Of a stretch of DNA of 64,000 bases, positions 1 to 64,000 are shown in pieces. Made by a program: the position numbers and the translations under genes. The notes under the pieces were generated by a model that was given only the letters and a program-made list of their open reading frames with translations, ran no database searches and was not told the DNA's origin. Origin of the DNA: an uncultured Lachnospiraceae bacterium (GTDB lineage Bacteria; Bacillota; Clostridia; Lachnospirales; Lachnospiraceae); contig CATLGV010000022.1 of the NCBI GenBank assembly GCA_949948735.1, positions 1-64,000 on the forward strand, written 5' to 3'. Each line of letters opens with the position of its first letter. Position 1 is the stretch's first letter.

Positions 1-161
1 TGGGCAAGGATGTGAAGATTACGTTCTTAGGCGGCAACGGGAGGACGCTGCGCCTGATGATTGACGCGCCCAGGGAGGTCAATGTGGCAAGAGGAAAGGC
101 CATCGCGAAGCGGGCGGCGGAGCGGGGTGCTCAGGAAGAGGCGGCTTCGGAGGCGGACTGA
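1..161 (+). CDS. csrA: Carbon storage regulator CsrA, C-terminal part (gene begins before the window)
   Basis: The open frame starting at base 3 encodes a fragment beginning GKDVKITFLGGNG and continuing through RLMIDAPREVNVAR to a stop at 159-161. The strands VKITFLG..G..LRLMIDAP..VNV match the beta-strand core of CsrA, a dimeric RNA-binding protein that blocks ribosome access at GGA motifs. The tail after the conserved core is Ala/Glu-rich and longer than in most CsrA proteins. csrA directly upstream of flagellin is the usual clostridial and bacillar order, where CsrA represses flagellin translation and FliW antagonises it. The N-terminus is outside the window. Confidence 0.85.
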   Translation, partial: GKDVKITFLGGNGRTLRLMIDAPREVNVARGKAIAKRAAERGAQEEAASEAD

Positions 162-331
162 GCAGGACATCGGGAGGAGAAGGCCGTTATCCGGACGCGT
201 GCAGACGGTCATGGATGCGGCGGCAGTCATGGTAATAACCGCGGGCAGACGGCAAACGGCGCCGAAAGCCTAAGCCTGCGGCTGTTATAAATACAACTGA
301 ATACAGAAGGCAGCCATAAACCGGAGGACAA

Positions 332-345
332 CAGCCGGACGGCTG
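332..345 (+). promoter_or_regulatory. Hairpin with GGA in the loop, likely CsrA-binding site in the flagellin leader
   Basis: CAGCC (332-336) pairs perfectly with GGCTG (341-345) and presents the tetraloop GGAC (337-340). A GGA in a hairpin loop is the high-affinity CsrA recognition element. It lies about 90 nt upstream of the flagellin start, matching the two-site layout known for Bacillus hag, where one site is an upstream hairpin and the other overlaps the Shine-Dalgarno. Another GGAGGA lies just upstream at 323-328. Confidence 0.6.
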
Positions 346-382
346 CGGAACCAAAGGCGGGCAACGGATTGCCCAGACAAGG

Positions 383-419
383 ATGGGACGAAAAGGTATC
401 CCATTATATGCATGGAGGT
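383..419 (+). promoter_or_regulatory. Leader hairpin and GGA-containing ribosome binding site of flagellin
   Basis: ATGGGA (383-388) pairs perfectly with TCCCAT (399-404) around the loop CGAAAAGGTA. Ten bases later comes the ribosome binding site GGAGGT (414-419), six bases before the ATG at 426. The GGA inside this site is the likely second CsrA target. The position of this site decides the start codon at 426 rather than an in-frame TTG at 369. Confidence 0.55.
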
Positions 420-425
420 ATAACT

Positions 426-1946
426 ATGGTAGTACAGCACAATTTAACAGCAATGAACTCTAACAGAATGTTAGGCATCACACAGGGCACACTGTCCAAG
501 TCCACAGAGAAGCTTTCTTCCGGTTACAAGGTAAACCGTGCGGCAGACGACGCGGCAGGCCTTGCGATTTCCGAGAAAATGAGAAAGCAGATCAGAGGCC
601 TGACACAGGCGTCCGCAAACGCTGAGGACGGCATCAGCTCCGTACAGACGGCAGAAGGCGCATTGACGGAAGTACATGATATGCTTCAGAGAATGAACGA
701 GCTGGCAGTAAAGGCGGCAAACGGCACGAACTCCGAGGACGACCGTTCTTATATCCAGGACGAGATCGACCAGCTTTCACAGGAAATTGACCGTGTAGCG
801 GAGACCACCAAGTTCAACGAGACCTACCTGTTAAAGGGCGACACCAAGAATAAGGATGCGATGGGGTATACGTATTCTTATAAGGCGGTTACGACTGCGG
901 AAGCTGCGACTGTAAAGTTTTCAGATGCAGTAAACGATGGAACGACAGCTTCCCAGCTGGGCGTTGACGCCGTTGCGTTTGGAACGATTGACGGTAAGAA
1001 GGTTACGTCGGATGATGTCAACAAGCTGTTGAAGGCGATTCGGGATCAGGGTATCTCGGTTACGACAAGCACCATTGACAACAAGGTGGCTTATTCGATT
1101 TCATTGAACGGCAGTGATGCGAAGAGCAATTATGATGTTGTTAAGGATACAACTGTTGCATCGGGGTTAAAGTTTAAAATCGTAAATGCAAAGGGCAATG
1201 AAGTTCTTTCTATAACATTAAAAGATGGTATGGCCGCAAACGCGACAGCAGGACGCTCCGAGGTTATAACGGCATATACGGCAACAGCGGCATATGCGGT
1301 GGGAGATGTATATTCCCTGTATGACAAGGACGGCAACAGGATTTCTGAAAATAAGCTGGATCAATATTTTACAGCAAACGCAGATGGTAAGAAAGCGGGT
1401 GCCACATTGAACGCAGGAACAACAGTCAATGAGGTTTTCGCGAATGCGGGCGCACCGAAGGTATATGATGTACTTGGAAAAGAAATATCCGCACAGGCAA
1501 AGCAGGGGATGATAATGGCGACCAAGGATAAGACCGCAGATCTGCACCTTGATTTCCATGTAGGCGCCGACGGCACCGCAAACAACAAGATTAATATCAA
1601 CATCGAGGCGATGAGCGCAAAGAGCCTTGGCGTCAACGGACTCCGTGTAGATGGCACAAACGGCACAAATGCAACGGACGCCATCGAGACCATCGCGGCG
1701 GCAATCAGAAAGGTATCCACCCAGAGATCCGCGCTCGGTGCAGTTCAGAACCGCTTAGAGCATACGATCAACAACCTGGATAACATCGTAGAGAACACGA
1801 CCGCTGCTGAGAGCCAGATCCGCGATACGGATATGGCGACAGAGATGGTGAAGTACTCCAACGCGAATATCCTTTCACAGGCAGGCCAGTCCATGCTGGC
1901 ACAGGCAAATCAGTCTAACCAGGGCGTACTCAGCCTTTTAGGATAG
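426..1946 (+). CDS. hag: Flagellin, 506 residues with large variable centre
   Basis: Structural subunit of the flagellar filament, secreted through the flagellar type III apparatus. The N-terminal D0/D1 region (MVVQHNLTAMNSNRMLG, then STEKLSSGYKVNRAADDAAGLAISEKMR) and the C-terminal region ending LAQANQSNQGVLSLLG are highly conserved. Between about residues 145 and 385 lies a long Ala/Thr/Asp-rich segment corresponding to surface-exposed D2/D3 domains; many clostridial flagellins are only about 270-400 residues. No cysteine was noticed. The start at 426 has GGAGGT six bases upstream. csrA precedes it and a strong terminator follows, so it is probably a single transcription unit with CsrA-controlled translation. 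Confidence 0.96.
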   Translation: MVVQHNLTAMNSNRMLGITQGTLSKSTEKLSSGYKVNRAADDAAGLAISEKMRKQIRGLTQASANAEDGISSVQTAEGALTEVHDMLQRMNELAVKAANGTNSEDDRSYIQDEIDQLSQEIDRVAETTKFNETYLLKGDTKNKDAMGYTYSYKAVTTAEAATVKFSDAVNDGTTASQLGVDAVAFGTIDGKKVTSDDVNKLLKAIRDQGISVTTSTIDNKVAYSISLNGSDAKSNYDVVKDTTVASGLKFKIVNAKGNEVLSITLKDGMAANATAGRSEVITAYTATAAYAVGDVYSLYDKDGNRISENKLDQYFTANADGKKAGATLNAGTTVNEVFANAGAPKVYDVLGKEISAQAKQGMIMATKDKTADLHLDFHVGADGTANNKININIEAMSAKSLGVNGLRVDGTNGTNATDAIETIAAAIRKVSTQRSALGAVQNRLEHTINNLDNIVENTTAAESQIRDTDMATEMVKYSNANILSQAGQSMLAQANQSNQGVLSLLG

Positions 1947-1982
1947 TTATAAGCCTGCAATACAAGCTTTCATACAAAGGAG

Positions 1983-2017
1983 CAGCCCCTCCAAAAAGTG
2001 GAGGGGCTGTTTCTTTG
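1983..2017 (+). terminator. Rho-independent terminator of flagellin
   Basis: A ten-base-pair stem, CAGCCCCTCC (1983-1992) with GGAGGGGCTG (2000-2009), loop AAAAAGT, followed by a T-rich tract TTTCTTT. Confidence 0.92.
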
Positions 2018-2216
2018 TGCTGCAGAAGGTTATGTGTGGCAAATTGGAAATGAAAGTGGTATAATCAGACTGAAGCGAATTGAGCTTATGAAGATGATGA
2101 CTCCTTTCATTTTGAAACAGCAAAAGGAGTGAATGATTTTGGCTTGGGTACAATTTGGGTACACCAGATTTGAAACCACATAAATAATCTAATTTTAGGA
2201 TGAGCAGAGAAAATAA

Positions 2217-2511
2217 TCCAAACAGCTGGCGGATTTAAATGAGAATAATAAAATACTTTCTATTGTATCCTATATTGTTGATCCCAATATGCGCAGGAAG
2301 GGAATTTCAAAGGCATTGTTAAATTATGCCTGTCAATATGCAGAAGAGAATGGATATGACTATGTAGAGGGGGAATCCGGTCAAAGGAGAATTTAATATA
2401 AAGGACTGTGGCGGTTCTGCCTCAATGTATATTAGTCAGGGGGTTGAAATGATTGATATTCCCAATGGCATTATTGCAAGAGAAAAATTAATTAGTAAAA
2501 AATGCATTTGA
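2217..2511 (+). pseudogene. GNAT acetyltransferase relic, frameshifted and lacking its N-terminus
   Basis: One frame reads LSIVSYIVDPNMRRKGISKA followed by LLNYACQYAEENGYDYVEGE, with the acetyl-CoA-binding R/Q-x-x-G-x-G/A pattern visible as RRKGIS. It then breaks. A second frame continues with IKDCGGSASMYISQGVEMID, a typical GNAT C-terminus, and stops at 2509-2511. No start or N-terminal half is visible. The AT-rich composition differs from the flagellin next door and fits transferred, decaying DNA. Confidence 0.65.
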
Positions 2512-2585
2512 AAAATAGGTTGCCAGCTTTTGTAGGTTTGCTATAATAAATGCGTGTCTAAAGGGACAAACTTTAATACAAAATA

Positions 2586-2613
2586 AGCCTTCCATTTCGG
2601 AGGGCTGTTTTTC
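2586..2613 (+). terminator. Terminator hairpin after the acetyltransferase relic
   Basis: AGCCTTCC (2586-2593) pairs with GGAGGGCT (2599-2606) with one G-T wobble, followed by GTTTTTC. It probably belonged to the decayed upstream gene. From here to about 2910 I see no coding sequence, only the hairpin at 2786-2832. Confidence 0.7.
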
Positions 2614-2785
2614 TGCAAGTCTTGAAAAAGCCTTATTTTGCGGACTTTCTTGGATTCTATCTCTTTCTATGTTTTGTGCTGACTTCTAAAATTTCCATAG
2701 AATAATGAATCTTCAAATCAGGAGGATTGCATTGTATTCGCAAATGCACACCCTTCTGAGGGCAGCAGGAGCAAAAATCAATATT

Positions 2786-2832
2786 CGCTAAAAAGTATGA
2801 TTCCGGCATCAAGCCGTGAGAACCTTTTAGCG
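2786..2832. repeat. Nested inverted repeat (47 nt) of unknown role in a gene-free stretch
   Basis: CGCTAAAAAG (2786-2795) is nearly complementary to CTTTTAGCG (2824-2832), with one extra A. Inside lies a second hairpin, CGGCATCAAGCCG. There is no T-tract, so it is not an ordinary terminator. It could be an end structure of a lost mobile element or part of a phage untranslated region. Confidence 0.35.
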
Positions 2833-2910
2833 GATAATTTTATATACGGAATTGCCTCGGAAAATTTGTAGACATTCAAAACTCCGCCGGGGCGGGGCTG
2901 GTATTTTTTC

Positions 2911-3198
2911 TTATGCGGCGGTGAAGCCCTGGGCTGCAAGTGCCTCTGCCAATTCTTCGTTCTTCTCGCCGGTGAGGGTTCCGTTCTTGTCAATGGTGTA
3001 ATTGCTTATCGTAAAGCCATAGGTCGGGGCTTTCATGTATACTGGAGCCGTGCCGATATAATTCCCTACGGCGGTCGCTAATTTTTTTCTGCGTGGCCCG
3101 GTTACATTGTAGTGGATTTCCATGCTCCCAGTTTTCTCGCCCTCGGATTCTTCCACCGCCTGCTCGGTGGTTTCCTCGCCTTCCGGCTCTGCTTCCAC
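2911..3198 (-). CDS. Small phage-associated protein of the 'virulence-related protein' type
   Basis: The core MEIHYNVTGPRRKKLATAVG, followed by IGTAPVYMKAPTYGFTISNY and an IDKNGTL motif, resembles short proteins from clostridial prophages usually annotated 'virulence-related protein', whose function is unknown. The maximal frame starts at a GTG (3198) without a visible ribosome binding site and adds an acidic stretch; the conserved part begins at Met 26 (3123). The gene points against the tail genes that follow, and the two meet near 3200, which looks like a deletion junction. The frame is intact, but expression is doubtful. Confidence 0.5.
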   Translation of the reverse strand: MEAEPEGEETTEQAVEESEGEKTGSMEIHYNVTGPRRKKLATAVGNYIGTAPVYMKAPTYGFTISNYTIDKNGTLTGEKNEELAEALAAQGFTAA

Positions 3199-3204
3199 TC
3201 GGCT

Positions 3205-3417
3205 TCCAGTCCGGGCATTGAGGGGAAGACCAATGAGGAGAGCCGGGAGGTGCAGACGGAGACGCTTACGATTAAGGCAACGCCGCTGCCAGGCGGCATG
3301 GTGAAGGCGAAGACGGGGGATACCACGGATGCGGCAGTATATAATGGCTGGTATGCGGCGGTGTATATGCCTGCGGCTGTGCCGGAGAATGGGAATGGGG
3401 AGGAGGAAACGGTATGA
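3205..3417 (+). pseudogene. Phage major tail tube protein, C-terminal remnant
   Basis: The frame reads EVQTETLTIKATPLPGGMVK, then AKTGDTTDAAVYNGWYAAVY, ending at 3417. This matches the C-terminus of the major tail (tube) proteins of siphovirus-like prophages in Firmicutes (phi13-like). The N-terminal two thirds are missing and the frame runs into the opposite-strand gene at about 3200. The stop overlaps the start of the tail assembly chaperone, which is the normal phage gene order. Confidence 0.7.
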
Positions 3418-3790
3418 GCATGACGAAGATGATTGAGATTGACGGGCGGGAGGTGGCGTTCCGCGCCTCTGCCGCCATTCCCCGGATTTACCGGCTGAAA
3501 TTCCAGAGGGATATCTATAAGGATCTGAGCGCGTTGGAGAAGGCGGTGGGGAAGGAGGACGAGGGAAACTCGAACCTGGATTTGTTCTCGCTGGAAATGT
3601 TTGAGAATATCGCCTATGTGATGGCGAAGCACGCGGACGGGTCTATCCCGGATACGCCGAGGAATGGCTGGACGGGTTCGGGACGTTCTCCATTTACTAG
3701 GTGCTGCCGAAGCTGATCGAGCTGTGGGGGCTGAATGTGAGGACGGATGCGGAGGCTAAAAAAAACTTCGCCCAACAGACCGGCCAATGA
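3414..3790 (+). pseudogene. Phage tail assembly chaperone (gpG-like), broken by a frameshift and a nonsense codon
   Basis: Begins MSMTKMIEIDGREVAFRASA and continues through FQRDIYKDLSALEKAVG to AKHADGSIPD, typical of Firmicutes phage tail chaperones. Near 3654 the reading must shift by one base to continue as YAEEWLDGFGTFSIY. A TAG (about 3702) then interrupts before VLPKLIELWGLN; the usual residue there is Gln, so a CAG to TAG change is likely. The segment ends with A8C (3758-3766) and a stop at 3788-3790. Two independent lesions mean the tail genes are no longer functional. Confidence 0.75.
3760..3766 (+). promoter_or_regulatory. Slippery heptamer A AAA AAC for -1 ribosomal frameshifting (relic)
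   Basis: Tail assembly chaperones of long-tailed phages are made as G and G-T proteins through a programmed -1 frameshift. In the chaperone frame the bases read A AAA AAC at 3760-3766, the canonical X XXY YYZ pattern. Slipping back one base here enters the frame of the following GT segment without meeting a stop. The site survives although the upstream G gene is broken. Confidence 0.65.
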
Positions 3791-3957
3791 CAACGCCGCT
3801 GTTTCTGCTTCGGTGCGTGCAGCTGGGGCTTTCTATCCGGGATTTAGATTTGCTTACTATCGGGATGGTGAATGATATGTACGTGGAGAGCCGGAATGAT
3901 GGGTGTCCGGAGGCGTATCTGGAATTGGCTACGCAGGCGGATTTCGACAATTTTTGA
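3787..3957 (+). CDS. Phage tail chaperone second segment (GT-type), 56 residues
   Basis: Encodes MTTPLFLLRCVQLGLSIRDL, then DLLTIGMVNDMYVESRND and ends DFDNF. This is the typical T extension of Firmicutes phage tail assembly chaperones, which bridges the tail tube and the tape measure during assembly. It starts within the last codons of the G gene and is also reachable by -1 frameshifting at 3760-3766. The frame is intact but belongs to a non-functional tail module, so it is probably a relic. Confidence 0.65.
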   Translation: MTTPLFLLRCVQLGLSIRDLDLLTIGMVNDMYVESRNDGCPEAYLELATQADFDNF

Positions 3958-4074
3958 TTATGTTCGGATTGTGGGGGCATCCTTTTTCTGGTATACTTAG
4001 CGGTGGGAGAAGGCTGCTTTTTCAGAAGTGGATGTAATAATAAACCGAATACGGATTAGGGTAGGGGGTGGATT

Positions 4075-4632
4075 GTGGGAAAGACCTTTAAACATATGGA
4101 TTTACAGCAGAGATTGAAATTAAAGGAAATGATTGATTCAGGATGCAGTATTCTTGAAGTGGCAAATGCTTTAGAGGTTCACCGTTCCGCTGTGTACCGG
4201 GAAATTGAGAGGGGCGGCATGAAGGGCGGGTATGCCCCGTACTATGCACAGTCAATGTATGAGGGAAGGCTAAAGAAAAAGGGGCGGCCAGAATGTAAAC
4301 TTTCTAATAAGGATTTGGCAGAATATATTTCTGGTTTGATTTTGGAAGAACATTTAAGCCCTGAGAAGATAGTTGATCTGCTGGTGGAAGATGATAGGAG
4401 ATTTCCCGATGTACCGCAGTCTCCGAATACAATTTATAATGCGATTGACAAGGGCTTAATACCGAATGTGACCAGAGAGTCGTTGCTTTCTAAATCATGT
4501 ACGGTATTTAGCGGAGGGCAGATTTGTATCCCTAAATGGGTATTGGATAAATTGGAGATAAGAGACGGGGATACATTGCAGCTGGAAGTTACAAAGAAAA
4601 ATGAAATCATTTATCGAAAAACAGAGGAATAA
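4075..4632 (+). CDS. IS30-like helix-turn-helix protein fused to a SpoVT/AbrB domain (185 aa)
   Basis: Residues 1-60 (LQQRLKLKEMIDSGCSILEV, then HRSAVYREIERG) match the N-terminal HTH of IS30-family transposases. Residues 80-130 (EEHLSPEKIVDLL and SPNTIYNAIDKGLI) match the next IS30 helical region, but no DDE catalytic domain follows. Instead residues 143-182 (VFSGGQICIPKWVLDKLEI, then GDTLQLEV) form a SpoVT/AbrB swapped-hairpin DNA-binding domain, common in transition-state regulators and MazE-type antitoxins. It is probably a regulator or antitoxin for the next genes. Start is GTG with an AGGGGGTG ribosome binding site. AT-rich, with an intact frame inside prophage debris. Confidence 0.7.
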   Translation: MGKTFKHMDLQQRLKLKEMIDSGCSILEVANALEVHRSAVYREIERGGMKGGYAPYYAQSMYEGRLKKKGRPECKLSNKDLAEYISGLILEEHLSPEKIVDLLVEDDRRFPDVPQSPNTIYNAIDKGLIPNVTRESLLSKSCTVFSGGQICIPKWVLDKLEIRDGDTLQLEVTKKNEIIYRKTEE

Positions 4633-4681
4633 TTTTTCAAGTTCATTATTGAAATTTGTATATGAAAAGGGGAGTAGTGCT

Positions 4682-5293
4682 ATGGCAATAACACAGATTG
4701 CATTTGAAATACCACCAGAAATACAAGCGGGAATTGATGCAGGTGCATTATTACGGTTCGGCGGTGTTATTCGAGATAGGGCAGGACATATGGTGAAACA
4801 TCTGGAAGAAGTTTCTATACCAGAGGCGGATAATAGTGCCGGGGAAAGTACGATTGTTCAATTTGCAAAAAAGAATAAATATTTTATCATTGGAACTGCG
4901 ATTGCAGCAATAACAGCAGGGGTTATTTATGTTGTGGTTAAAAATAAGAAAAACAAAGAAGAACAGATTCCGAAGTGTGTGGCTGATTTTAATGAATCAT
5001 TTGCTGAATATGCAGATTTGATTAAAATGGGAGCTGTAAGTGAGGAAAAAATTGATAAAGTTATGACAGCGTTAGAAGAAATAAAAAGGAATCAAGAGAA
5101 AGAAACAATTACCATAACATTTTCTGCCGAAAATATTATTCTTTTACTTGGCATGGTAAGAGACTATACGATGAAATTTGCAGAAGCAAATTCATTTGAA
5201 ATACAGGAAGAAGATATAAAAGAGCATGATGAAATAGATGAATTACAACATTATTTGAAAATACAGAAACAGATATTTGAAAAATGTGCATGA
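4682..5293 (+). CDS. Single-pass membrane protein of unknown function, partner of the HTH-AbrB gene
   Basis: 203 residues. The N-terminus (MAITQIAFEIPPEIQAGIDA, then LLRFGGVIRD and GHMVKHLEEV) looks like a small folded domain. One membrane helix follows at about residues 60-85 (FIIGTAIAAITAGVIYVVV) with a Lys-rich cytoplasmic flank (KNKKNKEE), then a charged helical C-terminus with coiled-coil character. The in-frame upstream ATG at 4601 lies inside the previous gene and has no ribosome binding site; the ATG at 4682 has GGGGAG at the right distance. I have an impression that similar pairs occur near AbrB-type genes in other Clostridia, but I cannot name the family. Confidence 0.6.
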   Translation: MAITQIAFEIPPEIQAGIDAGALLRFGGVIRDRAGHMVKHLEEVSIPEADNSAGESTIVQFAKKNKYFIIGTAIAAITAGVIYVVVKNKKNKEEQIPKCVADFNESFAEYADLIKMGAVSEEKIDKVMTALEEIKRNQEKETITITFSAENIILLLGMVRDYTMKFAEANSFEIQEEDIKEHDEIDELQHYLKIQKQIFEKCA

Positions 5294-5330
5294 AATAAGA
5301 CGTTTTAAACTGAAAAGAAAGTAGGGCACC

Positions 5331-5855
5331 ATGGATAGAAACGTAAATATTATTGTTGGCCTGAATGGTGAGAAGATTGTCCTGATCAACGATATCCGTT
5401 TTAAGGGCAAAAAGCGGGAAGACTGGAAAGAAGTAGAGAGCTATCTCAAAGAGTATGTCGGGGAATTTTACGAGATTGCGGAATCGTCTGAAAAGATATT
5501 CATTTCCAGCAGTTTCCCGGATGAATACGCCGGTTCAGAGAGCAGGCTTGCCTTAAAAGGTGCTGTCGCGAAGGCCAAGGCCAATGCGGCGCAAGGGATA
5601 CCGGAGCTGATTCAGATTGCCACGAATGGGGAGTATTCGGAGAATACGAAAAAGAAGCATGAGAAAGACGCTAAATATGGCTGGTATCGGTATGATGTAC
5701 GGTTTGCCTTGCCAGTATATGATGATAAGAGCGGCGAGGTCTGCCGGTACAATATCTTTTTTGCCCGGATGCTGGTGCGCCATGATGCGGACGATAAGAA
5801 ATATTTTTATGACCTGCTGGCAATAAAAAAAGAAACGAGCAGCCCGCTTGAGTAA
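5331..5855 (+). CDS. Phage/mobile-element protein, possibly a PBECR-type nuclease domain (174 aa)
   Basis: Stand-alone 174-residue protein. The core (GLNGEKIVLINDIRFKGKK, KANAAQGIPELIQIATNGEY, then KYGWYRYDVRFALPVYDD and a C-terminal IKKETSSPLE) resembles the C-terminal domains of phage MuF-type and polymorphic-toxin proteins that I associate with the phage Barnase-EndoU-ColicinE5/D-RelE-like (PBECR) nucleases. The assignment is from memory and the active site is not verified. No signal peptide or membrane segment is seen. GC content is higher than in the two preceding genes, so it may have joined the cassette separately. It could act as a toxin, as a phage morphogenesis accessory, or as neither. 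Confidence 0.45.
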   Translation: MDRNVNIIVGLNGEKIVLINDIRFKGKKREDWKEVESYLKEYVGEFYEIAESSEKIFISSSFPDEYAGSESRLALKGAVAKAKANAAQGIPELIQIATNGEYSENTKKKHEKDAKYGWYRYDVRFALPVYDDKSGEVCRYNIFFARMLVRHDADDKKYFYDLLAIKKETSSPLE

Positions 5856-6069
5856 AAACTGTACGGTGAAAACCCATCTCTTTTACGAATAATTGTATCG
5901 GAAGGATGAGGTTTTGTCAATAGAAAAACAGAAGAATTTCTGTATACAAAAAATTCCATATTGAGATTATTATTGGGCATCGGTAAGCAATGACCGGTGC
6001 TTTCTTTATGCCTGCGGCTCGGATTCGTCCGGGCTTTTTTCATGCTGTTTTTGAGGGGAGGTGGTCTTG

Positions 6070-6306
6070 GTGGCGAACCGGATCAAGGGCATTACGGTGG
6101 AGATTGGCGGCGATACTACCAAACTGCAGACCGCCTTGAAAGGGGTCAATACGGAAATACGTAATACCCAGTCCCAGCTGCGGGATGTGGAGAAGCTGGA
6201 AACTTTGAGGACAGCGGCGGAGCAGGCCAATACTGTCCTCGCCAATGGGGAGATTTCTCAGGAGCAGTACGATGCGCTGCAGCGGGAGATCATCGAGCTC
6301 GAGTAG
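6070..6306 (+). pseudogene. Phage tape measure protein, N-terminal remnant with internal deletion
   Basis: Reads VANRIKGITVEIGGDTTKLQ, then TALKGVNTEIRNTQSQLRDV, the very conserved start of tape measure proteins of Firmicutes siphophages. After DVEKL the text jumps to ETLRTAAEQANTVLANGEIS, skipping roughly 30 residues normally present, and a stop follows at 6304-6306. The normal protein exceeds 700 residues. GTG at 6070 is preceded by GGGGAGGTGG. Downstream to 6510 I see only a short open fragment (6396-6495) I cannot assign. Confidence 0.8.
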
Positions 6307-6510
6307 TAAACAGAAAGCCGGGAAGCCGCATAAACACTGCGTGTTCCGGGATCATCAGGGCTGCCGTTCCGGTCATTACAAAAGGAATTTTCAGACCATG
6401 GCAGGGTAAGATTAGCCAAGGTAAAGATGGAGCGAAACCTCTTGTTTGGCTACATGAATTTGAAAAGAATAGTAAATTGGAAGCGGAAGAATAGACTTTA
6501 TTCTTTTTGC

Positions 6511-6539
6511 AACCGGGTGCGCCGGCACCCGGTTTTTTT
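6511..6539 (+). terminator. Strong terminator, also one copy of a 24-bp dispersed palindrome
   Basis: AACCGGGTGC (6511-6520) pairs perfectly with GCACCCGGTT (6525-6534) around GCCG, followed on the plus strand by a run of seven T. It stops transcription coming from the prophage side. The T-run overlaps the stop codon of the minus-strand MocR gene. A second copy with one base change lies at 43957-43980. Confidence 0.85.
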
Positions 6540-7992
6540 ACACCGCAAGCATCAGAATTTCCAGCGCCCTTTGGAAGTCCGCTTCCTCAAGGTCGGAGTA
6601 ATTTACGATAATCGTATGGGCGCGCTGCGCCCTGTCTTTTGCATAATATTCCGACAGACAGTCGAGAAGCACGCCGTTTTGGCGGGCGAGCCATTTCAAT
6701 TCCGTATCGCTGAGTGCGGTATTCAGGTGCATCAGGAAATGGCTGCCCGCGTCCTTTTCGTCAATCGTTACATAAGGATACAGCCGGGATTTTTCCAATA
6801 TCTTAAGCATATTGTCGCGTTTGGCCCTGTAGAGCTTTTTCATCCGGTGGATATGGCGTTCAAAGTAGCCGTTATCCAGAAAAGCCGCCAGCGCGTGCTG
6901 CTCCAGTGCGGATGCCGTGCAGGGGCGGCCGCCTGCGGCAGACAGACAGCGCTCTGTCAGCTTGCGCGGAAGCACCATATAGGCAAGCTGTATTGCGGGA
7001 GCGAGCGTTTTGGCAAAGGTGTTCATATAAATGACACGATGATTGTGGCGAAGACTCTGTATTGCCGGAATCGGACGGCGGCTGAAGCGGAATTCGCTGT
7101 CATAGTCGTCTTCTATGATATATCGTCCGGCATCCTCCTCTGCCCATTCCAGCAGCGCCTGGCGCCTCGCAACCGGCATAATGCTGCCGGTGGGGAAGTG
7201 ATGACCGGGAGAGACATGGACAACGCTTGCGCGGCTTTCATAAAGCAGCTTTGGACAGAGCCCGTTTTCGTCTACGCGGATATATTCAAAGGAAGCATCG
7301 TTTGCCCGATAGCGCTCGGTGATATTGCGGTATCCGGGGTCCTCGAGCGCATAGATGCGGTCGCGTCCCAAAAGCTGTATCAGCAGTCCGCAGAGATATT
7401 CCGTACCGGCGCCGATAACAATCTGGTCAGGGGATACCTGCATCCCGCGAAAGCCGTACAGGTATTTCGCAATAGAAACCCGCAGCGCATAGAGTCCCTG
7501 AAAAGGGAGCTCCTGCAGCAGACTGTGGTCACCGTGTGAAAGGATGCCGCGTATGAGCCTGGCCCATGTGTCATATGGAAATAGACGTGCGGCGGCGTGA
7601 TTGGCGGTGAAGTCCGCAAAAGGGGAAGCCGCTGCGGTGGCAGCGCCTGAACCGGCCAAGGCAGCGTTCGAAGGGGATGACGTATCGCTGCCGTAGACGC
7701 TGAAGGGAATATGATGCTGGTGGCGCGCCTGCCTGCCGCCGGAATCCGTGTCCAGGGCGGAGACATAGTAGCCGCGCTTTTCCTCAGAATAGATATACCC
7801 CTCCGTCAGCAGCTGTTCATAGGCGTTTTCTATGGTTTTCAGGCTGACCTGATGGTGCTTTGCCAGCTCCCTTTTGGAGGGAAGCCTGCTGCCGGCGGAA
7901 AGGGTGCCGTCAAGGATATCCTGCTTGATGCAGTGGTACAGATACTCGTACAGGGTGCGCTGTGCCCTTTGGCTTAAGTCATAAGTCAGCAT
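6538..7992 (-). CDS. MocR/PdxR-family transcriptional regulator (GntR HTH plus aminotransferase fold)
   Basis: 484 residues. Residues 10-78 form a GntR winged helix (LPSKRELAKHHQVSLKTIEN, then AYEQLLTEGYI). After a linker, residues 115-480 form a class I aminotransferase-like domain with the PLP-lysine motif NTFAKTLAP near residue 330 and the IIEDDYDSEFR motif. MocR proteins bind PLP, or a PLP adduct of an effector, and control nearby genes. It is divergent from the dehydrogenase gene at 8106, with a 6-bp inverted repeat in the 113-bp gap, so it probably controls that pair and itself. AGGAG lies 11 bases before the ATG. Effector unknown. Confidence 0.88.
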   Translation of the reverse strand: MLTYDLSQRAQRTLYEYLYHCIKQDILDGTLSAGSRLPSKRELAKHHQVSLKTIENAYEQLLTEGYIYSEEKRGYYVSALDTDSGGRQARHQHHIPFSVYGSDTSSPSNAALAGSGAATAAASPFADFTANHAAARLFPYDTWARLIRGILSHGDHSLLQELPFQGLYALRVSIAKYLYGFRGMQVSPDQIVIGAGTEYLCGLLIQLLGRDRIYALEDPGYRNITERYRANDASFEYIRVDENGLCPKLLYESRASVVHVSPGHHFPTGSIMPVARRQALLEWAEEDAGRYIIEDDYDSEFRFSRRPIPAIQSLRHNHRVIYMNTFAKTLAPAIQLAYMVLPRKLTERCLSAAGGRPCTASALEQHALAAFLDNGYFERHIHRMKKLYRAKRDNMLKILEKSRLYPYVTIDEKDAGSHFLMHLNTALSDTELKWLARQNGVLLDCLSEYYAKDRAQRAHTIIVNYSDLEEADFQRALEILMLAV

Positions 7993-8025
7993 ATGAATCT
8001 GGTCTCCTCAAAAAAACTTATTTTG

Positions 8026-8057
8026 GATATTTCAATAATATCACATTTGATTATAAT
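8026..8057 (+). promoter_or_regulatory. Promoter of the dehydrogenase operon with overlapping inverted-repeat operator
   Basis: A -10 box TATAAT (8052-8057) and a weak -35 TTTCAA (8030-8035) are separated by 16 bases. The perfect inverted repeat GATATT-TCAAT-AATATC (8026-8042) overlaps the -35 region, a suitable operator for the divergent MocR regulator. The weak -35 fits an activator-dependent promoter. Confidence 0.5.
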
Positions 8058-8105
8058 GAAGAATATAAGAAATGACAAGAGCCAAACAACAAGGAGGAAA
8101 AGAAA

Positions 8106-8894
8106 ATGGGCGTATATGCAATTACAGGCGCGTCGAGCGGTATCGGCGCAAAGACAAAGGAGCTGCTGGAGCAGGAAGGACATCGCGTAATCAATATTGA
8201 CTTAAAGGGCGGCGATATCTGTGTAAACCTTGCAACAGAGGAAGGAAGAACGGATGCGGTAAATAAGCTCCACGAGCTGTGTCCGGACGGGCTTGACGGA
8301 ATGATCTGCAATGCCGGCGTATCCGGCGCCTGCGGCAATCTGGCGCTGATTATCTCCCTGAATTATTTCGGGACGGTGGCAGTTGCTAAGGGCGTGTATG
8401 ATTTGCTGGAGAAAAAGCATGGAAGCTGCGTTGTGACTGCGTCCAATACCATTTCCCAGGGAGCCGGCAGGATGGACATCGCGGACTTGCTCAATAACAT
8501 CGGGGATGAGAAGAGGGTGCTGGAGCTGATTGGCAGCCTTGACAGCTCCAATCTCAGCGTCGGCAACAGCATGTATGTATCGACAAAATACGCGCTGGCG
8601 CGCTGGGTGCGCCGGGTATCCGCATCATGGGCGGCAAACGGCGTGCGCATCAACGCGATTGCGCCGGGCAATGTGAATACGGCGATGACGGCAACCATGA
8701 GCACCTCTGCGAAGATGGCGCTGAACGCGCTGCCGATACCCACGAAGTTTGGCATGGAGACGCTGATGGACGCATCCGAAATCGCGGAGGCGATGATTTT
8801 CCTGGTATCCCCCAGGGCAGGCGGCATCAACGGAAACGTAATGTTTGTCGACGGCGGAACGGACGCGCTGTTAAATTCAGAGAAGGTATATTAA
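8106..8894 (+). CDS. Short-chain dehydrogenase/reductase, 3-alpha-hydroxysteroid dehydrogenase-like
   Basis: 262 residues with the NAD(P)-binding motif TGASSGIG at residues 7-14, the NAG motif (CNAGVSG) and the catalytic YxxxK (YVSTK). About 40 residues separate the catalytic Ser region (VVTASNTIS) from the Tyr, and the pattern [38 protein letters not shown] recalls the 3-alpha-HSD/carbonyl reductase branch (Comamonas HsdA type) rather than FabG. Substrate is not determined by the sequence; steroids or other carbonyl compounds are possible. It forms an operon with the NTF2-like gene 15 bases downstream, under a divergent MocR regulator. AAGGAGG precedes the ATG. Confidence 0.8.
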
Positions 8895-8909
8895 GAGGAG
8901 GAGAGAAGA

Positions 8910-9242
8910 ATGAAACCGATTGAAAAGTACATAGAAGCAATGGAAAATAAGGACTTTGCAGGACTTGCGGAGCTATTCAGCAAGGACGGGATATTGTGCG
9001 ATTACTGTTCGAACTCTTCCAGCCAGAGAGAGTACCATATTTACGGCAGGGAGGCAATCAATATGTTTTTCCGCAATAAGTTCGGGTTCCGTCAGTATTC
9101 GATTATGACCGCGGAGGTGGTAAACAATGAGCAGGCGGAATTTATTGCAAGCTTTGGGGATTACCATATTATGGCAATTGCGACAGTCAGAGAGGTGGAT
9201 GCGGACGGCTTCATCAAGCGTCTGACAGTAAGGCCTAAATAA
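8910..9242 (+). CDS. NTF2-like (SnoaL-type) small protein, 110 aa
   Basis: The sequence starts with two helices (MKPIEKYIEAMENKDFAGLA, then ELFSKDGILCDY), followed by strands and YGREAINMFFRNKF, the typical order of NTF2-like cone folds that include SnoaL cyclases, ketosteroid isomerases and the bile-acid dehydratase BaiE. Catalytic residues cannot be assigned from one sequence. It follows the dehydrogenase by 15 bases with its own AGGAGGAG site and ends just before a terminator, so the two proteins probably act on the same substrate or pathway. Confidence 0.65.
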   Translation: MKPIEKYIEAMENKDFAGLAELFSKDGILCDYCSNSSSQREYHIYGREAINMFFRNKFGFRQYSIMTAEVVNNEQAEFIASFGDYHIMAIATVREVDADGFIKRLTVRPK

Positions 9243-9247
9243 GACGT

Positions 9248-9270
9248 AAGGGGGCTTTGCCCCCTTATTT
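9248..9270. terminator. Bidirectional terminator between convergent genes
   Basis: AAGGGGGC (9248-9255) pairs with GCCCCCTT (9259-9266) around TTT, with ATTT on the plus side and TTAC on the minus side. It ends the dehydrogenase operon and overlaps the stop codon of the converging kinase gene. Confidence 0.75.
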
Positions 9271-11436
9271 GCCTGTTGTCCATTTCCTGACCTTTTCACA
9301 GATTGCGTCCATGTCGATGGGCTTGCACAGATAATCGCTCATGCCGGCCTGTACGTATTCCTTCCGCAGTTCTTTTTCTGTATTTGCGGTCAGCGCTATT
9401 ATAGGGACTTCCTTATAATATGCCCCTTCCAGGGCTCGAATTGCCTGTACCGCTTCAATGCCGTCCATGACAGGCATCTGATGATCCATAAAGACGATAT
9501 CATACTTTTTCTGCTGCACCTGCTGTACTGCCTGACGCCCATTCTCCGCGGTATCAATCTGCGCACCGAGCGGACTGAGCATTTCCGCCGTGATCATACG
9601 ATTAATTTCATTATCATCGACAATCAGAATCAGGCATTCCGATAAAGGCTTTTCTGCATCCGTTTCTGATATGGCGGCTGTGTCCTCGGGGGCTGCGGAC
9701 ATCCGGGCTTCAATTATGCTGCAGAAATTATAGCTGTATAGAGGCTTGCTTATTGTGAGCGCATCCTCCGGAAGGGTATTTTCCGCCATGGGGTTTACCA
9801 TGCGGCAGATAATTACGTCCGACGCTTGCATTTTTTCCACGTTTAACGCTTCACAGCTATCCGTAAAATAAAACACAGGAAGGCCGGACGGCTGTGGCAC
9901 CGTTATTTCCTGCACGTAGGAAAGCCGGTAGCCTGCGGCCAGATCCTTTAACAGCGCGTTTGCCTCGCGGTTTTTCAGGTTTCCCACGATAACTGCCTGC
10001 CTGCCTTCGGAAAGGTCTGCCGCCCGCGCCGGATTGACCACGATTTGGTGAAGCGTGAAATAAAACGTGCTGCCTTTTCCGTATTCACTTGTGACGCCGA
10101 TGCTTCCGTTCATCAGTTCTACAAGGGTTTTGGCGATGGAAAGGCCAAGCCCCGTACCTTCCTTGTGATGGTTTTTCCGCTCGTCCACCTGCTGGAAGGC
10201 TCCGAAGAGTCGCTCCAAATCCTCTCTGCGTATGCCCTGCCCGGTGTCCTTTACGGAAATAAAAAGCGCTATATCCTTCTGCTCAAGCTGCGCGACCTTC
10301 ACGGTCAGGCAGATATGCCCCTGCTCCGTAAATTTTACCGCGTTGTTCATCAGATTAATGATAATCTGCCGAATCCGCAGTGCGTCGCCATACAGCCGTG
10401 CGGGAATATCCGGATCTATATCGTAAAGCAGCTCCACAGGCTTGCCGCCAATCCGGTTTAAAATAATCATAGCCAAATCATTGAGCATTGGCATGAAATC
10501 ATATTCCTCATTTACAAGCTCCATCTTACCGGCTTCCAGTTTCGACAAATCCAACAGGTCATTGACGATGGCAAGCAGCGCGTTGCCGGAATTCTGTATG
10601 CTTAACAGATATTCCCGTTCCCGTGCTGGCAGCTCCTTTCGGAGCAGAAGCTGGGTCATGCCCACAATCGCATTCATGGGCGTGCGGATTTCATGGGATA
10701 TATTGGATACGAATGCGGATTTTGCTTTGTTTGCGGCATCTGCACGTTCTTTTTCTTCCCGAAGATTCCCCTGCATAATCAGAATGATGATGGTAACTGT
10801 CAGTACGAAGGCTATTATCCCGTAGATACCGATATCCCATGCAAACTGGCCATCCAGTGCATACGGATTCCCGGCTTCCCGAAGCTGTCGGTTCAAGACG
10901 AGCTGTCTTGCCGCAATATTGGAGAAGGTCAGCATCAGTGTTCCGGCCACACACAGCAGGATCTTTTCCCATCTGTGCATGCGCCGCTTCTGGATGTTGT
11001 CCCGAAACCAGCTGCGCCAGCGCTTTCCTTTTGCCCCGAATAAGAGCAGCAGCAGGGCCAGGATCCCGTACAAAAACAGTCTGTAAAGTGTCGTTTCCTG
11101 CTCGGAAAGCTCAAGCAGCTGCGGCGCAATGATAAAAAACGGCACGACAAGGCCGTTCAGGATGCCGGGAAGCGGGATGATGAGAAGGATCCCGCGCAGA
11201 CGGTGTTCTTTCCTTCCCAGAACGATATTCAGGACGCCGGCCAAAAGCGCAGCACCTGTAGCGGATTGTTTGTCCAAAATAATAAACACCGCTATAATAC
11301 AGGCAATACCGGACAAATAAAAGCGTTTCTGCCTGTCCGGATTCATTTCCGGCTCCAGAAATACATATTTTTCCAATAGAATAATGCCAATAAGAATTGT
11401 AATAACTTCTAAAATGCCGTTGATTTCTGATAACAT
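9265..11436 (-). CDS. Hybrid membrane sensor histidine kinase with C-terminal receiver
   Basis: 723 residues. About six to seven hydrophobic helices fill residues 1-222 with no evident extracellular sensor domain, suggesting sensing within or near the membrane. A phosphoacceptor region follows (VSNISHEIRTPMNAI, His 248), then the ATPase with N-box LMNNAVKFTE and G-boxes DTGQGIR and GTGLGLSI. A degenerate segment (about 470-590) precedes a receiver domain (LILIVDDNEINR; acceptor Asp 651 in VFMDHQMPVMDG). No output regulator is adjacent, so it probably feeds an unlinked phosphotransfer or response regulator. Confidence 0.92.
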   Translation of the reverse strand: MLSEINGILEVITILIGIILLEKYVFLEPEMNPDRQKRFYLSGIACIIAVFIILDKQSATGAALLAGVLNIVLGRKEHRLRGILLIIPLPGILNGLVVPFFIIAPQLLELSEQETTLYRLFLYGILALLLLLFGAKGKRWRSWFRDNIQKRRMHRWEKILLCVAGTLMLTFSNIAARQLVLNRQLREAGNPYALDGQFAWDIGIYGIIAFVLTVTIIILIMQGNLREEKERADAANKAKSAFVSNISHEIRTPMNAIVGMTQLLLRKELPAREREYLLSIQNSGNALLAIVNDLLDLSKLEAGKMELVNEEYDFMPMLNDLAMIILNRIGGKPVELLYDIDPDIPARLYGDALRIRQIIINLMNNAVKFTEQGHICLTVKVAQLEQKDIALFISVKDTGQGIRREDLERLFGAFQQVDERKNHHKEGTGLGLSIAKTLVELMNGSIGVTSEYGKGSTFYFTLHQIVVNPARAADLSEGRQAVIVGNLKNREANALLKDLAAGYRLSYVQEITVPQPSGLPVFYFTDSCEALNVEKMQASDVIICRMVNPMAENTLPEDALTISKPLYSYNFCSIIEARMSAAPEDTAAISETDAEKPLSECLILIVDDNEINRMITAEMLSPLGAQIDTAENGRQAVQQVQQKKYDIVFMDHQMPVMDGIEAVQAIRALEGAYYKEVPIIALTANTEKELRKEYVQAGMSDYLCKPIDMDAICEKVRKWTTGK

Positions 11437-11628
11437 ACTGTGTTTAAGTCCTTTCTGACGTGCCTTTTCTAAAACGACCGACTGTCTGTCAGTTCTATTT
11501 TACAATCTTACCGGCGATTTTGCAATGAAATTTTGGGCCGACGGAGGGGACTCTTAATTACCGGGGACAGAGCGCGGCTTTTGCGGACGTTGATTTCTGT
11601 GAAAAACATGTGGAAATACAGTTGTGAA

Positions 11629-11757
11629 TATGGTACACTACGTTTTGTGAATATAAAATAAAGGCGTAAGCCCGAATGCTGCATGGAAACCTGCAGTTCC
11701 TTAACCGTGGATGAAGCCACGGAAAATACACAGGCTAAGGAAGGAGTACGGTTATAG
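11629..11757 (+). promoter_or_regulatory. Promoter and structured 5' leader of the pot operon, candidate cis-regulatory RNA
   Basis: An extended -10 (TGG TACACT, ending about 11637) precedes a leader with four possible hairpins: GGC-GTAA-GCC (11663-11672), CTGCA..TGCAG (11679-11696, GG/CC extension), CCGTGG-ATGAAG-CCACGG (11705-11722), and an outer stem TTCCTTA (11697-11703) with TAAGGAA (11736-11742). The outer stem covers the AAGGAAGGAG ribosome binding region of potA, so closing it would hide the site. I do not recognise a known riboswitch class. Upstream from 11437 to 11628 I see only AT-rich spacer without a gene. Confidence 0.5.
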
Positions 11758-13197
11758 ATGGAAAAACCGCAAAACATTATCGAGTTAAAACATATCAGCA
11801 GAACCTTTGACGACGGCTTTCGGGTGGTGGAGGATTTTAATCTGACGATACAGAGAGGGGAGTTTGTGACCTTTCTGGGCCCTTCGGGCTGCGGCAAGAC
11901 GACGACGCTGCGGATGATAGCGGGCTTTGACAGTCCGTCGGACGGCGAGCTTTTGCTCAACGGCGAGGATATCAAGGAGCTCCCGCCCAATAAGAGGCCC
12001 ATCAATACCGTATTTCAGAAGTATGCCCTGTTTCCGCATCTGAATGTGTTTGACAACATCGCTTTCGGGCTGAAAATAAAAAAGCTCCCGAAATCGGAGA
12101 TTGTAAAAAAAGTGAAAAAGGTTCTCGAGATGGTGGATCTCGAGGGCTTTGAGGAGCGGAAGATACAGACGCTGTCCGGCGGGCAGCAGCAGCGAATCGC
12201 GATTGCGCGGGCGCTGGTCAACGAGCCGGAGATCCTGCTTCTGGACGAGCCGCTGGGGGCGCTGGACTTAAAAATGCGCAAGGAAATGCAGCTTGAGCTC
12301 AAGCAGATGCACAAGCGGCTTGGAATCACATTTATTTATGTGACGCACGACCAGGAGGAGGCGCTGACGATGTCCGACAAGATTGTTGTCATGTCGGAGG
12401 GCAAGATTCAGCAGGTCGGTACGCCGGAGGATATATACAACGAGCCGAGGAACGCGTTTGTGGCGGACTTTATCGGCGACAGCAATATTTTCGGCGGCAT
12501 TATGACCGGAAAGCTGCGGGTGCGCTTCTGCGGCGCGGAGTTTGAATGTGTGGATGACGTGGAGCACGGCACGATGATTGACGCAGTCGTTCGGCCCGAG
12601 GACATCATTATTACGACGCCGGAGAAGGGGCGTATTACGGGGCGCGTGACGTCTGTTGTTTTTAAGGGCGTGCATTACGAGATCACAGTGCTGTCGGGGA
12701 AGAACGAGCTCGTGATACAGTCAACCAGGAAGGCGCAGACGGGTGCGGTTGTCGGGCTGAATATTGAGCCGGAGGGCATACATATTATGATAGCGGAGAA
12801 TATCGAGAACCGCATTGAGACCGGCGTGACGAAGGATTACCGCCTTCATTTTCTTGACGGTGCGCTCGAGTGCGATATTGTCGGGCTGATACCCGGGGCG
12901 GTGATGAACGCGGACGGTGTGATAGTGGACGCGGGCGGCGACGAGGTGGACATTGAGAAGCTGCGGGTGGTGATTTCCGTGAATCCGGACGACATCGAGA
13001 TGAGCGACGACAGGGACGCGGGCATCTTAAACGGCCATATCATCAATATGATTTACAAGGGCGATCACTACAGCTATGTGGTGCGGACGGATGAGGACGA
13101 GGACTTTATCGTGCATGATGAGGATTTATGGAATATGGACGACTATGTAAGCCTTGTGATTCCGAAGGATAAATTTCACTTCTCGCTGAAGCGATAG
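11758..13197 (+). CDS. potA: Spermidine/putrescine ABC transporter ATP-binding protein PotA, enlarged
   Basis: ATPase that powers polyamine uptake with PotB and PotC. Walker A GPSGCGKT at residues 41-48, signature LSGGQQQR at 139-146, Walker B ILLLDEP at 159-165. The usual PotA is 350-380 residues; this one is 479. The C-terminus has two TOBE-like barrels: residues 275-345 (VVRPEDIIITTPEKGRITG, then VTSVVFKGVHYEI) and 400-475 (VVISVNPDDIEMS, then IINMIYKGDHYSYVV). The second looks like a duplication and could bind an extra regulator or ligand. First gene of potABCD, behind a structured leader. Start ATG has GGAG eleven bases upstream. Confidence 0.93.
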   Translation: MEKPQNIIELKHISRTFDDGFRVVEDFNLTIQRGEFVTFLGPSGCGKTTTLRMIAGFDSPSDGELLLNGEDIKELPPNKRPINTVFQKYALFPHLNVFDNIAFGLKIKKLPKSEIVKKVKKVLEMVDLEGFEERKIQTLSGGQQQRIAIARALVNEPEILLLDEPLGALDLKMRKEMQLELKQMHKRLGITFIYVTHDQEEALTMSDKIVVMSEGKIQQVGTPEDIYNEPRNAFVADFIGDSNIFGGIMTGKLRVRFCGAEFECVDDVEHGTMIDAVVRPEDIIITTPEKGRITGRVTSVVFKGVHYEITVLSGKNELVIQSTRKAQTGAVVGLNIEPEGIHIMIAENIENRIETGVTKDYRLHFLDGALECDIVGLIPGAVMNADGVIVDAGGDEVDIEKLRVVISVNPDDIEMSDDRDAGILNGHIINMIYKGDHYSYVVRTDEDEDFIVHDEDLWNMDDYVSLVIPKDKFHFSLKR

Positions 13198-13216
13198 GAA
13201 GGAGCAGCTTACACGA

Positions 13217-14029
13217 ATGAATAAATGGTACTTTTCAAGGCGGCAGCTGTGCATACCGTACGGTCTGTTTCTGGTGTGCTTTGTGGCGGCGCCGCTGATT
13301 GTGATAATATATTATGCGTTTACAAACGGGCAGGGGCGCTTTTCCATAGAAAATCTGTCGGATTTTTTTACAAGTCCCAATACCATAGGAACGCTTGCGT
13401 ACAGCTTCGGGGTGGCGGTGGTGACGACCTGCGTGTCCCTGCTGCTGGCGTATCCGATTGCCTATATTCTGGCCCGCAGCAAAATGAAGCACAAGACGGC
13501 GGTGCTGCTGGTTTTTATTATGCCGATGTGGATTAATTTTACCCTGCGGATTACGGCGCTGAAGGAAATCCTTACGATGCTGGAGGGTAATTTATCCTAT
13601 TATCCGTTTCTGAATACCGTCATCGGAATGACCTACGACTTTCTGCCGTTTATGATTCTGCCGATTTATACGACGCTGCTGAAGCTGGACAACAGCCTGC
13701 TTGAGGCGGCCTGTGATTTGGGCGCGGATACGCTGCGCACCTTTGTTAAGGTGACGCTGCCGCTCTCTGTCCCGGGGATTATCAGTGGGATTGTGATGGT
13801 ATTCCTTCCGTCGATGACCAACTATGTAGTGCTGGATATGCTCTATAACAGCACCTACATTATGGGAAGCCTGATCGGCGCTTATTTTGCCGCTTACGAC
13901 TGGCATAACGGTTCGATGATAGCGCTTATTCTGCTGCTGATCATACTGATATTTACATTGTTTACCAACCGTTACGCGGATGAGGAAAATGGCAGGGAGG
14001 TGCATCTTAGTGGCAAAGAAAATATGTAG
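13217..14029 (+). CDS. potB: Spermidine/putrescine ABC transporter permease PotB
   Basis: 270 residues with six predicted membrane helices and the cytoplasmic EAA loop (EAACDLGADTLRTFVKVTLP) that docks on the ATPase. It forms the membrane channel together with PotC. It begins 19 bases after potA with GGAAGGAG before the ATG, and its 3' end overlaps potC by 20 bases, indicating coupled translation. Length and motif order are normal for the family. Confidence 0.93.
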   Translation: MNKWYFSRRQLCIPYGLFLVCFVAAPLIVIIYYAFTNGQGRFSIENLSDFFTSPNTIGTLAYSFGVAVVTTCVSLLLAYPIAYILARSKMKHKTAVLLVFIMPMWINFTLRITALKEILTMLEGNLSYYPFLNTVIGMTYDFLPFMILPIYTTLLKLDNSLLEAACDLGADTLRTFVKVTLPLSVPGIISGIVMVFLPSMTNYVVLDMLYNSTYIMGSLIGAYFAAYDWHNGSMIALILLLIILIFTLFTNRYADEENGREVHLSGKENM

Positions 14030-14834
14030 CACGGTTTTTTTGTGCCTGATGGTTCTGGCGATATACCTTCCGATACTGATTCTTGCGGTATACAGCTTTA
14101 CCGATTCCGCCAATATCGGGACGATACACGGATTTTCCGTTCAGAATTATATCACCCTGTTCACAAAGCCGGAGCTGACGCAGATGATCAGCGGGACGCT
14201 GCTGCTGGCGGCAGGCGCGTCTGTTCTGGCGACAATCCTCGGGACGCTCGGCGCAGTGGGGGTATTCTATGCCGGAAAACCGGGAAAGCTCCTGATTGGC
14301 TCCCTGAATCAGGTGCCGGTTGTAAACGCGGATGTTGTGACGGGTTTTTCCGTCTGCATTCTGATGATCGGCGTGCTGGGAGTGGACAAAAGCACCTTTA
14401 TACCGCTGGTGGTGGGGCATGTGGTATTGTCCGCGCCCTTTGTGTATCTTGCGGTGGTGCCCAAGCTGAAGCAGATGGATAACAGTCTGTATGAGGCGGC
14501 GATGGATTTGGGCGCGTCGCCCGCTGCAGCGCTTAGGAAGGTGGTAATCCCGCAGATTATGCCCGGGATTTTGTCCGGCTTCATGCTGGCTTTTACGCTT
14601 TCGCTGGACGATTATTTTATCACAAGCTATACAAAGCCCGCCACGTTTGATACCATCAGCACTTATGTGGTCAACGCGACGAAGGGCTCGCAGACGGATA
14701 TTAAAACCGCGCTCTGGGCGCTTTCTACGATTATATTCGTGGTTGTGGTGCTGGCTGTGATACTGATGAATGTGGTAGATGACCGCAATATGAAAAAGGC
14801 AGGTGCAGAGGATGAAAAGAAGAAAAAGATGTAA
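14010..14834 (+). CDS. potC: Spermidine/putrescine ABC transporter permease PotC
   Basis: Second channel subunit, 274 residues from the GTG at 14010, which has GGGAGGTG seven bases upstream; an in-frame ATG at 13980 lies deep within potB and lacks a site. Six membrane helices and an EAA loop (EAAMDLGASPAAALRKVVIP). The end (MKKAGAEDEKKKKM) overlaps the start of potD. The family usually begins just before the first helix (FLCLMVLAIYLPILILAVYS), as chosen here. Confidence 0.92.
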   Translation: MAKKICSTVFLCLMVLAIYLPILILAVYSFTDSANIGTIHGFSVQNYITLFTKPELTQMISGTLLLAAGASVLATILGTLGAVGVFYAGKPGKLLIGSLNQVPVVNADVVTGFSVCILMIGVLGVDKSTFIPLVVGHVVLSAPFVYLAVVPKLKQMDNSLYEAAMDLGASPAAALRKVVIPQIMPGILSGFMLAFTLSLDDYFITSYTKPATFDTISTYVVNATKGSQTDIKTALWALSTIIFVVVVLAVILMNVVDDRNMKKAGAEDEKKKKM

Positions 14835-16350
14835 TGCCGGACGGCTGCTGCGCCTGTCCGCGGGCCTTGTACCCGCGGCATGTGCAGCGGGGGCGGCTGT
14901 TATGGGCGCCGCGCTCGGACAGCCGGCGACGGCGCATGCCGCAGGAAAGGAAGACGTCATCATCCTGCGGGTCTGCAACTGGGAAGAGTATATGGACCTT
15001 GGAGAATGGGATGAGGAGGAGCGAATCGAGCTTGAAAACGGCGTGTCGATTCTGGGCGAGAGGCCGTTGTACAAGGAGTTTGAGGACTGGTACCGCGAGA
15101 CCTACGGAAAAGAGGTGCGCGTGGAGTATTCCTGCTTTGGCACAAATGAGGATCTGTACAATCAGCTTACGCTGGGCGACACCTATGATTTGGTGTGCCC
15201 GTCGGAATACATGATTATGAAGCTGATGGCGGAGGGACAGCTTCAGCCTTATTCGGAGGCGTTTTATGACCGCGAAAACGAATACAATTATTATGTGAAC
15301 GGGGTATCGCCCTATATTTACCGCACGCTTTCCGAGAATGAAATCAACGGCGAGAGCTGGTCAAAATACGCGGCGGGCTATATGTGGGGAATCACAGGGG
15401 TGCTCTACAATCCCGAGGAGCTTAGCGCCGAGGAGGCGTCTACATGGATGCTGTTCCATAATCCCGCGTACAGCAGGCAGGTTACTCTGAAGGACAATGT
15501 ACGGGATTCCTATTTCGCGGCGCTGGGGGCGTTAAAGTCGGAGCTGCTGATGGACGACGCGTTTGTTTCGGATATGCGTTACCAGGAAAGACTTGGCGCG
15601 GAGATGAATGACGTCAGTCCGGAGACGATTGCCGCGGCGGAGCGGCTGCTTGGCGAGATGATCGACAACAGCTATTCGCTTGAGACCGACAGCGGCAAGG
15701 CGGATATGATAACCGGCAAGATCGTCGCCAACTATCAGTGGTCGGGGGATGCGGTGTATGCGATGGATCAGGCGCAGGAGGATGATTTTTACCTGAAGTT
15801 TGCCGTGCCGCAGGAATGCACGAACCTCTGGTTTGACGGCTGGGTAATGCTCAGGGACGGCATTGGCGGCGATGTGCAGAAGCAGCAGGCGGCGGAGGCG
15901 TTTGTGAACTTTCTGTCGCGCTCCGACAATGCGGTGCGCAACATGTATTATATCGGCTATACCTCCTCAATAGCGGGCAGCGCGGGTGACGATACCGTGT
16001 TTGAATACCTGAACTGGTGCTATGGCGCGGAGGAGGAAGATGATGTGATAGAATATCCGGTTGGCTATTTCTTCAGCGGGAATAATGAGGATGAGGCATA
16101 TGTGATAACGGCTGCCGTGGAGCAGGCGGACAGGCAGCTTTACGCGCAATACCCTTCATGGGAGGTGCTCCAAAGAAGCGCGGTGATGGAGTATTTTGAC
16201 GCGGATACCAACAAAGCAATCAACCGGATGTGGATTAACGTCAGATGCTTCAATATTTCGGAGGTTCCCGTCGGCGTATGGCTTCTTGTACTGCTGCTGG
16301 TGCTGGCTGCGCTGGGCGTCCGTTATTCCAATAAAAGGGTAAAGCATTAG
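14812..16350 (+). CDS. potD: Polyamine-binding protein PotD with a C-terminal membrane anchor
   Basis: Extracellular receptor that captures spermidine or putrescine for PotABC. An Arg-rich N-terminus and hydrophobic core form a signal peptide ending near AHA-AG at about residue 44. The periplasmic-binding-protein fold follows (LRVCNWEEYMDL, then YDLVCPSEYMIMKL and WFDGWVML). A Cys in the signal region (VPAACAAG) fits the lipobox poorly. Unlike usual PotD (about 350 residues, lipid-anchored in Firmicutes), this 512-residue protein ends with a hydrophobic helix (VGVWLLVLLLVLAALGV) and basic tail, so it is probably anchored at the C-terminus. The ATG at 14812 has AGGTG upstream; a GTG at 14803 is an alternative. 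Confidence 0.9.
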   Translation: MKRRKRCNAGRLLRLSAGLVPAACAAGAAVMGAALGQPATAHAAGKEDVIILRVCNWEEYMDLGEWDEEERIELENGVSILGERPLYKEFEDWYRETYGKEVRVEYSCFGTNEDLYNQLTLGDTYDLVCPSEYMIMKLMAEGQLQPYSEAFYDRENEYNYYVNGVSPYIYRTLSENEINGESWSKYAAGYMWGITGVLYNPEELSAEEASTWMLFHNPAYSRQVTLKDNVRDSYFAALGALKSELLMDDAFVSDMRYQERLGAEMNDVSPETIAAAERLLGEMIDNSYSLETDSGKADMITGKIVANYQWSGDAVYAMDQAQEDDFYLKFAVPQECTNLWFDGWVMLRDGIGGDVQKQQAAEAFVNFLSRSDNAVRNMYYIGYTSSIAGSAGDDTVFEYLNWCYGAEEEDDVIEYPVGYFFSGNNEDEAYVITAAVEQADRQLYAQYPSWEVLQRSAVMEYFDADTNKAINRMWINVRCFNISEVPVGVWLLVLLLVLAALGVRYSNKRVKH

Positions 16351-16368
16351 GTTTGAAGGAGGAAGGCT

Positions 16369-18183
16369 ATGTCACAGACCGAACAGAGCAGAATCAGGAA
16401 CTTTTGCATTGTGGCGCATATCGACCATGGAAAATCCACGCTTGCAGACAGGATCATAGAGAAAACGGGGCTTCTGACCAGCAGGGAAATGCAGGAGCAG
16501 GTGCTCGACAATATGGAGCTGGAGCGCGAGCGGGGCATCACCATCAAGGCGCAGACGGTCCGTACCGTGTATCAGGCGCAGGATGGGCAGGAGTATATTT
16601 TTAACCTGATTGATACGCCCGGGCATGTGGATTTCAACTATGAAGTGAGCCGGGCGCTTGCCGCGTGCGACGGCGCGATACTTGTCGTGGACGCGGCGCA
16701 GGGCATTGAGGCGCAGACGCTGGCCAACGTATATCTTGCGCTGGACCATGATCTGGATGTATTTCCCGTTATCAATAAGATCGATTTGCCAAGCGCGCAG
16801 CCGGAATGGGTAAAAAACGAGATAGAGGACGTCATCGGTATTGAGGCGCAGGATGCGCCGCTCATTTCCGCAAAGAACGGAATCGGCATCGAGGAGGTTC
16901 TGGAGGCGATTGTGCACAAAATCCCCGCGCCGAAGGGGAACGCGGACAATCCCCTGCAGGCGCTGATATTTGACTCGCTCTATGACTCCTACAAGGGCGT
17001 GATTGTGTTCTGCCGCGTGATGGAAGGGCGGGTTGCCAGGGGAACGAAGATCAGGATGATGGCGACCGGCGCGACCGCGGACGTGGTCGAGGTCGGGTAT
17101 TTCGGCGCAGGGCAGTTTATTCCCTGCGAGGAGCTTTCCGCAGGCATGGTGGGATATTTGACCGCATCCATTAAGAATGTGAAGGATACGGCGGTGGGAG
17201 ATACGGTGACAGATGCCGAACGGCCCTGTGAAAGCCCGCTGCCCGGATATAAAAGGGTACAGTCCATGGTATACTGCGGGCTTTACCCTGCGGACGGCGC
17301 GAAATACCCCGATTTGCGGGACGCGCTGGAGAAGCTTCAGCTCAATGACGCTTCCCTGTTTTACGAGCCGGAGACTTCGGTCGCGCTGGGCTTTGGCTTT
17401 CGATGCGGCTTTTTGGGACTGCTGCATCTGGAAATCATACAGGAACGCCTGGAGCGCGAGTACAATCTGGATCTTGTCACGACGGCGCCCGGCGTTATCT
17501 ATAAGGTCTATAAGACAAACGGCGAGGTGATTGAACTGACCAATCCGTCCAATCTGCCCGACCCTTCGGAAATCGACCATATGGAGGAGCCGATTGTCAA
17601 TGCCGAAATCATGGTGACGACAGAGTTTATCGGTTCGATTATGGAGCTCTGTCAGGAGCGGCGCGGCCGCTATCTGGGGATGGAGTATGTGGAAGGGACA
17701 AGGGCTCTGCTTAAATATGAGCTTCCGCTCAACGAGATTATTTATGACTTTTTTGACGCGCTGAAATCGCGTTCAAGAGGCTACGCCTCCTTCGATTACG
17801 ATTTGAAGGATTATGAGCTTGCCGAGCTTGTAAAGCTGGATATCCTGATTAACCGCGAAGAGGTGGACGCGCTGTCCTTTATTGTACACCGGGATTCAGC
17901 CTACGAGCGCGGCAGGAGGATGTGTGAAAAGCTTAAGGAAGAGATTCCCAGACATCTGTTTGAGATTCCCATACAGGCTGCTGTCGGCGGAAAGGTGATT
18001 GCGCGGGAGACCGTAAAGGCAATGCGCAAGGACGTGCTTGCAAAATGCTACGGCGGCGATATTACGCGGAAGAAGAAGCTGTTGGAAAAACAGAAGGAGG
18101 GCAAGAAGCGCATGCGCCAAATCGGCAATGTCGAGATACCGCAGAAGGCGTTTATGGCGGTGCTGAAGCTGGATAATGAGTAA
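16369..18183 (+). CDS. lepA: Elongation factor 4 (LepA), ribosomal back-translocase GTPase
   Basis: 604 residues, the normal length. G1 motif AHIDHGKST at residues 16-24, G3 DTPGHVDF, G4 NKIDLP. The LepA-specific C-terminal domain is present ([20 protein letters not shown], then [15 protein letters not shown]). It acts on stalled or mistranslocated ribosomes. ATG has AGGAGG nine bases before it. It starts 18 bases after potD, so it could be partly co-transcribed with the pot operon, and it overlaps hemW by 8 bases, the usual lepA-hemW pairing in Firmicutes. Confidence 0.97.
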
Positions 18184-19342
18184 GCATAGGGGGCTTGGCG
18201 TCTATATGCATATCCCGTTCTGCGTGCGCAAATGCGTCTACTGCGATTTCCTGTCCGGGCCTGCCTCAGACGCCCTGCGGCGGGATTACCTGGAGGCGCT
18301 GAGGCGGGAGCTGGCATGTGAGGCGCGGCATTACCGGGCATATGAGGTGGAAACCGTGTTTTTCGGCGGAGGAACGCCCTCCATCCTTGAAGCGCAGGAG
18401 CTTACGGAGCTGCTGGCGCAGCTTTGTTCGCATTACCGGATTGCGGGAGAGACGGAGATTACGCTGGAGGCAAATCCGGGGACGCTGACGCCGGATAAGC
18501 TTGCATGCCTGCGCAGGGCAGGCATAAACCGCTTAAGCATCGGTCTTCAGTCGGCGGACGACAAAGAGCTGCGCCTGCTCGGGCGCATTCATACCTATGC
18601 GGAGTTTCTGCAGACCTATCGGTGGGCGCGGGAGGCGGGCTTTGACAATATCAATATCGACCTGATATCAGGGCTGCCGGGGCAGACGCCCGCAGACTGG
18701 CGGGATACGCTGGAAAAGGTTCTGCGCCTGCACCCCGAGCATATCTCGGCCTACAGCCTGATTGTGGAGGAGGGAACGCCGCTGCACAGGCATCTCGGGG
18801 AATATCCCGCGCTGCCGGACGAAGAATGCGACCGGCAGATGTATCAGGAGACAAAGCGGATGCTTGCGGTGCAGGGCTATGAGCGCTATGAGATATCCAA
18901 TTACGCGCGGGCGGGCTTTGCGTGCAGGCACAACCGAATCTACTGGCAGCGCGGGAAGCGCCACACGGCGGATTATGCGGGCTTTGGTCTTGGCGCTTCC
19001 TCCACGGTCGGCAGCCTGCGCTGGAAGAATACGGACGATATGGCGCGTTACCTGTCCCTGTGCGGTGCGGGGGATACGGCGGCGCTTCGGGAAGAGCGGG
19101 AGGCGCTTTCGGAAAGGGAGCTGATGGCGGAGTTTATGATTCTCGGGCTTCGGATGATGCGCGGCATATCAGAAAAAGAATTTTGCGACACCTTTGGCCG
19201 GGAACCGGACGCCGTTTACGGAGCGGTCCTGGAAAAGTACGAAAAATGCGGGCTGCTGGCGCGCGGCGGCGGCAGGATTTTTCTTACGGACGCGGGAATT
19301 GACGTGAGCAATGTGGTATTTGCGGATTTTTTACCGGATTAG
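18176..19342 (+). CDS. hemW: Heme chaperone HemW (coproporphyrinogen III oxidase-like radical SAM protein)
   Basis: 388 residues. The radical-SAM [4Fe-4S] motif is [14 protein letters not shown] with Cys 16, 20 and 23, and FFGGGTPS plus EANPGTL follow as in the HemN/HemW family. HemW carries the Cys-x3-Cys-x2-Cys pattern without the fourth Cys of true HemN, and its accepted role is heme delivery rather than porphyrinogen oxidation. The C-terminal winged region is present ([20 protein letters not shown]). ATG overlaps the end of lepA, so translation is coupled. Confidence 0.95.
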
Positions 19343-19443
19343 GGTTTCCTTGTGGAAGATATTGTGCTATAATACAAGCACAGGGCATATATTGTGTATA
19401 TTTATGCCAGCCAAAGGCATTGACCAAAGAGGAGCTTATACCC

Positions 19444-19626
19444 ATGAATCACACATCATTATCAAATTTTTTGAATAACACGGAGGACATTATCTACAAT
19501 ATCGTGAACAATAAGGAGTTTACAACCGTGAATACCAAAGAAGGCAATGTCGTTATTATGACAGAACAGCAGTATAAGTCCATTGTACGATTTATCCGCA
19601 GCAAGAGGAACAATCCGGAAGCATAA
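19444..19626 (+). CDS. Phd/YefM-like antitoxin-type small protein (60 aa), no toxin partner recognised
   Basis: Sequence MNHTSLSNFLNNTEDIIYNI, then TVNTKEGNVVIMTEQQYKSI. The GNVVIMTEQQY segment and the short N-terminal helix match the Phd/YefM antitoxin fold, which binds DNA and neutralises RelE- or Doc-type toxins. The ATG at 19444 has GAGGAG seven bases upstream; an in-frame TTG at 19420 is less likely. A TATAAT at 19368-19373 gives it its own promoter. No RelE, Doc or PIN gene follows; the next gene is unknown. Confidence 0.7.
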   Translation: MNHTSLSNFLNNTEDIIYNIVNNKEFTTVNTKEGNVVIMTEQQYKSIVRFIRSKRNNPEA

Positions 19627-19719
19627 GATACGAAGCGAACCATCGGGGGACCGGTGGTTTTGTTTTGCGCGCCGCCCCTGCGCGGTACGGGGCGTCAAAG
19701 CAAAGGAAGAGGAGACAGG

Positions 19720-20193
19720 ATGAAAAGAATAGAAAAGATTATTCGGGACGAGAGAAACCTCGGACTGGATTTTGTCGTACATATTCAAAATCAAGGAGAA
19801 CTGCAGGATCTGGCAGAGGTGCTGGTAAAGGCAGGCTTTGAAATCCAGTTTTCCCTTGAATATGACGATTTGAGAGAATGGATGGAGGCGGTCGGCAGGG
19901 AAGACGGCTACGATACCTGCTTCCGGATCAGAAACAGGGAAGGGGATAAATGCGCGGCTTATAATCCATCCATAGAGCACTGGCGAAAATACTGCGGCGA
20001 TATTTTAGAGCTGCGCGACGGAGAGCTGACGTACCATGAGGGCGTGTATGATCTGCGTGCCGCGCGCACGGAGGCCGGAAAAATCTGGAGACAGCTGCAG
20101 GAGGACGAGGAGATTGTTATGAGCTTATTTGAATTTAAAAAAGACATAACAGAGGATGAGATTGTACAATGGCTCCTGAATGCCGGCGATTAA
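19720..20193 (+). CDS. Hypothetical protein, 157 aa
   Basis: I do not recognise the family. The protein is acidic, soluble, and has alternating helices and strands (MKRIEKIIRDERNLGLDFVV, then FEIQFSLEYDDLREWMEAVG and CFRIRNREGDKCAAYNP). The C-terminal 60 residues are helical and charged. No signal or membrane segment. The ATG at 19720 has GAGGAG six bases upstream; the longer frame from 19654 would be translated without one. It lies 93 bases after the antitoxin-like gene on the same strand, so a functional link is possible but unproven. Confidence 0.6.
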   Translation: MKRIEKIIRDERNLGLDFVVHIQNQGELQDLAEVLVKAGFEIQFSLEYDDLREWMEAVGREDGYDTCFRIRNREGDKCAAYNPSIEHWRKYCGDILELRDGELTYHEGVYDLRAARTEAGKIWRQLQEDEEIVMSLFEFKKDITEDEIVQWLLNAGD

Positions 20194-20285
20194 TCGGACG
20201 TATTGCCCGGGAATCCGCGATTCTCGCTTTATGTCGTGTTCTTTTTCCATGCCTGATGGTAGGCTGAACAGGAAAGGAGGAGCCT

Positions 20286-20798
20286 ATGGATCAAAAGAAA
20301 ATCGGACGATTTATCAAAGAGCTCCGCAGGGAGAAAAGCTTAACGCAGGAGCAGCTGTCGGAAATTCTGGGCGTGACCAACCGCAGTGTTTCCCGCTGGG
20401 AAAACGGGGTCAACATGCCGGACTTTGATTTGGTGATTGCGCTTGCAAATTATTTTGACGTCAGCATTGAGGAATTATTGGATGGAGAAAGGAAGACGGA
20501 TATGATTGATAAGAAAGAGGAAGAAGTATTGTTAAAGGTAGCGGATTACAAAAACGATGAGAAGATGCTTATTATGAAACGCCTGCACCGGCTGTTCCTG
20601 TTTGGCATCGCCGCTTTTATTGTATATGCGGTCATTGAGATGCGGGGACTGGCGCAGACAGGCGTATATGAGGCAGCAGCGGATGTGGCGCTGGGGTTTG
20701 TATTTGGCATGGTGCTCTGCGGCGCGCTGTTTACAAGCCGTTACGCGGCGAAGCTTGTCGCGTTTAAGCGCAGGCTTCTGCGTCGTCAGGAGAAGTAA
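20286..20798 (+). CDS. XRE-family HTH regulator with C-terminal membrane helices
   Basis: 170 residues. A Cro/C1 HTH at residues 4-60 (IGRFIKELRREKSLTQEQLS, then GVTNRSVSRWENG) is followed by a linker and two hydrophobic helices at about 100-122 (LFLFGIAAFIVYAVIEM) and 135-155 (ALGFVFGMVLCGALF). This HTH plus membrane tail form is common in Clostridia; such proteins may sense envelope state or sit near exporters. AAAGGAGGAG lies upstream of the ATG. A strong terminator follows at once. Confidence 0.85.
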   Translation: MDQKKIGRFIKELRREKSLTQEQLSEILGVTNRSVSRWENGVNMPDFDLVIALANYFDVSIEELLDGERKTDMIDKKEEEVLLKVADYKNDEKMLIMKRLHRLFLFGIAAFIVYAVIEMRGLAQTGVYEAAADVALGFVFGMVLCGALFTSRYAAKLVAFKRRLLRRQEK

Positions 20799-20804
20799 AA
20801 CGAA

Positions 20805-20845
20805 GGAGGCGTCACATTGACTTTCAGTGTGGCGCCTCCCTTTTT
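20805..20845. terminator. Long bidirectional terminator
   Basis: GGAGGCGTCACA (20805-20816) pairs with TGTGGCGCCTCC (20828-20839), one T-G wobble, then CTTTTTC on the plus side. It lies between the convergent XRE regulator and TPM-like genes. Confidence 0.85.
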
Positions 20846-21666
20846 CAGAACCGGTGCCCGCCGCCACCGCCGGAATGTCCGCCGCCACCGCCACCGGAGG
20901 AATGTCCGCCGCCACCGCCGCCGGAGGAGGAGCCGCTGTCGGAGGAAATATAGACCTTCTTCTGGCTGATAAGGTTTTTGCGCAGATTCCGGCCGTCCCA
21001 GCGGATAGGCACATGACCAAGCTGCTCGCGGCGGCTGGGCTTCCTTGCGCGTGAAAGAAGCCTGACGAGGAAATAGTTTACCAGCAGTGCCAGCAGCAGA
21101 GCAAGGAAAAGGTTGCTGATATATTTCATCGGCTGTGCGATTTTCTGCCCCTGAAGCAGCGCGTATATCTGTTCATACGCTTTGCCTGCGCACTGGTAAT
21201 AGCTGCCGCTGCTGGCATAGCGGTACACATTGTCGGTAATGGTGTAGGCATAGTCTGCCGTGATAACGCGGTAAACGCTGCCGTCGCTGTAAATCTGGAT
21301 GACGCGGTTGTCCATGTCAATGAGAAACAGCGTTCCGGATTCGCCGGGACATCGCATGTAATAATAGTCCTCGGCATAGGATGCGGCGGAGTACGGGTTT
21401 TCGGACACGGACACGAACAGGACATTTCCGAAGGCGGTGATGGGCTGCATATCCGTGCACAGGGCAGCCTCCTCCTGCTCCGAAAGCAGATTGGCGCTGT
21501 CGTCGATCCAGACGCTGTAGCCGGTCTGCTCGTTGGTGTATACCGCGTCGTCAGGCTCAGATGCCGCCTGACAGGAAAGCATGGCGCCGGGCAGGCTCCA
21601 AAGGCAGAGCAGGCCCGGAATAAACAGTGCAATAAACAAATATCTGATACTATTCCAAATGCGCAT
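20845..21666 (-). CDS. TPM-domain-like membrane protein with Gly/His-rich C-terminus
   Basis: 273 residues. An N-terminal signal/anchor (about 6-36) is followed by an extracytoplasmic TPM-like domain (VWIDDSANLLSEQEEAALCT, then GNVLFVSVSENPYSAASYAE and GTLFLIDMDNRVIQIYSDG), typical of the YgcG/TPM_phosphatase superfamily linked to envelope and photosystem repair roles. A second helix (about 183-205) and a basic segment precede a tail of GGGGGGHS units ending GGGGGHRF, which could bind metal. The ATG at 21666 has GAGGAGGTG; it overlaps the end of the upstream zinc-ribbon gene, so the two form an operon. Confidence 0.75.
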   Translation of the reverse strand: MRIWNSIRYLFIALFIPGLLCLWSLPGAMLSCQAASEPDDAVYTNEQTGYSVWIDDSANLLSEQEEAALCTDMQPITAFGNVLFVSVSENPYSAASYAEDYYYMRCPGESGTLFLIDMDNRVIQIYSDGSVYRVITADYAYTITDNVYRYASSGSYYQCAGKAYEQIYALLQGQKIAQPMKYISNLFLALLLALLVNYFLVRLLSRARKPSRREQLGHVPIRWDGRNLRKNLISQKKVYISSDSGSSSGGGGGGHSSGGGGGGHSGGGGGHRF

Positions 21667-23248
21667 GCGGTTCACCTCCTCGTCTGCCAAGCTGCGGTAA
21701 GGGCCTTGTTGCCAGAAGATTGTACTTGCATATGACGGCGTAAAGGGAAAAGCAGCTCATAATGTATGAAAGTAACGTTCCGCCGTAAAAATAGAGGTCC
21801 GAGGCAGGATCCAGGTACAAAATCAGGAAATCGAGTAAAACAGCAGTGAGCGGACATAAAAGCTCGAGCCAGCTGCGCCGGACAGGCAGCTTTTTTACCG
21901 TGGGAAATCCGACGGCGGCAACAACAATCATTCCCAAAAGGAGCGAAACATAGCGCAGTGAGAAAGAGAGCACCAGCACAACCTGAAACATTTGGATTGC
22001 AAAAAAGCTCCCAATCACCAGTAATACGACGGACTTTCCCTTGAACAGGCCGCGCAGATACGCGAAGGGCCCTTTCTTTTTGGTACGTCTGGCGGCAGCG
22101 GCAGCGCCCTGCGTCCGGGACAGGTAACCGATGTCGTCCTCTCTGCGGTCCCTGCGGTTAATCTCACGAAGCTCCGCTACATAGATAATCGCGGCGGCCA
22201 GTGCAAGGAACGCGGACAAAAGCAGCGTGGTGCGCGGGATAATGGTAAAGCGCAGATTCAACAGGATATAAATCGGCACCGCCAGCAGAAGAGAACCCAG
22301 CAGATATCTGCGGGTATCCACCGGAAGGTCGGCGGAGATTTTGCCGGTCTGGCCGTTTACGGTAGCATAGGAAACGCGGTCCCCCTTCCGGTAGGAGAGG
22401 AACCAGACCGGGAACATCGCGCTCCGGACCTGCTCGCAGTCTGTACAAAGTGCGGAGGAAAGCTGAAAGTCCGACGGCCGGGAGAAGGACAGCTTCCTGT
22501 ATTCAGGGCAGTCGGATAACCTGCGAAAGCTGTAATCGTTGGCCAGGGTGACTGCGTCCGGCTCATAAATGCGGCTGTCAACATCCGCGGTGTCGGCATA
22601 GAAGCCGCTCAGTATGGCGGGTGTAAAGGGCTTTGCGGCACAGATATCGTAGGGCGCAATACTGGCGCTGATTTCGTCCGAGAAGGAAGCGGAGGCGTCG
22701 TAGACAAAGCCGTTAAAGTCCGCGTCGATATCCCCGGTAAGGCGGTATGTATCCGTGATGCGGTAGTTTCCTGCCCGGTAAACATGCTCCGCTTGCAGCG
22801 AAAAGCTGCCGCGCTGCGCGATATGGTAGGACCAGTAGGGCATATAGATGCCGCGGAACGAATCGATATAATCGGGATCCTTAAGCTCCCTGGGGGCAAA
22901 GACGGCGTACCGCAGGAGCTTTTGGTAGGCCTTTTTGCAGTCCTCCTTCGTTTTTTGGAAGGGGATGATATGATGGGGCCGCTTCTCGGATTTGAGCCTG
23001 CTTGTCAATATCGTGGAAGCGCCGCAAAAGCTGCAGAATTCGGCGGCGGAGTTGTCGGTGCACAATAGCTCCCCGCCGCACTGCGGACAGGTAAAAACCG
23101 TAACGTCATAAACGGATTCTTCGGCGCCGTGGGGCGCGGCTGCGTCGATTTCATAAGGATTGTACTGGCTTTTGCAGTATTCGCAGGCCAGCTGCTGCGA
23201 GGCGATGTCAAATCTAAGACTGCCGCCGCAATTGTTGCACTGGTACAT
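21650..23248 (-). CDS. Zinc-ribbon multi-pass membrane protein
   Basis: 532 residues. Two N-terminal zinc ribbons (CNNCGGSLRFD with CEYCKSQY; CPQCGGELLCT with CSFCGAS) resemble ribbons of the TFIIB or primosome type. A soluble region (about 90-320) follows, then some five membrane helices (about 325-515). Such proteins often accompany TPM-domain proteins in Firmicutes; the function is unknown, perhaps folding or quality control of membrane proteins. It overlaps the TPM-like gene by 17 bases and its ATG has GGAGACC upstream on the minus strand. Confidence 0.75.
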   Translation of the reverse strand: MYQCNNCGGSLRFDIASQQLACEYCKSQYNPYEIDAAAPHGAEESVYDVTVFTCPQCGGELLCTDNSAAEFCSFCGASTILTSRLKSEKRPHHIIPFQKTKEDCKKAYQKLLRYAVFAPRELKDPDYIDSFRGIYMPYWSYHIAQRGSFSLQAEHVYRAGNYRITDTYRLTGDIDADFNGFVYDASASFSDEISASIAPYDICAAKPFTPAILSGFYADTADVDSRIYEPDAVTLANDYSFRRLSDCPEYRKLSFSRPSDFQLSSALCTDCEQVRSAMFPVWFLSYRKGDRVSYATVNGQTGKISADLPVDTRRYLLGSLLLAVPIYILLNLRFTIIPRTTLLLSAFLALAAAIIYVAELREINRRDRREDDIGYLSRTQGAAAAARRTKKKGPFAYLRGLFKGKSVVLLVIGSFFAIQMFQVVLVLSFSLRYVSLLLGMIVVAAVGFPTVKKLPVRRSWLELLCPLTAVLLDFLILYLDPASDLYFYGGTLLSYIMSCFSLYAVICKYNLLATRPLPQLGRRGGEPHAHLE

Positions 23249-23274
23249 AAGGTCTCCTTTCGGTAAATGCGTTT

Positions 23275-24060
23275 TTATGAAGAGTAATTTGTAATCCTGT
23301 CGGATATTTTTAAGCGGGAGTAAATGTCCGCGTACGAGGCAGGCGAGAGCCCGTCAATATAGTTTGGCAGGTAATTTTTGCGCACGCCGTTGCGCCGGAG
23401 GGCGTCGATTGCTTTGTTGTAGGCGATGGCGGCCTCGGTTTCGCTGGAGTAGGTGCCGATAACAAAATATCCGGGTACGTTGATTTTGGCCTTATATTTT
23501 GTCTTACCCTTTACCGCGACGGCGCACACGCCCTGATACCGGTTGATAATCTTCAGGTTTGCACGACGAAAATCCGTGTCGTCCCCGTTGATAAAAAGAT
23601 AATCGCGGCCGGCGACGGCAAAGCTGCGGATGCCGTAGCGGCTCAGGATATTGACCTGCATGCCGTAGTCGGCGACAAATAAATGGCCGTTTCGCTTCAT
23701 AATCTTATGAGAGGAATAGTAAAATAAGTCGTCGATATCGAATTTCAGGACGACGGAGCCTGACAGATAATAATAAAAAAACTTCGGGCGGGCATAAATA
23801 GGTGTGCCGAAATAAATGCCGTTGTCGCGGAAGTTTATGAGGATAACCCATTTCTCAAAGGAGAGGGGGGAGGCCTCATCATAATTGTGAAGCGACAGCT
23901 CCGGCATATTGATGAGCCTGACGGCTTCCCTGTAGGCGCGGCCTGCCTGCCGCATGGAGGCAAAGCTGCCAAGGCTGATATGCTTGCTTTTATGCGTGAC
24001 GGACGCGCGGTAATAGACTGTGCCGTCCTTTTTTTGTGCTTGATATACGCCCTTCAACAT
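23275..24060 (-). CDS. Protein with two AP2/ERF-like DNA-binding domains flanking a degenerate HNH-like core
   Basis: Residues 1-48 (MLKGVYQAQKKDGTVYYRAS, then SLGSFASMRQAGRAYREAV) and about 175-240 (RYQGVCAVAVKGKTKYKAKI, then VIGTYSSETEAAIAYNKAID) both show the AP2 pattern of three strands and a helix ending A-x-x-Y-x-x-A. The middle contains FINGDDTDFRRANLKIINRY, the end of AP2/HNH homing-endonuclease proteins, but the HNH catalytic residues are not evident. It may be a domesticated homing endonuclease acting as a DNA-binding protein. The start is uncertain: ATG at 24060 with AGGAG thirteen bases upstream, or ATG at 24105 without one. Confidence 0.65.
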   Translation of the reverse strand: MLKGVYQAQKKDGTVYYRASVTHKSKHISLGSFASMRQAGRAYREAVRLINMPELSLHNYDEASPLSFEKWVILINFRDNGIYFGTPIYARPKFFYYYLSGSVVLKFDIDDLFYYSSHKIMKRNGHLFVADYGMQVNILSRYGIRSFAVAGRDYLFINGDDTDFRRANLKIINRYQGVCAVAVKGKTKYKAKINVPGYFVIGTYSSETEAAIAYNKAIDALRRNGVRKNYLPNYIDGLSPASYADIYSRLKISDRITNYSS

Positions 24061-24229
24061 AACGGTATTTGTGCTCCTGCGGGTAATAAGCGGACAAAAA
24101 AGCATGTTTTCTGAATAATTCCGCTGTTATTGTCAATAACTATAGATGATTATATCAGATTTTCAAACATTTTCACAGACATTATTTTGTGGACAGGTAC
24201 ATATAATGTAAATCAGAGGTAACCTTCGA

Positions 24230-24874
24230 TTGAAAATGAAGTTGAGAAAGGTAGTGAAGGCGGACATGTATTCGAAAAATTCATTTCTTCTGTTTGTCGT
24301 GAATACGCTGCTTACGGCAATGCTCCTGATTTCAAGGGGACATACCGTACAGGGGGCCAAAGCGGCGGTATTTGGGCCTGAGAACGGCGCCGAAGAACAG
24401 TTTACACGAATTGTAGAGATAGAGCCGCGGGCGTCCATTCAGCGGATTATCACATATAAGGATTTAATGCCGGCATATTGTATTCATGTGTCGCAGCAGG
24501 ATATAGAGACGCTGATGAAAATCGTGGAGGCGGAGGCCGGCGGAGAGGGCAGGACGGGAAAGCTGCTGGTGGCGGACGTGGTTATCAACCGCGTGAAAAG
24601 CAGACGGTTCCCGGACAACGTGACGGACGTGGTTTACCAGAAGCTGCAGAATGTGGCGCAGTTCTCGCCGGTGGGAAACGGCACGATCGATTCGGTCAAG
24701 GTCTCGGACGAGACGCGGGAGGTCGTATTGAGCGCGCTTCGGGGCGAGGACATTTCGAACGGGGCCTTGTATTTTATGGCCAGAAAATATACGTCTCCGG
24801 AGAATGCGGCATGGTTTGACAATCATCTGACCTTTTTGTTCTCGTACGGCGGACATGACTTTTACGGGCCGTAG
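24230..24874 (+). CDS. SleB-type cell wall hydrolase (Hydrolase_2)
   Basis: 214 residues. A membrane-anchor or signal segment at about 17-35 (SFLLFVVNTLLTAMLLISRG) is followed by the hydrolase_2 domain (VSQQDIETLMKIVEAEAGGE, then VVINRVKSRRFPDNVTDVVY and NGALYFMARK). The Glu in VEAEAGGE is the presumed catalytic residue of this lytic transglycosylase-like family, which includes SleB and CwlJ acting on spore cortex. It lacks the peptidoglycan-binding repeat of SleB and could act on vegetative wall. TTG start at 24230 with AGAGGT ten bases upstream; ATG at 24236 is possible. Confidence 0.85.
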   Translation: MKMKLRKVVKADMYSKNSFLLFVVNTLLTAMLLISRGHTVQGAKAAVFGPENGAEEQFTRIVEIEPRASIQRIITYKDLMPAYCIHVSQQDIETLMKIVEAEAGGEGRTGKLLVADVVINRVKSRRFPDNVTDVVYQKLQNVAQFSPVGNGTIDSVKVSDETREVVLSALRGEDISNGALYFMARKYTSPENAAWFDNHLTFLFSYGGHDFYGP

Positions 24875-24883
24875 AAGCCGGGG

Positions 24884-25735
24884 CTAAGCTTCCGGCGCGC
24901 GGTACCGGGTCGGCGTAACGCCCAGACGGCGCTTAAAGGCGGAGCAGAAAACGCTCTCACAGGAAAAACCGGTGCGAAAGCAGATGTCCTTTACGGACAT
25001 CCGGGAATTCTTCAGCAGATATTTCGCGGCGGAAATCCGCGTGTGGAGAATGTATTCGTGCGGTGTAAAGCCGGTTTCCCCCTTAAAGACGCGGATAAAA
25101 TGATACGGACTTAAGCCGGCAAGCCGCGCCAGCGCTTCTACGGTGATATTTTCCGTGTAGTGCTCGTTGATATAAGCGACGATTCGTTCCGTTATGCCCG
25201 CAGAGCCGGGGCTGCCAACCTCCGAAGACGGATACAGCAGGAAGCAGGTCAGGATATCGGTGAGGTATTTGGACATCAGCGGTTCCCGGACGGGGCGGCC
25301 CAGGGCGAAGGTATCATAGATGGCAGTCAGTCCGGCGTGGGCCGCATGGAAGTCCGGCGCGGAAAAAACATTGCCCAGTCGGGCAGCCACCGCGTCATAC
25401 CAGTCTCGGGCGGCAACGCCGTCAAAATGGCACCAGCAGCATTCGCAGCCGCTGTCACAGGAATAGGCGTGGCGCTGATAGCAGTCAAGCAGGATAAAAG
25501 AACCGGCGCCGGCGCATACGCGCCGGTTCTCCAATGTCAGATCCAGTTTTCCCTCTGTAATATAAATCAACAGGAAGCTGTCGTAGGCCTCCCGGTGCAG
25601 CCGGTAGCCGGCCTTATAGATGAAGCGGCCGCACTGCAGCGGATAAAAGAACATTTTCTGGGCCGATTTGCTTGGCGCATAGACAAAATACTCCGATTCC
25701 GGAGCGACAAATTCTTCGCAGGATTTCAAAATCAT
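24884..25735 (-). CDS. AraC-family transcriptional regulator, divergent from the DUF5107 gene
   Basis: 283 residues. An N-terminal cupin-like ligand domain (about 40-140) includes FLLIYITEGKLDL and GAGSFILLDCYQRHAY, as in sugar-responsive AraC/RhaS proteins. The C-terminal double HTH (about 185-280) contains ITVEALARLAGLSPYHFIRV and VKDICFRTGFSCESVFCSAF. Cysteines cluster at SGCECCWCHF. Divergent with 195 bp to the DUF5107 gene at 25931, the usual place for its regulator. The ATG at 25735 lies directly after AGGAGGGA, so the TTG two codons on may be the real start. Confidence 0.88.
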   Translation of the reverse strand: MILKSCEEFVAPESEYFVYAPSKSAQKMFFYPLQCGRFIYKAGYRLHREAYDSFLLIYITEGKLDLTLENRRVCAGAGSFILLDCYQRHAYSCDSGCECCWCHFDGVAARDWYDAVAARLGNVFSAPDFHAAHAGLTAIYDTFALGRPVREPLMSKYLTDILTCFLLYPSSEVGSPGSAGITERIVAYINEHYTENITVEALARLAGLSPYHFIRVFKGETGFTPHEYILHTRISAAKYLLKNSRMSVKDICFRTGFSCESVFCSAFKRRLGVTPTRYRAPEA

Positions 25736-25883
25736 TCCCTCCTAAAACAAGTACTATATCCAAATAATAAGGGATATTTGCAAGATTGACAACCGCAAAA
25801 AATATAAACAGGACCGCAACCGCGGCTAATGCTTTTTTGAGGTCTGCAGCGTATTCTGTAGGTAGAAGGCTATAGCGGGAATA

Positions 25884-25908
25884 CCTGTCAGGAATGCCTG
25901 CCAGGCAT
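25884..25908 (+). promoter_or_regulatory. Tandem palindromes CCTGNCAGG upstream of the DUF5107 gene
   Basis: CCTGTCAGG (25884-25892) and CCTGCCAGG (25897-25905) recur with a 13-bp period; the second is the centre of a larger inverted repeat ATGCCT-GCC-AGGCAT (25894-25908). They lie just before the ribosome binding site (AAGGAAGGCGGG). They could be an operator or a translational hairpin. A separate ATATCC..GGATAT repeat lies at 25756-25777 nearer the AraC gene. No gene is seen in 25736-25930. Confidence 0.4.
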
Positions 25909-25930
25909 ATAAAAAGGAAGGCGGGATTTT

Positions 25931-28900
25931 ATGAGCAGTGCAAAGGTTTGGGCGGAGACGGTCGTGATTCCGACGTATGAAATCGGGGAGGCGGAGAAGA
26001 ATCCGGTATTTCTGGAAAAGCGCGTGTATCAGGGCAGCAGCGGAAAGGTGTATCCCTATCCCACAGTCGAGCGGCTTGGCGACAAGAAGCGGGACAAGGC
26101 GTATACGGCGGTATATCTGGAAAACGAATATCTGAAGGTGATGGTGCTGCCCCAGCTGGGCGGAAGAATCCAGCGGGCTTACGATAAGACGAACGGCTAT
26201 GATTTTGTCTATTACAATCATGTCATAAAGCCGGCGCTGGTGGGCCTGACCGGGCCGTGGATTTCCGGCGGGATTGAGTTTAACTGGCCGCAGCATCACC
26301 GGCCGACGACCTTTCTTCCGGTGGATTATGAGCTTGCAGAGGAGGAAGGGAGCGTTTCGGTGCTGTGCCATGACGTGGATCAGATGTACGGGACGAAGTG
26401 CATTACAAGGATTACGCTGTATGCGGGCAGGGCTTATATTGAGATTACCGGACAGCTCTACAACCGCACGCCGCAGCCGCAGACATTTCTGTGGTGGGCC
26501 AATCCGGCGGTTGCGGTCAACGAGGATACGCAGTCCATTTTTCCGCCGGACGTGCATGCGGTGATGGATCACGGGAAAAGGGATGTGTCCCGCTTTCCGA
26601 TTGCGACGGGCGTTTATTACAAAAAGGATTACAGTGAGGGTGTGGATATTTCGCGGTACAAAAATATTCCGGTGCCCACCTCCTATATGGCGGAGAAGTC
26701 CAAATATGATTTTGTGGGCGGCTATGACTACGGAAAGGAGGCCGGCCTGCTCCATGTGGCCGACCACCATATTTCGCCGGGCAAAAAGCAGTGGACATGG
26801 GGCTGCGGGGATTTCGGCAGGGCATGGGACCGGAATCTTACGGACGGGGACGGGCCTTATGTGGAGCTGATGACGGGGGTTTACACCGACAACCAGCCGG
26901 ATTTTGCATGGCTTAAGCCCTTTGAGGAGAAAACCTTTCAACAGTATTTTATGCCGTACAAGGCGGTTGGACAGGTCAAAAACGCCACCGTGGATGCGGC
27001 GGTGCATCTCTCGTACAGCGACGGGGAGGCCCGGGTGATTGTCTATGCGACCAGCCTTTATGAGCAGGCCGAAATCGTTCTGACGGCGTCGGGGAAGACG
27101 GTGCTCGACGAGAAGGCGCGGATTTCGCCGACGGATATTTACAGGACTGTAGTGAAGCTGCCGAATCAAAAGGAGGAAGCGCTGCACCTTTTGGTCTGTG
27201 CGGACAACCGGTGTCTGGTGGAATACCGGCCGGAGCCGTATGAAATCCCCAGGCTTCCGGAGCCCGCCAGAGCGGCGAAGGAGCCAAAGGAGATACAGAC
27301 CTGCGAGGAGCTTTATCTGACCGGGCAGCATCTTGAGCAGTACCGCCACGCGACGTTTCTTCCCGACCCGTATTATCTGGAGGGACTCAGGCGGGATGAC
27401 GGGGACATCCGACTCAATAACGCATATGGGCAGCTTCTTATGAGAAGGGGGCTTTTTGCGGAGTCGGAGCGGTATTTCCGGAAGGCGCTGGAGCGCCTGA
27501 CATGGCGAAATCCGAATCCTTATAACAGCGAGAGCTTTTATCTGCTTGGCCTTTCCCTGCTTTATCAGGACAGGGAAGCGGAGGCGTACGACGCGTTTTA
27601 CAAAGCGGCCTGGAGTAACGAGCAGCAGGAGACGGCTTATTATTATCTGGCAGTCATCGATGCAAGAGCGGGGCGTTTTTCGCGGGCATACGCCCATGTG
27701 GAGAAGGCGCTGGTGAAAAACGCGCACAATATCAAGGCAAGAGGGCTGAAGGCTTATCTGCTTAGAAGGCTGGGAAAATCCTGTGAGGCCGAAAGCCAGA
27801 TTGCGGAAAATCTGCGGCTGGACCCGTTTGATTTCGTCTCCTGCAACGAGCAGGCTCTTTTGCACGATAATGAGAGCGCTCTTCGGGCGGCTCTGAACGC
27901 AAAGCTGCGGTTTCGCGAGAACTACCTGATGGCGGCAAGGGATTACGCGGAATTTGGCGCTTACGCGGAGGCCTGCGCGCTGCTGGAGGGCTGTGCGGAG
28001 GTGTATCCGATGCTGTATTATTACAAGGCTTATTATACATACCGGCTGCGGCGCGGCACGGGAAGCGGCGTGGAGGTCTGTGTCACCGACCTGCTGCAAA
28101 AGGCGGAGGCCTGTGCGCCCGATTACTGCTTCCCCAATAAGGCGGAGGATATTGCGGTGCTGCGCTTTGCCGTTGCAAACGGCTGTAAGGCGAGGGCAGC
28201 TTACTATCTGGGCTGTCTGTTTTACGACAGGCTGCAGTGGGAGGAGGCGTTATCCCTGTGGGAGACTGCCGCGCAGGCGGATTCCCGGTTCCCTGCGGTA
28301 TATCGAAATCTGGCGCTGGTCTACTACAACAAAAAGAAGGACGCGAAGCGGGCGCAGGCGGCACTCGAAAAGGCCTTTGCGCTCAATCCCGGGGATGCGC
28401 GCGTCTTTCTGGAGCTGGATCAGCTGTATAAGAAGCTTGGCTGGACGTTTGAACAGCGTCTGGAGCAGTATGAAGTGCATAAGGAGCTGATACGGCAGCG
28501 GGACGATTTGTATGTGGAGTATATCACGCTGGTAAACCTGTCGGGAGACCATGAAAAGGCGTACGCCTGCATGATGGGGCACCAATTCCATCCGTGGGAA
28601 GGCGGAGAGGGAAAGGTAACCGCGCAGTATACGCTTGCGTTGCTGGAGCTGGCGCGAGAGGCATACCGGGAAGGACGCTTTACAAGGGCGGAGGAGCTGC
28701 TGCGAAGCGCGCTCGTCTATCCTGAAAACCTTGGGGAAGGAAAGCTGGAGGGCACGAAGGATAACCATATTTACTATTATCTTGGTCTGGCGCTTGCGGC
28801 GCAGGGCAGGGAAGCGGAGGCGGCGGAGTGCTTTGTGCGGGCGACAGACGGTACGGACGAGCCGGCGGGGGCGATGTACTACAACGACCAGCCGGCGGAT

Positions 28901-29227
28901 ATGATACTGTATCAGGGGCTTGCGTATCGGAAGCTGGGAAGAGAAAAGGAGGCCAGAGCGCGGTTTTACCGCCTGCTCGACTACGGCGAGCGGCATCTGG
29001 AGGACGACGTAAAGATTGAATATTTCGCGGTTTCCCTGCCGGACTTTCTGATTTTCGACGAGGACTACACAAGGAAAAACCGCGCGCATTGCTGTTATCT
29101 GATGGCGCTGGGGCATATCGGACTGGGCGACAGGGAAAGGGCGGCGCATTATCTTAAAGAAACGGAGGCGCTGGAGCCGTCGCATATGATGTGCAGGGTG
29201 TATCAGAATTGTTTTTCGGATATGTAA
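25931..29227 (+). CDS. DUF5107 domain protein with long TPR array (1098 aa), likely carbohydrate-related
   Basis: Residues 1-370 are a DUF5107 domain, with a galactose-mutarotase-like beta-sandwich pattern (NEYLKVMVLPQLGGRIQRAY, then ISGGIEFNWPQHHRPTTF and TFLWWANPAVAVNED). The remaining 700 residues are helical TPR repeats (for example NSESFYLLGLSLLYQDREAE, AYDAFYKAAWSNEQQE). No signal peptide, so it is cytoplasmic. The mutarotase-like fold, the conserved Glu/His/Trp residues and the AraC neighbour suggest binding or conversion of a sugar or glycoside; a glycoside-hydrolase-like role is inference only. AAGGAAGGCGG precedes the ATG. It stands alone in its operon or leads into the gene at 29291. 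Confidence 0.8.
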   Translation: MSSAKVWAETVVIPTYEIGEAEKNPVFLEKRVYQGSSGKVYPYPTVERLGDKKRDKAYTAVYLENEYLKVMVLPQLGGRIQRAYDKTNGYDFVYYNHVIKPALVGLTGPWISGGIEFNWPQHHRPTTFLPVDYELAEEEGSVSVLCHDVDQMYGTKCITRITLYAGRAYIEITGQLYNRTPQPQTFLWWANPAVAVNEDTQSIFPPDVHAVMDHGKRDVSRFPIATGVYYKKDYSEGVDISRYKNIPVPTSYMAEKSKYDFVGGYDYGKEAGLLHVADHHISPGKKQWTWGCGDFGRAWDRNLTDGDGPYVELMTGVYTDNQPDFAWLKPFEEKTFQQYFMPYKAVGQVKNATVDAAVHLSYSDGEARVIVYATSLYEQAEIVLTASGKTVLDEKARISPTDIYRTVVKLPNQKEEALHLLVCADNRCLVEYRPEPYEIPRLPEPARAAKEPKEIQTCEELYLTGQHLEQYRHATFLPDPYYLEGLRRDDGDIRLNNAYGQLLMRRGLFAESERYFRKALERLTWRNPNPYNSESFYLLGLSLLYQDREAEAYDAFYKAAWSNEQQETAYYYLAVIDARAGRFSRAYAHVEKALVKNAHNIKARGLKAYLLRRLGKSCEAESQIAENLRLDPFDFVSCNEQALLHDNESALRAALNAKLRFRENYLMAARDYAEFGAYAEACALLEGCAEVYPMLYYYKAYYTYRLRRGTGSGVEVCVTDLLQKAEACAPDYCFPNKAEDIAVLRFAVANGCKARAAYYLGCLFYDRLQWEEALSLWETAAQADSRFPAVYRNLALVYYNKKKDAKRAQAALEKAFALNPGDARVFLELDQLYKKLGWTFEQRLEQYEVHKELIRQRDDLYVEYITLVNLSGDHEKAYACMMGHQFHPWEGGEGKVTAQYTLALLELAREAYREGRFTRAEELLRSALVYPENLGEGKLEGTKDNHIYYYLGLALAAQGREAEAAECFVRATDGTDEPAGAMYYNDQPADMILYQGLAYRKLGREKEARARFYRLLDYGERHLEDDVKIEYFAVSLPDFLIFDEDYTRKNRAHCCYLMALGHIGLGDRERAAHYLKETEALEPSHMMCRVYQNCFSDM

Positions 29228-29290
29228 GTTATCTTCCGGCAGGAGAGCTGATAGAATGTAGCTACTCAGACAGAAAAGGAGGAGCTGCAT

Positions 29291-30433
29291 ATGATTTTGA
29301 GAGGAGAAAAAGTTGAAGGGGCGCTTGACCGCGAATTTATGCTAAATGTGCACCGCAAAGGAATGGAGGCGGCGATGCAGAAAAACGGCCTGCTGGTTGC
29401 ATTCAGGGCGGCGGGGCCGCTTTCGCTGGAAAAGCTGGCGTTTGGAGCGGCTGCGAAACCGCATTCCATTTTGGCAAAAACGATTAAGCCGGAGGAAGTG
29501 GGCCTGGGCGGGAAGCCGTTTGGCGCGCTTTCGCTGAAAGACGTTCTTTACAGTGAGGAAAACTGGGAGGAGATTGCAAAACGCTTTCTGTGCGGGCTGG
29601 TTGGCATACGGAGCGGCCGGGAGGTGGTCGGCCTGTATCTGTCGTCGAAAGGGGGGAGGTTACAGAACGACAGCACGAAACCGGGAACAGTGAGCTTTCC
29701 AAATTTCAACAGCCTGTTGCTTTGGATAAAATCGTTGTTGAGTTCCGTCAAGCCGGCGGACAGGTACGCGTTTGAGTTAGCGCCCTGCTTTATTGCGGGC
29801 GATTATGACATCCATGAGATTCAACGCAAGGCAGAGGGGAAGTACCGGCATATCCCGGCCGGTTCGGCAGAGGAGGCCGGCATTCTGGCAGCACTGTCCC
29901 AGGGTGCTTTAGGCAGCGGCAATCCCGGCAGGGTGGAGCGGGATAAATATATTCCCGGCGAATACAGCCCGATTCAGCATGGGGCGCAGGATAATTATCT
30001 GGAGTTTATGTTCCGGCAGGAGCCGGATGAGGCGCTTGTGCCCAGGGTACTGCTTCCGGATGTCAATATAGCCGTTTACTGCGGAGAAAAGGGAGAGTGG
30101 AGTATTATCCGCAACACCCCGGACAGCGAAATTGTGCGGGAGATTCGGGCGCTGTATGAGCAGGTCGATGACATGAAGACGCTGTATACGGAGTACGGGG
30201 CAGACCTTGAGGCGCATTGGGAGTTAGATAAGGATGAGGTACAGATTGCGTTGATGGAGATGTACGGTCTGACGCCAAACGGATTTATAACGTGCCTGCA
30301 GAACAAAAAGGCCGGGCTTGCGGAATTGGCGGCTGCAGACCCGAGCGACGGCAAATTACGGGAATACATACAGTTTTATGAGAGCCTGATAAAAAAATAC
30401 AGCATATTGCTGAACCCTTCAGGGAAGCCCTGA
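29291..30433 (+). CDS. Hypothetical protein, 380 aa
   Basis: I do not recognise a family. The N-terminus is mixed alpha/beta (LMLNVHRKGMEAAMQKNGLL style, then FRAAGPLSLEKLAFGAAAKP and AKTIKPEEVGLGGKPFGALS). The middle contains YAFELAPCFIAGDYDIHEIQ and the C-terminus is helical (LYEQVDDMKTLYTEYGADLE). No signal or membrane helix. AAAGGAGGAGCT precedes the ATG. It starts 63 bases after the DUF5107 gene on the same strand, so co-transcription is possible, and ends near a strong hairpin. Confidence 0.6.
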   Translation: MILRGEKVEGALDREFMLNVHRKGMEAAMQKNGLLVAFRAAGPLSLEKLAFGAAAKPHSILAKTIKPEEVGLGGKPFGALSLKDVLYSEENWEEIAKRFLCGLVGIRSGREVVGLYLSSKGGRLQNDSTKPGTVSFPNFNSLLLWIKSLLSSVKPADRYAFELAPCFIAGDYDIHEIQRKAEGKYRHIPAGSAEEAGILAALSQGALGSGNPGRVERDKYIPGEYSPIQHGAQDNYLEFMFRQEPDEALVPRVLLPDVNIAVYCGEKGEWSIIRNTPDSEIVREIRALYEQVDDMKTLYTEYGADLEAHWELDKDEVQIALMEMYGLTPNGFITCLQNKKAGLAELAAADPSDGKLREYIQFYESLIKKYSILLNPSGKP

Positions 30434-30494
30434 TAAATCACCGTTTCCCTGAATAAGAGAGAACCCTGTCTATTTTTTGAATCAATTGAGGTTA

Positions 30495-30532
30495 CAGGAA
30501 GCACTTTCAACAGTGCTTCCTGCAGCCTTTTT
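30495..30532 (+). terminator. Terminator-like hairpin
   Basis: CAGGAAGCACT (30495-30505) pairs perfectly with AGTGCTTCCTG (30512-30522), loop TTCAAC, followed within a few bases by CCTTTTTG. Confidence 0.75.
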
Positions 30533-30573
30533 GAGACATTGAGGCCTATCTTTAAATAAACACCATAAAACAG

Positions 30574-30602
30574 TTGACAACAGTTCTAAACTGTTATATA
30601 CT
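30574..30602 (+). promoter_or_regulatory. Consensus promoter with overlapping operator for the GntR-ABC operon
   Basis: -35 TTGACA (30574-30579), 17-base spacer, -10 TATACT (30597-30602). The spacer contains the inverted repeat AACAGT-TCTAA-ACTGTT (30579-30595), and further ACAGT/ACTGT half sites flank it on both sides. A repressor bound here would block RNA polymerase; the GntR protein encoded next is the natural candidate. Confidence 0.75.
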
Positions 30603-30658
30603 GTTTGTGAAAAGAGGGGATAACAGATACCGATTAAGAGAGGAGAGGGTCTACGGGA

Positions 30659-31030
30659 ATGAAGCTGATTATTAATAATTCCTCCATGCAGCCGATTTAT
30701 GAACAGATTGTCGGGCAGATTAAGGACGACATTATGAAGGGGCGGCTTGCGCAGGAGGAGATGCTGCCGTCCGTCCGGACGCTTTCAAAGGAGCTGCGAA
30801 TCAGCGCCCTGACGGTAAAAAAGGCGTACGACGCGCTGGAGCAGGAGGGCTTTATCGTCACTGTTCACGGCAAGGGAAGCTTTGTCGCGGGCGTGAGCCG
30901 GAATCTGCTGCTGGAGGAGCAGCGCAAGGAGGTTGAGGCCGCGCTGGAAACAGCCGTGCGCAAGGCGAGAAGCAGCGGCATGACAATGCAGGAGATTCGG
31001 GAGCTGTTTGAGCTTATCATGGAGGGATAA
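30659..31030 (+). CDS. GntR-family regulator, YtrA type
   Basis: 123 residues: a winged helix at about 10-76 (QPIYEQIVGQIKDDIMKGRL, then ALTVKKAYDALEQEGFIVTV) followed by only about 40 residues of helical dimerisation tail, the short C-terminus that defines the YtrA subgroup. YtrA regulators repress the ABC transporter operon they sit in, often responding to cell-wall antibiotics. It starts the operon behind a promoter with an inverted repeat and is followed after 4 bases by the ABC ATPase. GAGGAGAGGG lies upstream of the ATG. Confidence 0.9.
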   Translation: MKLIINNSSMQPIYEQIVGQIKDDIMKGRLAQEEMLPSVRTLSKELRISALTVKKAYDALEQEGFIVTVHGKGSFVAGVSRNLLLEEQRKEVEAALETAVRKARSSGMTMQEIRELFELIMEG

Positions 31031-31034
31031 AACA

Positions 31035-31886
31035 ATGCTGTTAGAGATGAAGGATGTGAAGAAAAGATACGGCGCATTTGAGCTGGCGTGCTCGATGCAG
31101 CTGCGGGAGGGATGTGTTACCGGGCTGATCGGACAAAACGGCGCGGGAAAGAGTACGGCGTTTAAGGCAATCTTAGGGCTGATCACACCGGATGGCGGGT
31201 CAGTCAGCGTATTCGGAAAGGAGCCTGCCGCGCTGACAGCGAGAGAGCGGATGGATATCGGCGTGTCGTTTGCGGATGCCGGCTTCAGCAATTATCTTAA
31301 GATTAAGGATTTGATACCGATTATGAAGGCGGAATACAAGGGCTTTGAGGCAGACGCCTTTCGGGAGCGCTGTGAACGGTTCGGGCTTCCGATGAATAAG
31401 AATCTGAAGGAGTTTTCTACCGGTATGAAGGCAAAGGTCAAGCTGCTGGTCGCGATGTCGCATAAGGCGAAGCTGCTGATACTGGATGAGCCTACGGCCG
31501 GGCTGGACGTCCTTGCCAGAGAGGAGCTGCTGGATTTGCTGCGGGCCTATATGGAGGACGGGGACTGCGGCATTCTGATCAGCTCGCACATCTCAAGCGA
31601 TCTGGAGGGCTTTTGCGACGATATTTATATGATCGATTCGGGGCGCATTGTCCTGCATGAGGACACAGATGTCCTGTTGAGTGAATACGGCATGATGAAG
31701 CTGACGCAGGAGCAGTACGAGCGGGTGGATAAGGCATACATCCTGAGGCAGCGGGCGGAAAGCTACGGGTACAGCTGCCTGACGAACCGGAAGCAGTTCT
31801 ATGCGGAGAATTATCCGGACATTGCGATGGAAAAGGGAAGCATTGACAATGTGATAACCCTGATGGTGAAAGGAGCGGCGTTATGA
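31035..31886 (+). CDS. ABC transporter ATP-binding protein
   Basis: 283 residues. Walker A GQNGAGKST at about 33-41, a signature-like FSTGMKAKVKL, Walker B LLILDEPTAGLD and a His-containing switch ISSHISSDLEG. The family is that of export ATPases paired with ABC-2 permeases, as in YtrB. The ATG at 31035 has GGAGGG nine bases upstream; the longer frame from 31008 overlaps the GntR gene. The TGA overlaps the ATG of the permease gene. Probably exports a drug, peptide or lipid; the substrate is unknown. Confidence 0.92.
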   Translation: MLLEMKDVKKRYGAFELACSMQLREGCVTGLIGQNGAGKSTAFKAILGLITPDGGSVSVFGKEPAALTARERMDIGVSFADAGFSNYLKIKDLIPIMKAEYKGFEADAFRERCERFGLPMNKNLKEFSTGMKAKVKLLVAMSHKAKLLILDEPTAGLDVLAREELLDLLRAYMEDGDCGILISSHISSDLEGFCDDIYMIDSGRIVLHEDTDVLLSEYGMMKLTQEQYERVDKAYILRQRAESYGYSCLTNRKQFYAENYPDIAMEKGSIDNVITLMVKGAAL

Positions 31887-32551
31887 AGGGACTGTTGATT
31901 AAGGATTTCAAACTGCTTTTATTGCAGAAAATGTTTCTGGTGATTACGGGCGGCGTGATGCTGGTTCTGTTTTTTAACAACGGCGGGGAGCAGATCGGCT
32001 TTGTCATTGCCTATGCGACCGTGATGGCGGCGATATTGACGATTTCCTCTCTGGCGTATGACGAGATGGATAACAACATGATGTTTCTGCTGACGCTTCC
32101 GACGGGCAGAAGCACTTATGTCCGGGAAAAGTATGTATTCGGTCTGCTCCTCATGCTGGGAACCTGCGGCGGCGGACTGGCTTTGGGCAGCGCGATTCAA
32201 AGGTTCTGGTGGGGCGGCGATTTGTCGGAGGTGCTGGTCACAGCATTGGTGACGCTGGTGCTGGGGGCGCTTATCATAGCGGTTATGATTCCGGTATCGC
32301 TCATTTTCGGGACGGCGCGGTGCAGAGTCGTGATTGTAGCCGGCGTGATCGTGTTCTATGGCATCCTGTATCTGGGGAAGCAGATACTGGCTTCCCTGCA
32401 TGTAAATACCGCCGGGCTGCGGGCTGCGGTCAATGCGTTCTTTGCGCAGAGCATGGGGATGCTCCTTGTGGAGGCCCTTCTGGCGGCAGCGGTGCTTGTG
32501 GGGATTTCCTATGCGGTTACGGCAGCGTATATTAAGCGGAAGCAGTTTTAG
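31883..32551 (+). CDS. ABC-2 type permease
   Basis: 222 residues with six hydrophobic helices, the ABC-2 membrane pattern (for example FLVITGGVMLVLFF, ILTISSLAYDEMDNNMMFLL, MLLVEALLAAAVLVGISYAV). The motif DEMDNNMMFLLTLPTGRSTY resembles ABC2_membrane_5 permeases found with GntR/YtrA regulators. Overlaps the ATPase gene by four bases (ATGA), so the two subunits are made together. Confidence 0.85.
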   Translation: MKGLLIKDFKLLLLQKMFLVITGGVMLVLFFNNGGEQIGFVIAYATVMAAILTISSLAYDEMDNNMMFLLTLPTGRSTYVREKYVFGLLLMLGTCGGGLALGSAIQRFWWGGDLSEVLVTALVTLVLGALIIAVMIPVSLIFGTARCRVVIVAGVIVFYGILYLGKQILASLHVNTAGLRAAVNAFFAQSMGMLLVEALLAAAVLVGISYAVTAAYIKRKQF

Positions 32552-32576
32552 GGAAACGCTGATGAAAGCGTTTCCC
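32551..32576 (+). terminator. Perfect hairpin after the ABC operon, lacking a T-tract
   Basis: GGGAAACGCT (32551-32560) pairs with AGCGTTTCCC (32567-32576). It begins directly after the permease stop codon. No T-run follows, so it may be a 3' stabiliser or a weak terminator. From here to 32687 nothing else is recognised. Confidence 0.5.
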
Positions 32577-32687
32577 GCGCCAGATTTGTGTAAAAACTAA
32601 ATTTGCAGCATAGACACATTGGAAAAGGGGGGGGAGATATACAGCCCTTTTCCAATGTTGAAATACAAAAGGAGCTTCCTGTATAAT

Positions 32688-33185
32688 TCAAATCGAAATT
32701 AAATACATTATCCTATCTGCTATCATATCAATTGTCAAACCACTTGTATCAATACAATTTTCAAAAAATGAGAAAAACGATAAGGATTTTAAACTTGCTT
32801 TAAGCCACTCATTTGTTCTCCATTCACAATTTTTATCATTTTCCCATCTATTGATTAAAGTATTTTTATCGCATACCAAAGTAAAGTTTTTTACTTCTAA
32901 TCCCATATCGGAAATGCCATCAGCAATTTTTTGACAGACCCATTTTTCATCCATCAACCATACGAATACAATCATTTTACATATCGAGCATTTCCTATAG
33001 TTAGCAATCATATGTAGGATATTATCAATAGCCATTGTCTTGGTTTCCTGGTTTCCTACAAAGGGATGAATATCTAAACACCAATCGCCATCAATAAAGG
33101 CTGTGCCTGTACATTTCTCTGCAATATATTTTCCTACTGTTGTTTTCCCTACTCCCATAGGACCATTTATAATTATTACTTTCAT
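32688..33185 (-). CDS. P-loop nucleotide kinase-like protein (AAA_33 type)
   Basis: 165 residues. Walker A in NGPMGVGKTTVGKYI at residues 7-20, and a downstream IDGDWCLDIHPFVG motif resembling shikimate or gluconate kinase-like proteins; such small P-loop proteins are often called AAA family ATPases. The Asp residues after the first strand may bind Mg or substrate. GC content is much lower (about one third) than in the flanks, suggesting transfer. The ATG at 33185 has no convincing ribosome binding site. Substrate unknown. Confidence 0.7.
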   Translation of the reverse strand: MKVIIINGPMGVGKTTVGKYIAEKCTGTAFIDGDWCLDIHPFVGNQETKTMAIDNILHMIANYRKCSICKMIVFVWLMDEKWVCQKIADGISDMGLEVKNFTLVCDKNTLINRWENDKNCEWRTNEWLKASLKSLSFFSFFENCIDTSGLTIDMIADRIMYLISI

Positions 33186-33281
33186 ACTGTACCATTTTTC
33201 ATTTTACAAAACCAGCCTTTTGTTCCGAAGTCTTAAAAAATACTGATTGATGGTGCTTTCCACTTCGTTTCTTTAATACTG

Positions 33282-33617
33282 TTATTCGTCTGTTTCATCT
33301 GCCTGCGCATCACTGAACAGAATACGCATATAATCGCGGCGGCCATACAAAACACGGTCTATATAGACATCTTTTCCATAGGCCCGATAGAACACAAGGT
33401 AGTTTCCGCTTACGAGAAAACGGTAATCGCTTTCCGTGTCCGCGACTGAAGAAAGCGGAGTACCTGCATAAGCCTGATTTTTCAGGACGCGGATTTTTTT
33501 TGTGATTCTGCTTATGGCTGCCAGGGCCGCGTCAGGGTTTTCAAGCTCCTCCGTGATATAGGCTTTGATTTCAGCAAGGTCATTTTGCGCCTCTTTCGAT
33601 AAATGCAGGTTATTCAT
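33282..33617 (-). CDS. RelE/ParE-family toxin
   Basis: 111 residues: MNNLHLSKEAQNDLAEIKAY, then ALAAISRITKKIRVLKNQAY and DYRFLVSGNYLVFYRAYGKD, VYIDRVLYGRRDYMRILF. This is the RelE/ParE fold with the C-terminal V-x-I-x-R-V-L-x-x-R-R-D-Y motif. RelE members cut mRNA on the ribosome, ParE members poison gyrase; the sequence alone does not separate them. Overlaps its antitoxin gene by 8 bases. A TA module in a scar of decayed mobile DNA. Confidence 0.88.
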   Translation of the reverse strand: MNNLHLSKEAQNDLAEIKAYITEELENPDAALAAISRITKKIRVLKNQAYAGTPLSSVADTESDYRFLVSGNYLVFYRAYGKDVYIDRVLYGRRDYMRILFSDAQADETDE

Positions 33618-33864
33618 GGGAAAGCCCGAGGTTTTCCTCCACGGCCTCCAATGTCAGCCAGCCTTTCTCTTCCCCAGATTTCCGGCCTTTTTCAAGTTCA
33701 TTCATCAGCCGGATGGTTGCCTGTGTCTTTTCATAGTCCCGTATGTCAATAATTGCATAGCGCCCCCGGCCGTTTTTCGTCAGGAAAACGGGAGCGCCCA
33801 CTGCTACATCATGCAGTACCTCGCTGTAATTTCGTAGATCGGAAATAGGTTTAATGTTTGGCAT
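33610..33864 (-). CDS. Phd/YefM-family antitoxin
   Basis: 84 residues starting MPNIKPISDLRNYSEVLHDV, then GAPVFLTKNGRGRYAIIDIR, the standard Phd/YefM N-terminal DNA-binding fold, with a C-terminal helix (ATIRLMNELEKGRKSGEEKG) that would cover the toxin. The ATG at 33864 has AAGGAG upstream on the minus strand; the longer frame from 34005 lacks such a site. It precedes the toxin and probably represses the operon with it. Confidence 0.88.
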   Translation of the reverse strand: MPNIKPISDLRNYSEVLHDVAVGAPVFLTKNGRGRYAIIDIRDYEKTQATIRLMNELEKGRKSGEEKGWLTLEAVEENLGLSHE

Positions 33865-33947
33865 AAGGTTCAGCTCCTTTCTGCCATTAGTATAACCTAA
33901 TCTGCTGTAAAATTCAACATCAAAATTTACAACACATAGCAAGGGAA

Positions 33948-34184
33948 TTATAAGCCTTCCCGCCAGCGGCCAGGGATGGGGTAGGTCTTTATCAGGTACT
34001 TGCAAAGATCTACGGGCTTTTGGGTGGGGTGGACGGTATGGGCCACGGTCTGGAATGACAGCAGGTTCCCCGGAAAACGCCGCCCGTCCTTCGAGCCGCC
34101 GCCGGATCGGGTAAACTTCCCATAGTTGGGGCTCTGGTCGTTTTTGGATACGGTTTTCTTGTCAAGCATATGAGCATTCCCCAT
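33948..34184 (-). pseudogene. Fragment of a site-specific DNA methyltransferase (N4/N6 type)
   Basis: The frame ends near SFQTVAHTVHPTQKPVDLCK, then YLIKTYPIPGRW. HPTQKPVDLC is the conserved region before the SAM-binding FxGxG motif in DNA methyltransferases of the phage and restriction type. The catalytic DPPY region and the SAM motif are missing. It is a truncated phage or plasmid relic. Confidence 0.7.
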
Positions 34185-34309
34185 ATTATCGAAACAGCTT
34201 TGAATGTGCAGGAATTACGGCTGATAAAATAGACAGTACCCCGCTTTCCTGTTTTCCTGCAATTGACAAATCTGGGCTTATGTCACAGTTTGAAGAAATG
34301 TTTACGGCG

Positions 34310-34531
34310 TTCATTTCTCTGGCAGCACGGGAACACCGAGGTATTTCGTTTATGATGAAAACGTGTGGGATTGTCCGTGGAGCGCTTTGGAGCATGGCAG
34401 TCGAGAAGAATCGTATTGCGTGGTCCCTGTTTCTTTCGCCGATTGGTTCAATGGATTTACTGATAGCGGGGCATGCCAGAGCCAAAGGGCTTGTGCTTGT
34501 AACAAACAATACAGGGATTTTCAGACTGTAG
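34310..34531 (+). pseudogene. VapC-type PIN ribonuclease remnant, frameshifted
   Basis: The C-terminus reads GSMDLLIAGHARAKGLVLVT, then NNTGIFRL, the conserved end of VapC toxins (catalytic Asp in SMDLLIA). A second frame contains VYDENVWDCPWSALEHG, which resembles the preceding VapC segment, so the gene has lost the reading frame at least once and has no N-terminal MxxxDTN motif. No VapB-like antitoxin is visible beside it. Confidence 0.5.
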
Positions 34532-34569
34532 ACAGCCAGGCTTAAAAGAGCCAGTTGTCTATTTTTTTT
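34530..34569 (+). terminator. Terminator after the VapC remnant
   Basis: TAGACA (34529-34534) pairs with TGTCTA (34556-34561) and GGCT (34539-34542) with AGCC (34549-34552), followed by TTTTTTT. The internal loop is asymmetric. Confidence 0.6.
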
Positions 34570-34621
34570 ATGACTGTTTTTCTGATATAATGGATATATC
34601 AGGATAGGAGGCTTTTTTATT

Positions 34622-34935
34622 ATGATGGGACAAAAAGATAACAGCGAAAGAACACAGATTGAATTTATCAGTCTTGAAGATTTAGTTCCGAAAAATCATC
34701 TTGTCAGAAAATTGACGCCGCTATGGATTTCTCTTTTATCTATGATGAGATAAGGCAGCTGTATAAACCTTATGGCAGAGAAAGCATTGACCCTGTTGTC
34801 CTGATAAAAATAAACAAATATACCGATGAAGTTATTGAAAAATCGGCACGTTATTATGAGAATGAGCTGCAAAAGGAGATATCTTTGGACCGTGAGGCAC
34901 ATGGTAAGAAACCATTAAAGGAGTCTGAAAAGAAC
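34622..34935 (+). mobile_element. IS1182-family transposase remnant, frameshifted and internally deleted
   Basis: ATGATGGGACAAAAAGATA begins a transposase N-terminus (ISLEDLVPKNHLVRK). A missing base in the A-run near 34711 shifts the frame, after which MDFSFIYDEIRQLYKPYGRE follows. Then about 100 residues are missing and the middle domain continues as KYTDEVIEKSARYYENELQK and DREAHGKKPLKE. All catalytic DDE residues are absent. GGATAGGAGG precedes the start, so the original gene began here. Confidence 0.7.
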
Positions 34936-34978
34936 TGTGTAATACAGTGCTTTTCTTTGATTCGCAGAGGAGATGTAT

Positions 34979-35995
34979 ATGAAGAAGGAGAGAATCAGGA
35001 TTGTTGACATTGCCGGGGAGCTGGGCGTGAGCACTGCGACCGTATCGAACGTTATTCACGGAAAGACCGGGAAAGTATCAGGCGAAACGGTGAAGCGCGT
35101 GCAGCAGCTTCTGGAAGAAAGACAGTACATTCCGAGTATGGCGGGGATACTTCTGGCGCAAAATGATTCCAAAATTATCGGAGTCGTTATCAATGACCAT
35201 GAAAAATACGAAGGACATACGCTGGAGGATCCGTTTATTGCCGCATCGGTAAACGCACTGGCAAAAGAGACAGAGCAGGCGGGAAAATTCCTTATGCTGA
35301 AAGTTACCGCCCAATGGAATGAGATACCCGGATTTGCTTCCATGTGGAATATGGAGGGAATGGTGCTGATGGGATATTGTGAGCAGAATTATAAAAAGCT
35401 GAGGGAACAAATGCATATCCCGTTTGTGGTCTATGACGGATATATGGAAAGCTCCGGAAATCTTGTAAATATTGAGGTCAATCATTTTGACGGCGGGGTA
35501 CAGGCAGGACGTTATCTGAAAAGCAGGGGGCATGCGGCGGTGCTTTGTATATCGGATAATGAGATATGCATGGATCTGGAGAGATTTATGGGATTAAAAA
35601 GCGTGCTTCCAGATGCGGAGCTTATGGTTGTTCCCATGGAGCAGGAAGCGCGCGCCCGTTTTTATATGGAGCATTTAGCGGAAATAAGAAAATATTCGGC
35701 AGCTTTTGCGGTGTCGGATTATTATGCAATGGATTTTATTCGTTTTTTGAAAAGTATGGGGCTATCCGTTCCGGAGGATATGTCGGTGATTGGGTTTGAT
35801 AATGTGAGGGAATGTGAGACGTTTGTACCGGCGCTGACCACGATAAAACAGGATTACAGGCAGCGGGCAGCCCGGGCGATTGAAACGCTGGGGCGGTTAA
35901 GGGACGGAGCCTGCAAGGATAAAACGGTGATACTGCCGGTAACGCTGGTAGCGCGTGACAGCGTGGCGGCAAAGATGCACAAAAAACAGGATTGA
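34979..35995 (+). CDS. LacI-family transcriptional regulator
   Basis: 338 residues. HTH at 1-30 (VDIAGELGVSTATVSNVIHG) and hinge (KVSGETVKRVQQLLEERQYI), followed by a periplasmic-binding-protein ligand domain (about 60-330; the end contains DMSVIGFDNVRECETFVPAL, then TTIKQDY). ATG at 34979 has GAGGAG six bases upstream; the ATG at 34973 is too close to it. The neighbours (MATE pump, thrC) do not show which sugar or purine it senses. The gene begins right after an IS remnant, so its original promoter region may have been altered. Confidence 0.93.
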   Translation: MKKERIRIVDIAGELGVSTATVSNVIHGKTGKVSGETVKRVQQLLEERQYIPSMAGILLAQNDSKIIGVVINDHEKYEGHTLEDPFIAASVNALAKETEQAGKFLMLKVTAQWNEIPGFASMWNMEGMVLMGYCEQNYKKLREQMHIPFVVYDGYMESSGNLVNIEVNHFDGGVQAGRYLKSRGHAAVLCISDNEICMDLERFMGLKSVLPDAELMVVPMEQEARARFYMEHLAEIRKYSAAFAVSDYYAMDFIRFLKSMGLSVPEDMSVIGFDNVRECETFVPALTTIKQDYRQRAARAIETLGRLRDGACKDKTVILPVTLVARDSVAAKMHKKQD

Positions 35996-36084
35996 AATTT
36001 GTCACGGGTTACGCGTTTAACCTTTGATGTTTTCCGGGTTCCATTTTATGATGATTACAGACGCTGTGAAAGGAGCATATAAAA

Positions 36085-37422
36085 ATGGAACCGGACAGAG
36101 GAATATTTCAAAAGGAACTGCTGCAAATCGCAGTTCCCGTAACAGTACAATGTCTGCTGCAGTCTTCATTTTCCGTGGCGGACCAGATTATGACGGGGCA
36201 GCTTGGAAGCGTCAATATTGCGGGTATCGGGCTGGGAGGAAAGTTTGCGTCGATTTATTCCGTGGTGATTGCGGCGGTGGCGTCTGTGGCAGGCATTATG
36301 ATAGCGCAGTACACAGGAAAGAAAGACGATGAGGAGACAGGAAGGAGTTTTTATACAAATTTAGCGGTATCCTTATTGTTGGCGGCAGTTTTCAGTCTGC
36401 TCAGCATGGTGATGCCGTCCCGGATTCTGGGATTATATACGGATGACGAGGCTGCGGTGGAGAGAGGGGCGGAATACCTCAGGATATATGCGCTCAGTTT
36501 TCTGCCGGTGGCGGTTGTGTCAATTCTTTCGGCATATCTCAGATGTGTCGGCGCGGCAAAGACGCCGTTGTATGCGGGTATTTTTGCCAGCGTAGCCAAT
36601 ACCGTTCTGAATTATATTCTGATATTCGGAAAAGCGGGGCTTCCGGCAATGGGTGTGAAAGGAGCCGCGTGGGCCTCTGTGGCTGCGCAGGGATCCGGCT
36701 GTATACTTACCATGACATTCTTTTCCTTTTTGCGCCGGAAAAATTCATGGAAAATTCCGTTTGAGATTAGAATGGACAAAGCGCATCTGAAACAGTATCT
36801 GGTCATCTTAATGCCGCTGCTTGCATGTGAATTTTTTTGGAGTCTTGGTGAAAACGTATATGCGTCTATTTACGGACATGTGGGGACAAAAGCCTTCGCC
36901 GCGATGACATTGACGAATCCTTTGCAGGCGTTGGTTATGGGGGCGCTAAGCGGCGTGTCGCAGGCAGCGGGGGTGATGATCGGTAAAAGGCTGGGCGCTG
37001 ACGATAGGACGGGCGCTTATCGGGACGCCAAACGGCTGCTGTATACAGGATTTGCCTGTTCCGTTCTGCTGTCAGCGCTTATAGTATTATTTGATAAATA
37101 TTATGTGCTGATTTTTGATGTGGAAGACGACGTAAGGCGGATGACCATGCAGCTGCTTACGGCATATGCCTTTGTGGCTCCCGTGAAAGCGCAGAACATG
37201 ATTTTGGGCGGGATTTTAAGGAGCGGAGGAAGGACAGCATTTGTCATGCTCATTGATATGATCGGTACATGGATATTTGGCGTGCCGCTTGGATTGCTCG
37301 CGGCGTTTGTTTTCCGTTTACCTGTGGCGGCAGTCTATTTCATTCTGTCTATGGAGGAATGTGTGCGTGCGGCGATTTCACTGGCGGTCTTTAGAAGAAG
37401 GAAGTGGATGCAGACATTGTGA
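36085..37422 (+). CDS. MATE-family multidrug/metabolite efflux transporter
   Basis: 445 residues with twelve membrane helices in two homologous halves, starting FQKELLQIAVPVTVQCLLQS and DQIMTGQLGSVNIAGIGLGG. MATE pumps export cationic drugs or metabolites using Na+ or H+ gradients. Family length is normal (440-460). AAAGGAG lies ten bases before the ATG. It follows the LacI gene by 90 bases on the same strand, so the regulator may control it. A terminator follows. Confidence 0.93.
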   Translation: MEPDRGIFQKELLQIAVPVTVQCLLQSSFSVADQIMTGQLGSVNIAGIGLGGKFASIYSVVIAAVASVAGIMIAQYTGKKDDEETGRSFYTNLAVSLLLAAVFSLLSMVMPSRILGLYTDDEAAVERGAEYLRIYALSFLPVAVVSILSAYLRCVGAAKTPLYAGIFASVANTVLNYILIFGKAGLPAMGVKGAAWASVAAQGSGCILTMTFFSFLRRKNSWKIPFEIRMDKAHLKQYLVILMPLLACEFFWSLGENVYASIYGHVGTKAFAAMTLTNPLQALVMGALSGVSQAAGVMIGKRLGADDRTGAYRDAKRLLYTGFACSVLLSALIVLFDKYYVLIFDVEDDVRRMTMQLLTAYAFVAPVKAQNMILGGILRSGGRTAFVMLIDMIGTWIFGVPLGLLAAFVFRLPVAAVYFILSMEECVRAAISLAVFRRRKWMQTL

Positions 37423-37436
37423 GCGAATGTTGTCAG

Positions 37437-37468
37437 GCCTGTCGGCGGCTTGCCGGCAGGCTTATTTT
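37437..37468 (+). terminator. Terminator of the MATE gene
   Basis: GCCTGTCGGC (37437-37446) pairs with GCCGGCAGGC (37452-37461), one wobble, then TTATTTT. Confidence 0.85.
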
Positions 37469-37471
37469 CGG

Positions 37472-37500
37472 TTGCAGTCCCCCAGAGACTATGCTATACT
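37472..37500 (+). promoter_or_regulatory. Promoter of thrC
   Basis: -35 TTGCAG (37472-37477), 17-base spacer, -10 TATACT (37495-37500). It sits right after the MATE terminator, about 80 bases upstream of the thrC start. Confidence 0.65.
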
Positions 37501-37582
37501 TATTTGTTGAAAACGAGAACCGCGGGCTGGCATTCTGGAAGCTCTGCGCAAACGGAAAACGGATATTAGAGGAGAATGTGAA

Positions 37583-39070
37583 ATGGATTTGTTTTACAGA
37601 AGTACAAGGGGCAACGGGGAGGCGGTAACGGCGTCCCAGGCGATTTTGCAGGGGCTTGCGCAGGATGGCGGCCTGTTTGTGCCGGAGCGGATACCGGCGT
37701 TGGATAAAAGCCTTGACGCGCTTGCGCAGATGAGCTATCAGGAGACGGCCTATGAGGTAATGAAGCTGTTTTTGACAGATTTTACGGAGGAGGAGCTCAA
37801 GGCCTGTATCAATAAAGCTTATGACAGCAAATTTGACACAAAGGAGATTGCGCCGCTTGCCGCGGTTGACGGCGCGTATTATCTGGAGCTGTTCCACGGC
37901 GCGACCATCGCGTTTAAGGATATGGCGCTTTCCATTCTTCCGCATCTGCTGACGACCTCCGCGAAGAAGAACCATGTCGCGAACGACATCGTTATTTTGA
38001 CGGCTACCAGCGGGGATACGGGCAAGGCGGCGCTGGCAGGCTTTGCGGATGTAAAGGGGACGAAGATTATTGTATTTTACCCGAAGAACGGTGTCAGCCC
38101 CATTCAGGAGAAGCAGATGGTTACCCAGAAGGGCGGCAATACATTTGTAGTCGGTATTACGGGGAATTTTGACGACGCGCAGACCGGCGTGAAGCAGCTT
38201 TTCGGTGATAAGGCGCTGGCGCAGGAGATGGACGCGGCAGGCTTCCAGTTCTCGTCGGCCAATTCAATCAATATCGGCCGGCTTGTGCCGCAGGTCGTAT
38301 ACTATGTGTATGCGTACGCGCAGCTTTTGAAGCGGGGAGAAATCGCGCAGGGAGAGCAGATGAATTTCGTTGTTCCGACGGGGAATTTCGGCAATATTCT
38401 TGCGGCGTATTTCGCGAAAAACATGGGCGTCCCGATTGCGAAGCTTATCTGCGCTTCCAATGAAAACAAGGTGCTGTACGATTTCTTTGAGACAGGCGTG
38501 TACGACAGGAACCGGGAATTTGTGCTTACAAGCTCCCCGTCCATGGATATTTTGATTTCCAGCAATCTGGAGCGGCTGATTTATCTGACGGCAGGCCGTG
38601 ACGCGGACAAAAACGCTGCCTTTATGAAGGCGCTGCAGCAGCAGGGAAAATATGAGATCACCGCGGACATGAAGGCGCAGATGGCAGACTTTTACGGCAA
38701 TTATGCCTCTGAGCAGGAGACGGCGGACACGATTAAGGCGGTCTATGAGAAGACCGGCTATGTGATGGATACGCATACGGCGGTGGCGGCCGCGGTATAT
38801 CACAAATATAAGGCCGCGGCGGACGACGGCGCAAAGACGGTAATCGTATCAACCGCGAGCCCGTTCAAGTTTACAAGAAGCGTGATGAATGCGGTTGACG
38901 CAAAATATGATGCGATGGGAGATTTTGAGCTTGTCGACGAGCTGTCAAGGCTGGCCGGGGTATCGGTGCCCAATGCGATTGAGGAAATCCGGACGGCGCC
39001 GGTCCTGCATGATACCGTGTGCGGCAAGGAGGAGATGAAGGCGGTCGTGAAGCGGTTCCTCGGTATATAA
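37583..39070 (+). CDS. thrC: Threonine synthase
   Basis: PLP enzyme converting O-phosphohomoserine to threonine. 495 residues. The PLP lysine is K112 in ATIAFKDMALS, and the N-terminal MDLFYRSTRG, together with TSGDTGKAAL (PLP phosphate binding), marks the long thrC subgroup of Clostridia. AGAGGAG lies upstream of the ATG. Homoserine kinase and dehydrogenase genes are not adjacent, so the pathway is dispersed. Followed closely by a small membrane gene. Confidence 0.96.
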   Translation: MDLFYRSTRGNGEAVTASQAILQGLAQDGGLFVPERIPALDKSLDALAQMSYQETAYEVMKLFLTDFTEEELKACINKAYDSKFDTKEIAPLAAVDGAYYLELFHGATIAFKDMALSILPHLLTTSAKKNHVANDIVILTATSGDTGKAALAGFADVKGTKIIVFYPKNGVSPIQEKQMVTQKGGNTFVVGITGNFDDAQTGVKQLFGDKALAQEMDAAGFQFSSANSINIGRLVPQVVYYVYAYAQLLKRGEIAQGEQMNFVVPTGNFGNILAAYFAKNMGVPIAKLICASNENKVLYDFFETGVYDRNREFVLTSSPSMDILISSNLERLIYLTAGRDADKNAAFMKALQQQGKYEITADMKAQMADFYGNYASEQETADTIKAVYEKTGYVMDTHTAVAAAVYHKYKAAADDGAKTVIVSTASPFKFTRSVMNAVDAKYDAMGDFELVDELSRLAGVSVPNAIEEIRTAPVLHDTVCGKEEMKAVVKRFLGI

Positions 39071-39091
39071 TATCAGAAAGGGTGACAAGCA

Positions 39092-39442
39092 ATGAGTCTG
39101 GCAATGATTTTTAATATATTGATTATGGCATGCGGCATATACATGATTTACTGGGCGGTTCAGATGAAGTCCACGCAGAAGATTCCGGTGATGCTGGTCG
39201 GGAAGGGCTTTCCGATTGAACGCGCCAAGGATCCCAAGGGCTTTATCCGCTTTACGTTTCCGTTTACCATGCTTACCGGGATACTGCTGCTTGCGGTGGG
39301 GCTGATAGAAGCGCTGGAGGTGCTGGCGCTGTATCCGGTGGCGTCTACGCTGCTGAGCGTCTTTCTGGTCGTGGTGATTATTATCTACGGTATGATATTG
39401 ATGCGGGCGCAGCGCAAATATCTGGTGGGATTGGATAAATAA
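39092..39442 (+). CDS. Small membrane protein (DUF3784-like), 116 aa
   Basis: Three hydrophobic helices: about 3-24 (AMIFNILIMACGIYMIYWAV), 55-75 (FPFTMLTGILLLAVGLIEAL) and 80-103 (TLLSVFLVVVIIIYGMILMR), with a short basic loop (GKGFPIERAKDPKGFIRF). Function unknown. It starts 22 bases after thrC with AAAGGGTGA and precedes deoC by 30 bases, so it probably belongs to a thrC-deoC-pepP transcript. Confidence 0.7.
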   Translation: MSLAMIFNILIMACGIYMIYWAVQMKSTQKIPVMLVGKGFPIERAKDPKGFIRFTFPFTMLTGILLLAVGLIEALEVLALYPVASTLLSVFLVVVIIIYGMILMRAQRKYLVGLDK

Positions 39443-39471
39443 GCAGGCTAAGAAAGGAGTATGATTGTAAA

Positions 39472-40137
39472 ATGACAGACAACGAGATTTTGAAGCATAT
39501 TGACCACACACAGCTTAAGCCCTTCGCGACATGGAAGGATATCGAGAAGCTCTGCGACGAGGCGGTACAGTATCAGACGGCCTCCGTCTGCATTCCGCCC
39601 GCATATATCCGGCGCGTCCATGAAAAATATGGAGAAAAGGTGAATATCTGCACGGTAGTCGGCTTTCCGCTGGGCTACAGCGTGACGGCGGCGAAGGCGG
39701 CGGAGATTGAGCAGGCGCTTGCGGACGGCTGCAATGAAATTGACATGGTTGTCAATATCAGTGATGTCAAAAACGGCGCGTTTGACAGGGTGGAGGAGGA
39801 GATTCGCACCTTAAAAAAGGCGTGCGGCAGTCATATCCTGAAGGTCATCATCGAGACCTGCTTTCTGACGGAGGAAGAGAAGATCGCGATGTGCAGGGCA
39901 GTGACCGATGCGGGCGCCGATTATATCAAAACCTCCACGGGCTTTGGCACGGGCGGCGCGACCATTGAGGACATCCGGCTGTTTAAGGAGCACATTGGGC
40001 CGAAGGTGAAGATGAAGGCGGCCGGCGGCGTCAAGACAAAGGATGATTTGGTGATGTTCCTGGAGGCGGGCTGCGACAGAATCGGCACTTCTTCGGCAGT
40101 CGGCATGCTTCAGGGCGCGCAGAACGGGGGCTATTGA
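39472..40137 (+). CDS. deoC: Deoxyribose-phosphate aldolase
   Basis: Cleaves 2-deoxyribose-5-phosphate to glyceraldehyde-3-phosphate and acetaldehyde. 221 residues. Schiff-base Lys 153 in DYIKTSTGFG, second Lys in KAAGGVKTK, and ICTVVGFPLGYS near the N-terminus. AAAGGAG lies upstream of the ATG. Its stop codon overlaps the start of the aminopeptidase gene (TGATG). Confidence 0.97.
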   Translation: MTDNEILKHIDHTQLKPFATWKDIEKLCDEAVQYQTASVCIPPAYIRRVHEKYGEKVNICTVVGFPLGYSVTAAKAAEIEQALADGCNEIDMVVNISDVKNGAFDRVEEEIRTLKKACGSHILKVIIETCFLTEEEKIAMCRAVTDAGADYIKTSTGFGTGGATIEDIRLFKEHIGPKVKMKAAGGVKTKDDLVMFLEAGCDRIGTSSAVGMLQGAQNGGY

Positions 40138-41933
40138 TGATGAATACGGCAAAGCAGAGGATAGAGGCGCTCAGAGGCGCTCTGAAGCAGGAAGGAATCG
40201 ATTTTTATATCGTACCCACGGCTGATTTCCACAATTCCGAATATGTGGACGGATATTTCAAGGTGCGGGAGTTTTTGTCCGGTTTTACCGGCTCGAACGG
40301 TACGCTTGTCGTCAGCGCCGGGGAAGCGGGGCTTTGGACGGACGGGCGGTATTTTGTACAGGCGGAGCGGGAGCTTGCCGGCTCGGACATTACGCTTTAC
40401 CGGATGGGCGAGGAGGGGGTTCCCACCATTCAGGAATATCTGAAGAAAAACGTGTCCGACGGGCAGACAATCGGCTTTGACGGCAGAGTGATTTCGGCTT
40501 CCTTTGGGAAAAAGCTTGAAAAGGCCTTTGAGGGCAGGAATGTTTCGATGGTGTATGAGCGGGATATTGTCGATACGCTCTGGACGGACAGGCCCGCGAT
40601 TCCCGCAAGCAGAGTCTGGGCGGTTCCGGAAGACCTCTGCGGGGAGACGGCGGCGCAGAAGCTTGCCAGGGTGCGGGAGAAGATGAAGGCGGAGAACGCG
40701 GCGCATCTTCTGGTCTCGAAGCTGGACGACATCATGTGGCTGTACAATATCCGGGCAAATGACGTCGCATGCAATCCCGTCGCGCTTTCCTATACGTTTA
40801 TCTCTATGGAGGAGGCGGTTCTCTTTATCCAGAAGGATGCGCTGACAGACGAGATGCGCGGTTATTTCAGAGATAACAATATTGTCTGCAGGGAATACGC
40901 CGAATTGCCGGGCTTCCTGGAGGAATGCGCGGTTTGCGGGAAAATCTGGTGCGCGGAGTCGGATGTCAGCTACCTTCTGTACAGGCTGGTCACGAAACGC
41001 GGCGGGGTTATCGGGAAGGACAGCCCGATCGGGCTGTTGAAGGCGGTCAAGAATCCGGTAGAGCTTGAAAATATCCGCAAATATTATCTGCTGGACAGCG
41101 CGGCGCTGACGAAATTCCTTTTCTGGATGAAGAAGAATGCCGGAAAAATGCAGCTGGACGAGTACAGCGCGGCGAAAAAGCTGGATGGGATGCGCGCGGA
41201 GATAGACGGCTTTATAGAGCTGTCCTTTGACACCATCAGTGCGTATGGCGCAAACGCGGCGATGATGCACTATGAGGCGACGGCGGAGGACAAAGCGGAG
41301 ATTAAGGCGGAGGGCTTTTACCTTGTTGACTCCGGCGGACAATATAGGGGCGCGACGACGGATGTGACCAGGACGATTGCACTCGGCCCCGTTACGGATG
41401 AGATGAAGAAGCACTTTACAAAGACGGCCTGCGGCATGCTGCGGCTTGCCGACGCGAAGTTTTTGTATGGCTGCACGGGCAGGAATGTAGACATTATGGC
41501 CCGGCTGCCGCTGTGGGAGTGCTATATCGACTATAAATGCGGCACCGGCCACGGCATCGGCTATATCCTGAATGTCCATGAAGGGCCGCAGAGCATCCGC
41601 TGGAAATATGTCGCGGATATCGGCGAGACGCTTCTGGAGCAGGGGATGATCGTGTCGGATGAGCCCGGCGTATATATTGAGGGAAGCCACGGCATCCGCA
41701 CGGAAAACGTGCTGGAGGTCGTCAATGAGGTCAAGAACGGCGACGGCCAGTTTATGGGCTTCCGCCATCTGACCTATGTGCCGATTGATTTGGATGCGAT
41801 CGACACAAGCTATATGGAGGCCTCTGATATAAGGAAGCTCAATGATTATCACGCGCAGGTGTATGAGAAGCTGGCGCCCTATTTTGAAGGGGAAGAGCTG
41901 GAGCAGCTTAAGGCGGCGACGCGCGCGGTTTAG
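40137..41933 (+). CDS. pepP: Aminopeptidase P family protein (Xaa-Pro aminopeptidase)
   Basis: 598 residues, the long form with two N-terminal creatinase-like domains (about 1-150 and 160-300). The C-terminal pita-bread domain shows the dinuclear metal ligands: Asp in YLVDSGGQYRGATTDVTRT, His in GTGHGIGYILNVHEGP, Glu in EPGVYIEGSHGIRTENVLEV. It removes N-terminal residues before proline in the cytoplasm. TGATG overlap with deoC implies coupled translation. An adjacent ATG at 40140 is equally possible. Confidence 0.94.
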   Translation: MMNTAKQRIEALRGALKQEGIDFYIVPTADFHNSEYVDGYFKVREFLSGFTGSNGTLVVSAGEAGLWTDGRYFVQAERELAGSDITLYRMGEEGVPTIQEYLKKNVSDGQTIGFDGRVISASFGKKLEKAFEGRNVSMVYERDIVDTLWTDRPAIPASRVWAVPEDLCGETAAQKLARVREKMKAENAAHLLVSKLDDIMWLYNIRANDVACNPVALSYTFISMEEAVLFIQKDALTDEMRGYFRDNNIVCREYAELPGFLEECAVCGKIWCAESDVSYLLYRLVTKRGGVIGKDSPIGLLKAVKNPVELENIRKYYLLDSAALTKFLFWMKKNAGKMQLDEYSAAKKLDGMRAEIDGFIELSFDTISAYGANAAMMHYEATAEDKAEIKAEGFYLVDSGGQYRGATTDVTRTIALGPVTDEMKKHFTKTACGMLRLADAKFLYGCTGRNVDIMARLPLWECYIDYKCGTGHGIGYILNVHEGPQSIRWKYVADIGETLLEQGMIVSDEPGVYIEGSHGIRTENVLEVVNEVKNGDGQFMGFRHLTYVPIDLDAIDTSYMEASDIRKLNDYHAQVYEKLAPYFEGEELEQLKAATRAV

Positions 41934-41956
41934 GGAAGTTTTACTTTATTTTAATT

Positions 41957-41985
41957 GACTTTTCACAACATTTTTGAGATAATAT
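41957..41985 (+). promoter_or_regulatory. Promoter of pckA with a long leader
   Basis: -35 TTGACT (41957-41962), 17-base spacer, -10 GATAAT (41980-41985). Transcription from about 41992 gives a 140-nt untranslated leader before the ATG at 42132. I see no strong fold in the leader. Confidence 0.7.
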
Positions 41986-42131
41986 TTGCAAATGTGTAAA
42001 TATTGTATAGAATGTTAAGCGTTTTGCTCATGCTTGTCGTTATCTTCCGCTGACGGGCGTATTTTCTCTGTCAATTGTGGGAGGATAAAGCGGCTTGAAA
42101 TATAAAATATTATTTTTAAGGAGGACTTTGT

Positions 42132-43847
42132 ATGTCAACAAAAGCGTATTATCCCATTTCCGAGATTGGTGCCGGAAAAGTAGGTTTTTCCAAGACACGT
42201 TCCATCATTGAGGCAGCGTTCTACGGAAATAATGTAGTGAAGGTAAATACTCTGAAGGAGGCTTATGAGCTGGCAAAGAATTCGCCGGGAACAATCGTTA
42301 CGGATATGCCGGTGAAGGATGGCGAGACATTCGGGCTTGAGAAGGATGCAAAGGTTCTTTTATTCAACGACGGCGCGGTAACGGGACGTTATGCAGCGGC
42401 ACGCCGCATTAAGGGCGAGCCCGGCGTTGATGACGCGAAGCTGGATAAGGTGGTTATGGACGCCGTATATGAGACCCGCTGGAAGACAATGTACCATGCG
42501 GAGTGCTTTATCGGACTGGATCCGGAGTTTATGGTAAAGGCACACCTTCTTCTGCCGGAGGGCGAGGAGAATATCCTTTACAACTGGATGCTCAATTTCC
42601 AGTATATGTCAGATGAGTATGTAAAGATGTACAGGAATTCCAAGCCCGTCGGAGACGGCAAGGAGCCGGATATCTACATCTTCTCGGATCCGCAGTGGGG
42701 GCCGCATGACGCGCCGGATGTAGATTACAGCTGCTTAAGCGATCCGCTGACACTCTGCTATTTCGATACCAATCAGAACTGTGCGGCAATCCTCGGTATG
42801 AGATACTTTGGCGAGCACAAGAAGGGCACATTGACAATGGCATGGGCGCTTGCGAACAGAAACGGCTATGCATCCTGCCACGGCGGACAGAAGGAGTACT
42901 CTCTGGAGGGCGGCAAGAAGTTCGTTGCTTCCGTATACGGCCTGTCAGGCTCCGGAAAGTCTACACTGACGCATGCAAAGCACAACGGCAAGTATGACCA
43001 GTTTGGCGGCATCAAGGTTCTCCATGACGACGCGTTCATCATCAATACCGATACCTGTGCATCCGTTGCATTGGAGCCGACCTATTTTGACAAGACCGCG
43101 GATTATCCGACGGGCTGCCCGGACAACGAGTATCTGCTGACAGCGCAGAACTGCTCCGCTACACTGGACGAGAACGGCAAGCTGCAGCTGGTAACGGAGG
43201 ATATCAGAAACGGTAACGGCCGTGCGATCAAGTCCAAGCTGTGGTCGCCGAACCGTGTAGACAAGATTGACGCGCCGGTAAACGCAATCTTCTGGATTAT
43301 GAAGGATCCGACCATCCCGCCTGTAGTAAAGCTGAAGGGCGCGGCGCTGGCATCCGTTATGGGCGCTACGCTTGCGACAAAGACGTCTTCCGCAGAGCGT
43401 GTGGCGGCAGGTACGGATATGAACGCATTGAGAATTGTTCCGTACGCAAATCCGTTCAGAACTTATCCGCTGGTAAACGACTATGAGAAGTTCAAGAAGC
43501 TGGTAGAGGAGAAGCATGTAGACTGCTACATCGTAAATACCGGCGACTTCATGGGAACAAAGGTGAAGCCGGCAGACACGCTCGGCATCCTTGAGACCAT
43601 CGTGGAGGGTAAGGCGAAGTTCGAGAAATGGGGCAACTTTGACGATATTGAGATCATGTATGACTGGGACGGCAAGACTGCGGACTTCAGACCGGATCTG
43701 GGCAACGCGGAGTATGTGACGGCGTTGAAGAACGCGATGAAGAACCGTGTTGACGCAGTAGAAGGCTTTGCGACAAAGAAGGAAGGCTATGACAAGCTGC
43801 CGGATGAGGCGCTTGCAGCATTGAAGAAGCTTGTTGAGCAGTGCTAG
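42132..43847 (+). CDS. pckA: Phosphoenolpyruvate carboxykinase (ATP)
   Basis: Interconverts oxaloacetate and PEP with ATP, the gluconeogenic or CO2-fixing step in anaerobes. 571 residues, slightly longer than the usual 530-540. Kinase loop GLSGSGKST at 270-278, metal and substrate motifs in LHDDAFIINTD and in NPFRTYPLVNDY near residue 440. AAGGAGG lies upstream of the ATG. The codon use is highly biased, as expected for an abundant enzyme. The stop codon falls inside a tandem duplication. Confidence 0.96.
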   Translation: MSTKAYYPISEIGAGKVGFSKTRSIIEAAFYGNNVVKVNTLKEAYELAKNSPGTIVTDMPVKDGETFGLEKDAKVLLFNDGAVTGRYAAARRIKGEPGVDDAKLDKVVMDAVYETRWKTMYHAECFIGLDPEFMVKAHLLLPEGEENILYNWMLNFQYMSDEYVKMYRNSKPVGDGKEPDIYIFSDPQWGPHDAPDVDYSCLSDPLTLCYFDTNQNCAAILGMRYFGEHKKGTLTMAWALANRNGYASCHGGQKEYSLEGGKKFVASVYGLSGSGKSTLTHAKHNGKYDQFGGIKVLHDDAFIINTDTCASVALEPTYFDKTADYPTGCPDNEYLLTAQNCSATLDENGKLQLVTEDIRNGNGRAIKSKLWSPNRVDKIDAPVNAIFWIMKDPTIPPVVKLKGAALASVMGATLATKTSSAERVAAGTDMNALRIVPYANPFRTYPLVNDYEKFKKLVEEKHVDCYIVNTGDFMGTKVKPADTLGILETIVEGKAKFEKWGNFDDIEIMYDWDGKTADFRPDLGNAEYVTALKNAMKNRVDAVEGFATKKEGYDKLPDEALAALKKLVEQC

Positions 43848-43892
43848 GTAAACAGTATATTTTGAAAGCTAGGTAAACAGTATATTTTGAAA
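43843..43892 (+). repeat. Perfect 25-bp tandem duplication at the pckA stop codon
   Basis: The unit at 43843-43867 is repeated exactly at 43868-43892. The first unit contains the last codon and TAG stop of pckA (GCTAGGTAAACAG...). The second copy repeats the stop context, so no protein change results. Looks like recent replication slippage; a terminator follows at once. Confidence 0.95.
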
Positions 43893-43918
43893 GGGACACG
43901 GTTTTCCGTGTCCCTTTT
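43893..43918 (+). terminator. Terminator of pckA
   Basis: GGGACACGG (43893-43901) pairs perfectly with CCGTGTCCC (43906-43914) around TTTT, followed by TTTTG. Confidence 0.9.
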
Positions 43919-43954
43919 GTGCCGCTATGGGAAAATGCGGCAGTGTAAACCATT

Positions 43955-44872
43955 TCAACCGGGTACGCCGGCACCCGGTTTCCGGACAGGCCGCAGCACT
44001 TCATATCCGATAACCTCGGGATAGTGCCGCTGGTAATCGGGGCAGGCGTCCTCGTTCCATGCATATCCTTTGGTTTTGGGGTCAAAATTCCATGCAAGCT
44101 GTTCCACGCGGCCCATGACTTCCCCGCAGTCCTTGAGATAGTCAAAGGGCGGATGGAAAAAGACAAGATAGTCGCTGGCAGGGACGCTTCTTATCTCAAA
44201 GCCGTCAGGGACGTCTCCGCTGTAATCATCGGGAACGCCAAAGCCGTAAAAGTATCCCTTCCGGCCGTCCTCATTAAACCAGCCTGCGGTGTGACAGGTT
44301 ACAATCGGGTGCGAGACATGGTTCATGCTGTCGATTGTCCCGCAGATTTTGTCACAGTCGTGTCTGGCGAAAAAGCTGCCGTAATCCTTTGCCGCAATAT
44401 CCCAGACGCCGATATATTTGTGTGCAGGGATATGCTCTACGCGGATATGGGGCTCTGTCAACAATGTTTTATTCATCGTAACTCCTCCTTTATGGGTATA
44501 GTGTTCCGGGAGGAAAACTACCTTGGGGATGGAAAGCGGGACGGGCACCGGTCTTTTGCGGTATACTGCGGGCGTGCAGCCATATGCGCTCACAAATGCC
44601 CTTGTCAGGGCTTCCTGTGAGGTGTAGCCGTACTTTACCGCAATATCGATAATTTTCTTGTTGGTGTCGCGGATTTCCAGCGTTGCTCTTGCAAGGCGCC
44701 TTCCTGCAAGATAGCTTCTGAGCGTTATGCCGGTAATCTCGTGGAACTGGGTGGAGCAGTAGCAGGGCGAATACCCGATTTGCGCCGACATTTCAAGCAG
44801 CGACGGGTTCTCCGTCAGATGCGCCTCCATCCAGTTAATCATTTTCTGTACCGCTTCGTTCCATTCAAACAA
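43955..44872 (-). CDS. AraC-family regulator with C-terminal GyrI-like effector domain
   Basis: 305 residues. A double HTH at 5-105 (INWMEAHLTENPSLLEMSAQ, then IAVKYGYTSQEALTRAFVSA) precedes a GyrI-like domain at about 135-300 (VRVEHIPAHKYIGVWDIAAK style, GWFNEDGRKGYFYGFGV), the Rob/BmrR ligand-binding fold for drugs or small lipophilic compounds. The last eight residues (KPGAGVPG) come from a dispersed palindrome and are probably not part of the ancestral fold. The ATG at 44872 has GGAGGG upstream on the minus strand. Effector and targets unknown; no pump is adjacent. Confidence 0.88.
   Translation of the reverse strand: MFEWNEAVQKMINWMEAHLTENPSLLEMSAQIGYSPCYCSTQFHEITGITLRSYLAGRRLARATLEIRDTNKKIIDIAVKYGYTSQEALTRAFVSAYGCTPAVYRKRPVPVPLSIPKVVFLPEHYTHKGGVTMNKTLLTEPHIRVEHIPAHKYIGVWDIAAKDYGSFFARHDCDKICGTIDSMNHVSHPIVTCHTAGWFNEDGRKGYFYGFGVPDDYSGDVPDGFEIRSVPASDYLVFFHPPFDYLKDCGEVMGRVEQLAWNFDPKTKGYAWNEDACPDYQRHYPEVIGYEVLRPVRKPGAGVPG
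43957..43980. repeat. Second copy of the 24-bp palindrome, inside the AraC gene end
   Basis: AACCGGGTAC (43957-43966), GCCG, GCACCCGGTT (43971-43980) differs from the copy at 6511-6534 by a single base, G to A. It has no T-tract. On the minus strand it encodes the last residues of the AraC-GyrI protein (KPGAGVPG), so here the palindrome is translated. Confidence 0.85.
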
Positions 44873-44964
44873 GTTTTTCCCTCCTGTTTCGGTTACAAAT
44901 AGAGCATATCAAAAAAAGACAGAAAAGTTTTGATGTGAGTTACGAATAATTTATTTTATCATAT

Positions 44965-45007
44965 TTCAAACGATCTTCATATGAAATTCATACGGATATG
45001 CTAGAAT
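44965..45007 (+). promoter_or_regulatory. Three 11-bp-spaced repeats and promoter before the two-component-ABC operon
   Basis: TTCAAA (44965-44970), TTCATA (44976-44981) and TTCATA (44987-44992) recur with an exact 11-bp period, the spacing of OmpR/PhoB-family tandem binding sites. A -10 TAGAAT (45002-45007) follows; the -35 would fall within the repeats. This layout predicts autoregulation by the response regulator at 45032. Confidence 0.6.
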
Positions 45008-45031
45008 GATAACAGTCAGGAGGATAAGGGA

Positions 45032-45706
45032 ATGCGGATATTATTTTTGGAGGATGAGCCGACCATTCGGGAGGTGCTCACCGAATACATGAAGATGCAG
45101 GGGTATGACGTAGTCTGTGCGGAGGACGGCGAGGAGGCGCTCCGGCTCCTTGGCGGAAGCGGCGTGCCGCAGGCCTTTGATATGGCGGTGCTGGACATTA
45201 TGGTGCCTAAAATAAGCGGGCTGGAGGTGCTGGCATGGATACAGGCGCACCGTCCGGAGACGGCGACAATCATGTTGACGGCGCTGGGCGATGAAAAGAC
45301 GCAGCTGCAGGCCTTTAATCAATATGCCGACGATTATGTGATCAAGCCGGTATCGCCGATTATCCTGCTAAAGAGGATGGAGACGATTCTGAGGCGTGTG
45401 AAGAAGACTGAGCGGCGGGAGGAAAAGGGGCTGGTGCTGCACGAGGATTCCTATCAGGCATTTTACGACGGGAACCCGCTGGAGCTGACGCTAAGCGAGT
45501 TTTTGCTGCTGCAGGTCCTGAAGCGGGAGCCGAAACGGGCATTTACGAGAGAGCAGTTGATTTTGCGCATTTTTAATGAGGATTACGTGGGCAATGACCG
45601 GATTATAGACGCCCATGTAAAAAATCTGCGCAAGAAGCTGCCGGGAAGCTATATTAAGACTGTAATCGGTATCGGTTATCAGTTTCAGGAGGGGGATAGC
45701 GTATGA
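45032..45706 (+). CDS. OmpR-family response regulator
   Basis: 224 residues. A receiver domain at 1-120 with acceptor Asp 55 (MAVLDIMVPKISG) and Lys in VIKPVSP, and a C-terminal winged helix (FTREQLILRIFNEDYVGNDR, then HVKNLRKKLPGSYIKTVIGI). GTCAGGAGG lies upstream of the ATG. The stop overlaps the kinase start (GTATGAG). Controls the downstream kinase and ABC genes and probably itself through 11-bp repeats. Confidence 0.94.
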   Translation: MRILFLEDEPTIREVLTEYMKMQGYDVVCAEDGEEALRLLGGSGVPQAFDMAVLDIMVPKISGLEVLAWIQAHRPETATIMLTALGDEKTQLQAFNQYADDYVIKPVSPIILLKRMETILRRVKKTERREEKGLVLHEDSYQAFYDGNPLELTLSEFLLLQVLKREPKRAFTREQLILRIFNEDYVGNDRIIDAHVKNLRKKLPGSYIKTVIGIGYQFQEGDSV

Positions 45707-47304
45707 GCCTGTCTAAAAAGACGCTGCTGTACAGCACAGTGCTGGCGCTGCTGATGGTGGTATTTGTAATCGGCTATTTCGCGGTGATGCTGCCGTCGCT
45801 GTATGTGGCTTATGTCGAGAGAAGCAATCTGGCCTCGGTTGTTGAAATCCAGAACGGGTATATGGAGAACCGGACATACGACGGATTGTCGATTCGAAAT
45901 CCGACGTCCGTTTATTCCCTTGAGCTTCCGGATGAAGGAGACACGCTCTTTGCGGCGGGAAAGTTTTTTACGCTGGCAGTGACTGTGCGGGATGAGCAGC
46001 TGCGGGAGCTGCTTGAGCGTATGAGGACATTGCTGCGCAGCATTTCGTCCGGGGAGATTTCCGCAGATGCGGAGTATTTCAGCGCGGATGCGCTGGAGGA
46101 GGGCGGCGCGCTGTGGGCGCAGCTAAGGGAGAAGCTGGCGGAGGAAAGCTGGATTCCGGAAACATACCCTGTCGATGTGCAGGTTGAGACAAAGGAAAAC
46201 AGCGGTACGTTCGGGCAGGAATATTGGAAGCTCCACCAGATGGATAATATGCTGGTTTATGAGGCCGGCGTTTCGGATGAGGGGTATGGATATACGACGT
46301 ATATTGCCGCAGGGCGGGGAAAGGATGCCTATGTTTTTACGGTGCTGCTGGCAATGACGCCGCAGATGGATGAGCTGATGCCGGTGGTGGCAGAGAGCCT
46401 GCCGATGATTATCGCCGTGGTATTTTTCATGGTGCTGCTCTGCTCGCGCTTCTTCTCCGGAAAGATTGTCAATCCCGTTATCCGTCTTGCGGGATACGCG
46501 CAGACGGTAGGCCTTACGGATGCGTTTGAGGCGGATGCGTTCTGCCTGGATACGGACGACGAAATCGGCGCGCTGGGCAGGAGCCTTCAGGAGCTGTACC
46601 GGAAGCTGCATGACAGCTATGCGCAGCTGGAGGAGAAGAACCGGCTTCTGGAGGAGGAAAACGAGCGTCAGGAGGTCTTTTTAAGGGCGTCCTCCCATCA
46701 GCTAAAGACGCCGATAGCCGCGGCGCTGCTGCTGGTGGAGGGCATGATCAATGAGGTCGGAAAGTATAAAAGCACGAAGGACTATCTTCCGGAGGTAAAA
46801 AAGCAGCTGTTATCCATGCGTAAAATGGTGGAGGACATCCTGTATCTGAATTATCACGCGGACTGCCAGCAGAAGGAGGTCATAGCGCTGCGAACGCTTG
46901 CGGAGGAGCTTGCGGGGGCGTATGCGGTTCAGATAGAAGCAAAGGGGCAGAAGGTATCGCTGACGGGGACCGGAACGCTTTATGCCGACAGGGAGATGCT
47001 CCGGACGGTGGCGGATAACCTGCTCTCCAATGCGATACAGTATACGCCGGACGGAGAACGGATTGTGATAGAGGTAAGAGAAGGCGGATTTGCGATCAGG
47101 AATTACGGTGTGACGATCGACGAAAGGCTGCTTCCGAATATTTACGAGCCGTTTGTCAGCAGCGACGGCCGCACCAAGGGAAAAGGGCTGGGACTCTATG
47201 TGGCGGCGTATTACGGAAAGCTGATGGGCTGCAGACTGAAAGTTCAGAATGTGGAAAACAGCGTATGCGCTGAACTTGGCCGACAGGAGGAAGGGAGCAA
47301 ATAG
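45703..47304 (+). CDS. Sensor histidine kinase
   Basis: 533 residues. An N-terminal helix (8-30), an extracellular domain (about 30-230), a second helix (230-250), a HAMP-like linker, a coiled coil (LYRKLHDSYAQLEEKNRLLE), then the phosphoacceptor His 332 (RASSHQLKTPIAAAL) and the ATPase with VADNLLSNAIQYTPDGERI and GKGLGLYVAAYYGK. ATG overlaps the regulator stop. Coupled to an ABC ATPase and permease downstream, a frequent arrangement for sensing and exporting antimicrobial peptides. Confidence 0.94.
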   Translation: MSLSKKTLLYSTVLALLMVVFVIGYFAVMLPSLYVAYVERSNLASVVEIQNGYMENRTYDGLSIRNPTSVYSLELPDEGDTLFAAGKFFTLAVTVRDEQLRELLERMRTLLRSISSGEISADAEYFSADALEEGGALWAQLREKLAEESWIPETYPVDVQVETKENSGTFGQEYWKLHQMDNMLVYEAGVSDEGYGYTTYIAAGRGKDAYVFTVLLAMTPQMDELMPVVAESLPMIIAVVFFMVLLCSRFFSGKIVNPVIRLAGYAQTVGLTDAFEADAFCLDTDDEIGALGRSLQELYRKLHDSYAQLEEKNRLLEEENERQEVFLRASSHQLKTPIAAALLLVEGMINEVGKYKSTKDYLPEVKKQLLSMRKMVEDILYLNYHADCQQKEVIALRTLAEELAGAYAVQIEAKGQKVSLTGTGTLYADREMLRTVADNLLSNAIQYTPDGERIVIEVREGGFAIRNYGVTIDERLLPNIYEPFVSSDGRTKGKGLGLYVAAYYGKLMGCRLKVQNVENSVCAELGRQEEGSK

Positions 47305-47346
47305 TGTGCCTGCGGTTAGATGCGCAGGTTACGGAAAGGTATGGTT

Positions 47347-48231
47347 ATGAATATATTGTTGACAATCAAACAGTTACAGGTAAAATACGGCAGCCAGACG
47401 GCGTTGCGGATTGAGGAGCCCATTGCTTTTGAGAAAGGAGAGCGCATCGGAATCATCGGTTCAAACGGCGCGGGGAAGAGCACGCTGGTCAAGGCGCTCT
47501 TAGGGCTGGTGCCCTACGAGGGCAGAGTAGTCACATCGCTGACGCCGGCGGAAATGGCGGTGCATATGCAGTTTAATGCCTACGTTAAAACAATGCCCGT
47601 CCGGTGCATTATGGAGACGGTGCTGGACACCAGAATCAAGGGGAACAAGGAGCTGCAGGAGCTGATTGCGTTTTTTGAGTTCGAGGAGTGTCTTTCCAAG
47701 CGGTTCAATGCGCTTTCGGGAGGGCAGAAGCAGAAGCTGACGATTATTATGGTTATGATGCAGAAGGCCGAGCTGACCTTTTACGACGAGGTAACGTCCG
47801 GTCTGGATTTTGAGACCCGGCAGCGGCTGATGGAAAAGCTGGTGGAGTGGTACCGGGATAAAAACGATACGCTTGTTATGGTATCGCACTATTATGAGGA
47901 GCTGGAGCAGCTGGTGGATAAGCTTCTTATTCTGGACAAGGGCAGCATTGTTGCCTATGGCAGCGTGGAAGAGCTGTTTCGGACCTACTGCGGGGATTCG
48001 ATTTTGGTTCTGGACAACAGCGAAAGAAACCGGATGCTGACAGAGGGCTTTCGAACCCTGAAATCACCGGCGCATCTGCTCGCACTGTCCTGCCGCAGCC
48101 GGCAGGAGGAGCATGATATCGCGTCGCTCTTAATCAATAACAACGTGAATTTTAAGAGAAGCAGCAAGGATATCGAGATTATGTCGATTAACGCCAGAGA
48201 ACATCATCTGGCGCAGGCAGCGTCCATATGA
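47347..48231 (+). CDS. ABC transporter ATP-binding protein
   Basis: 294 residues. Walker A GSNGAGKST, signature LSGGQKQKL, and a Walker B variant LTFYDEVTSGLD where the usual DEP is DEV. The C-terminal region of about 80 residues is a specific extension. ATG at 47347 has GGAAAGG six bases upstream; ATGs at 47320 and 47341 are less well placed. Part of the operon with the two-component system and the ABC-2 permease. Confidence 0.9.
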   Translation: MNILLTIKQLQVKYGSQTALRIEEPIAFEKGERIGIIGSNGAGKSTLVKALLGLVPYEGRVVTSLTPAEMAVHMQFNAYVKTMPVRCIMETVLDTRIKGNKELQELIAFFEFEECLSKRFNALSGGQKQKLTIIMVMMQKAELTFYDEVTSGLDFETRQRLMEKLVEWYRDKNDTLVMVSHYYEELEQLVDKLLILDKGSIVAYGSVEELFRTYCGDSILVLDNSERNRMLTEGFRTLKSPAHLLALSCRSRQEEHDIASLLINNNVNFKRSSKDIEIMSINAREHHLAQAASI

Positions 48232-48251
48232 CGGGAAAGGGGATGGTTTGG

Positions 48252-49022
48252 ATGAAAAAGAGAAAATGTAACATGCGTATGGTTTTATATGAGCTGCGGA
48301 ATCTCAACGGGAATCTGATGCCGCATTTCTTCGGGATTATTTTCCCTAATTTCATGTGTTATTTTTTGGCACAGTCCGTGGGCAGCGGGGTGCCGGCAGC
48401 GATGCGCCAGGAGGTTGTGACGACTGTTGTGCTGACAATGACGCTGGTAATGCCGATGGCAATTATGCTGCTGGGATATGGGGCTATCTATTCGCAGGAG
48501 GTGGAGCGGGAGATTCCGCTTCGCATGCATCTGTTCGGCCTGGAGGAGAAAAGCATTGTGCTGGCCAAGATTATCGCGCATTTTATCCTCTTAACAATAG
48601 CGTTTGTTATTTTTGCGATATTCCAGCTTGCTGTCATGGATATTCAGAAGCCGGCGCCTTTGTCGCTGCTGTGCCTTGTGGTATCGCTCTATGCAATCGG
48701 CGTGATCTTTTTGGTGATCGCGCACGCGCTGGCCAATCTTCTGCGGAAGTTCAGCCTGACCTTCGGGATAACAATGGGGCTGTACTTTTTCCTGATGATC
48801 ATAACGGGTATGATGGGCATGCGGACGGAGCAGCTGCCCGAGGGGCTGCAGCGGGTAGCGTGGACGCTGCCGATGACGTATATCAGCAATGATTTTATCG
48901 ATTTCTGGCAGGGCGGCTCGTATAATTTTATGCCGTTTATCCAGTCGTTCCTTTTTCTGGCTGCTGTCGCGGGGCTGCTGCTGCTGTTCTCCCTGCATAA
49001 GGGCAGAAGAGTGGTGCGGTAA
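48252..49022 (+). CDS. ABC-2 type permease
   Basis: 256 residues from ATG 48252, which has AAAGGGGA ten bases upstream; the ATG at 48228 overlaps the ATPase stop (ATGA) but lacks a site and adds 8 residues. Six hydrophobic helices fit the ABC-2 export permease pattern (FFGIIFPNFMCYFLAQSVGS, then VVLTMTLVMPMAIMLLGYGA and FLFLAAVAGLLLLFSLHKG). Exports an unknown substrate with the preceding ATPase. Confidence 0.85.
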   Translation: MKKRKCNMRMVLYELRNLNGNLMPHFFGIIFPNFMCYFLAQSVGSGVPAAMRQEVVTTVVLTMTLVMPMAIMLLGYGAIYSQEVEREIPLRMHLFGLEEKSIVLAKIIAHFILLTIAFVIFAIFQLAVMDIQKPAPLSLLCLVVSLYAIGVIFLVIAHALANLLRKFSLTFGITMGLYFFLMIITGMMGMRTEQLPEGLQRVAWTLPMTYISNDFIDFWQGGSYNFMPFIQSFLFLAAVAGLLLLFSLHKGRRVVR

Positions 49023-49188
49023 CGATTGCGCCGAGTTCTGTTTTGTGCTGTTCTTTTAGTTTGTAATTGATAAATGCAGATATTTTATGCAGGAGGAATA
49101 AAAATCAAAGCGGTATCTGCCGATATATTCTATATAATCAGAAGTTTGCGACAGCAATAGGCAATATAAAAGGAAACGGGGGATTTTT

Positions 49189-49791
49189 ATGCGGATTGCG
49201 AATGCGGCGGAAAAGGAACGGCAGAACAGGATTGATACAGGCAGGGGCAGCGTCGTGCCTGCGGGGCGCAATACGGCGGGGCTGCCGGCCGGTGCGGTAA
49301 ATCCAAAAGACAGCGACAGCGTTACCATTTCCGACGAGGGGAAGGAGCGTCTGGAGGCGCAGCAGGAGGAAAAACGCGCAAGCGCTCAGGAAAACAAGCT
49401 GTTGGAGATGCTTGAGGAGCAGCGCAGGCGGTATGAGGAGCAGCGGGAGGCCTCCGATAAATCGGCAAAGACGGCACAGGACTTTGCCAAAGTGATGGAG
49501 ATTGCGCGGCGGATTGCCAACGGCGACAAGGTGCCGGGGATAGATGAAAAAAAGCTGATGGAATACAACTCGGACCTGTATCAGGCGGCGAAGGCTGCCG
49601 CGATTGTGAGCGCGAACAAAGAGAAGCATAAGGAGTACGATTCGCTGTTTAAGGACGAGAAAAAACAGGACGACAAGCGGGGCATGCTGCGTGCGCTGGA
49701 GCGGGATTCCGAAGGGATGTCGCCCGATAGCCTGTTTGCGGCTTCCCAGGCCGCCGCAGAGGGCGGCGGGAGCGCGGCGTCACTGGTCTGA
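49189..49791 (+). CDS. Hydrophilic coiled-coil protein, 200 aa, unknown function
   Basis: No recognised family. Charged and Ala/Glu/Lys-rich, with a long coiled coil at about 60-100 (EGKERLEAQQEEKRASAQEN, then LEEQRRRYEEQREASDK) and DSDSVTISDEGKERL before it. No signal or membrane segment. Proteins of this character with a DSVxISxxG motif occur in Lachnospiraceae, but I cannot name the group. GGAAACGGGGG lies upstream of the ATG. Its 3' end overlaps the convergent TPR gene by 12 bases. Confidence 0.65.
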   Translation: MRIANAAEKERQNRIDTGRGSVVPAGRNTAGLPAGAVNPKDSDSVTISDEGKERLEAQQEEKRASAQENKLLEMLEEQRRRYEEQREASDKSAKTAQDFAKVMEIARRIANGDKVPGIDEKKLMEYNSDLYQAAKAAAIVSANKEKHKEYDSLFKDEKKQDDKRGMLRALERDSEGMSPDSLFAASQAAAEGGGSAASLV

Positions 49792-50289
49792 GCTGTCAGA
49801 AGAGCTGTCGAAGACGGAGCGGAGCATCTGCAGCGCCGACTGGGCCATCTGGCTGTCCGGGAACTGGCGCAGGACCTCCTCATAGGCTTCGATAGCTTCG
49901 GGGCCGCGGCCAAGCTGCGCATAGCAGTAGGCGATGTTGAGCAGCGCCATTTCCGTATAGGAAATCCGGCTGGAGGAGAACAATACGAGGAAGCGGTATT
50001 TGTCTATCCATGCATGCTTTGTAAAAAAGGCGTAGCTCTTTTTGTACTCCTCGATTGCCTGCGCATAATCTCCCGCTTTAAAGAAGCGGATGCCCTTTCG
50101 GTGGTTGCGGGGCACCAGCTCCCGCAGTAAAATGGCCGCGGCCAGATATACGATCAACGCTGCTTCCCATGCGTTTGTAAGCGGCTTGATAAAGAGTCCG
50201 AAGATAAACGTTAAAGCTATAATAAATATAAACTGCGGAATAAGTGATATCCATGCGATTTGACGCACAACAGGTCTGCCTGAAGCCAT
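49780..50289 (-). CDS. Membrane-anchored TPR protein, 169 aa
   Basis: Two N-terminal membrane helices at about 10-30 (AWISLIPQFIFIIALTFIFG) and 38-58 (AWEAALIVYLAAAILLREL), then a TPR unit (IRFFKAGDYAQAIEEYKKSY) and a second (ALLNIAYCYAQLGRGPEAIE, AYEEVLRQFPDSQMAQ). It may organise other membrane proteins; the function is unknown. GGGAGG lies upstream of the ATG on the minus strand. Convergent and overlapping with the coiled-coil gene at its 3' end. Confidence 0.75.
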   Translation of the reverse strand: MASGRPVVRQIAWISLIPQFIFIIALTFIFGLFIKPLTNAWEAALIVYLAAAILLRELVPRNHRKGIRFFKAGDYAQAIEEYKKSYAFFTKHAWIDKYRFLVLFSSSRISYTEMALLNIAYCYAQLGRGPEAIEAYEEVLRQFPDSQMAQSALQMLRSVFDSSSDSSDQ

Positions 50290-50313
50290 TGTCTTGTTCC
50301 TCCCATTTCCTTA

Positions 50314-50562
50314 TTACTCCAAGATTTCTTCTTCCTCGAAATTCCCGTTTTCATCGTAGTACACCCATTTCCCGGTTTCTTTTCCGTTTGCGTATTCGCC
50401 TTCTGCCGCGATATTGCCGTTTTCATGGTAATCCGTCCAGTGGCCGGTTTCTAACCCATTATCGTACAATCCCGTCGACGAGATATTGCCGTTTGTATAA
50501 TAAGATGTAAACAGGCCGTCTCTGACCCATTTCGTCCATAATAGGTCTCCTTTACGAATCAC
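50314..50562 (-). CDS. MORN/YwqK-like repeat protein, 82 aa, start region probably frameshifted
   Basis: Three repeats of the type Y-x-x-N-G-x-x-x-x-x-G-x-Y (YYTNGNISSTGLYDNG, DYHENGNIAAEGEYANG, YYDENGNFEEE), as in YwqK-family proteins linked to toxin-antitoxin or polymorphic-toxin systems. The only in-frame start is the GTG at 50562, which has no ribosome binding site. A strong AAAGGAG plus ATG lies just downstream in another frame and encodes only 26 residues, so an indel probably separated the start from the repeats. Confidence 0.55.
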   Translation of the reverse strand: MIRKGDLLWTKWVRDGLFTSYYTNGNISSTGLYDNGLETGHWTDYHENGNIAAEGEYANGKETGKWVYYDENGNFEEEEILE

Positions 50563-50684
50563 GACCGGTTAAATTTTGATATAAAGATATAATACCACAT
50601 GCATGCGCGCATTTCCATTATATTTTATTGATTCGTCGCTTCCCGCGGGCTTTGACCTCATAATTTCCATGAAGCGTGCCGGTA

Positions 50685-50742
50685 TCTTAAACAAATCTTA
50701 ATAAAATTCCCAATTGGAACTTAATAAAGAATCCGTTAAAAT
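50685..50742 (+). promoter_or_regulatory. Promoter with 11-bp-spaced TCTTAA repeats before the second two-component system
   Basis: TCTTAA occurs at 50685-50690 and 50696-50701 (11-bp period), with a related ACTTAA near 50719. The promoter is TTGGAA (50714-50719), 17 bases, TAAAAT (50737-50742). Repeats lie directly upstream of the -35, the position for activation by an OmpR-family regulator. No gene is seen between 50563 and 50813. Confidence 0.6.
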
Positions 50743-50813
50743 ATGCTTAAGGAAACGTTGAGGGAAACCTTTCCTTGATAAAATTCTAATTGCGCGCGAC
50801 AGGAGAATAACAA

Positions 50814-51524
50814 ATGTACAACATACTGGTATGTGATGATGAAAAGGATATTGTATCGGCGTTGAGAATCTATCTGATGTCCGAGGGTTATAAGGTTTAT
50901 GAGGCGTACAACGGCAGGGAGGCGCTGGAGCTGTTTGAAGGAGCGGAGATTCACCTGGTGATTCTGGACATTATGATGCCGGTGATGGACGGTATTTCCA
51001 CGATGGTGAAGCTGCGGGAGCAAAGCAATGTCCCCGTGATTATGCTGAGCGCCAAGGGCGAGGATATGGATAAGGTGCTGGGGCTGAATATCGGCGCCGA
51101 CGACTATGTGACAAAGCCCTTTAATCCGGTGGAGCTTCTTGCCAGGGTAAAGTCGCAGCTGAGGCGTTATATGCAGCTGGGGGGCAGCAGCCTTAAGGAG
51201 GAGCCGGAGGCGTTCTGCATCGGCGGCATTGAGCTCAACGACAGGACCAAGGAGGTGCGGCTTGACGGTGAAAGGGTGGCGCTTACGCCGACCGAATACG
51301 ATATTCTCAAGCTGCTGATGGCCAATCCGGGAAAGGTATATTCTCCCGCGCAGATTTACGCGGCCGTATGGAACGATAATCCGTACGGCACGGAAAATAC
51401 GGTGGCTGTACATATCCGGCACCTTCGGGAAAAGCTGGAGTACAATCCGGCTGAGCCGCGGTACTTAAAGGCGGTCTGGGGGCGCGGTTATAAGTTTTCG
51501 GCAAATGCAAAGGGACTGGATTGA
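50814..51524 (+). CDS. OmpR-family response regulator (VanR-like)
   Basis: 236 residues. Receiver acceptor Asp 52 (LVILDIMMPVMDG), Lys in VTKPFNP, then a C-terminal winged helix (ALTPTEYDILKLLMANPGKV, then TVAVHIRHLREKLEYNPAEP). This sequence is closest to VanR/RegX-like regulators in general form. GACAGGAG lies upstream of the ATG. Operon with the kinase at 51549. Confidence 0.94.
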   Translation: MYNILVCDDEKDIVSALRIYLMSEGYKVYEAYNGREALELFEGAEIHLVILDIMMPVMDGISTMVKLREQSNVPVIMLSAKGEDMDKVLGLNIGADDYVTKPFNPVELLARVKSQLRRYMQLGGSSLKEEPEAFCIGGIELNDRTKEVRLDGERVALTPTEYDILKLLMANPGKVYSPAQIYAAVWNDNPYGTENTVAVHIRHLREKLEYNPAEPRYLKAVWGRGYKFSANAKGLD

Positions 51525-51548
51525 TAATAAGAAAGGTATGGTTATTGG

Positions 51549-54098
51549 ATGAACAGAATAAAGGGGTCGTATTTTGCAAAGCTTACGGCATGGGCGTTGT
51601 TTTTACTGGGGATTGCGGGCGCCGTGATTTTCGGGATGCTGGGTGTCGCTTATATCAGCGAGGATTATTATGAAAAAACCTACGAGGAGGCTAAGCGGGA
51701 TGCCTTCCGATGGGTGAACGCGCAATATTCCAGACAGGCGTTTGAGCGAATGGGCAGCGTCGGCACGGATGAGGCGCTGGCGGCCGAATATTTCCGCTAC
51801 GGTATTATAAAGACAGACGGACTGAGTGCGGAGGATTTGGAGAATCTTGATTTTAACAGGAAAGAGACCTACAGGGAGAGCAATTTCTTTCTGGATGAGA
51901 CGCGGATGAATCCGGATGCGCTGGAGATTTATGAGATTACTCAGAAAGGGGATCGGATGTCCGGCAGCATGTGCGGGAATTACCGGGAATATATAAACGG
52001 TCTGAAGCGCCTTGAGGAGACGCTGCTGCCGGACGATACAAAGAAGGCGCATCAGGGGGCGGATGCGGACTGGGAGTGGCACAGCCAGTACGCTGACGCG
52101 GTCTGCTACGACAAGACGGGCGGGATATTTTATTACAAATCCGAGGGGGTGTACTATCCGGTACAGAATGTGAGCATTCCGAATTATAACGGATACAGCT
52201 ATCATTACAGCTACGATTTCCGGGACAGGGTTTACAAGCTCAACTATACCTGGCCGGTGGATCAGACGGCGGACGGCTATGGGGCGCCGGCGCAGGAGAC
52301 AACCGATGACGGGGCTTCCATGGATGCGGTAGAGCGCATTCTGAAGGGGGACGGAACCGGGACGGCGCTGACGTTTAATATGCTGGATGCTACGCCATTT
52401 CATTACGCAAGCTGGGGGCCTTTGCTTTTGGATGAAATCCGGAATATCGACAGCTCAGAGCTGCAGATAATAAACGCCGGAAACATTCCGGAGAACCTGT
52501 TTGCCACGGAGGCCGGATATTATCTGGACGAGAATTATTCGCTGATTGTGGCACAGCGGGTGAGTGAGGAGCATTACTGGGTCGTATCACTGATTCCGGA
52601 TAAGGTGCCCCTGCATTCGGACAATCTGTACGCCGCGCATCAGTGGATGCTGGATACCGTTTATACGTTTGCGCCGCGGGATATAGCCATACGCCTGACC
52701 GGATTTGCGCTGCTGGCGCTGGCGTCGGCAGTATTTCTGACAGCGGCGGCAGGGCGCCGGAGGAACCGGGAGGACGTCGTGCTGCTGCCCTGCCCCGACA
52801 GGCTTCCGCTGGAGCTGTGGACGGTGCTCTGTCTCTGTGCGGGAAGCATACCGCTTGCGCTGCTGGAGTCGTTTCTAAGGGAAACCACGAGGTTTCCGGA
52901 GCTTTTTGTCGGCATTGTGACAGCAGCCATCCTGCTGCTTGCCGTTGTTGCCCTTTGGTATTTGCTGAGCCTTGCGGTTCGAGTGAAGAACGGGAAGTGG
53001 TGGCGCGGCAGCGTATGCTATTTTGTGTACAGCCGCATCCGGCGTTTCGTGCGGACAGTCTGTGCGAATATGGATATTCTGTGGAAGCTGATTGTGGGTG
53101 GCGCGGTGTTGTGCGTACTGGAGCTGTTCCTGGTGGTGATTGCGTTTGAGACGGATTTTCAGGTGTTTATTATGCTCTGGCTTGCAGAGAAAACAGTGCT
53201 GGGCATTCTGCTGACCAGGCTTGTCCTGCAGCTGCGTCTGCTGCAGGAGGGCAGCAGGCATCTTGCGGACGGGGAGCTGCATTATCAGATCAATACGGAA
53301 AAGATGTTTTCATCATGCAGGATGCATGGAGAAAATCTGAACAGAATCAGAATCGGGATGTCGAAGGCAGTCGATGAACGCATGAAGAGTGAGCGCCTCA
53401 AAACGGAGCTGATTACAAATGTGTCCCATGACATTAAGACGCCGCTGACTTCCATCATCAATTATGTCGATTTGCTCGGAAAAGAAGAGCTTCAAAATGA
53501 AAAGGCGGCGGCGTATCTGGAGGTGCTTGAGCGGCAGTCCTTAAAGCTCAAAAAGCTGACGGAGGATCTGGTGGAGGCTTCCAAGGCGTCCACAGGAAAC
53601 CTCGCGGTGGTAAGCGAGCAGCTGGAGGTCGGCGTATTCCTCACACAGACGGTCGGTGAGTTTGAGGAACGTCTGGCAGCGGCAAATCTTGAGCTGCTGG
53701 TCAAAAAGACGGAGTCCCCCGTATATATTGTGGCAGACGGACGGCATCTGTGGCGCGTGGTGGATAATCTGATGAACAATGTCTGCAAATATGCGCAGCC
53801 GTATTCCAGAGTGTATGTCAACCTCGAGCGGGAGGGGGAAACGGCGGTCATAGTCCTGCGCAACATGTCAAAGTATCCGCTCAATATCAACGGGGAGGAG
53901 CTGGCGGAGCGGTTTGTGCGCGGCGACGAGTCCCGGAATACGGAGGGGCATGGACTTGGCCTGTCTATTGCCAAAAGCCTTGTGGAGCTTATGGGCGGGA
54001 AAATGGAGATTTATGTGGACGGGGATCTGTTCAAGGTGCTTCTGACCTTTCAATGCTGCGTGCAGGAAGAAGAGCCGGCGGCGGAGCGCGTGATTTGA
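51549..54098 (+). CDS. Large multi-pass sensor histidine kinase (849 aa)
   Basis: An N-terminal helix (12-38), a large extracellular region (about 40-375), then several helices (376-575) before the kinase core. Phosphoacceptor His 627 in ITNVSHDIKTPLTSI, N-box VVDNLMNNVCKYAQ, G-box GHGLGLSIAKSLVELMGGK. Much longer than ordinary kinases because of the extracellular domain and extra helices, so the ligand is probably extracellular. AAAGGTATGG lies upstream of the ATG. It and its regulator resemble VanS/R-type pairs; no target genes are adjacent. Confidence 0.93.
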   Translation: MNRIKGSYFAKLTAWALFLLGIAGAVIFGMLGVAYISEDYYEKTYEEAKRDAFRWVNAQYSRQAFERMGSVGTDEALAAEYFRYGIIKTDGLSAEDLENLDFNRKETYRESNFFLDETRMNPDALEIYEITQKGDRMSGSMCGNYREYINGLKRLEETLLPDDTKKAHQGADADWEWHSQYADAVCYDKTGGIFYYKSEGVYYPVQNVSIPNYNGYSYHYSYDFRDRVYKLNYTWPVDQTADGYGAPAQETTDDGASMDAVERILKGDGTGTALTFNMLDATPFHYASWGPLLLDEIRNIDSSELQIINAGNIPENLFATEAGYYLDENYSLIVAQRVSEEHYWVVSLIPDKVPLHSDNLYAAHQWMLDTVYTFAPRDIAIRLTGFALLALASAVFLTAAAGRRRNREDVVLLPCPDRLPLELWTVLCLCAGSIPLALLESFLRETTRFPELFVGIVTAAILLLAVVALWYLLSLAVRVKNGKWWRGSVCYFVYSRIRRFVRTVCANMDILWKLIVGGAVLCVLELFLVVIAFETDFQVFIMLWLAEKTVLGILLTRLVLQLRLLQEGSRHLADGELHYQINTEKMFSSCRMHGENLNRIRIGMSKAVDERMKSERLKTELITNVSHDIKTPLTSIINYVDLLGKEELQNEKAAAYLEVLERQSLKLKKLTEDLVEASKASTGNLAVVSEQLEVGVFLTQTVGEFEERLAAANLELLVKKTESPVYIVADGRHLWRVVDNLMNNVCKYAQPYSRVYVNLEREGETAVIVLRNMSKYPLNINGEELAERFVRGDESRNTEGHGLGLSIAKSLVELMGGKMEIYVDGDLFKVLLTFQCCVQEEEPAAERVI

Positions 54099-54158
54099 CA
54101 TGGAAATAGCGATTTGATATAATTACTTCGTATGTTTTTACAACAGAGGTAATTAAAA

Positions 54159-57100
54159 ATGGACACAGGACTGTATAACAGTATCGATAAAAGAATATTT
54201 TCAACGCCCGGCAAAGCGGGGGATAACTTCCTGTTAATCAAGCACTACAATACCCTTTCTTTTACGGCGGAGGATGCAGCGCAGATAAAAGCGCGCAACG
54301 CGGATACGGTAGTGTGCCTGCATGATTTTAAGCTGGCACAGATGGCAGGTGTGTTCGAGCCGTTTCTTTGCTATGCGCGCACGCTCGTCGGGATGCGCTC
54401 CGGGGCGGAAATCGACAGGATATTGGAGGCGTGCAATGTCTACAGCCTTCACAGATCCGTATTGCGCAGCTATCTGATGACCGGCGAATGCGTGCGGGAG
54501 GAGGAAATCCTGATTGACGAGGTCGCGTTTGAGCAGGACAGGATTGCATCCGCGGTGGTGAAGCTCATCCTGTACCTGACGAGGGAGAAAAAGATTGTAT
54601 TTCTGCTCAATGACCTGCAGTACGCCAGCGGCTCTTCCATGCATTTTATCCATAATATGGTGGAGGAGGCTGTCGGCAGGAAGCTTGCGGTAATTGCCAC
54701 TTACAATGAAGCCAAGGTATCCCTGCCGCACATCGTTCCGCTGTGGAACAGATTTTACAATTATGTGTACGGCAAAGAGCTCGTTATGGAGACCATTTAC
54801 GGTTCGCTGGACAGGAATGAGGAGCAGGAGAGCGACTATGCCGTATCGGCGCAGCGTCTCGGCGACGATATCCGGGAGGTCAATAATCTGCTGTTCTGCC
54901 TTGACTTCTCACAGGCAAGCTATTATCTGGGGATTATGTACAAGATGATGACGGTTGAGGAGATCGATATCGCGTGGGAGGACAGGATGCGGATTCTGAA
55001 TCTTTACGCGCTGGTCTCCATATACACGCAGGATATTTCACAGGCGCTGCTTTTGTGCGGAAAGATTCGGGAGATAAAGGAGTGGGTCAACCAGCCGGAG
55101 GTTGATTTTGAATATTACTATTTTATCGGATTGACGCATATGTATAACGGGAAGCTGGAGGAGGCTGCGCAGGGGGCCAAAGCGTGCCTTGCGGCCGCAC
55201 AGCGTCAGGGGGAGGAGCGTCATATTTTTGTGGCGCGGATGCTGTATCTGATGATTCAGATGTCCGGATGGCACAATATTTTCTTCTGCGCAAACGATAT
55301 AGCGGTGGACGAGGAGCTTCTGCAGCTTGCCCGGAAATACAATTACTGGAATCATCTCGGGCATATTTATGTGTACGCGTATGACAATTCACCGGCGCTT
55401 TTTTCGGACGAGACAAGGCTTGAGGAACGGCTGGTGCATTTTAATAAGGGCATTGATATTATGAAAAGGCTCGGCAATGAGTACTTTATCATGGAAGCTT
55501 ACCGGAATAATATTATGATTGCATCGACCAACGGATTTTTTCGGACGGCGAATTACTACTATGACAAATGCCACGAGATGGTGCGCGGAAAGAGCGCGCA
55601 TGAGGAAGCGATGGTTTATAACGGCGTCGGGTATATTTCATCGGCCATGGAGGCGTATGACAAGGCCTTTGCGTGCTATCACGAGGCGCTGAGGCGTTTT
55701 ATGGCGCTGGAGGAAATCGACTATGTCGGTGAGACGCTGTACAATATGGCGATCAACTGCATTATGGCGCAGGACTATCACAATGCGCTCCAGTATCTGG
55801 AGATTGCGTTCCGGATTGTAAAAGAAATGAAGATGAACAGTCTGCGTGTCTGCAATATTTCCAAGCTGACCGGGCTGATGGCATTCTGCAGCCACTACAG
55901 CGGCAATGATCTTATGTGCGCGGTTTACACGGAGAAAACGCGTCTGTTTCTGGAGCACCTGACGGAGGGGGACAATACCGCTGCGGGCGGCAGAAGGAAT
56001 ATTCTGGGTATTGTGCACGACTATACACTGTGCAAGGACGATTTGTTCATCTATTATTATATGGCGGGCATACAGTTTGCAAAGAGCGGCGAGGACGGGG
56101 AAGCGCTGCGGGCCCTGCAGCTGGCGGCAGGCTGTATGGACGAGGCGGTCGGCAACCAGTTCTATATTTTCCGGCAGTATATTGAGACGCTGGCCAGACT
56201 GTATCGGCGCATGGGGAAGGAAAAGGAAGCGGTACAGCGGCTGCAGGGGGCGATTGCGTTTTACGAGGCGCAGGGCTGCCGGCATAAGGTGCGCGAGCTT
56301 CAGGCGCAGTTAAGCGGGAGACGCCTGTGTGAGGAGAAGCACAATCTGGGCTTGTCCATGAAGCTGGAGCAGGAGATTTATACGGCGCTGCGCCATGCGT
56401 CCGTCCACAGGGAAAATCAGGAACAGCAAAAACGCATGACGTTTCTGTCCGCATGGCAGAAGATGATGGAGATTAACAACAAAAACAGGCAGGAGCTGGT
56501 ACTGCCTGCGATAAATGCTTTTATACATCATTTTAATATCGACAGGCTGATGCTCTTAAAATACGAGGACAATGAGCCCAGGGAGCTGTTTAACAATACG
56601 GGGTTTGCGTTTACCGGAGAGCGGCGCAGAGGGGTCGAGGCCTTCTTCCACAAGAAGCACCTTGGCTTTGTGGTATCCAAGATTGACAATAATTACAGCG
56701 ATTATTCGGATATCGTGTTCTATTTTGAACAAAATAAAATCTGCTCCATGATCGGGATGCCTTTTTACTGCAATGACAGCTTTCAGGCAATTGTGATAGC
56801 ATATATCACCATGAAGGACAACTGGCATTCCCTGAACAACCGGTATCTGCTGGACAAGGGCGACTATACCGTGTTTGAATTTTTGATACGTCAGCTCTTA
56901 AACGCGATAGAAATGCTGGAGACAAAGGAAGCGATTCAGCAGATGAATGACAAGCTCAATTATCTGGCGGTGACGGATAAGCTGACGGGTCTCTATAACC
57001 GGGAAGGCTTTTATGACAATATCGAGCGGCGTATCGCAGGCCGCCCGGCCGGAAATCAGGCGCAGCCCATTACCATTCTGTACATTGACCTGGATAACTT

Positions 57101-57506
57101 TAAGCATTATAACGATACCTACGGGCATGCCGCAGGGGATATTATACTGGTTGAGATGGCGGGTATTTTCAGGCGAGAGGTAGGACAGGAGGGCTTTGTC
57201 GCACGGTATGGCGGAGATGAATTCCTGGCGGCCGTCTACAGTGACGACCGGCCGCTGATCGAACGGATTGCGGGCAATATCTATGCGGAGATTAACGCCG
57301 CGGACGGCTTTAAGGCCGTTATAGAGCAAAAGCTCGGAAAGAAAATCGATATTCCGCGGGATAAGACCATTTCCTGCTCGATAGGCATCAGCAGCATCGG
57401 CGCGCTTACAAGCAGCGAAGCCCTTGAAACGGTTGTGAAGGAGGCGGATAAGGTTCTTTATGACGTTAAGAAATCCGGTAAAGGGATTTTCAAATTCTAT
57501 GCATAA
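54159..57506 (+). CDS. Giant TPR-GGDEF protein with a STAND-like N-terminal domain lacking the P-loop (1115 aa)
   Basis: The C-terminus (about 940-1115) is a diguanylate cyclase domain with intact GGDEF at 1018-1022 (ARYGGDEFLAAV); the RxxD inhibition site expected just before is absent (GQEG). A GAF-like segment (about 760-930) precedes it. The middle (250-740) consists of TPR helices. Residues 1-220 resemble the AAA/STAND ATPase of adenylate-cyclase-type regulators, with a Walker B-like motif (KIVFLLNDLQYASGSS), but no Walker A is visible. It likely makes c-di-GMP under control of a protein ligand. The ATG has GAGGTAATTAAAA upstream. No signal or membrane helix. Confidence 0.85.
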   Translation: MDTGLYNSIDKRIFSTPGKAGDNFLLIKHYNTLSFTAEDAAQIKARNADTVVCLHDFKLAQMAGVFEPFLCYARTLVGMRSGAEIDRILEACNVYSLHRSVLRSYLMTGECVREEEILIDEVAFEQDRIASAVVKLILYLTREKKIVFLLNDLQYASGSSMHFIHNMVEEAVGRKLAVIATYNEAKVSLPHIVPLWNRFYNYVYGKELVMETIYGSLDRNEEQESDYAVSAQRLGDDIREVNNLLFCLDFSQASYYLGIMYKMMTVEEIDIAWEDRMRILNLYALVSIYTQDISQALLLCGKIREIKEWVNQPEVDFEYYYFIGLTHMYNGKLEEAAQGAKACLAAAQRQGEERHIFVARMLYLMIQMSGWHNIFFCANDIAVDEELLQLARKYNYWNHLGHIYVYAYDNSPALFSDETRLEERLVHFNKGIDIMKRLGNEYFIMEAYRNNIMIASTNGFFRTANYYYDKCHEMVRGKSAHEEAMVYNGVGYISSAMEAYDKAFACYHEALRRFMALEEIDYVGETLYNMAINCIMAQDYHNALQYLEIAFRIVKEMKMNSLRVCNISKLTGLMAFCSHYSGNDLMCAVYTEKTRLFLEHLTEGDNTAAGGRRNILGIVHDYTLCKDDLFIYYYMAGIQFAKSGEDGEALRALQLAAGCMDEAVGNQFYIFRQYIETLARLYRRMGKEKEAVQRLQGAIAFYEAQGCRHKVRELQAQLSGRRLCEEKHNLGLSMKLEQEIYTALRHASVHRENQEQQKRMTFLSAWQKMMEINNKNRQELVLPAINAFIHHFNIDRLMLLKYEDNEPRELFNNTGFAFTGERRRGVEAFFHKKHLGFVVSKIDNNYSDYSDIVFYFEQNKICSMIGMPFYCNDSFQAIVIAYITMKDNWHSLNNRYLLDKGDYTVFEFLIRQLLNAIEMLETKEAIQQMNDKLNYLAVTDKLTGLYNREGFYDNIERRIAGRPAGNQAQPITILYIDLDNFKHYNDTYGHAAGDIILVEMAGIFRREVGQEGFVARYGGDEFLAAVYSDDRPLIERIAGNIYAEINAADGFKAVIEQKLGKKIDIPRDKTISCSIGISSIGALTSSEALETVVKEADKVLYDVKKSGKGIFKFYA

Positions 57507-57582
57507 ATGCGCGGGGAAATCCATATATAAAATAACAAAAAAAGAGTAGGAAATCTTGGTAAAGTTGAATAAGGTTTACAGG

Positions 57583-57611
57583 TTGATATTTTGGAGTATA
57601 TAGGGTATACT
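57583..57611 (+). promoter_or_regulatory. Promoter of 6S RNA
   Basis: -35 TTGATA (57583-57588), 17-base spacer, -10 TATACT (57606-57611). Transcription would begin near 57618. Confidence 0.75.
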
Positions 57612-57617
57612 ATAAGT

Positions 57618-57804
57618 AATCTGAGATGCTCGATAACTCTTGTTATTTTGAACCTACATCACTTTAAACGGGATTCCTACATTGCCTGATTAATGTCATG
57701 CCCCCCATTATGGCCAGGGGAAGACAGCGAGATGGTTGCGGTTGCCCACCTAGCATTGGCTAGGAGTCAAAATACAGGAGCCGGCATTTTGGAGATAAAC
57801 CAAA
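57618..57804 (+). ncRNA. ssrS: 6S RNA, RNA polymerase regulator
   Basis: Long untranslated RNA between a consensus promoter and a terminator. The 5' end AATCTGAGATGCTCG is complementary in parts to the 3' end CCGGCATTTTGGAGAT, the closing stem of 6S RNA. Inside lie the Firmicutes-type segments TTGAACCTACATC and AAACGGGATTCCTACATT, a central bubble region, and GACAGCGAGATGGTTGCGG. 6S RNA mimics an open promoter and sequesters sigma-A RNA polymerase. The 5' and 3' ends are estimates. Confidence 0.8.
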
Positions 57805-57810
57805 GAAAAA

Positions 57811-57836
57811 AGCAGTCCGATTGGGCTGCTTTTTTG
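57811..57836 (+). terminator. Terminator of 6S RNA
   Basis: AGCAGTCC (57811-57818) pairs with GGGCTGCT (57823-57830) around GATT, one wobble, then TTTTTG. Confidence 0.85.
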
Positions 57837-57891
57837 TCGGTCCGGGCGGCTGCAGCCGCCAGAATCCCGCAGATTTGGGCAAGATTGGAGG

Positions 57892-59400
57892 GTGCAGATA
57901 GACGGGAAAACGAGGCCGTTCAGGCGTGCCGCGATTGCGGCGGTATGGATCGTGATTGCGCTTGGCATATACAGGTGCGGCGTTACGGTTGGCTTTGACG
58001 GAGGAGAAGAGCAGCAGGATACGCAGGAGGCGCCCGGACGGGAGACGTATCCACAGACGCCGCCTGTGCCCGGTAAAGAGCCGGCTTCGACGCAGGCGCC
58101 CTTTGACACGAATATCAGAGTGCTTATCAAGACAGACGGTTTTGAGGGCATATATCACGACGCGGTTGATTTTGTGGGAACAGAGGGACTTGCGGTGGAG
58201 CACGGCGGCAGTGTGACCGTGTATCCGGCGGGAGAGGCGTATCATCTTGACGGGGCAAAGCTGCGGGCAGGGGAGCCGGTCGTGGTGCGCGCCTGCGGAC
58301 AGGGGAAAATCCAATGCCCGTCGGTAGTCCGAAGCGCGGACTGCGCGTATCGGGGGCGGATGGAATGCTATGCGGCCGGGGAAGGCATCGTGCTGATCAA
58401 TGAACTGGCGGTAGAAGAGTACCTTTACGGTGTGGTGCCCAGTGAGATGCCGTCCTCTTATCCGATAGAGGCGCAGAAGGCGCAGGCGATTGGGGCGCGC
58501 ACCTATGCGTACTATCATAAGAAGAGCTATGCGTATCCTCAATGGCGGGCGCACGTCGATGACAGCACGGCTTTTCAGGTATATTTAAATATCGGGGAGA
58601 CAGACGCAGCGCGTCAGGCTGTGGACGAGACCGCGGGGCTGGTGCTGACTTATGAGGGGGAGCTGGTAGAGAGCTTTTATTATTCGACCTCAAGCGGATA
58701 CAGCGGCGGGGCCGGTGTGTGGGAGAGCGGAAGCGGTGAGAATGGCTTTCTGATAGAAACAGGCCGGGACATTTTCGCAGAAAACAGCGCTGCGGGAGAG
58801 GAACAGTACCGCGCATACATAGATACCGGGAATACACAGGATATCGAGTATCAGGAGCCGTGGTACCGGTGGGAATATACAAAGGAGCTGACGGGAAGCG
58901 GGGAACAGGCGCTTCTGGATACCCTGTACCGGATGTATCTTGCCAGGCCGGATAAGGTGCGAATCCGATCGGCATCCCTGCGGGCGGAGAAGCTGACGCA
59001 GGAAGCGGGAATCAAGGATATCCGCGTGCTTAACCGCACAAGGAGCGGCCTGGTGACCAGCCTGATGATAGAGACGCAGCATTTCCGCGTCAATGTGCGC
59101 ACGCAGCACTGTATCCGGGAGGCGCTTGCCGGCGCGGGAGAGACGGTGATCAAGAAGGATGGCAGCACGTACCGGATGGGGACGCTGCTGCCGAGCGCGT
59201 ACTTTTATATCGAAAAATGCTATGATAATAATGCCGGAAACGGGGATAATCTAGAAGGAATAGTAATACGCGGGGGCGGCCTGGGGCATGGCGCGGGAAT
59301 GTCGCAGAACGGGGCCAGGCGCCTTGCCGGGCAGGGCTTCACCGCTGCGGATATTCTGGCATATTATTATAAGGGAAGCATTGAGCCTATAGAAAAATAG
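57892..59400 (+). CDS. SpoIID/LytB-domain protein, membrane-anchored
   Basis: 502 residues. One N-terminal membrane helix (12-30), a Pro/Thr-rich linker (38-75), then the SpoIID domain with the catalytic Glu in VVPSEMPSSYPIEAQKAQAI and the C-terminal GIVIRGGGLGHGAGMSQNGA. SpoIID lytic transglycosylases remove naked glycan strands at the septum or in the wall; without sporulation genes nearby a vegetative role is equally likely. The only in-frame start is GTG at 57892, which overlaps GGAGG, so the site is unusually tight. It follows the 6S RNA terminator. Confidence 0.88.
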   Translation: MQIDGKTRPFRRAAIAAVWIVIALGIYRCGVTVGFDGGEEQQDTQEAPGRETYPQTPPVPGKEPASTQAPFDTNIRVLIKTDGFEGIYHDAVDFVGTEGLAVEHGGSVTVYPAGEAYHLDGAKLRAGEPVVVRACGQGKIQCPSVVRSADCAYRGRMECYAAGEGIVLINELAVEEYLYGVVPSEMPSSYPIEAQKAQAIGARTYAYYHKKSYAYPQWRAHVDDSTAFQVYLNIGETDAARQAVDETAGLVLTYEGELVESFYYSTSSGYSGGAGVWESGSGENGFLIETGRDIFAENSAAGEEQYRAYIDTGNTQDIEYQEPWYRWEYTKELTGSGEQALLDTLYRMYLARPDKVRIRSASLRAEKLTQEAGIKDIRVLNRTRSGLVTSLMIETQHFRVNVRTQHCIREALAGAGETVIKKDGSTYRMGTLLPSAYFYIEKCYDNNAGNGDNLEGIVIRGGGLGHGAGMSQNGARRLAGQGFTAADILAYYYKGSIEPIEK

Positions 59401-59422
59401 TGCAAAAGGGGCGCGTTTGCAG

Positions 59423-60256
59423 ATGGCGGAAAAAACATCGGGAAAGGATGCATGCAGGAGAATATACGGATTGCTGAGAAGGATACGCAGAATGATAGCC
59501 GAGTCGGAGGTTGCGGCCTACGCCTCGGGTACTGCGTTCTTTTTATTTTTGTCGATTATTCCCATGATTATGCTGGTCAGCGGACTGCTGCCGGAGACGG
59601 TTGTCCGTAAGGGGATGGTCAATATTTCGCAGGCGGTGATACCGGAGAAGGTTTACAATTTCCTTGCGGGTGTCGCGGCAGGCTGCCGCGGGGAGAATAT
59701 GACGCTGGTATCCGTATCCGCGGCGGTGGTCGTCTGGTCGGCGTCGAAAGGGGTGCTGGCGCTGATACGCGGGCTGAATCATATCTATGACATTGACGAA
59801 TCGCGCAATTACCTGCTGCTGCGTCTGAAGGCCGCATTTTACACGGTCTTCCTGCTTACCGCGATCCTGCTGTCGTTCGGGCTGCTGGTGTTTGGCGATA
59901 TTATGGCGGATTTGCTGGTGCCGGACAGCGGATGGCTGGCAAGCCTGTGGGGGCTTCTGGGGAGTCTGCGCCACATTTTTGTTGCGGGGCTGATTTCCGT
60001 GGTATTTTGTACGATGTACTGTCTGCTGCCCAACAGTCAGCCGGCATGGCCCAGCCAGTATCCGGGCGCGGCCTTTACCTCCGTGTTCTGGACGCTCTAT
60101 TCCTTTGCCTTTTCTGTTTATGTGGATTATTTTGACGGGTTTGACATGTACGGAAATCTGACGACCATCATTATCGTTATGATCTGGCTGTATTTTTGCA
60201 TGTATATATTTTTTTGCGGCGCATTGATAAACGTTTTGTTAAATAAACAGTTATGA
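59423..60256 (+). CDS. YihY/virulence factor BrkB family membrane protein
   Basis: 277 residues. After an N-terminal segment, six membrane helices follow, with the motif ASGTAFFLFLSIIPMIMLVS and a central WSASKGVLALIRGLNHIYDI that define YihY (formerly called RNase BN). Function is uncertain; a transport or lipid role is proposed for the family. Start at ATG 59423 with AAAAGGGG eleven bases upstream; a TTG at 59417 is possible. It starts 22 bases after the SpoIID-like gene. Confidence 0.85.
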   Translation: MAEKTSGKDACRRIYGLLRRIRRMIAESEVAAYASGTAFFLFLSIIPMIMLVSGLLPETVVRKGMVNISQAVIPEKVYNFLAGVAAGCRGENMTLVSVSAAVVVWSASKGVLALIRGLNHIYDIDESRNYLLLRLKAAFYTVFLLTAILLSFGLLVFGDIMADLLVPDSGWLASLWGLLGSLRHIFVAGLISVVFCTMYCLLPNSQPAWPSQYPGAAFTSVFWTLYSFAFSVYVDYFDGFDMYGNLTTIIIVMIWLYFCMYIFFCGALINVLLNKQL

Positions 60257-60336
60257 AGCATTTTCCGGTTGCTTTTCCGCGAAGAAAAAGGTAAACTTGT
60301 CTTTGGAAAAGGCGAGGTTCGATTAGGAGGAGTATT

Positions 60337-61923
60337 ATGAGAAAAAGGATGATACAGGCAGCGGCGGCGCTGGCAGGCGTATTGATGCTTGGCGGCTGCA
60401 GCGCCGGTAAGGAAGCTTCCGTGCCGGAGGTGGATTTTCCCGTGAACAGTGCGGCGGAGCCGGAAACGGTACAGATTGAGACACAGCCGGAGACCGGGAC
60501 CGTGCCGGAGACTGAGACGGAGCCGGAGACGGAGACGACTGTGGAGGAGCTGACAGAGATGTTGGGAAGCGCGCCGGCGGTATCCGTTACGGAAATGGAA
60601 AAGAACTGGTATACGGAGGATGGGGAGACGCTTCTTCTGGCAGCGGAGGCTGATATGGTCAGGCTGGAGAGCGAGGGCTATGACGCGCTGGCGCAGACGC
60701 TGGCGGAGCGCTGGCCGTCGATACATGACCGGGACTATGCACAGGAGATTGGAGACGCGCAGGAAGACTACGCTATGCGGGAGGACAAGAGCAGCTTCAC
60801 GGGTTACGGCATATATGAAAGCGTGCGGCTTAAAAGAAGCGACAGTACCGTTATAAGCTTTTTGGAATATCACGGGGATTATCTGGGCGGCGCCCACGGC
60901 AATTACGGATACAGCGGAGCGACCTTCGACGTGGAGAGCGGCAGGGAGCTTGCGCTTGCGGATATCCTAAGCGACGCGGAGGGCTTTTATCAGGCTGCGG
61001 CCGATTATGCCGTTGAAGAACTGGGGAAGAATTACGGCGACGGACTATTTCCGGATTATAAGGAATATGTGGAGAAAACCTTTGATGCGGACAGGAATGT
61101 CTGCTGGTATCTGAACGCGGCAGGCATTGTGCTGGTATACAGCCCCTATGAGGTCGGGCCTTACGCGATGGGAGAGGCCGAGGTGCTGCTGCCTTATGAC
61201 CGTTTCGGAGAATTTATCAAGGACGCCTATATAAGCCCCCACAGCGAGGTGGTTGCCTATGTGCCGGCCAATGTAGACGTTTCGCGGCTTATCGGTGAGG
61301 AAAGCGTTATGCTGGAGATATCGGCCAATGAGTATTCGTTCAATGAGGTGACGGTCATGTCGGGCATGTCAAGCGATGAGATCGGGACGTTTTCCTATCA
61401 CAGGGACGCTTATGTGATCAGGCGGGACGGGCGCAGCTTTCTGATCGCCGTGGAGGACGAGGCGTCGGATGACAACGAGACCTTTGTATATGAGGTTACG
61501 GAGGGCGTTGTCAGAAAATGCGACGAGCTGACAGGCGCGGTGATTGCTTATGCGGGAACGGACAGACTTGGGATCCGGATGTCGTTGTATGTGCTGGGCA
61601 CATATATCGGTGATATGGAGTATATCCTGGATGCGGAGGGGAAGCTCATCCCGACGCAGGACCGCTTTGCAATCGATACGGAGCGGGAGCTGACCGTGAG
61701 CAAGGAGCTTCCGGTTACGATGGACGGCGTCCAGACGACGCTGGAGGCCGGCACGAGACTGAGAATCACGGGAACCGACAACAACGGCACGGCGTATTTT
61801 CAGCTGTCGGACAGCGATCAGACCGGTATAATCAATTATACGAGGAAAGAAGACGAGTGGCAGCTGTTTATCGGGGATGAAACGGAGTATCAATATTTTG
61901 AGACGCTGCCCTATGCCGGTTAG
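60337..61923 (+). CDS. Lipoprotein with DUF3298-type (RsiV-like) domain
   Basis: 528 residues. The signal peptide ends in the lipobox LGGC (Cys 21), so it is lipid-anchored outside the membrane. A Glu/Thr-Pro linker (PETGTVPETETEPETETT) is followed by a DUF3298/DUF4163-like domain (LEYHGDYLGGAHGNYGYSGA, then TFDVESGRELALADILSDAE), the fold of the lysozyme-binding anti-sigma factor RsiV. The C-terminal region (about 330-528) is strand-rich and unassigned. It may bind a cell-wall-active ligand. AGGAGGAG lies upstream of the ATG. Confidence 0.8.
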   Translation: MRKRMIQAAAALAGVLMLGGCSAGKEASVPEVDFPVNSAAEPETVQIETQPETGTVPETETEPETETTVEELTEMLGSAPAVSVTEMEKNWYTEDGETLLLAAEADMVRLESEGYDALAQTLAERWPSIHDRDYAQEIGDAQEDYAMREDKSSFTGYGIYESVRLKRSDSTVISFLEYHGDYLGGAHGNYGYSGATFDVESGRELALADILSDAEGFYQAAADYAVEELGKNYGDGLFPDYKEYVEKTFDADRNVCWYLNAAGIVLVYSPYEVGPYAMGEAEVLLPYDRFGEFIKDAYISPHSEVVAYVPANVDVSRLIGEESVMLEISANEYSFNEVTVMSGMSSDEIGTFSYHRDAYVIRRDGRSFLIAVEDEASDDNETFVYEVTEGVVRKCDELTGAVIAYAGTDRLGIRMSLYVLGTYIGDMEYILDAEGKLIPTQDRFAIDTERELTVSKELPVTMDGVQTTLEAGTRLRITGTDNNGTAYFQLSDSDQTGIINYTRKEDEWQLFIGDETEYQYFETLPYAG

Positions 61924-61956
61924 GTACGGGCTTGCGTGCGGAAAGGCGTTGTGCAG

Positions 61957-62544
61957 ATGGATTACAAAACAGAACCGCTCACACTGGAACAGACGGCGGA
62001 CATTTATACGCGGTGGCTTTGCCGACATTTCCCTGAGAATGAAATCAAGCCGCTTTCAAGCATCCGCAGAATGTGGCGCATGGGCGCTTATCAGGCGCTG
62101 GGGCTGTATGAGCGGCAGGGGGAGAATACGGGGAGCCTTGCGGGATATGCGTTCTTTGTGGGCAAACCGGGTGAAAGCCGGCTGCTGCTGGACTATCTGG
62201 CAATTGTGGAGAAATACCGCGGCAGAGGGGCGGGCAGCAGCTTTCTTTGGGAAATGCGGCGGCAGTTTGCGTCTTATGAGGGAATACTGATCGAGACGGA
62301 GGATGTGGAATACGCGGCAGACGACGCGCAGCGCGTGGAGAGGCAGAGACGGGATTCCTTCTACGAGCGTAACGGGGCTGTGCGGACAGGCGTCAAGGGC
62401 TGCGTCTGCGGCGTGCATTATACGATTTGGGAGCTTCCGGCGGCAGGCTGTGCGGACAGGGAGCAGACCCGGAAAAATCTGGAGGCGCTTTACAGAATCA
62501 TCATGCCGGAGGAGGCGTACGATCAATACGTGCGTATTTCGTAA
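61957..62544 (+). CDS. GNAT-family N-acetyltransferase
   Basis: 195 residues. The GNAT acetyl-CoA motif is YLAIVEKYRGRGAGSSFLWE, with ILIETEDVEYAADD after it. Substrate unknown. Length is somewhat greater than simple GNATs, with a C-terminal extension (REQTRKNLEALYRIIMPEEA). ATG at 61957 is chosen; AAAGG lies 12 bases upstream, and a GTG at 61951 or 61936 is possible. It starts 33 bases after the lipoprotein gene. Confidence 0.75.
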   Translation: MDYKTEPLTLEQTADIYTRWLCRHFPENEIKPLSSIRRMWRMGAYQALGLYERQGENTGSLAGYAFFVGKPGESRLLLDYLAIVEKYRGRGAGSSFLWEMRRQFASYEGILIETEDVEYAADDAQRVERQRRDSFYERNGAVRTGVKGCVCGVHYTIWELPAAGCADREQTRKNLEALYRIIMPEEAYDQYVRIS

Positions 62545-62613
62545 CCTGCGGTTGCCTTTCTCCATTCTGTTCATATAATAATAGGACAGAAGAAAACAGG
62601 AGAAATAAGACCT

Positions 62614-64000
62614 ATGGCAATCGGTTTTTTAACCCTGCACGCGCGGACAGCGGAGGACGCTCTTCCGATAAGCGGCGTGCATATCCGGATTATGGACAGT
62701 GCGGGCAGCAGTATTTACGAGCTGACGACAGATGAAAGCGGGGAGACGCAGGCCGTGTCCCTGGAAACGGTGGAGAAGGGGCTTTCGCTGGATCCGTATT
62801 ACGGCGGCGTGCCCTATACGGGGTATGATGTACTTGCGCAGGCGGCGGGCTTTCAGTCTATTTATATTTCCGGCATTCCCATTTACGAAGGGGAAACGGC
62901 GATTCAGCCGTTAGCCCTTGTTCCGATGGGAGAGCGGCAGCGCAGTCCGGTGATCACGCAGATTATTATCGGAGAGCCGGCCGTAGCTATGAAGGAAAAG
63001 CGCAATCAGGAAGGCTCTGTCGCGGAGCCTCGCGTACTGCGCAATGTTGTGATACCCAATCCGATTACAGTGCATTTGGGAACGCCGGCCTCCTCTGCGG
63101 CGAATGTACAGGTGCCCTTTACAGATTACATCAAGAATGTGGCAAGCAGTGAAATCTATCCGACGTGGCCGGAGCCGGCGCTGCGCGCCAATATCTATGC
63201 GATTATTACCTTTGCGCTTAATCGCGTCTTTACGGAATGGTACAGAAGCCGCGGCTACAGCTTTGACATTACCAACAGTACGGCCTATGACCAGGCGTTT
63301 GTGTATGGGCGTACGATCTACCAGTCAATCAGCAGAATCGTCGACGATATTTTTAACGAATATGTCCGAAGGCAGGGACAGGTTGCGCCTTATTTTACAT
63401 CCTTCTGCAACGGAACCACCTCCGTATGCGCGGGGTTGTCGCAGTGGGGGACGGTTTCACTGGCACAGCAGGGCTATGCGCCTTTGCAGATTCTGCGCAC
63501 CTATTACCCCAATGATATAGAAATCGCAGAGACGAATATTATTACAGGCGTTCTGTCCTCCTATCCGGGGGCGGCGCTGCGGACCGGAAGCCGCGGACTT
63601 GACGTGCAGACGATACAGACCTATCTAAACCGCATACGCAGGAATTATCCCGCAATCCCGGCTGTCACGGATGAGACGGGCGTTTTCGGCAGCAGTACGG
63701 CCGCCGCCGTCACGGCGTTCCAGCGGATATTTGATCTTGCGCCCGACGGCGTTGTGGGGAAAGCCACATGGTATAAGCTTTCGAGTCTGTATACGGCGGT
63801 GACCAGACTGGCGGAGCTCGACAGCGAGGGAACCACGCTTGGAATCGGCACGGTTCCGCCTGCCTCGGTGCTGCGGCAGGGCTCGCGCGGAACGGATGTT
63901 ATTACCCTGCAGTATCTGCTGAGCATGATTTCGGAGTTTTATCCGTCCGTACCGCGCATTGCCCAGGACGGCGTCTTCGGCAGCGGGACGCAGCAGGCGG
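62614..64000 (+). CDS. SleC-like spore cortex-lytic/peptidoglycan-binding protein, 5' part (continues past window)
   Basis: Open from ATG 62614 (ACAGGAG upstream) to the window end, at least 462 residues. The N-terminal region resembles SleC-type proteins (LEKGLSLDPYYGG style, VPYTGYDVLAQAAGFQ, then VPFTDYIKNVASSEIYPTWP and AYDQAFVYGRTIYQSISRIV). At least two peptidoglycan-binding type 1 repeats follow (GSRGLDVQTIQTYLNRI, then FGSSTAAAVTAFQRIFDLAP and GSRGTDVITLQYLLSMI). SleC degrades spore cortex during germination in Clostridia. Its catalytic region cannot be confirmed because the 3' end is missing. Confidence 0.82.
   Translation, partial: MAIGFLTLHARTAEDALPISGVHIRIMDSAGSSIYELTTDESGETQAVSLETVEKGLSLDPYYGGVPYTGYDVLAQAAGFQSIYISGIPIYEGETAIQPLALVPMGERQRSPVITQIIIGEPAVAMKEKRNQEGSVAEPRVLRNVVIPNPITVHLGTPASSAANVQVPFTDYIKNVASSEIYPTWPEPALRANIYAIITFALNRVFTEWYRSRGYSFDITNSTAYDQAFVYGRTIYQSISRIVDDIFNEYVRRQGQVAPYFTSFCNGTTSVCAGLSQWGTVSLAQQGYAPLQILRTYYPNDIEIAETNIITGVLSSYPGAALRTGSRGLDVQTIQTYLNRIRRNYPAIPAVTDETGVFGSSTAAAVTAFQRIFDLAPDGVVGKATWYKLSSLYTAVTRLAELDSEGTTLGIGTVPPASVLRQGSRGTDVITLQYLLSMISEFYPSVPRIAQDGVFGSGTQQA

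Follow-up and report, generated by a model that had tools for sequence, protein, structure and literature searches.

The prophage remnant and the three genes in its tail region

The window analysed here, a stretch of 64,000 nucleotides from contig CATLGV010000022.1 of an uncultured Lachnospiraceae bacterium, carries three forward-strand genes, Orf1 (4075-4632), Orf2 (4682-5293) and Orf3 (5331-5855), within the remains of a phage tail region. Homology to sister phages is confined to 3198-6297, from which we take the prophage remnant to span about 3.1 kb. It opens with the C-terminal remnant of a major tail protein gene (3198-3417, forward strand; PHROG 88 match of the open reading frame 3112-3417, with homology to the sister phage L003 from 3198), followed on the same strand by the two parts of a tail assembly chaperone. 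Part 1 (3414-3716; PHROG 709, residues 3-81) is frame-shifted and measures 125 aa in the sister phage, while part 2 (3787-3957; PHROG 3033, 1-59 of 59, full length) is intact and in L003 overlaps part 1 in a different frame. Beyond the three genes lies the forward-strand tape measure remnant (6061-6306; PHROG tape-measure families), which retains 81 of about 980 codons (980 aa in sister phages) and has an internal deletion. A preliminary description had placed three undamaged genes between a decayed chaperone and a tape measure relic. All three reading frames are indeed open and the tape measure is a relic, but the decay of the chaperone applies to its first part only. The GC content of Orf1, Orf2 and Orf3 is 41%, 34% and 46% against 56% and 55% in the tail remnants, and therefore the AT bias previously ascribed to the first two genes extends to all three, Orf3 being the least AT-rich.

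Intact cargo amid broken phage genes had been taken as a sign of selection. As stated this argument is weak, because the cargo decays in two related loci: codon 13 of Orf2 is a stop in L109, where Orf3 is also cut, and in L111 a deletion fuses Orf2 and Orf3, leaving only Orf1 of the three whole. Orf2 and Orf3 there decay like any prophage gene. Past selection is shown instead by the low dN/dS ratios against sister phages, 0.25-0.26 for Orf1 and 0.04-0.06 for Orf3 (four of five pairs with unsaturated sites), and comparison of the sequences thus demonstrates strong selection on the Orf3 protein. An exception, at 0.51 on few changes, is a close pair of Orf3 genes that are fused to an HTH.

A cargo slot between chaperone and tape measure

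Comparison of related viral contigs identifies the junction of chaperone part 2 and tape measure as a site of interchangeable extra genes in this phage family. Of 315 chaperone relatives the best 80 were taken, and 13 with no tape measure in the fetched stretch were set aside. Among the 67 contigs left, the junction is filled in 42 and empty in 25, where chaperone part 2 and tape measure lie 0-92 nt apart; near-identical contigs were kept in this set, which contains the sister phage L003 (also labelled L128). Inserts at five other tail junctions of the same contigs, counted as gaps of at least 150 nt, occur in 0/71, 0/72, 1/80, 0/78 and 2/48 cases. The sequences further show that the slot usually has a terminator-like element before the tape measure (31 of 36 distinct filled slots, 2.4 expected) and often a promoter-like start: 18 of the 33 distinct slots with cargo reach p<=0.05, against 2 of 167 controls, and the other 15 do not. 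In the window, a promoter-like site (3969-3997, forward strand) sits just past the chaperone stop; it reads TTGTGG-17-TATACT, and a TG precedes the second hexamer. None of 200 shuffles scored as well, although the site scores under the threshold of the consensus scan, and it is the same in L003, L110 and L109 and nearly so in L111. Two intrinsic-terminator-like hairpins (5975-6002 and 6016-6035, forward strand) stand ahead of the tape measure, and L110 has a similar pair. The window cargo thus shows the marks of a moron: genes inserted between neighbours that are adjacent in relatives, a putative promoter and terminator of their own recognised by sequence matching, and a base composition unlike the surroundings. 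Such a start and terminator would allow cargo expression from a silent prophage and may insulate it from late tail transcription.

Relatives exchange defence-like genes in this slot, where the cargo includes AbiH, KAP, HNH, Mom, RelB/ParE and PIN. Some slot cargo is metabolic-looking (YjbR, pyridoxamine oxidase, GNAT). A close parallel is the superinfection-exclusion moron gp15 of HK97, described as a predicted inner-membrane protein that blocks DNA injection (PMC10883804). The gene lies between the tail chaperone (gp13/14) and the tape measure and is followed by a putative terminator. Slot position and terminator placement agree, whereas the hosts are other ones and the window slot holds several genes. 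The HK97 gp15 position serves as a cargo site in other phages too. A limited literature search recognised no previously described cargo hotspot between chaperone and tape measure, which leaves its absence from print unproven. The junction offers a defined and comparable address for harvesting and testing defence cargo of gut phages outside Enterobacteria.

Orf1 joins an IS30-type DNA-binding region to an AbrB domain. Its residues 3-137 align with an IS30-like transposase PHROG at profile positions 2-146 of 344 (E 4.5e-23), HTH_38 is matched as well (E 5e-8), and the AbrB domain, at residues 143-182 (E 8.8e-7), narrowly passes its cut-off. The DDE catalytic domain of the IS30 transposase found no match in Orf1, profile coverage ending at position 146, in agreement with the earlier reading as an HTH-SpoVT/AbrB fusion that lacks a catalytic domain. 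This domesticated DNA-binding region of IS30 type probably regulates the slot promoter.

Orf2, for which a start at 4601 is also possible, was rightly described as a one-helix membrane protein, since only one stretch passes the hydropathy threshold applied (its peak at residues 68-86, mean 2.4). By the neighbours of its relatives it belongs to a partly defence-associated family: in four of ten contexts, BREX or type I R-M genes are adjacent or close by, and in one the neighbour is a dynamin-like GTPase. These contexts leave out the weaker partial matches G405, G503, G512 and G578, and a further match, G632, repeats the plasmid copy by its coordinates. Searches of viral contigs and of solved structures returned nothing useful for Orf2, and an AlphaFold model from the single sequence reached a pLDDT of 56. 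Orf2 probably acts at the membrane against incoming phage.

The three genes are separately acquired modules, namely Orf1, Orf2, and Orf3 with the RNA described below. Among 13 Orf1 relatives in the genome collection, three (L109, L110, L111) are accompanied by Orf3 or its remnant and two (L109, L111) by Orf2 or its remnant, while ten have neither in the fetched flanks. Within the 200 family genomes sampled, full-length Orf1 and Orf2 occur together only in the genome of the window itself, and the sister phages carry Orf1 and Orf3 without Orf2. On these neighbourhoods and genome co-occurrences we reject the idea that Orf1 forms a conserved system with either Orf2 or Orf3. Nor is a fixed three-gene toxin-antitoxin unit supported, and the AbrB domain, if taken as a type II antitoxin, has no stable partner in Orf2 or Orf3. 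The toxin-antitoxin idea survives in another form, as Orf3 with an antisense RNA of its own. An exclusion or defence role is still favoured because of the slot position, the slot contents and part of the Orf2 relatives, but not for one conserved cassette.

Orf3 and the RNA on the opposite strand

Orf3 is a 174-aa protein widely dispersed in the family (47 of 200 genomes) and present at six viral-contig loci and in 1 of 50,697 phage records, a distribution that rules it out as a phage-specific gene. It had been proposed as a possible PBECR-like nuclease. Pfam holds PBECR models, and none of 19 Orf3 proteins matched them at E<=0.1, so that PBECR membership is rejected. No nuclease fold is demonstrable for Orf3: an AlphaFold model from eight sequences was unusable (pLDDT 47), and solved structures yielded nothing useful. 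A sub-threshold trend toward LPD3 was seen in 5 of the 19 (best E 0.0024), the window protein scoring 14.2 bits over residues 29-114 against a curated Pfam cut-off of 27. LPD3 and PBECR are described as domains of polyvalent proteins (PMC5512222); Orf3 weakly resembles the former and differs in being a stand-alone gene. The BECR fold, as the same source describes it, has a histidine in a helix and a C-terminal Thr/Ser (PMC5512222). In Orf3, H110 is nearly invariant and T169 invariant, but T169 falls among codons that also form the terminator of the RNA. The overlap of a terminator with conserved residues carries a warning, since C-terminal motifs can thereby mirror RNA constraints.

A structured small RNA lies on the reverse strand over the last codons and stop of Orf3 (5826-5885; covariance model 75.7 bits, the window being a row of the model, whose rows match it by construction). 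It is preceded on that strand by a promoter-like TTGACA-17-TACAAT (5892-5920; 11 of 12 consensus matches). In Orf3 genes generally, the RNA has a promoter of sigma-70-like type and three helices in which compensatory changes occur, and its terminator falls within the last codons of Orf3. The 45 Orf3 tails gave 41 RNA segments after removal of two duplicates and of two off the segment pattern (one of them L110), and 40 of the 41 entered the alignment. In it 91% of cells are paired, with 42 double-sided changes versus 11.5 in shuffles (0/500), and the inner helices covary; G-U cells outnumber A-C cells by 153 to 11, which indicates folding on the minus strand. Folded singly, one of eight RNAs (L078) was no better than its shuffles (z -1.3). 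As the segment pattern demanded a promoter and a T-run, these features were tested only in full tail and solo-RNA scans. In the former, 44 of 45 Orf3 tails score at least 9/12 for the antisense promoter (best scores of shuffled sequences average 8.2), 32 of 45 reach p<=0.05 and 13 miss that level, and 42 of 45 have a TTGACA-like site with spacer 17. The RNA itself is thus established by comparative sequence, and its transcription is predicted from the promoter-like site. Rfam gave no convincing match at the sites tested. Nor was an RNA system of this kind recognised for Lachnospiraceae or Clostridia in a limited search of the literature, its absence from print being unproven.

Strong RNA matches occur in 56 of the 200 sampled genomes, at 87 places, 44 with full-length Orf3, 17 with truncated Orf3 and 26 where Orf3 gave no match at E<=0.001; every one of the 45 full-length Orf3 places has the RNA, and in 13 genomes strong RNA matches occur without any Orf3 match. 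When 25 of these 26 places were searched with a profile, four yielded C-terminal traces of 16-33 residues. N-terminal-only Orf3 pieces also number four: one (G184) stands at a contig end, and two of the genes (G114, G121) left a C-terminal piece as well. In L109 the RNA is lost along with the end of Orf3. Solo RNAs, aligned as 25 rows from 22 loci fitted to the model (one row being a reverse-strand match and another partial), keep the structure and the promoter-like sites, 21 of 22 scoring at least 9/12 and 8 of 22 missing p<=0.05. One genome, G031, has three tandem RNA copies behind a single promoter-like site, the only abutting copies among the matches listed. An exact RNA pattern gave no useful result in viral contigs, being so strict that it misses even the sister-phage RNA, and no empty site was found for the G149 locus in the one genome of its genus searched.

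A model for the locus and its alternatives

We propose, at even odds, that a moron slot of a siphophage tail operon carries three things here: Orf1 as a regulator, Orf2 as a membrane protein linked to defence, and Orf3 as a candidate toxin under RNA control. Orf1 would regulate the slot promoter, and Orf2 would counter incoming phage at the membrane. An antisense RNA of about 60 nt would be made constantly from its own promoter-like site, ending within the Orf3 codons, and would pair with the 3' end of the orf3 mRNA, exposing it to duplex cleavage by analogy with RatA, SR4 and SR6 of B. subtilis prophages. Where the RNA or its excess is lost, through prophage loss or infection, Orf3 would be free to act. 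The RNA on the opposite strand may in this way keep Orf3 in check, and such restraint would account for the frequent retention of the RNA at places where Orf3 is truncated or gone. More tentatively, and as less likely than not, the pair could represent a new Lachnospiraceae family of conflict genes, a strongly conserved, RNA-controlled 174-aa protein spreading as a unit via chromosomes and phage slots, with solitary and tandem RNAs providing host immunity. The last codons and stop of Orf3 would then double as body and terminator of a folded antitoxin RNA.

Most of the type I toxins known are hydrophobic peptides of small size. Orf3, with 174 aa and no hydrophobic stretch (highest 19-residue hydropathy 0.89), is not of that kind, and the overlapping antisense RNA with its own promoter and terminator is of the type I form as far as sequence goes. 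In the B. subtilis pairs txpA/RatA and bsrG/SR4 (PMC6562991) and in yonT/SR6, a prophage gene is likewise met at its 3' end by an antisense RNA, but their toxins are small peptides, in contrast to the large protein, conserved RNA fold and many solo RNAs seen here. Larger, non-hydrophobic, nucleic-acid-cutting type I toxins are described for SymE/SymR and RalR/RalA (PMC4147584), with which Orf3 is compared as a candidate; SymR covers the start of its mRNA, whereas the Orf3 RNA covers the 3' end. Being tied to a conserved protein, the structured small RNA opens the way to testing directly whether large RNA-silenced toxins are used by Firmicutes phages.

The solo RNAs could instead reflect a host function unrelated to Orf3. 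Taken further, the RNA would be a small RNA of the host that acts on targets of its own, and Orf3 would be no toxin and just happen to be built over copies of it, which would account for the 26 strong places and 13 genomes lacking an Orf3 match. We consider this rather unlikely in view of the presence of the RNA at every full-length Orf3 place, the graded loss of Orf3 from truncated genes to C-terminal traces, and the strong selection on the protein. Also improbable, in our estimate, is a type III-like pair, in which the folded RNA would bind and block the Orf3 protein and solo or tandem RNAs neutralise it in trans, although RNA fold and unpaired sequence are conserved beyond the needs of antisense pairing and solo copies are common, with a tandem array in G031. 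The AbiF/RCd22 pair and type III systems similarly link a phage-borne protein to a structured RNA that is conserved and has repeated motifs, and the C. difficile AbiF RNA is described as binding its protein in cis and in trans (PMC12373285). However, known type III antitoxin RNAs are described as upstream, same-strand tandem repeats (PMC4147584, PMC12373285), that of AbiF/RCd22 being upstream, co-transcribed and of another motif (RF03085), whereas the RNA here is antisense to and downstream of Orf3 and abuts further copies only in G031 among the matches listed. The antisense promoter and terminator could also work together as a transcription-interference device. That the tail element is a mere bidirectional terminator with a chance promoter-like flank, as the terminator-typical A- and T-rich ends of the outer stem and the 13 of 45 promoter-like sites that fail to beat shuffles at p<=0.05 might suggest, is very improbable given G-U pairs that fit one strand only, covarying inner helices and the promoter-like sites recurring in Orf3 tails and solo copies alike.

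A predicted antisense RNA beneath Orf3

We propose that Orf3 (5331-5855, plus strand; 174 aa) is a candidate toxin that would be controlled by a convergent, overlapping antisense RNA, predicted at 5826-5885 on the minus strand, across the last codons and stop of the gene. This predicted and so far unannotated RNA is the most interesting element of the remnant. Convergent overlapping pairs, several of them in prophages, are described in C. difficile (PMC6563280), and their layout is that of Orf3 and its predicted RNA. The Orf3 protein is larger than those of the compared convergent pairs, the precedents for a larger protein being SymE and RalR (PMC4147584).

Between Orf3 copies from different contexts the main homology ends 71-90 nt past the stop codon (10 of 10 pairwise comparisons), since, as the alignment of 45 Orf3 tails indicates, a predicted antisense promoter-RNA element lies there. 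On the minus strand these tails carry, in order, a promoter-like site (TTGACA-17-TAnnnT), a conserved stretch and a T-run, the last falling within the codons of the conserved KKETS motif of Orf3. The best promoter score was at least 9 of 12 in 44 of the 45 tails, against a shuffled mean of 8.2, with p<=0.05 in 32. In the predicted fold the outer stem closes on the T-run and is followed inwards by a middle stem and by a hairpin that surrounds the stop codon; seven of eight RNAs folded singly did better than nearly all shuffles, the exception being that of locus L078. When 40 sequences were aligned, 91.2% of cells were paired and 42 cells carried both-sided changes, whereas shuffles gave 11.5 (none of 500 reached 42) and sliding the structure gave no more than 20; RNAalifold, unaided, returned 14 pairs, 6 of them with both-sided changes. 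Because G-U cells outnumber A-C cells by 153 to 11, the predicted fold is assigned to the minus strand.

Spread of Orf3 and of solo RNA copies

Orf3 was found in 47 of 200 sampled Lachnospiraceae genomes and in 1 of 50,697 phage records, with no match in the plasmid collection, and its neighbour genes mostly change between loci. Selection preserves the Orf3 protein: dN between the window copy and that of L067 is 0.045 with synonymous sites saturated, and dN/dS is 0.06, 0.04, 0.05 and 0.04 in four other pairs and 0.51 in L080/L083, a nearly identical HTH-fused pair with few changes. By eye, an HTH is fused to or precedes Orf3 in a number of copies. Judged in this way, Xre-like HTH domains are fused to its N-terminus in L079, L080, L082, L083, L086, L088, L095, L098, L103, L211 and L212, and resolvase-like HTH ORFs of 92-118 aa lie directly upstream in L099, L100 and L213; in L259 such an ORF lies over an RNA copy that lacks Orf3 (a solo copy).

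The RNA model matched 106 places in 62 of the 200 family genomes, and 87 of these, in 56 genomes, were strong (at least 42 bits). Orf3 was full-length at 44 of the strong places, truncated at 17 and without a match at 26; of 25 examined in this last group, 4 retained a C-terminal trace. The RNA was present at all 45 full-length Orf3 places in these genomes. Partial copies were C-terminal-only in 18 cases and N-terminal-only in 4, a count in which the shared RNA eases detection of C-terminal pieces. Among 391 class genomes, matches beyond the family never exceeded 33.5 bits. Solo RNAs keep promoter-like sites (score at least 9 in 21 of 22, p<=0.05 in 14 of 22) and covariation (29 against 8.2, 0 of 500, in an alignment fitted to the model), and in L258 (1025-1214; G031:C57) three abutting copies stand behind one promoter-like site with a T-run on the last copy only, similar to an antitoxin array.

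Such solo or tandem copies, together with the conserved fold, make direct inhibition of the Orf3 protein by the RNA, as in AbiF (PMC12373285), the main rival to antisense control. Rfam 15 gave no match at the RNA site of the window and, at the RNA sites of 20 loci whose copies are solo or nearly so, a single microRNA match (E=0.41). The Skipping-rope RNA (RF02924) was matched in three of these loci (L246, 1348-1425; L252, 276-354; L264, 1605-1673), near the antisense RNA and not overlapping it.

The prophage remnant and its modules

Homology between the window and intact sister phages is limited to 3198-6297, and therefore a 3.1-kb remnant is, to judge from this comparison, all that is left of the prophage: the major tail gene end, both chaperone parts (part 1 frame-shifted, part 2 intact), the cargo and 81 tape measure codons. 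The three ORFs, Orf1 (4075-4632), Orf2 (4682-5293; a one-helix membrane protein) and Orf3, all on the plus strand, are open and lie where the preliminary description placed them, between chaperone and tape measure; its suggestion of a defence role is reasonable. Its single three-gene cassette did not hold up: the unit is a modular slot. Orf2 and Orf3 are both missing from the fetched flanks of 10 of the 13 Orf1 relatives in the genome collection.

The intact arrangement, seen in L003 (a viral contig) and L110 (a contig of the isolate Bacterium 1XD42-76), runs chaperone, Orf1, Orf3, an NYN-domain protein, a further small candidate membrane protein with hydropathy slightly below the cut-off used, and a 980-aa tape measure, the two extra cargo genes together occupying 3815-4758 in L003 and 9306-10249 in L110. 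Orf2 is missing from both and present in the window, in L109 (a Hungatella MAG, with Orf1, a stop at Orf2 codon 13, and a cut Orf3 lacking the RNA) and in L111 (Orf1 intact, Orf2 fused to Orf3 by deletion, RNA present), and so is an optional module, which stands between Orf1 and Orf3 in this slot. Records of Orf1 relatives name Lachnospiraceae, genera of that family, or just bacterium or Clostridia. Protein-level constraint on Orf1 is moderate to strong (window dN/dS 0.25 against L003 and 0.11 against L111), and on the simplest reading it would be a DNA-binding regulator made from an IS30 transposase DNA-binding region and an AbrB domain.

Orf2 is rare at the thresholds used (3 of 200, 7 of 391, some of them weak, and 3 of 398 genomes in three surveys). 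Ten contexts were seen, the remnant slot of the window included. BREX or type I restriction genes stand beside or near it in four: immediately 5' in phage PV036455 (L295), where it follows hsdR-hsdM-hsdS; upstream in L300, with pglZ, brxL and one 134-aa ORF preceding it; and as HsdM fragments, two genes off in L105, where a MerR-like regulator adjoins, and upstream in L299, with recombinases close by. A dynamin-like GTPase with an HTH lies 47 nt upstream in one (L217). Two contexts are on plasmids: in L216 a RelE/ParE pair lies two genes off, and in L218 no defence gene was seen alongside. No defence context was seen in L106, and the L301 copy is broken.

Cargo between chaperone and tape measure

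Among the best 80 of 315 viral-contig relatives of chaperone part 1, 67 showed both chaperone and tape measure; the slot was empty in 25 (gap 0-92 nt) and filled in 42 (298-3024 nt). Gaps of at least 150 nt at other neighbouring tail-gene pairs of the same contigs numbered 0/71, 0/72, 1/80, 0/78 and 2/48. Of four named phages inspected, two carry slot cargo (Terrisporobacter phage TPDSL_ph1 and Lachnospiraceae phage NatCom_43249) and two do not (Ruminococcus phage NatCom_38182 and Streptococcus phage Javan422). In HK97 the order matches that of the filled slots, with chaperone 13/14, the moron gp15, a putative terminator and the tape measure. Of 36 distinct filled slots, 31 have terminator-like hairpins ahead of the tape measure, where 2.4 would be expected. 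A promoter-like site after the chaperone stop reached p<=0.05 in 18 of 33 distinct filled slots but in only 2 of 167 controls taken within tape-measure genes. Since a hairpin is apparent by eye in some empty slots too, the terminator may be older than the cargo.

ORFs of 60 aa or more in the filled slots number 82, a few probably spurious or pieces of tape measure, and fall into 54 families. A Pfam scan of 40 slot proteins, many of them without any match, found AbiH, KAP NTPase, an AbiEii-like AAA ATPase, HNH nucleases, Schlafen/AlbA, Mom, RelB with ParE, PIN and HTH proteins, as well as GNAT, YjbR and pyridoxamine-oxidase-like ones. For 45 cargo proteins, PADLOC gave AbiH, AbiLi, PDC-S49 and others among the 25 of 60 matched families listed. 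One Mom-like family, assigned from one scanned member (PF25680), occurs in 8 of the 42 filled slots (L156, L162, L163, L164, L166, L173, L175 and L185), paired with partners that vary and include HNH nucleases and an AlbA protein.
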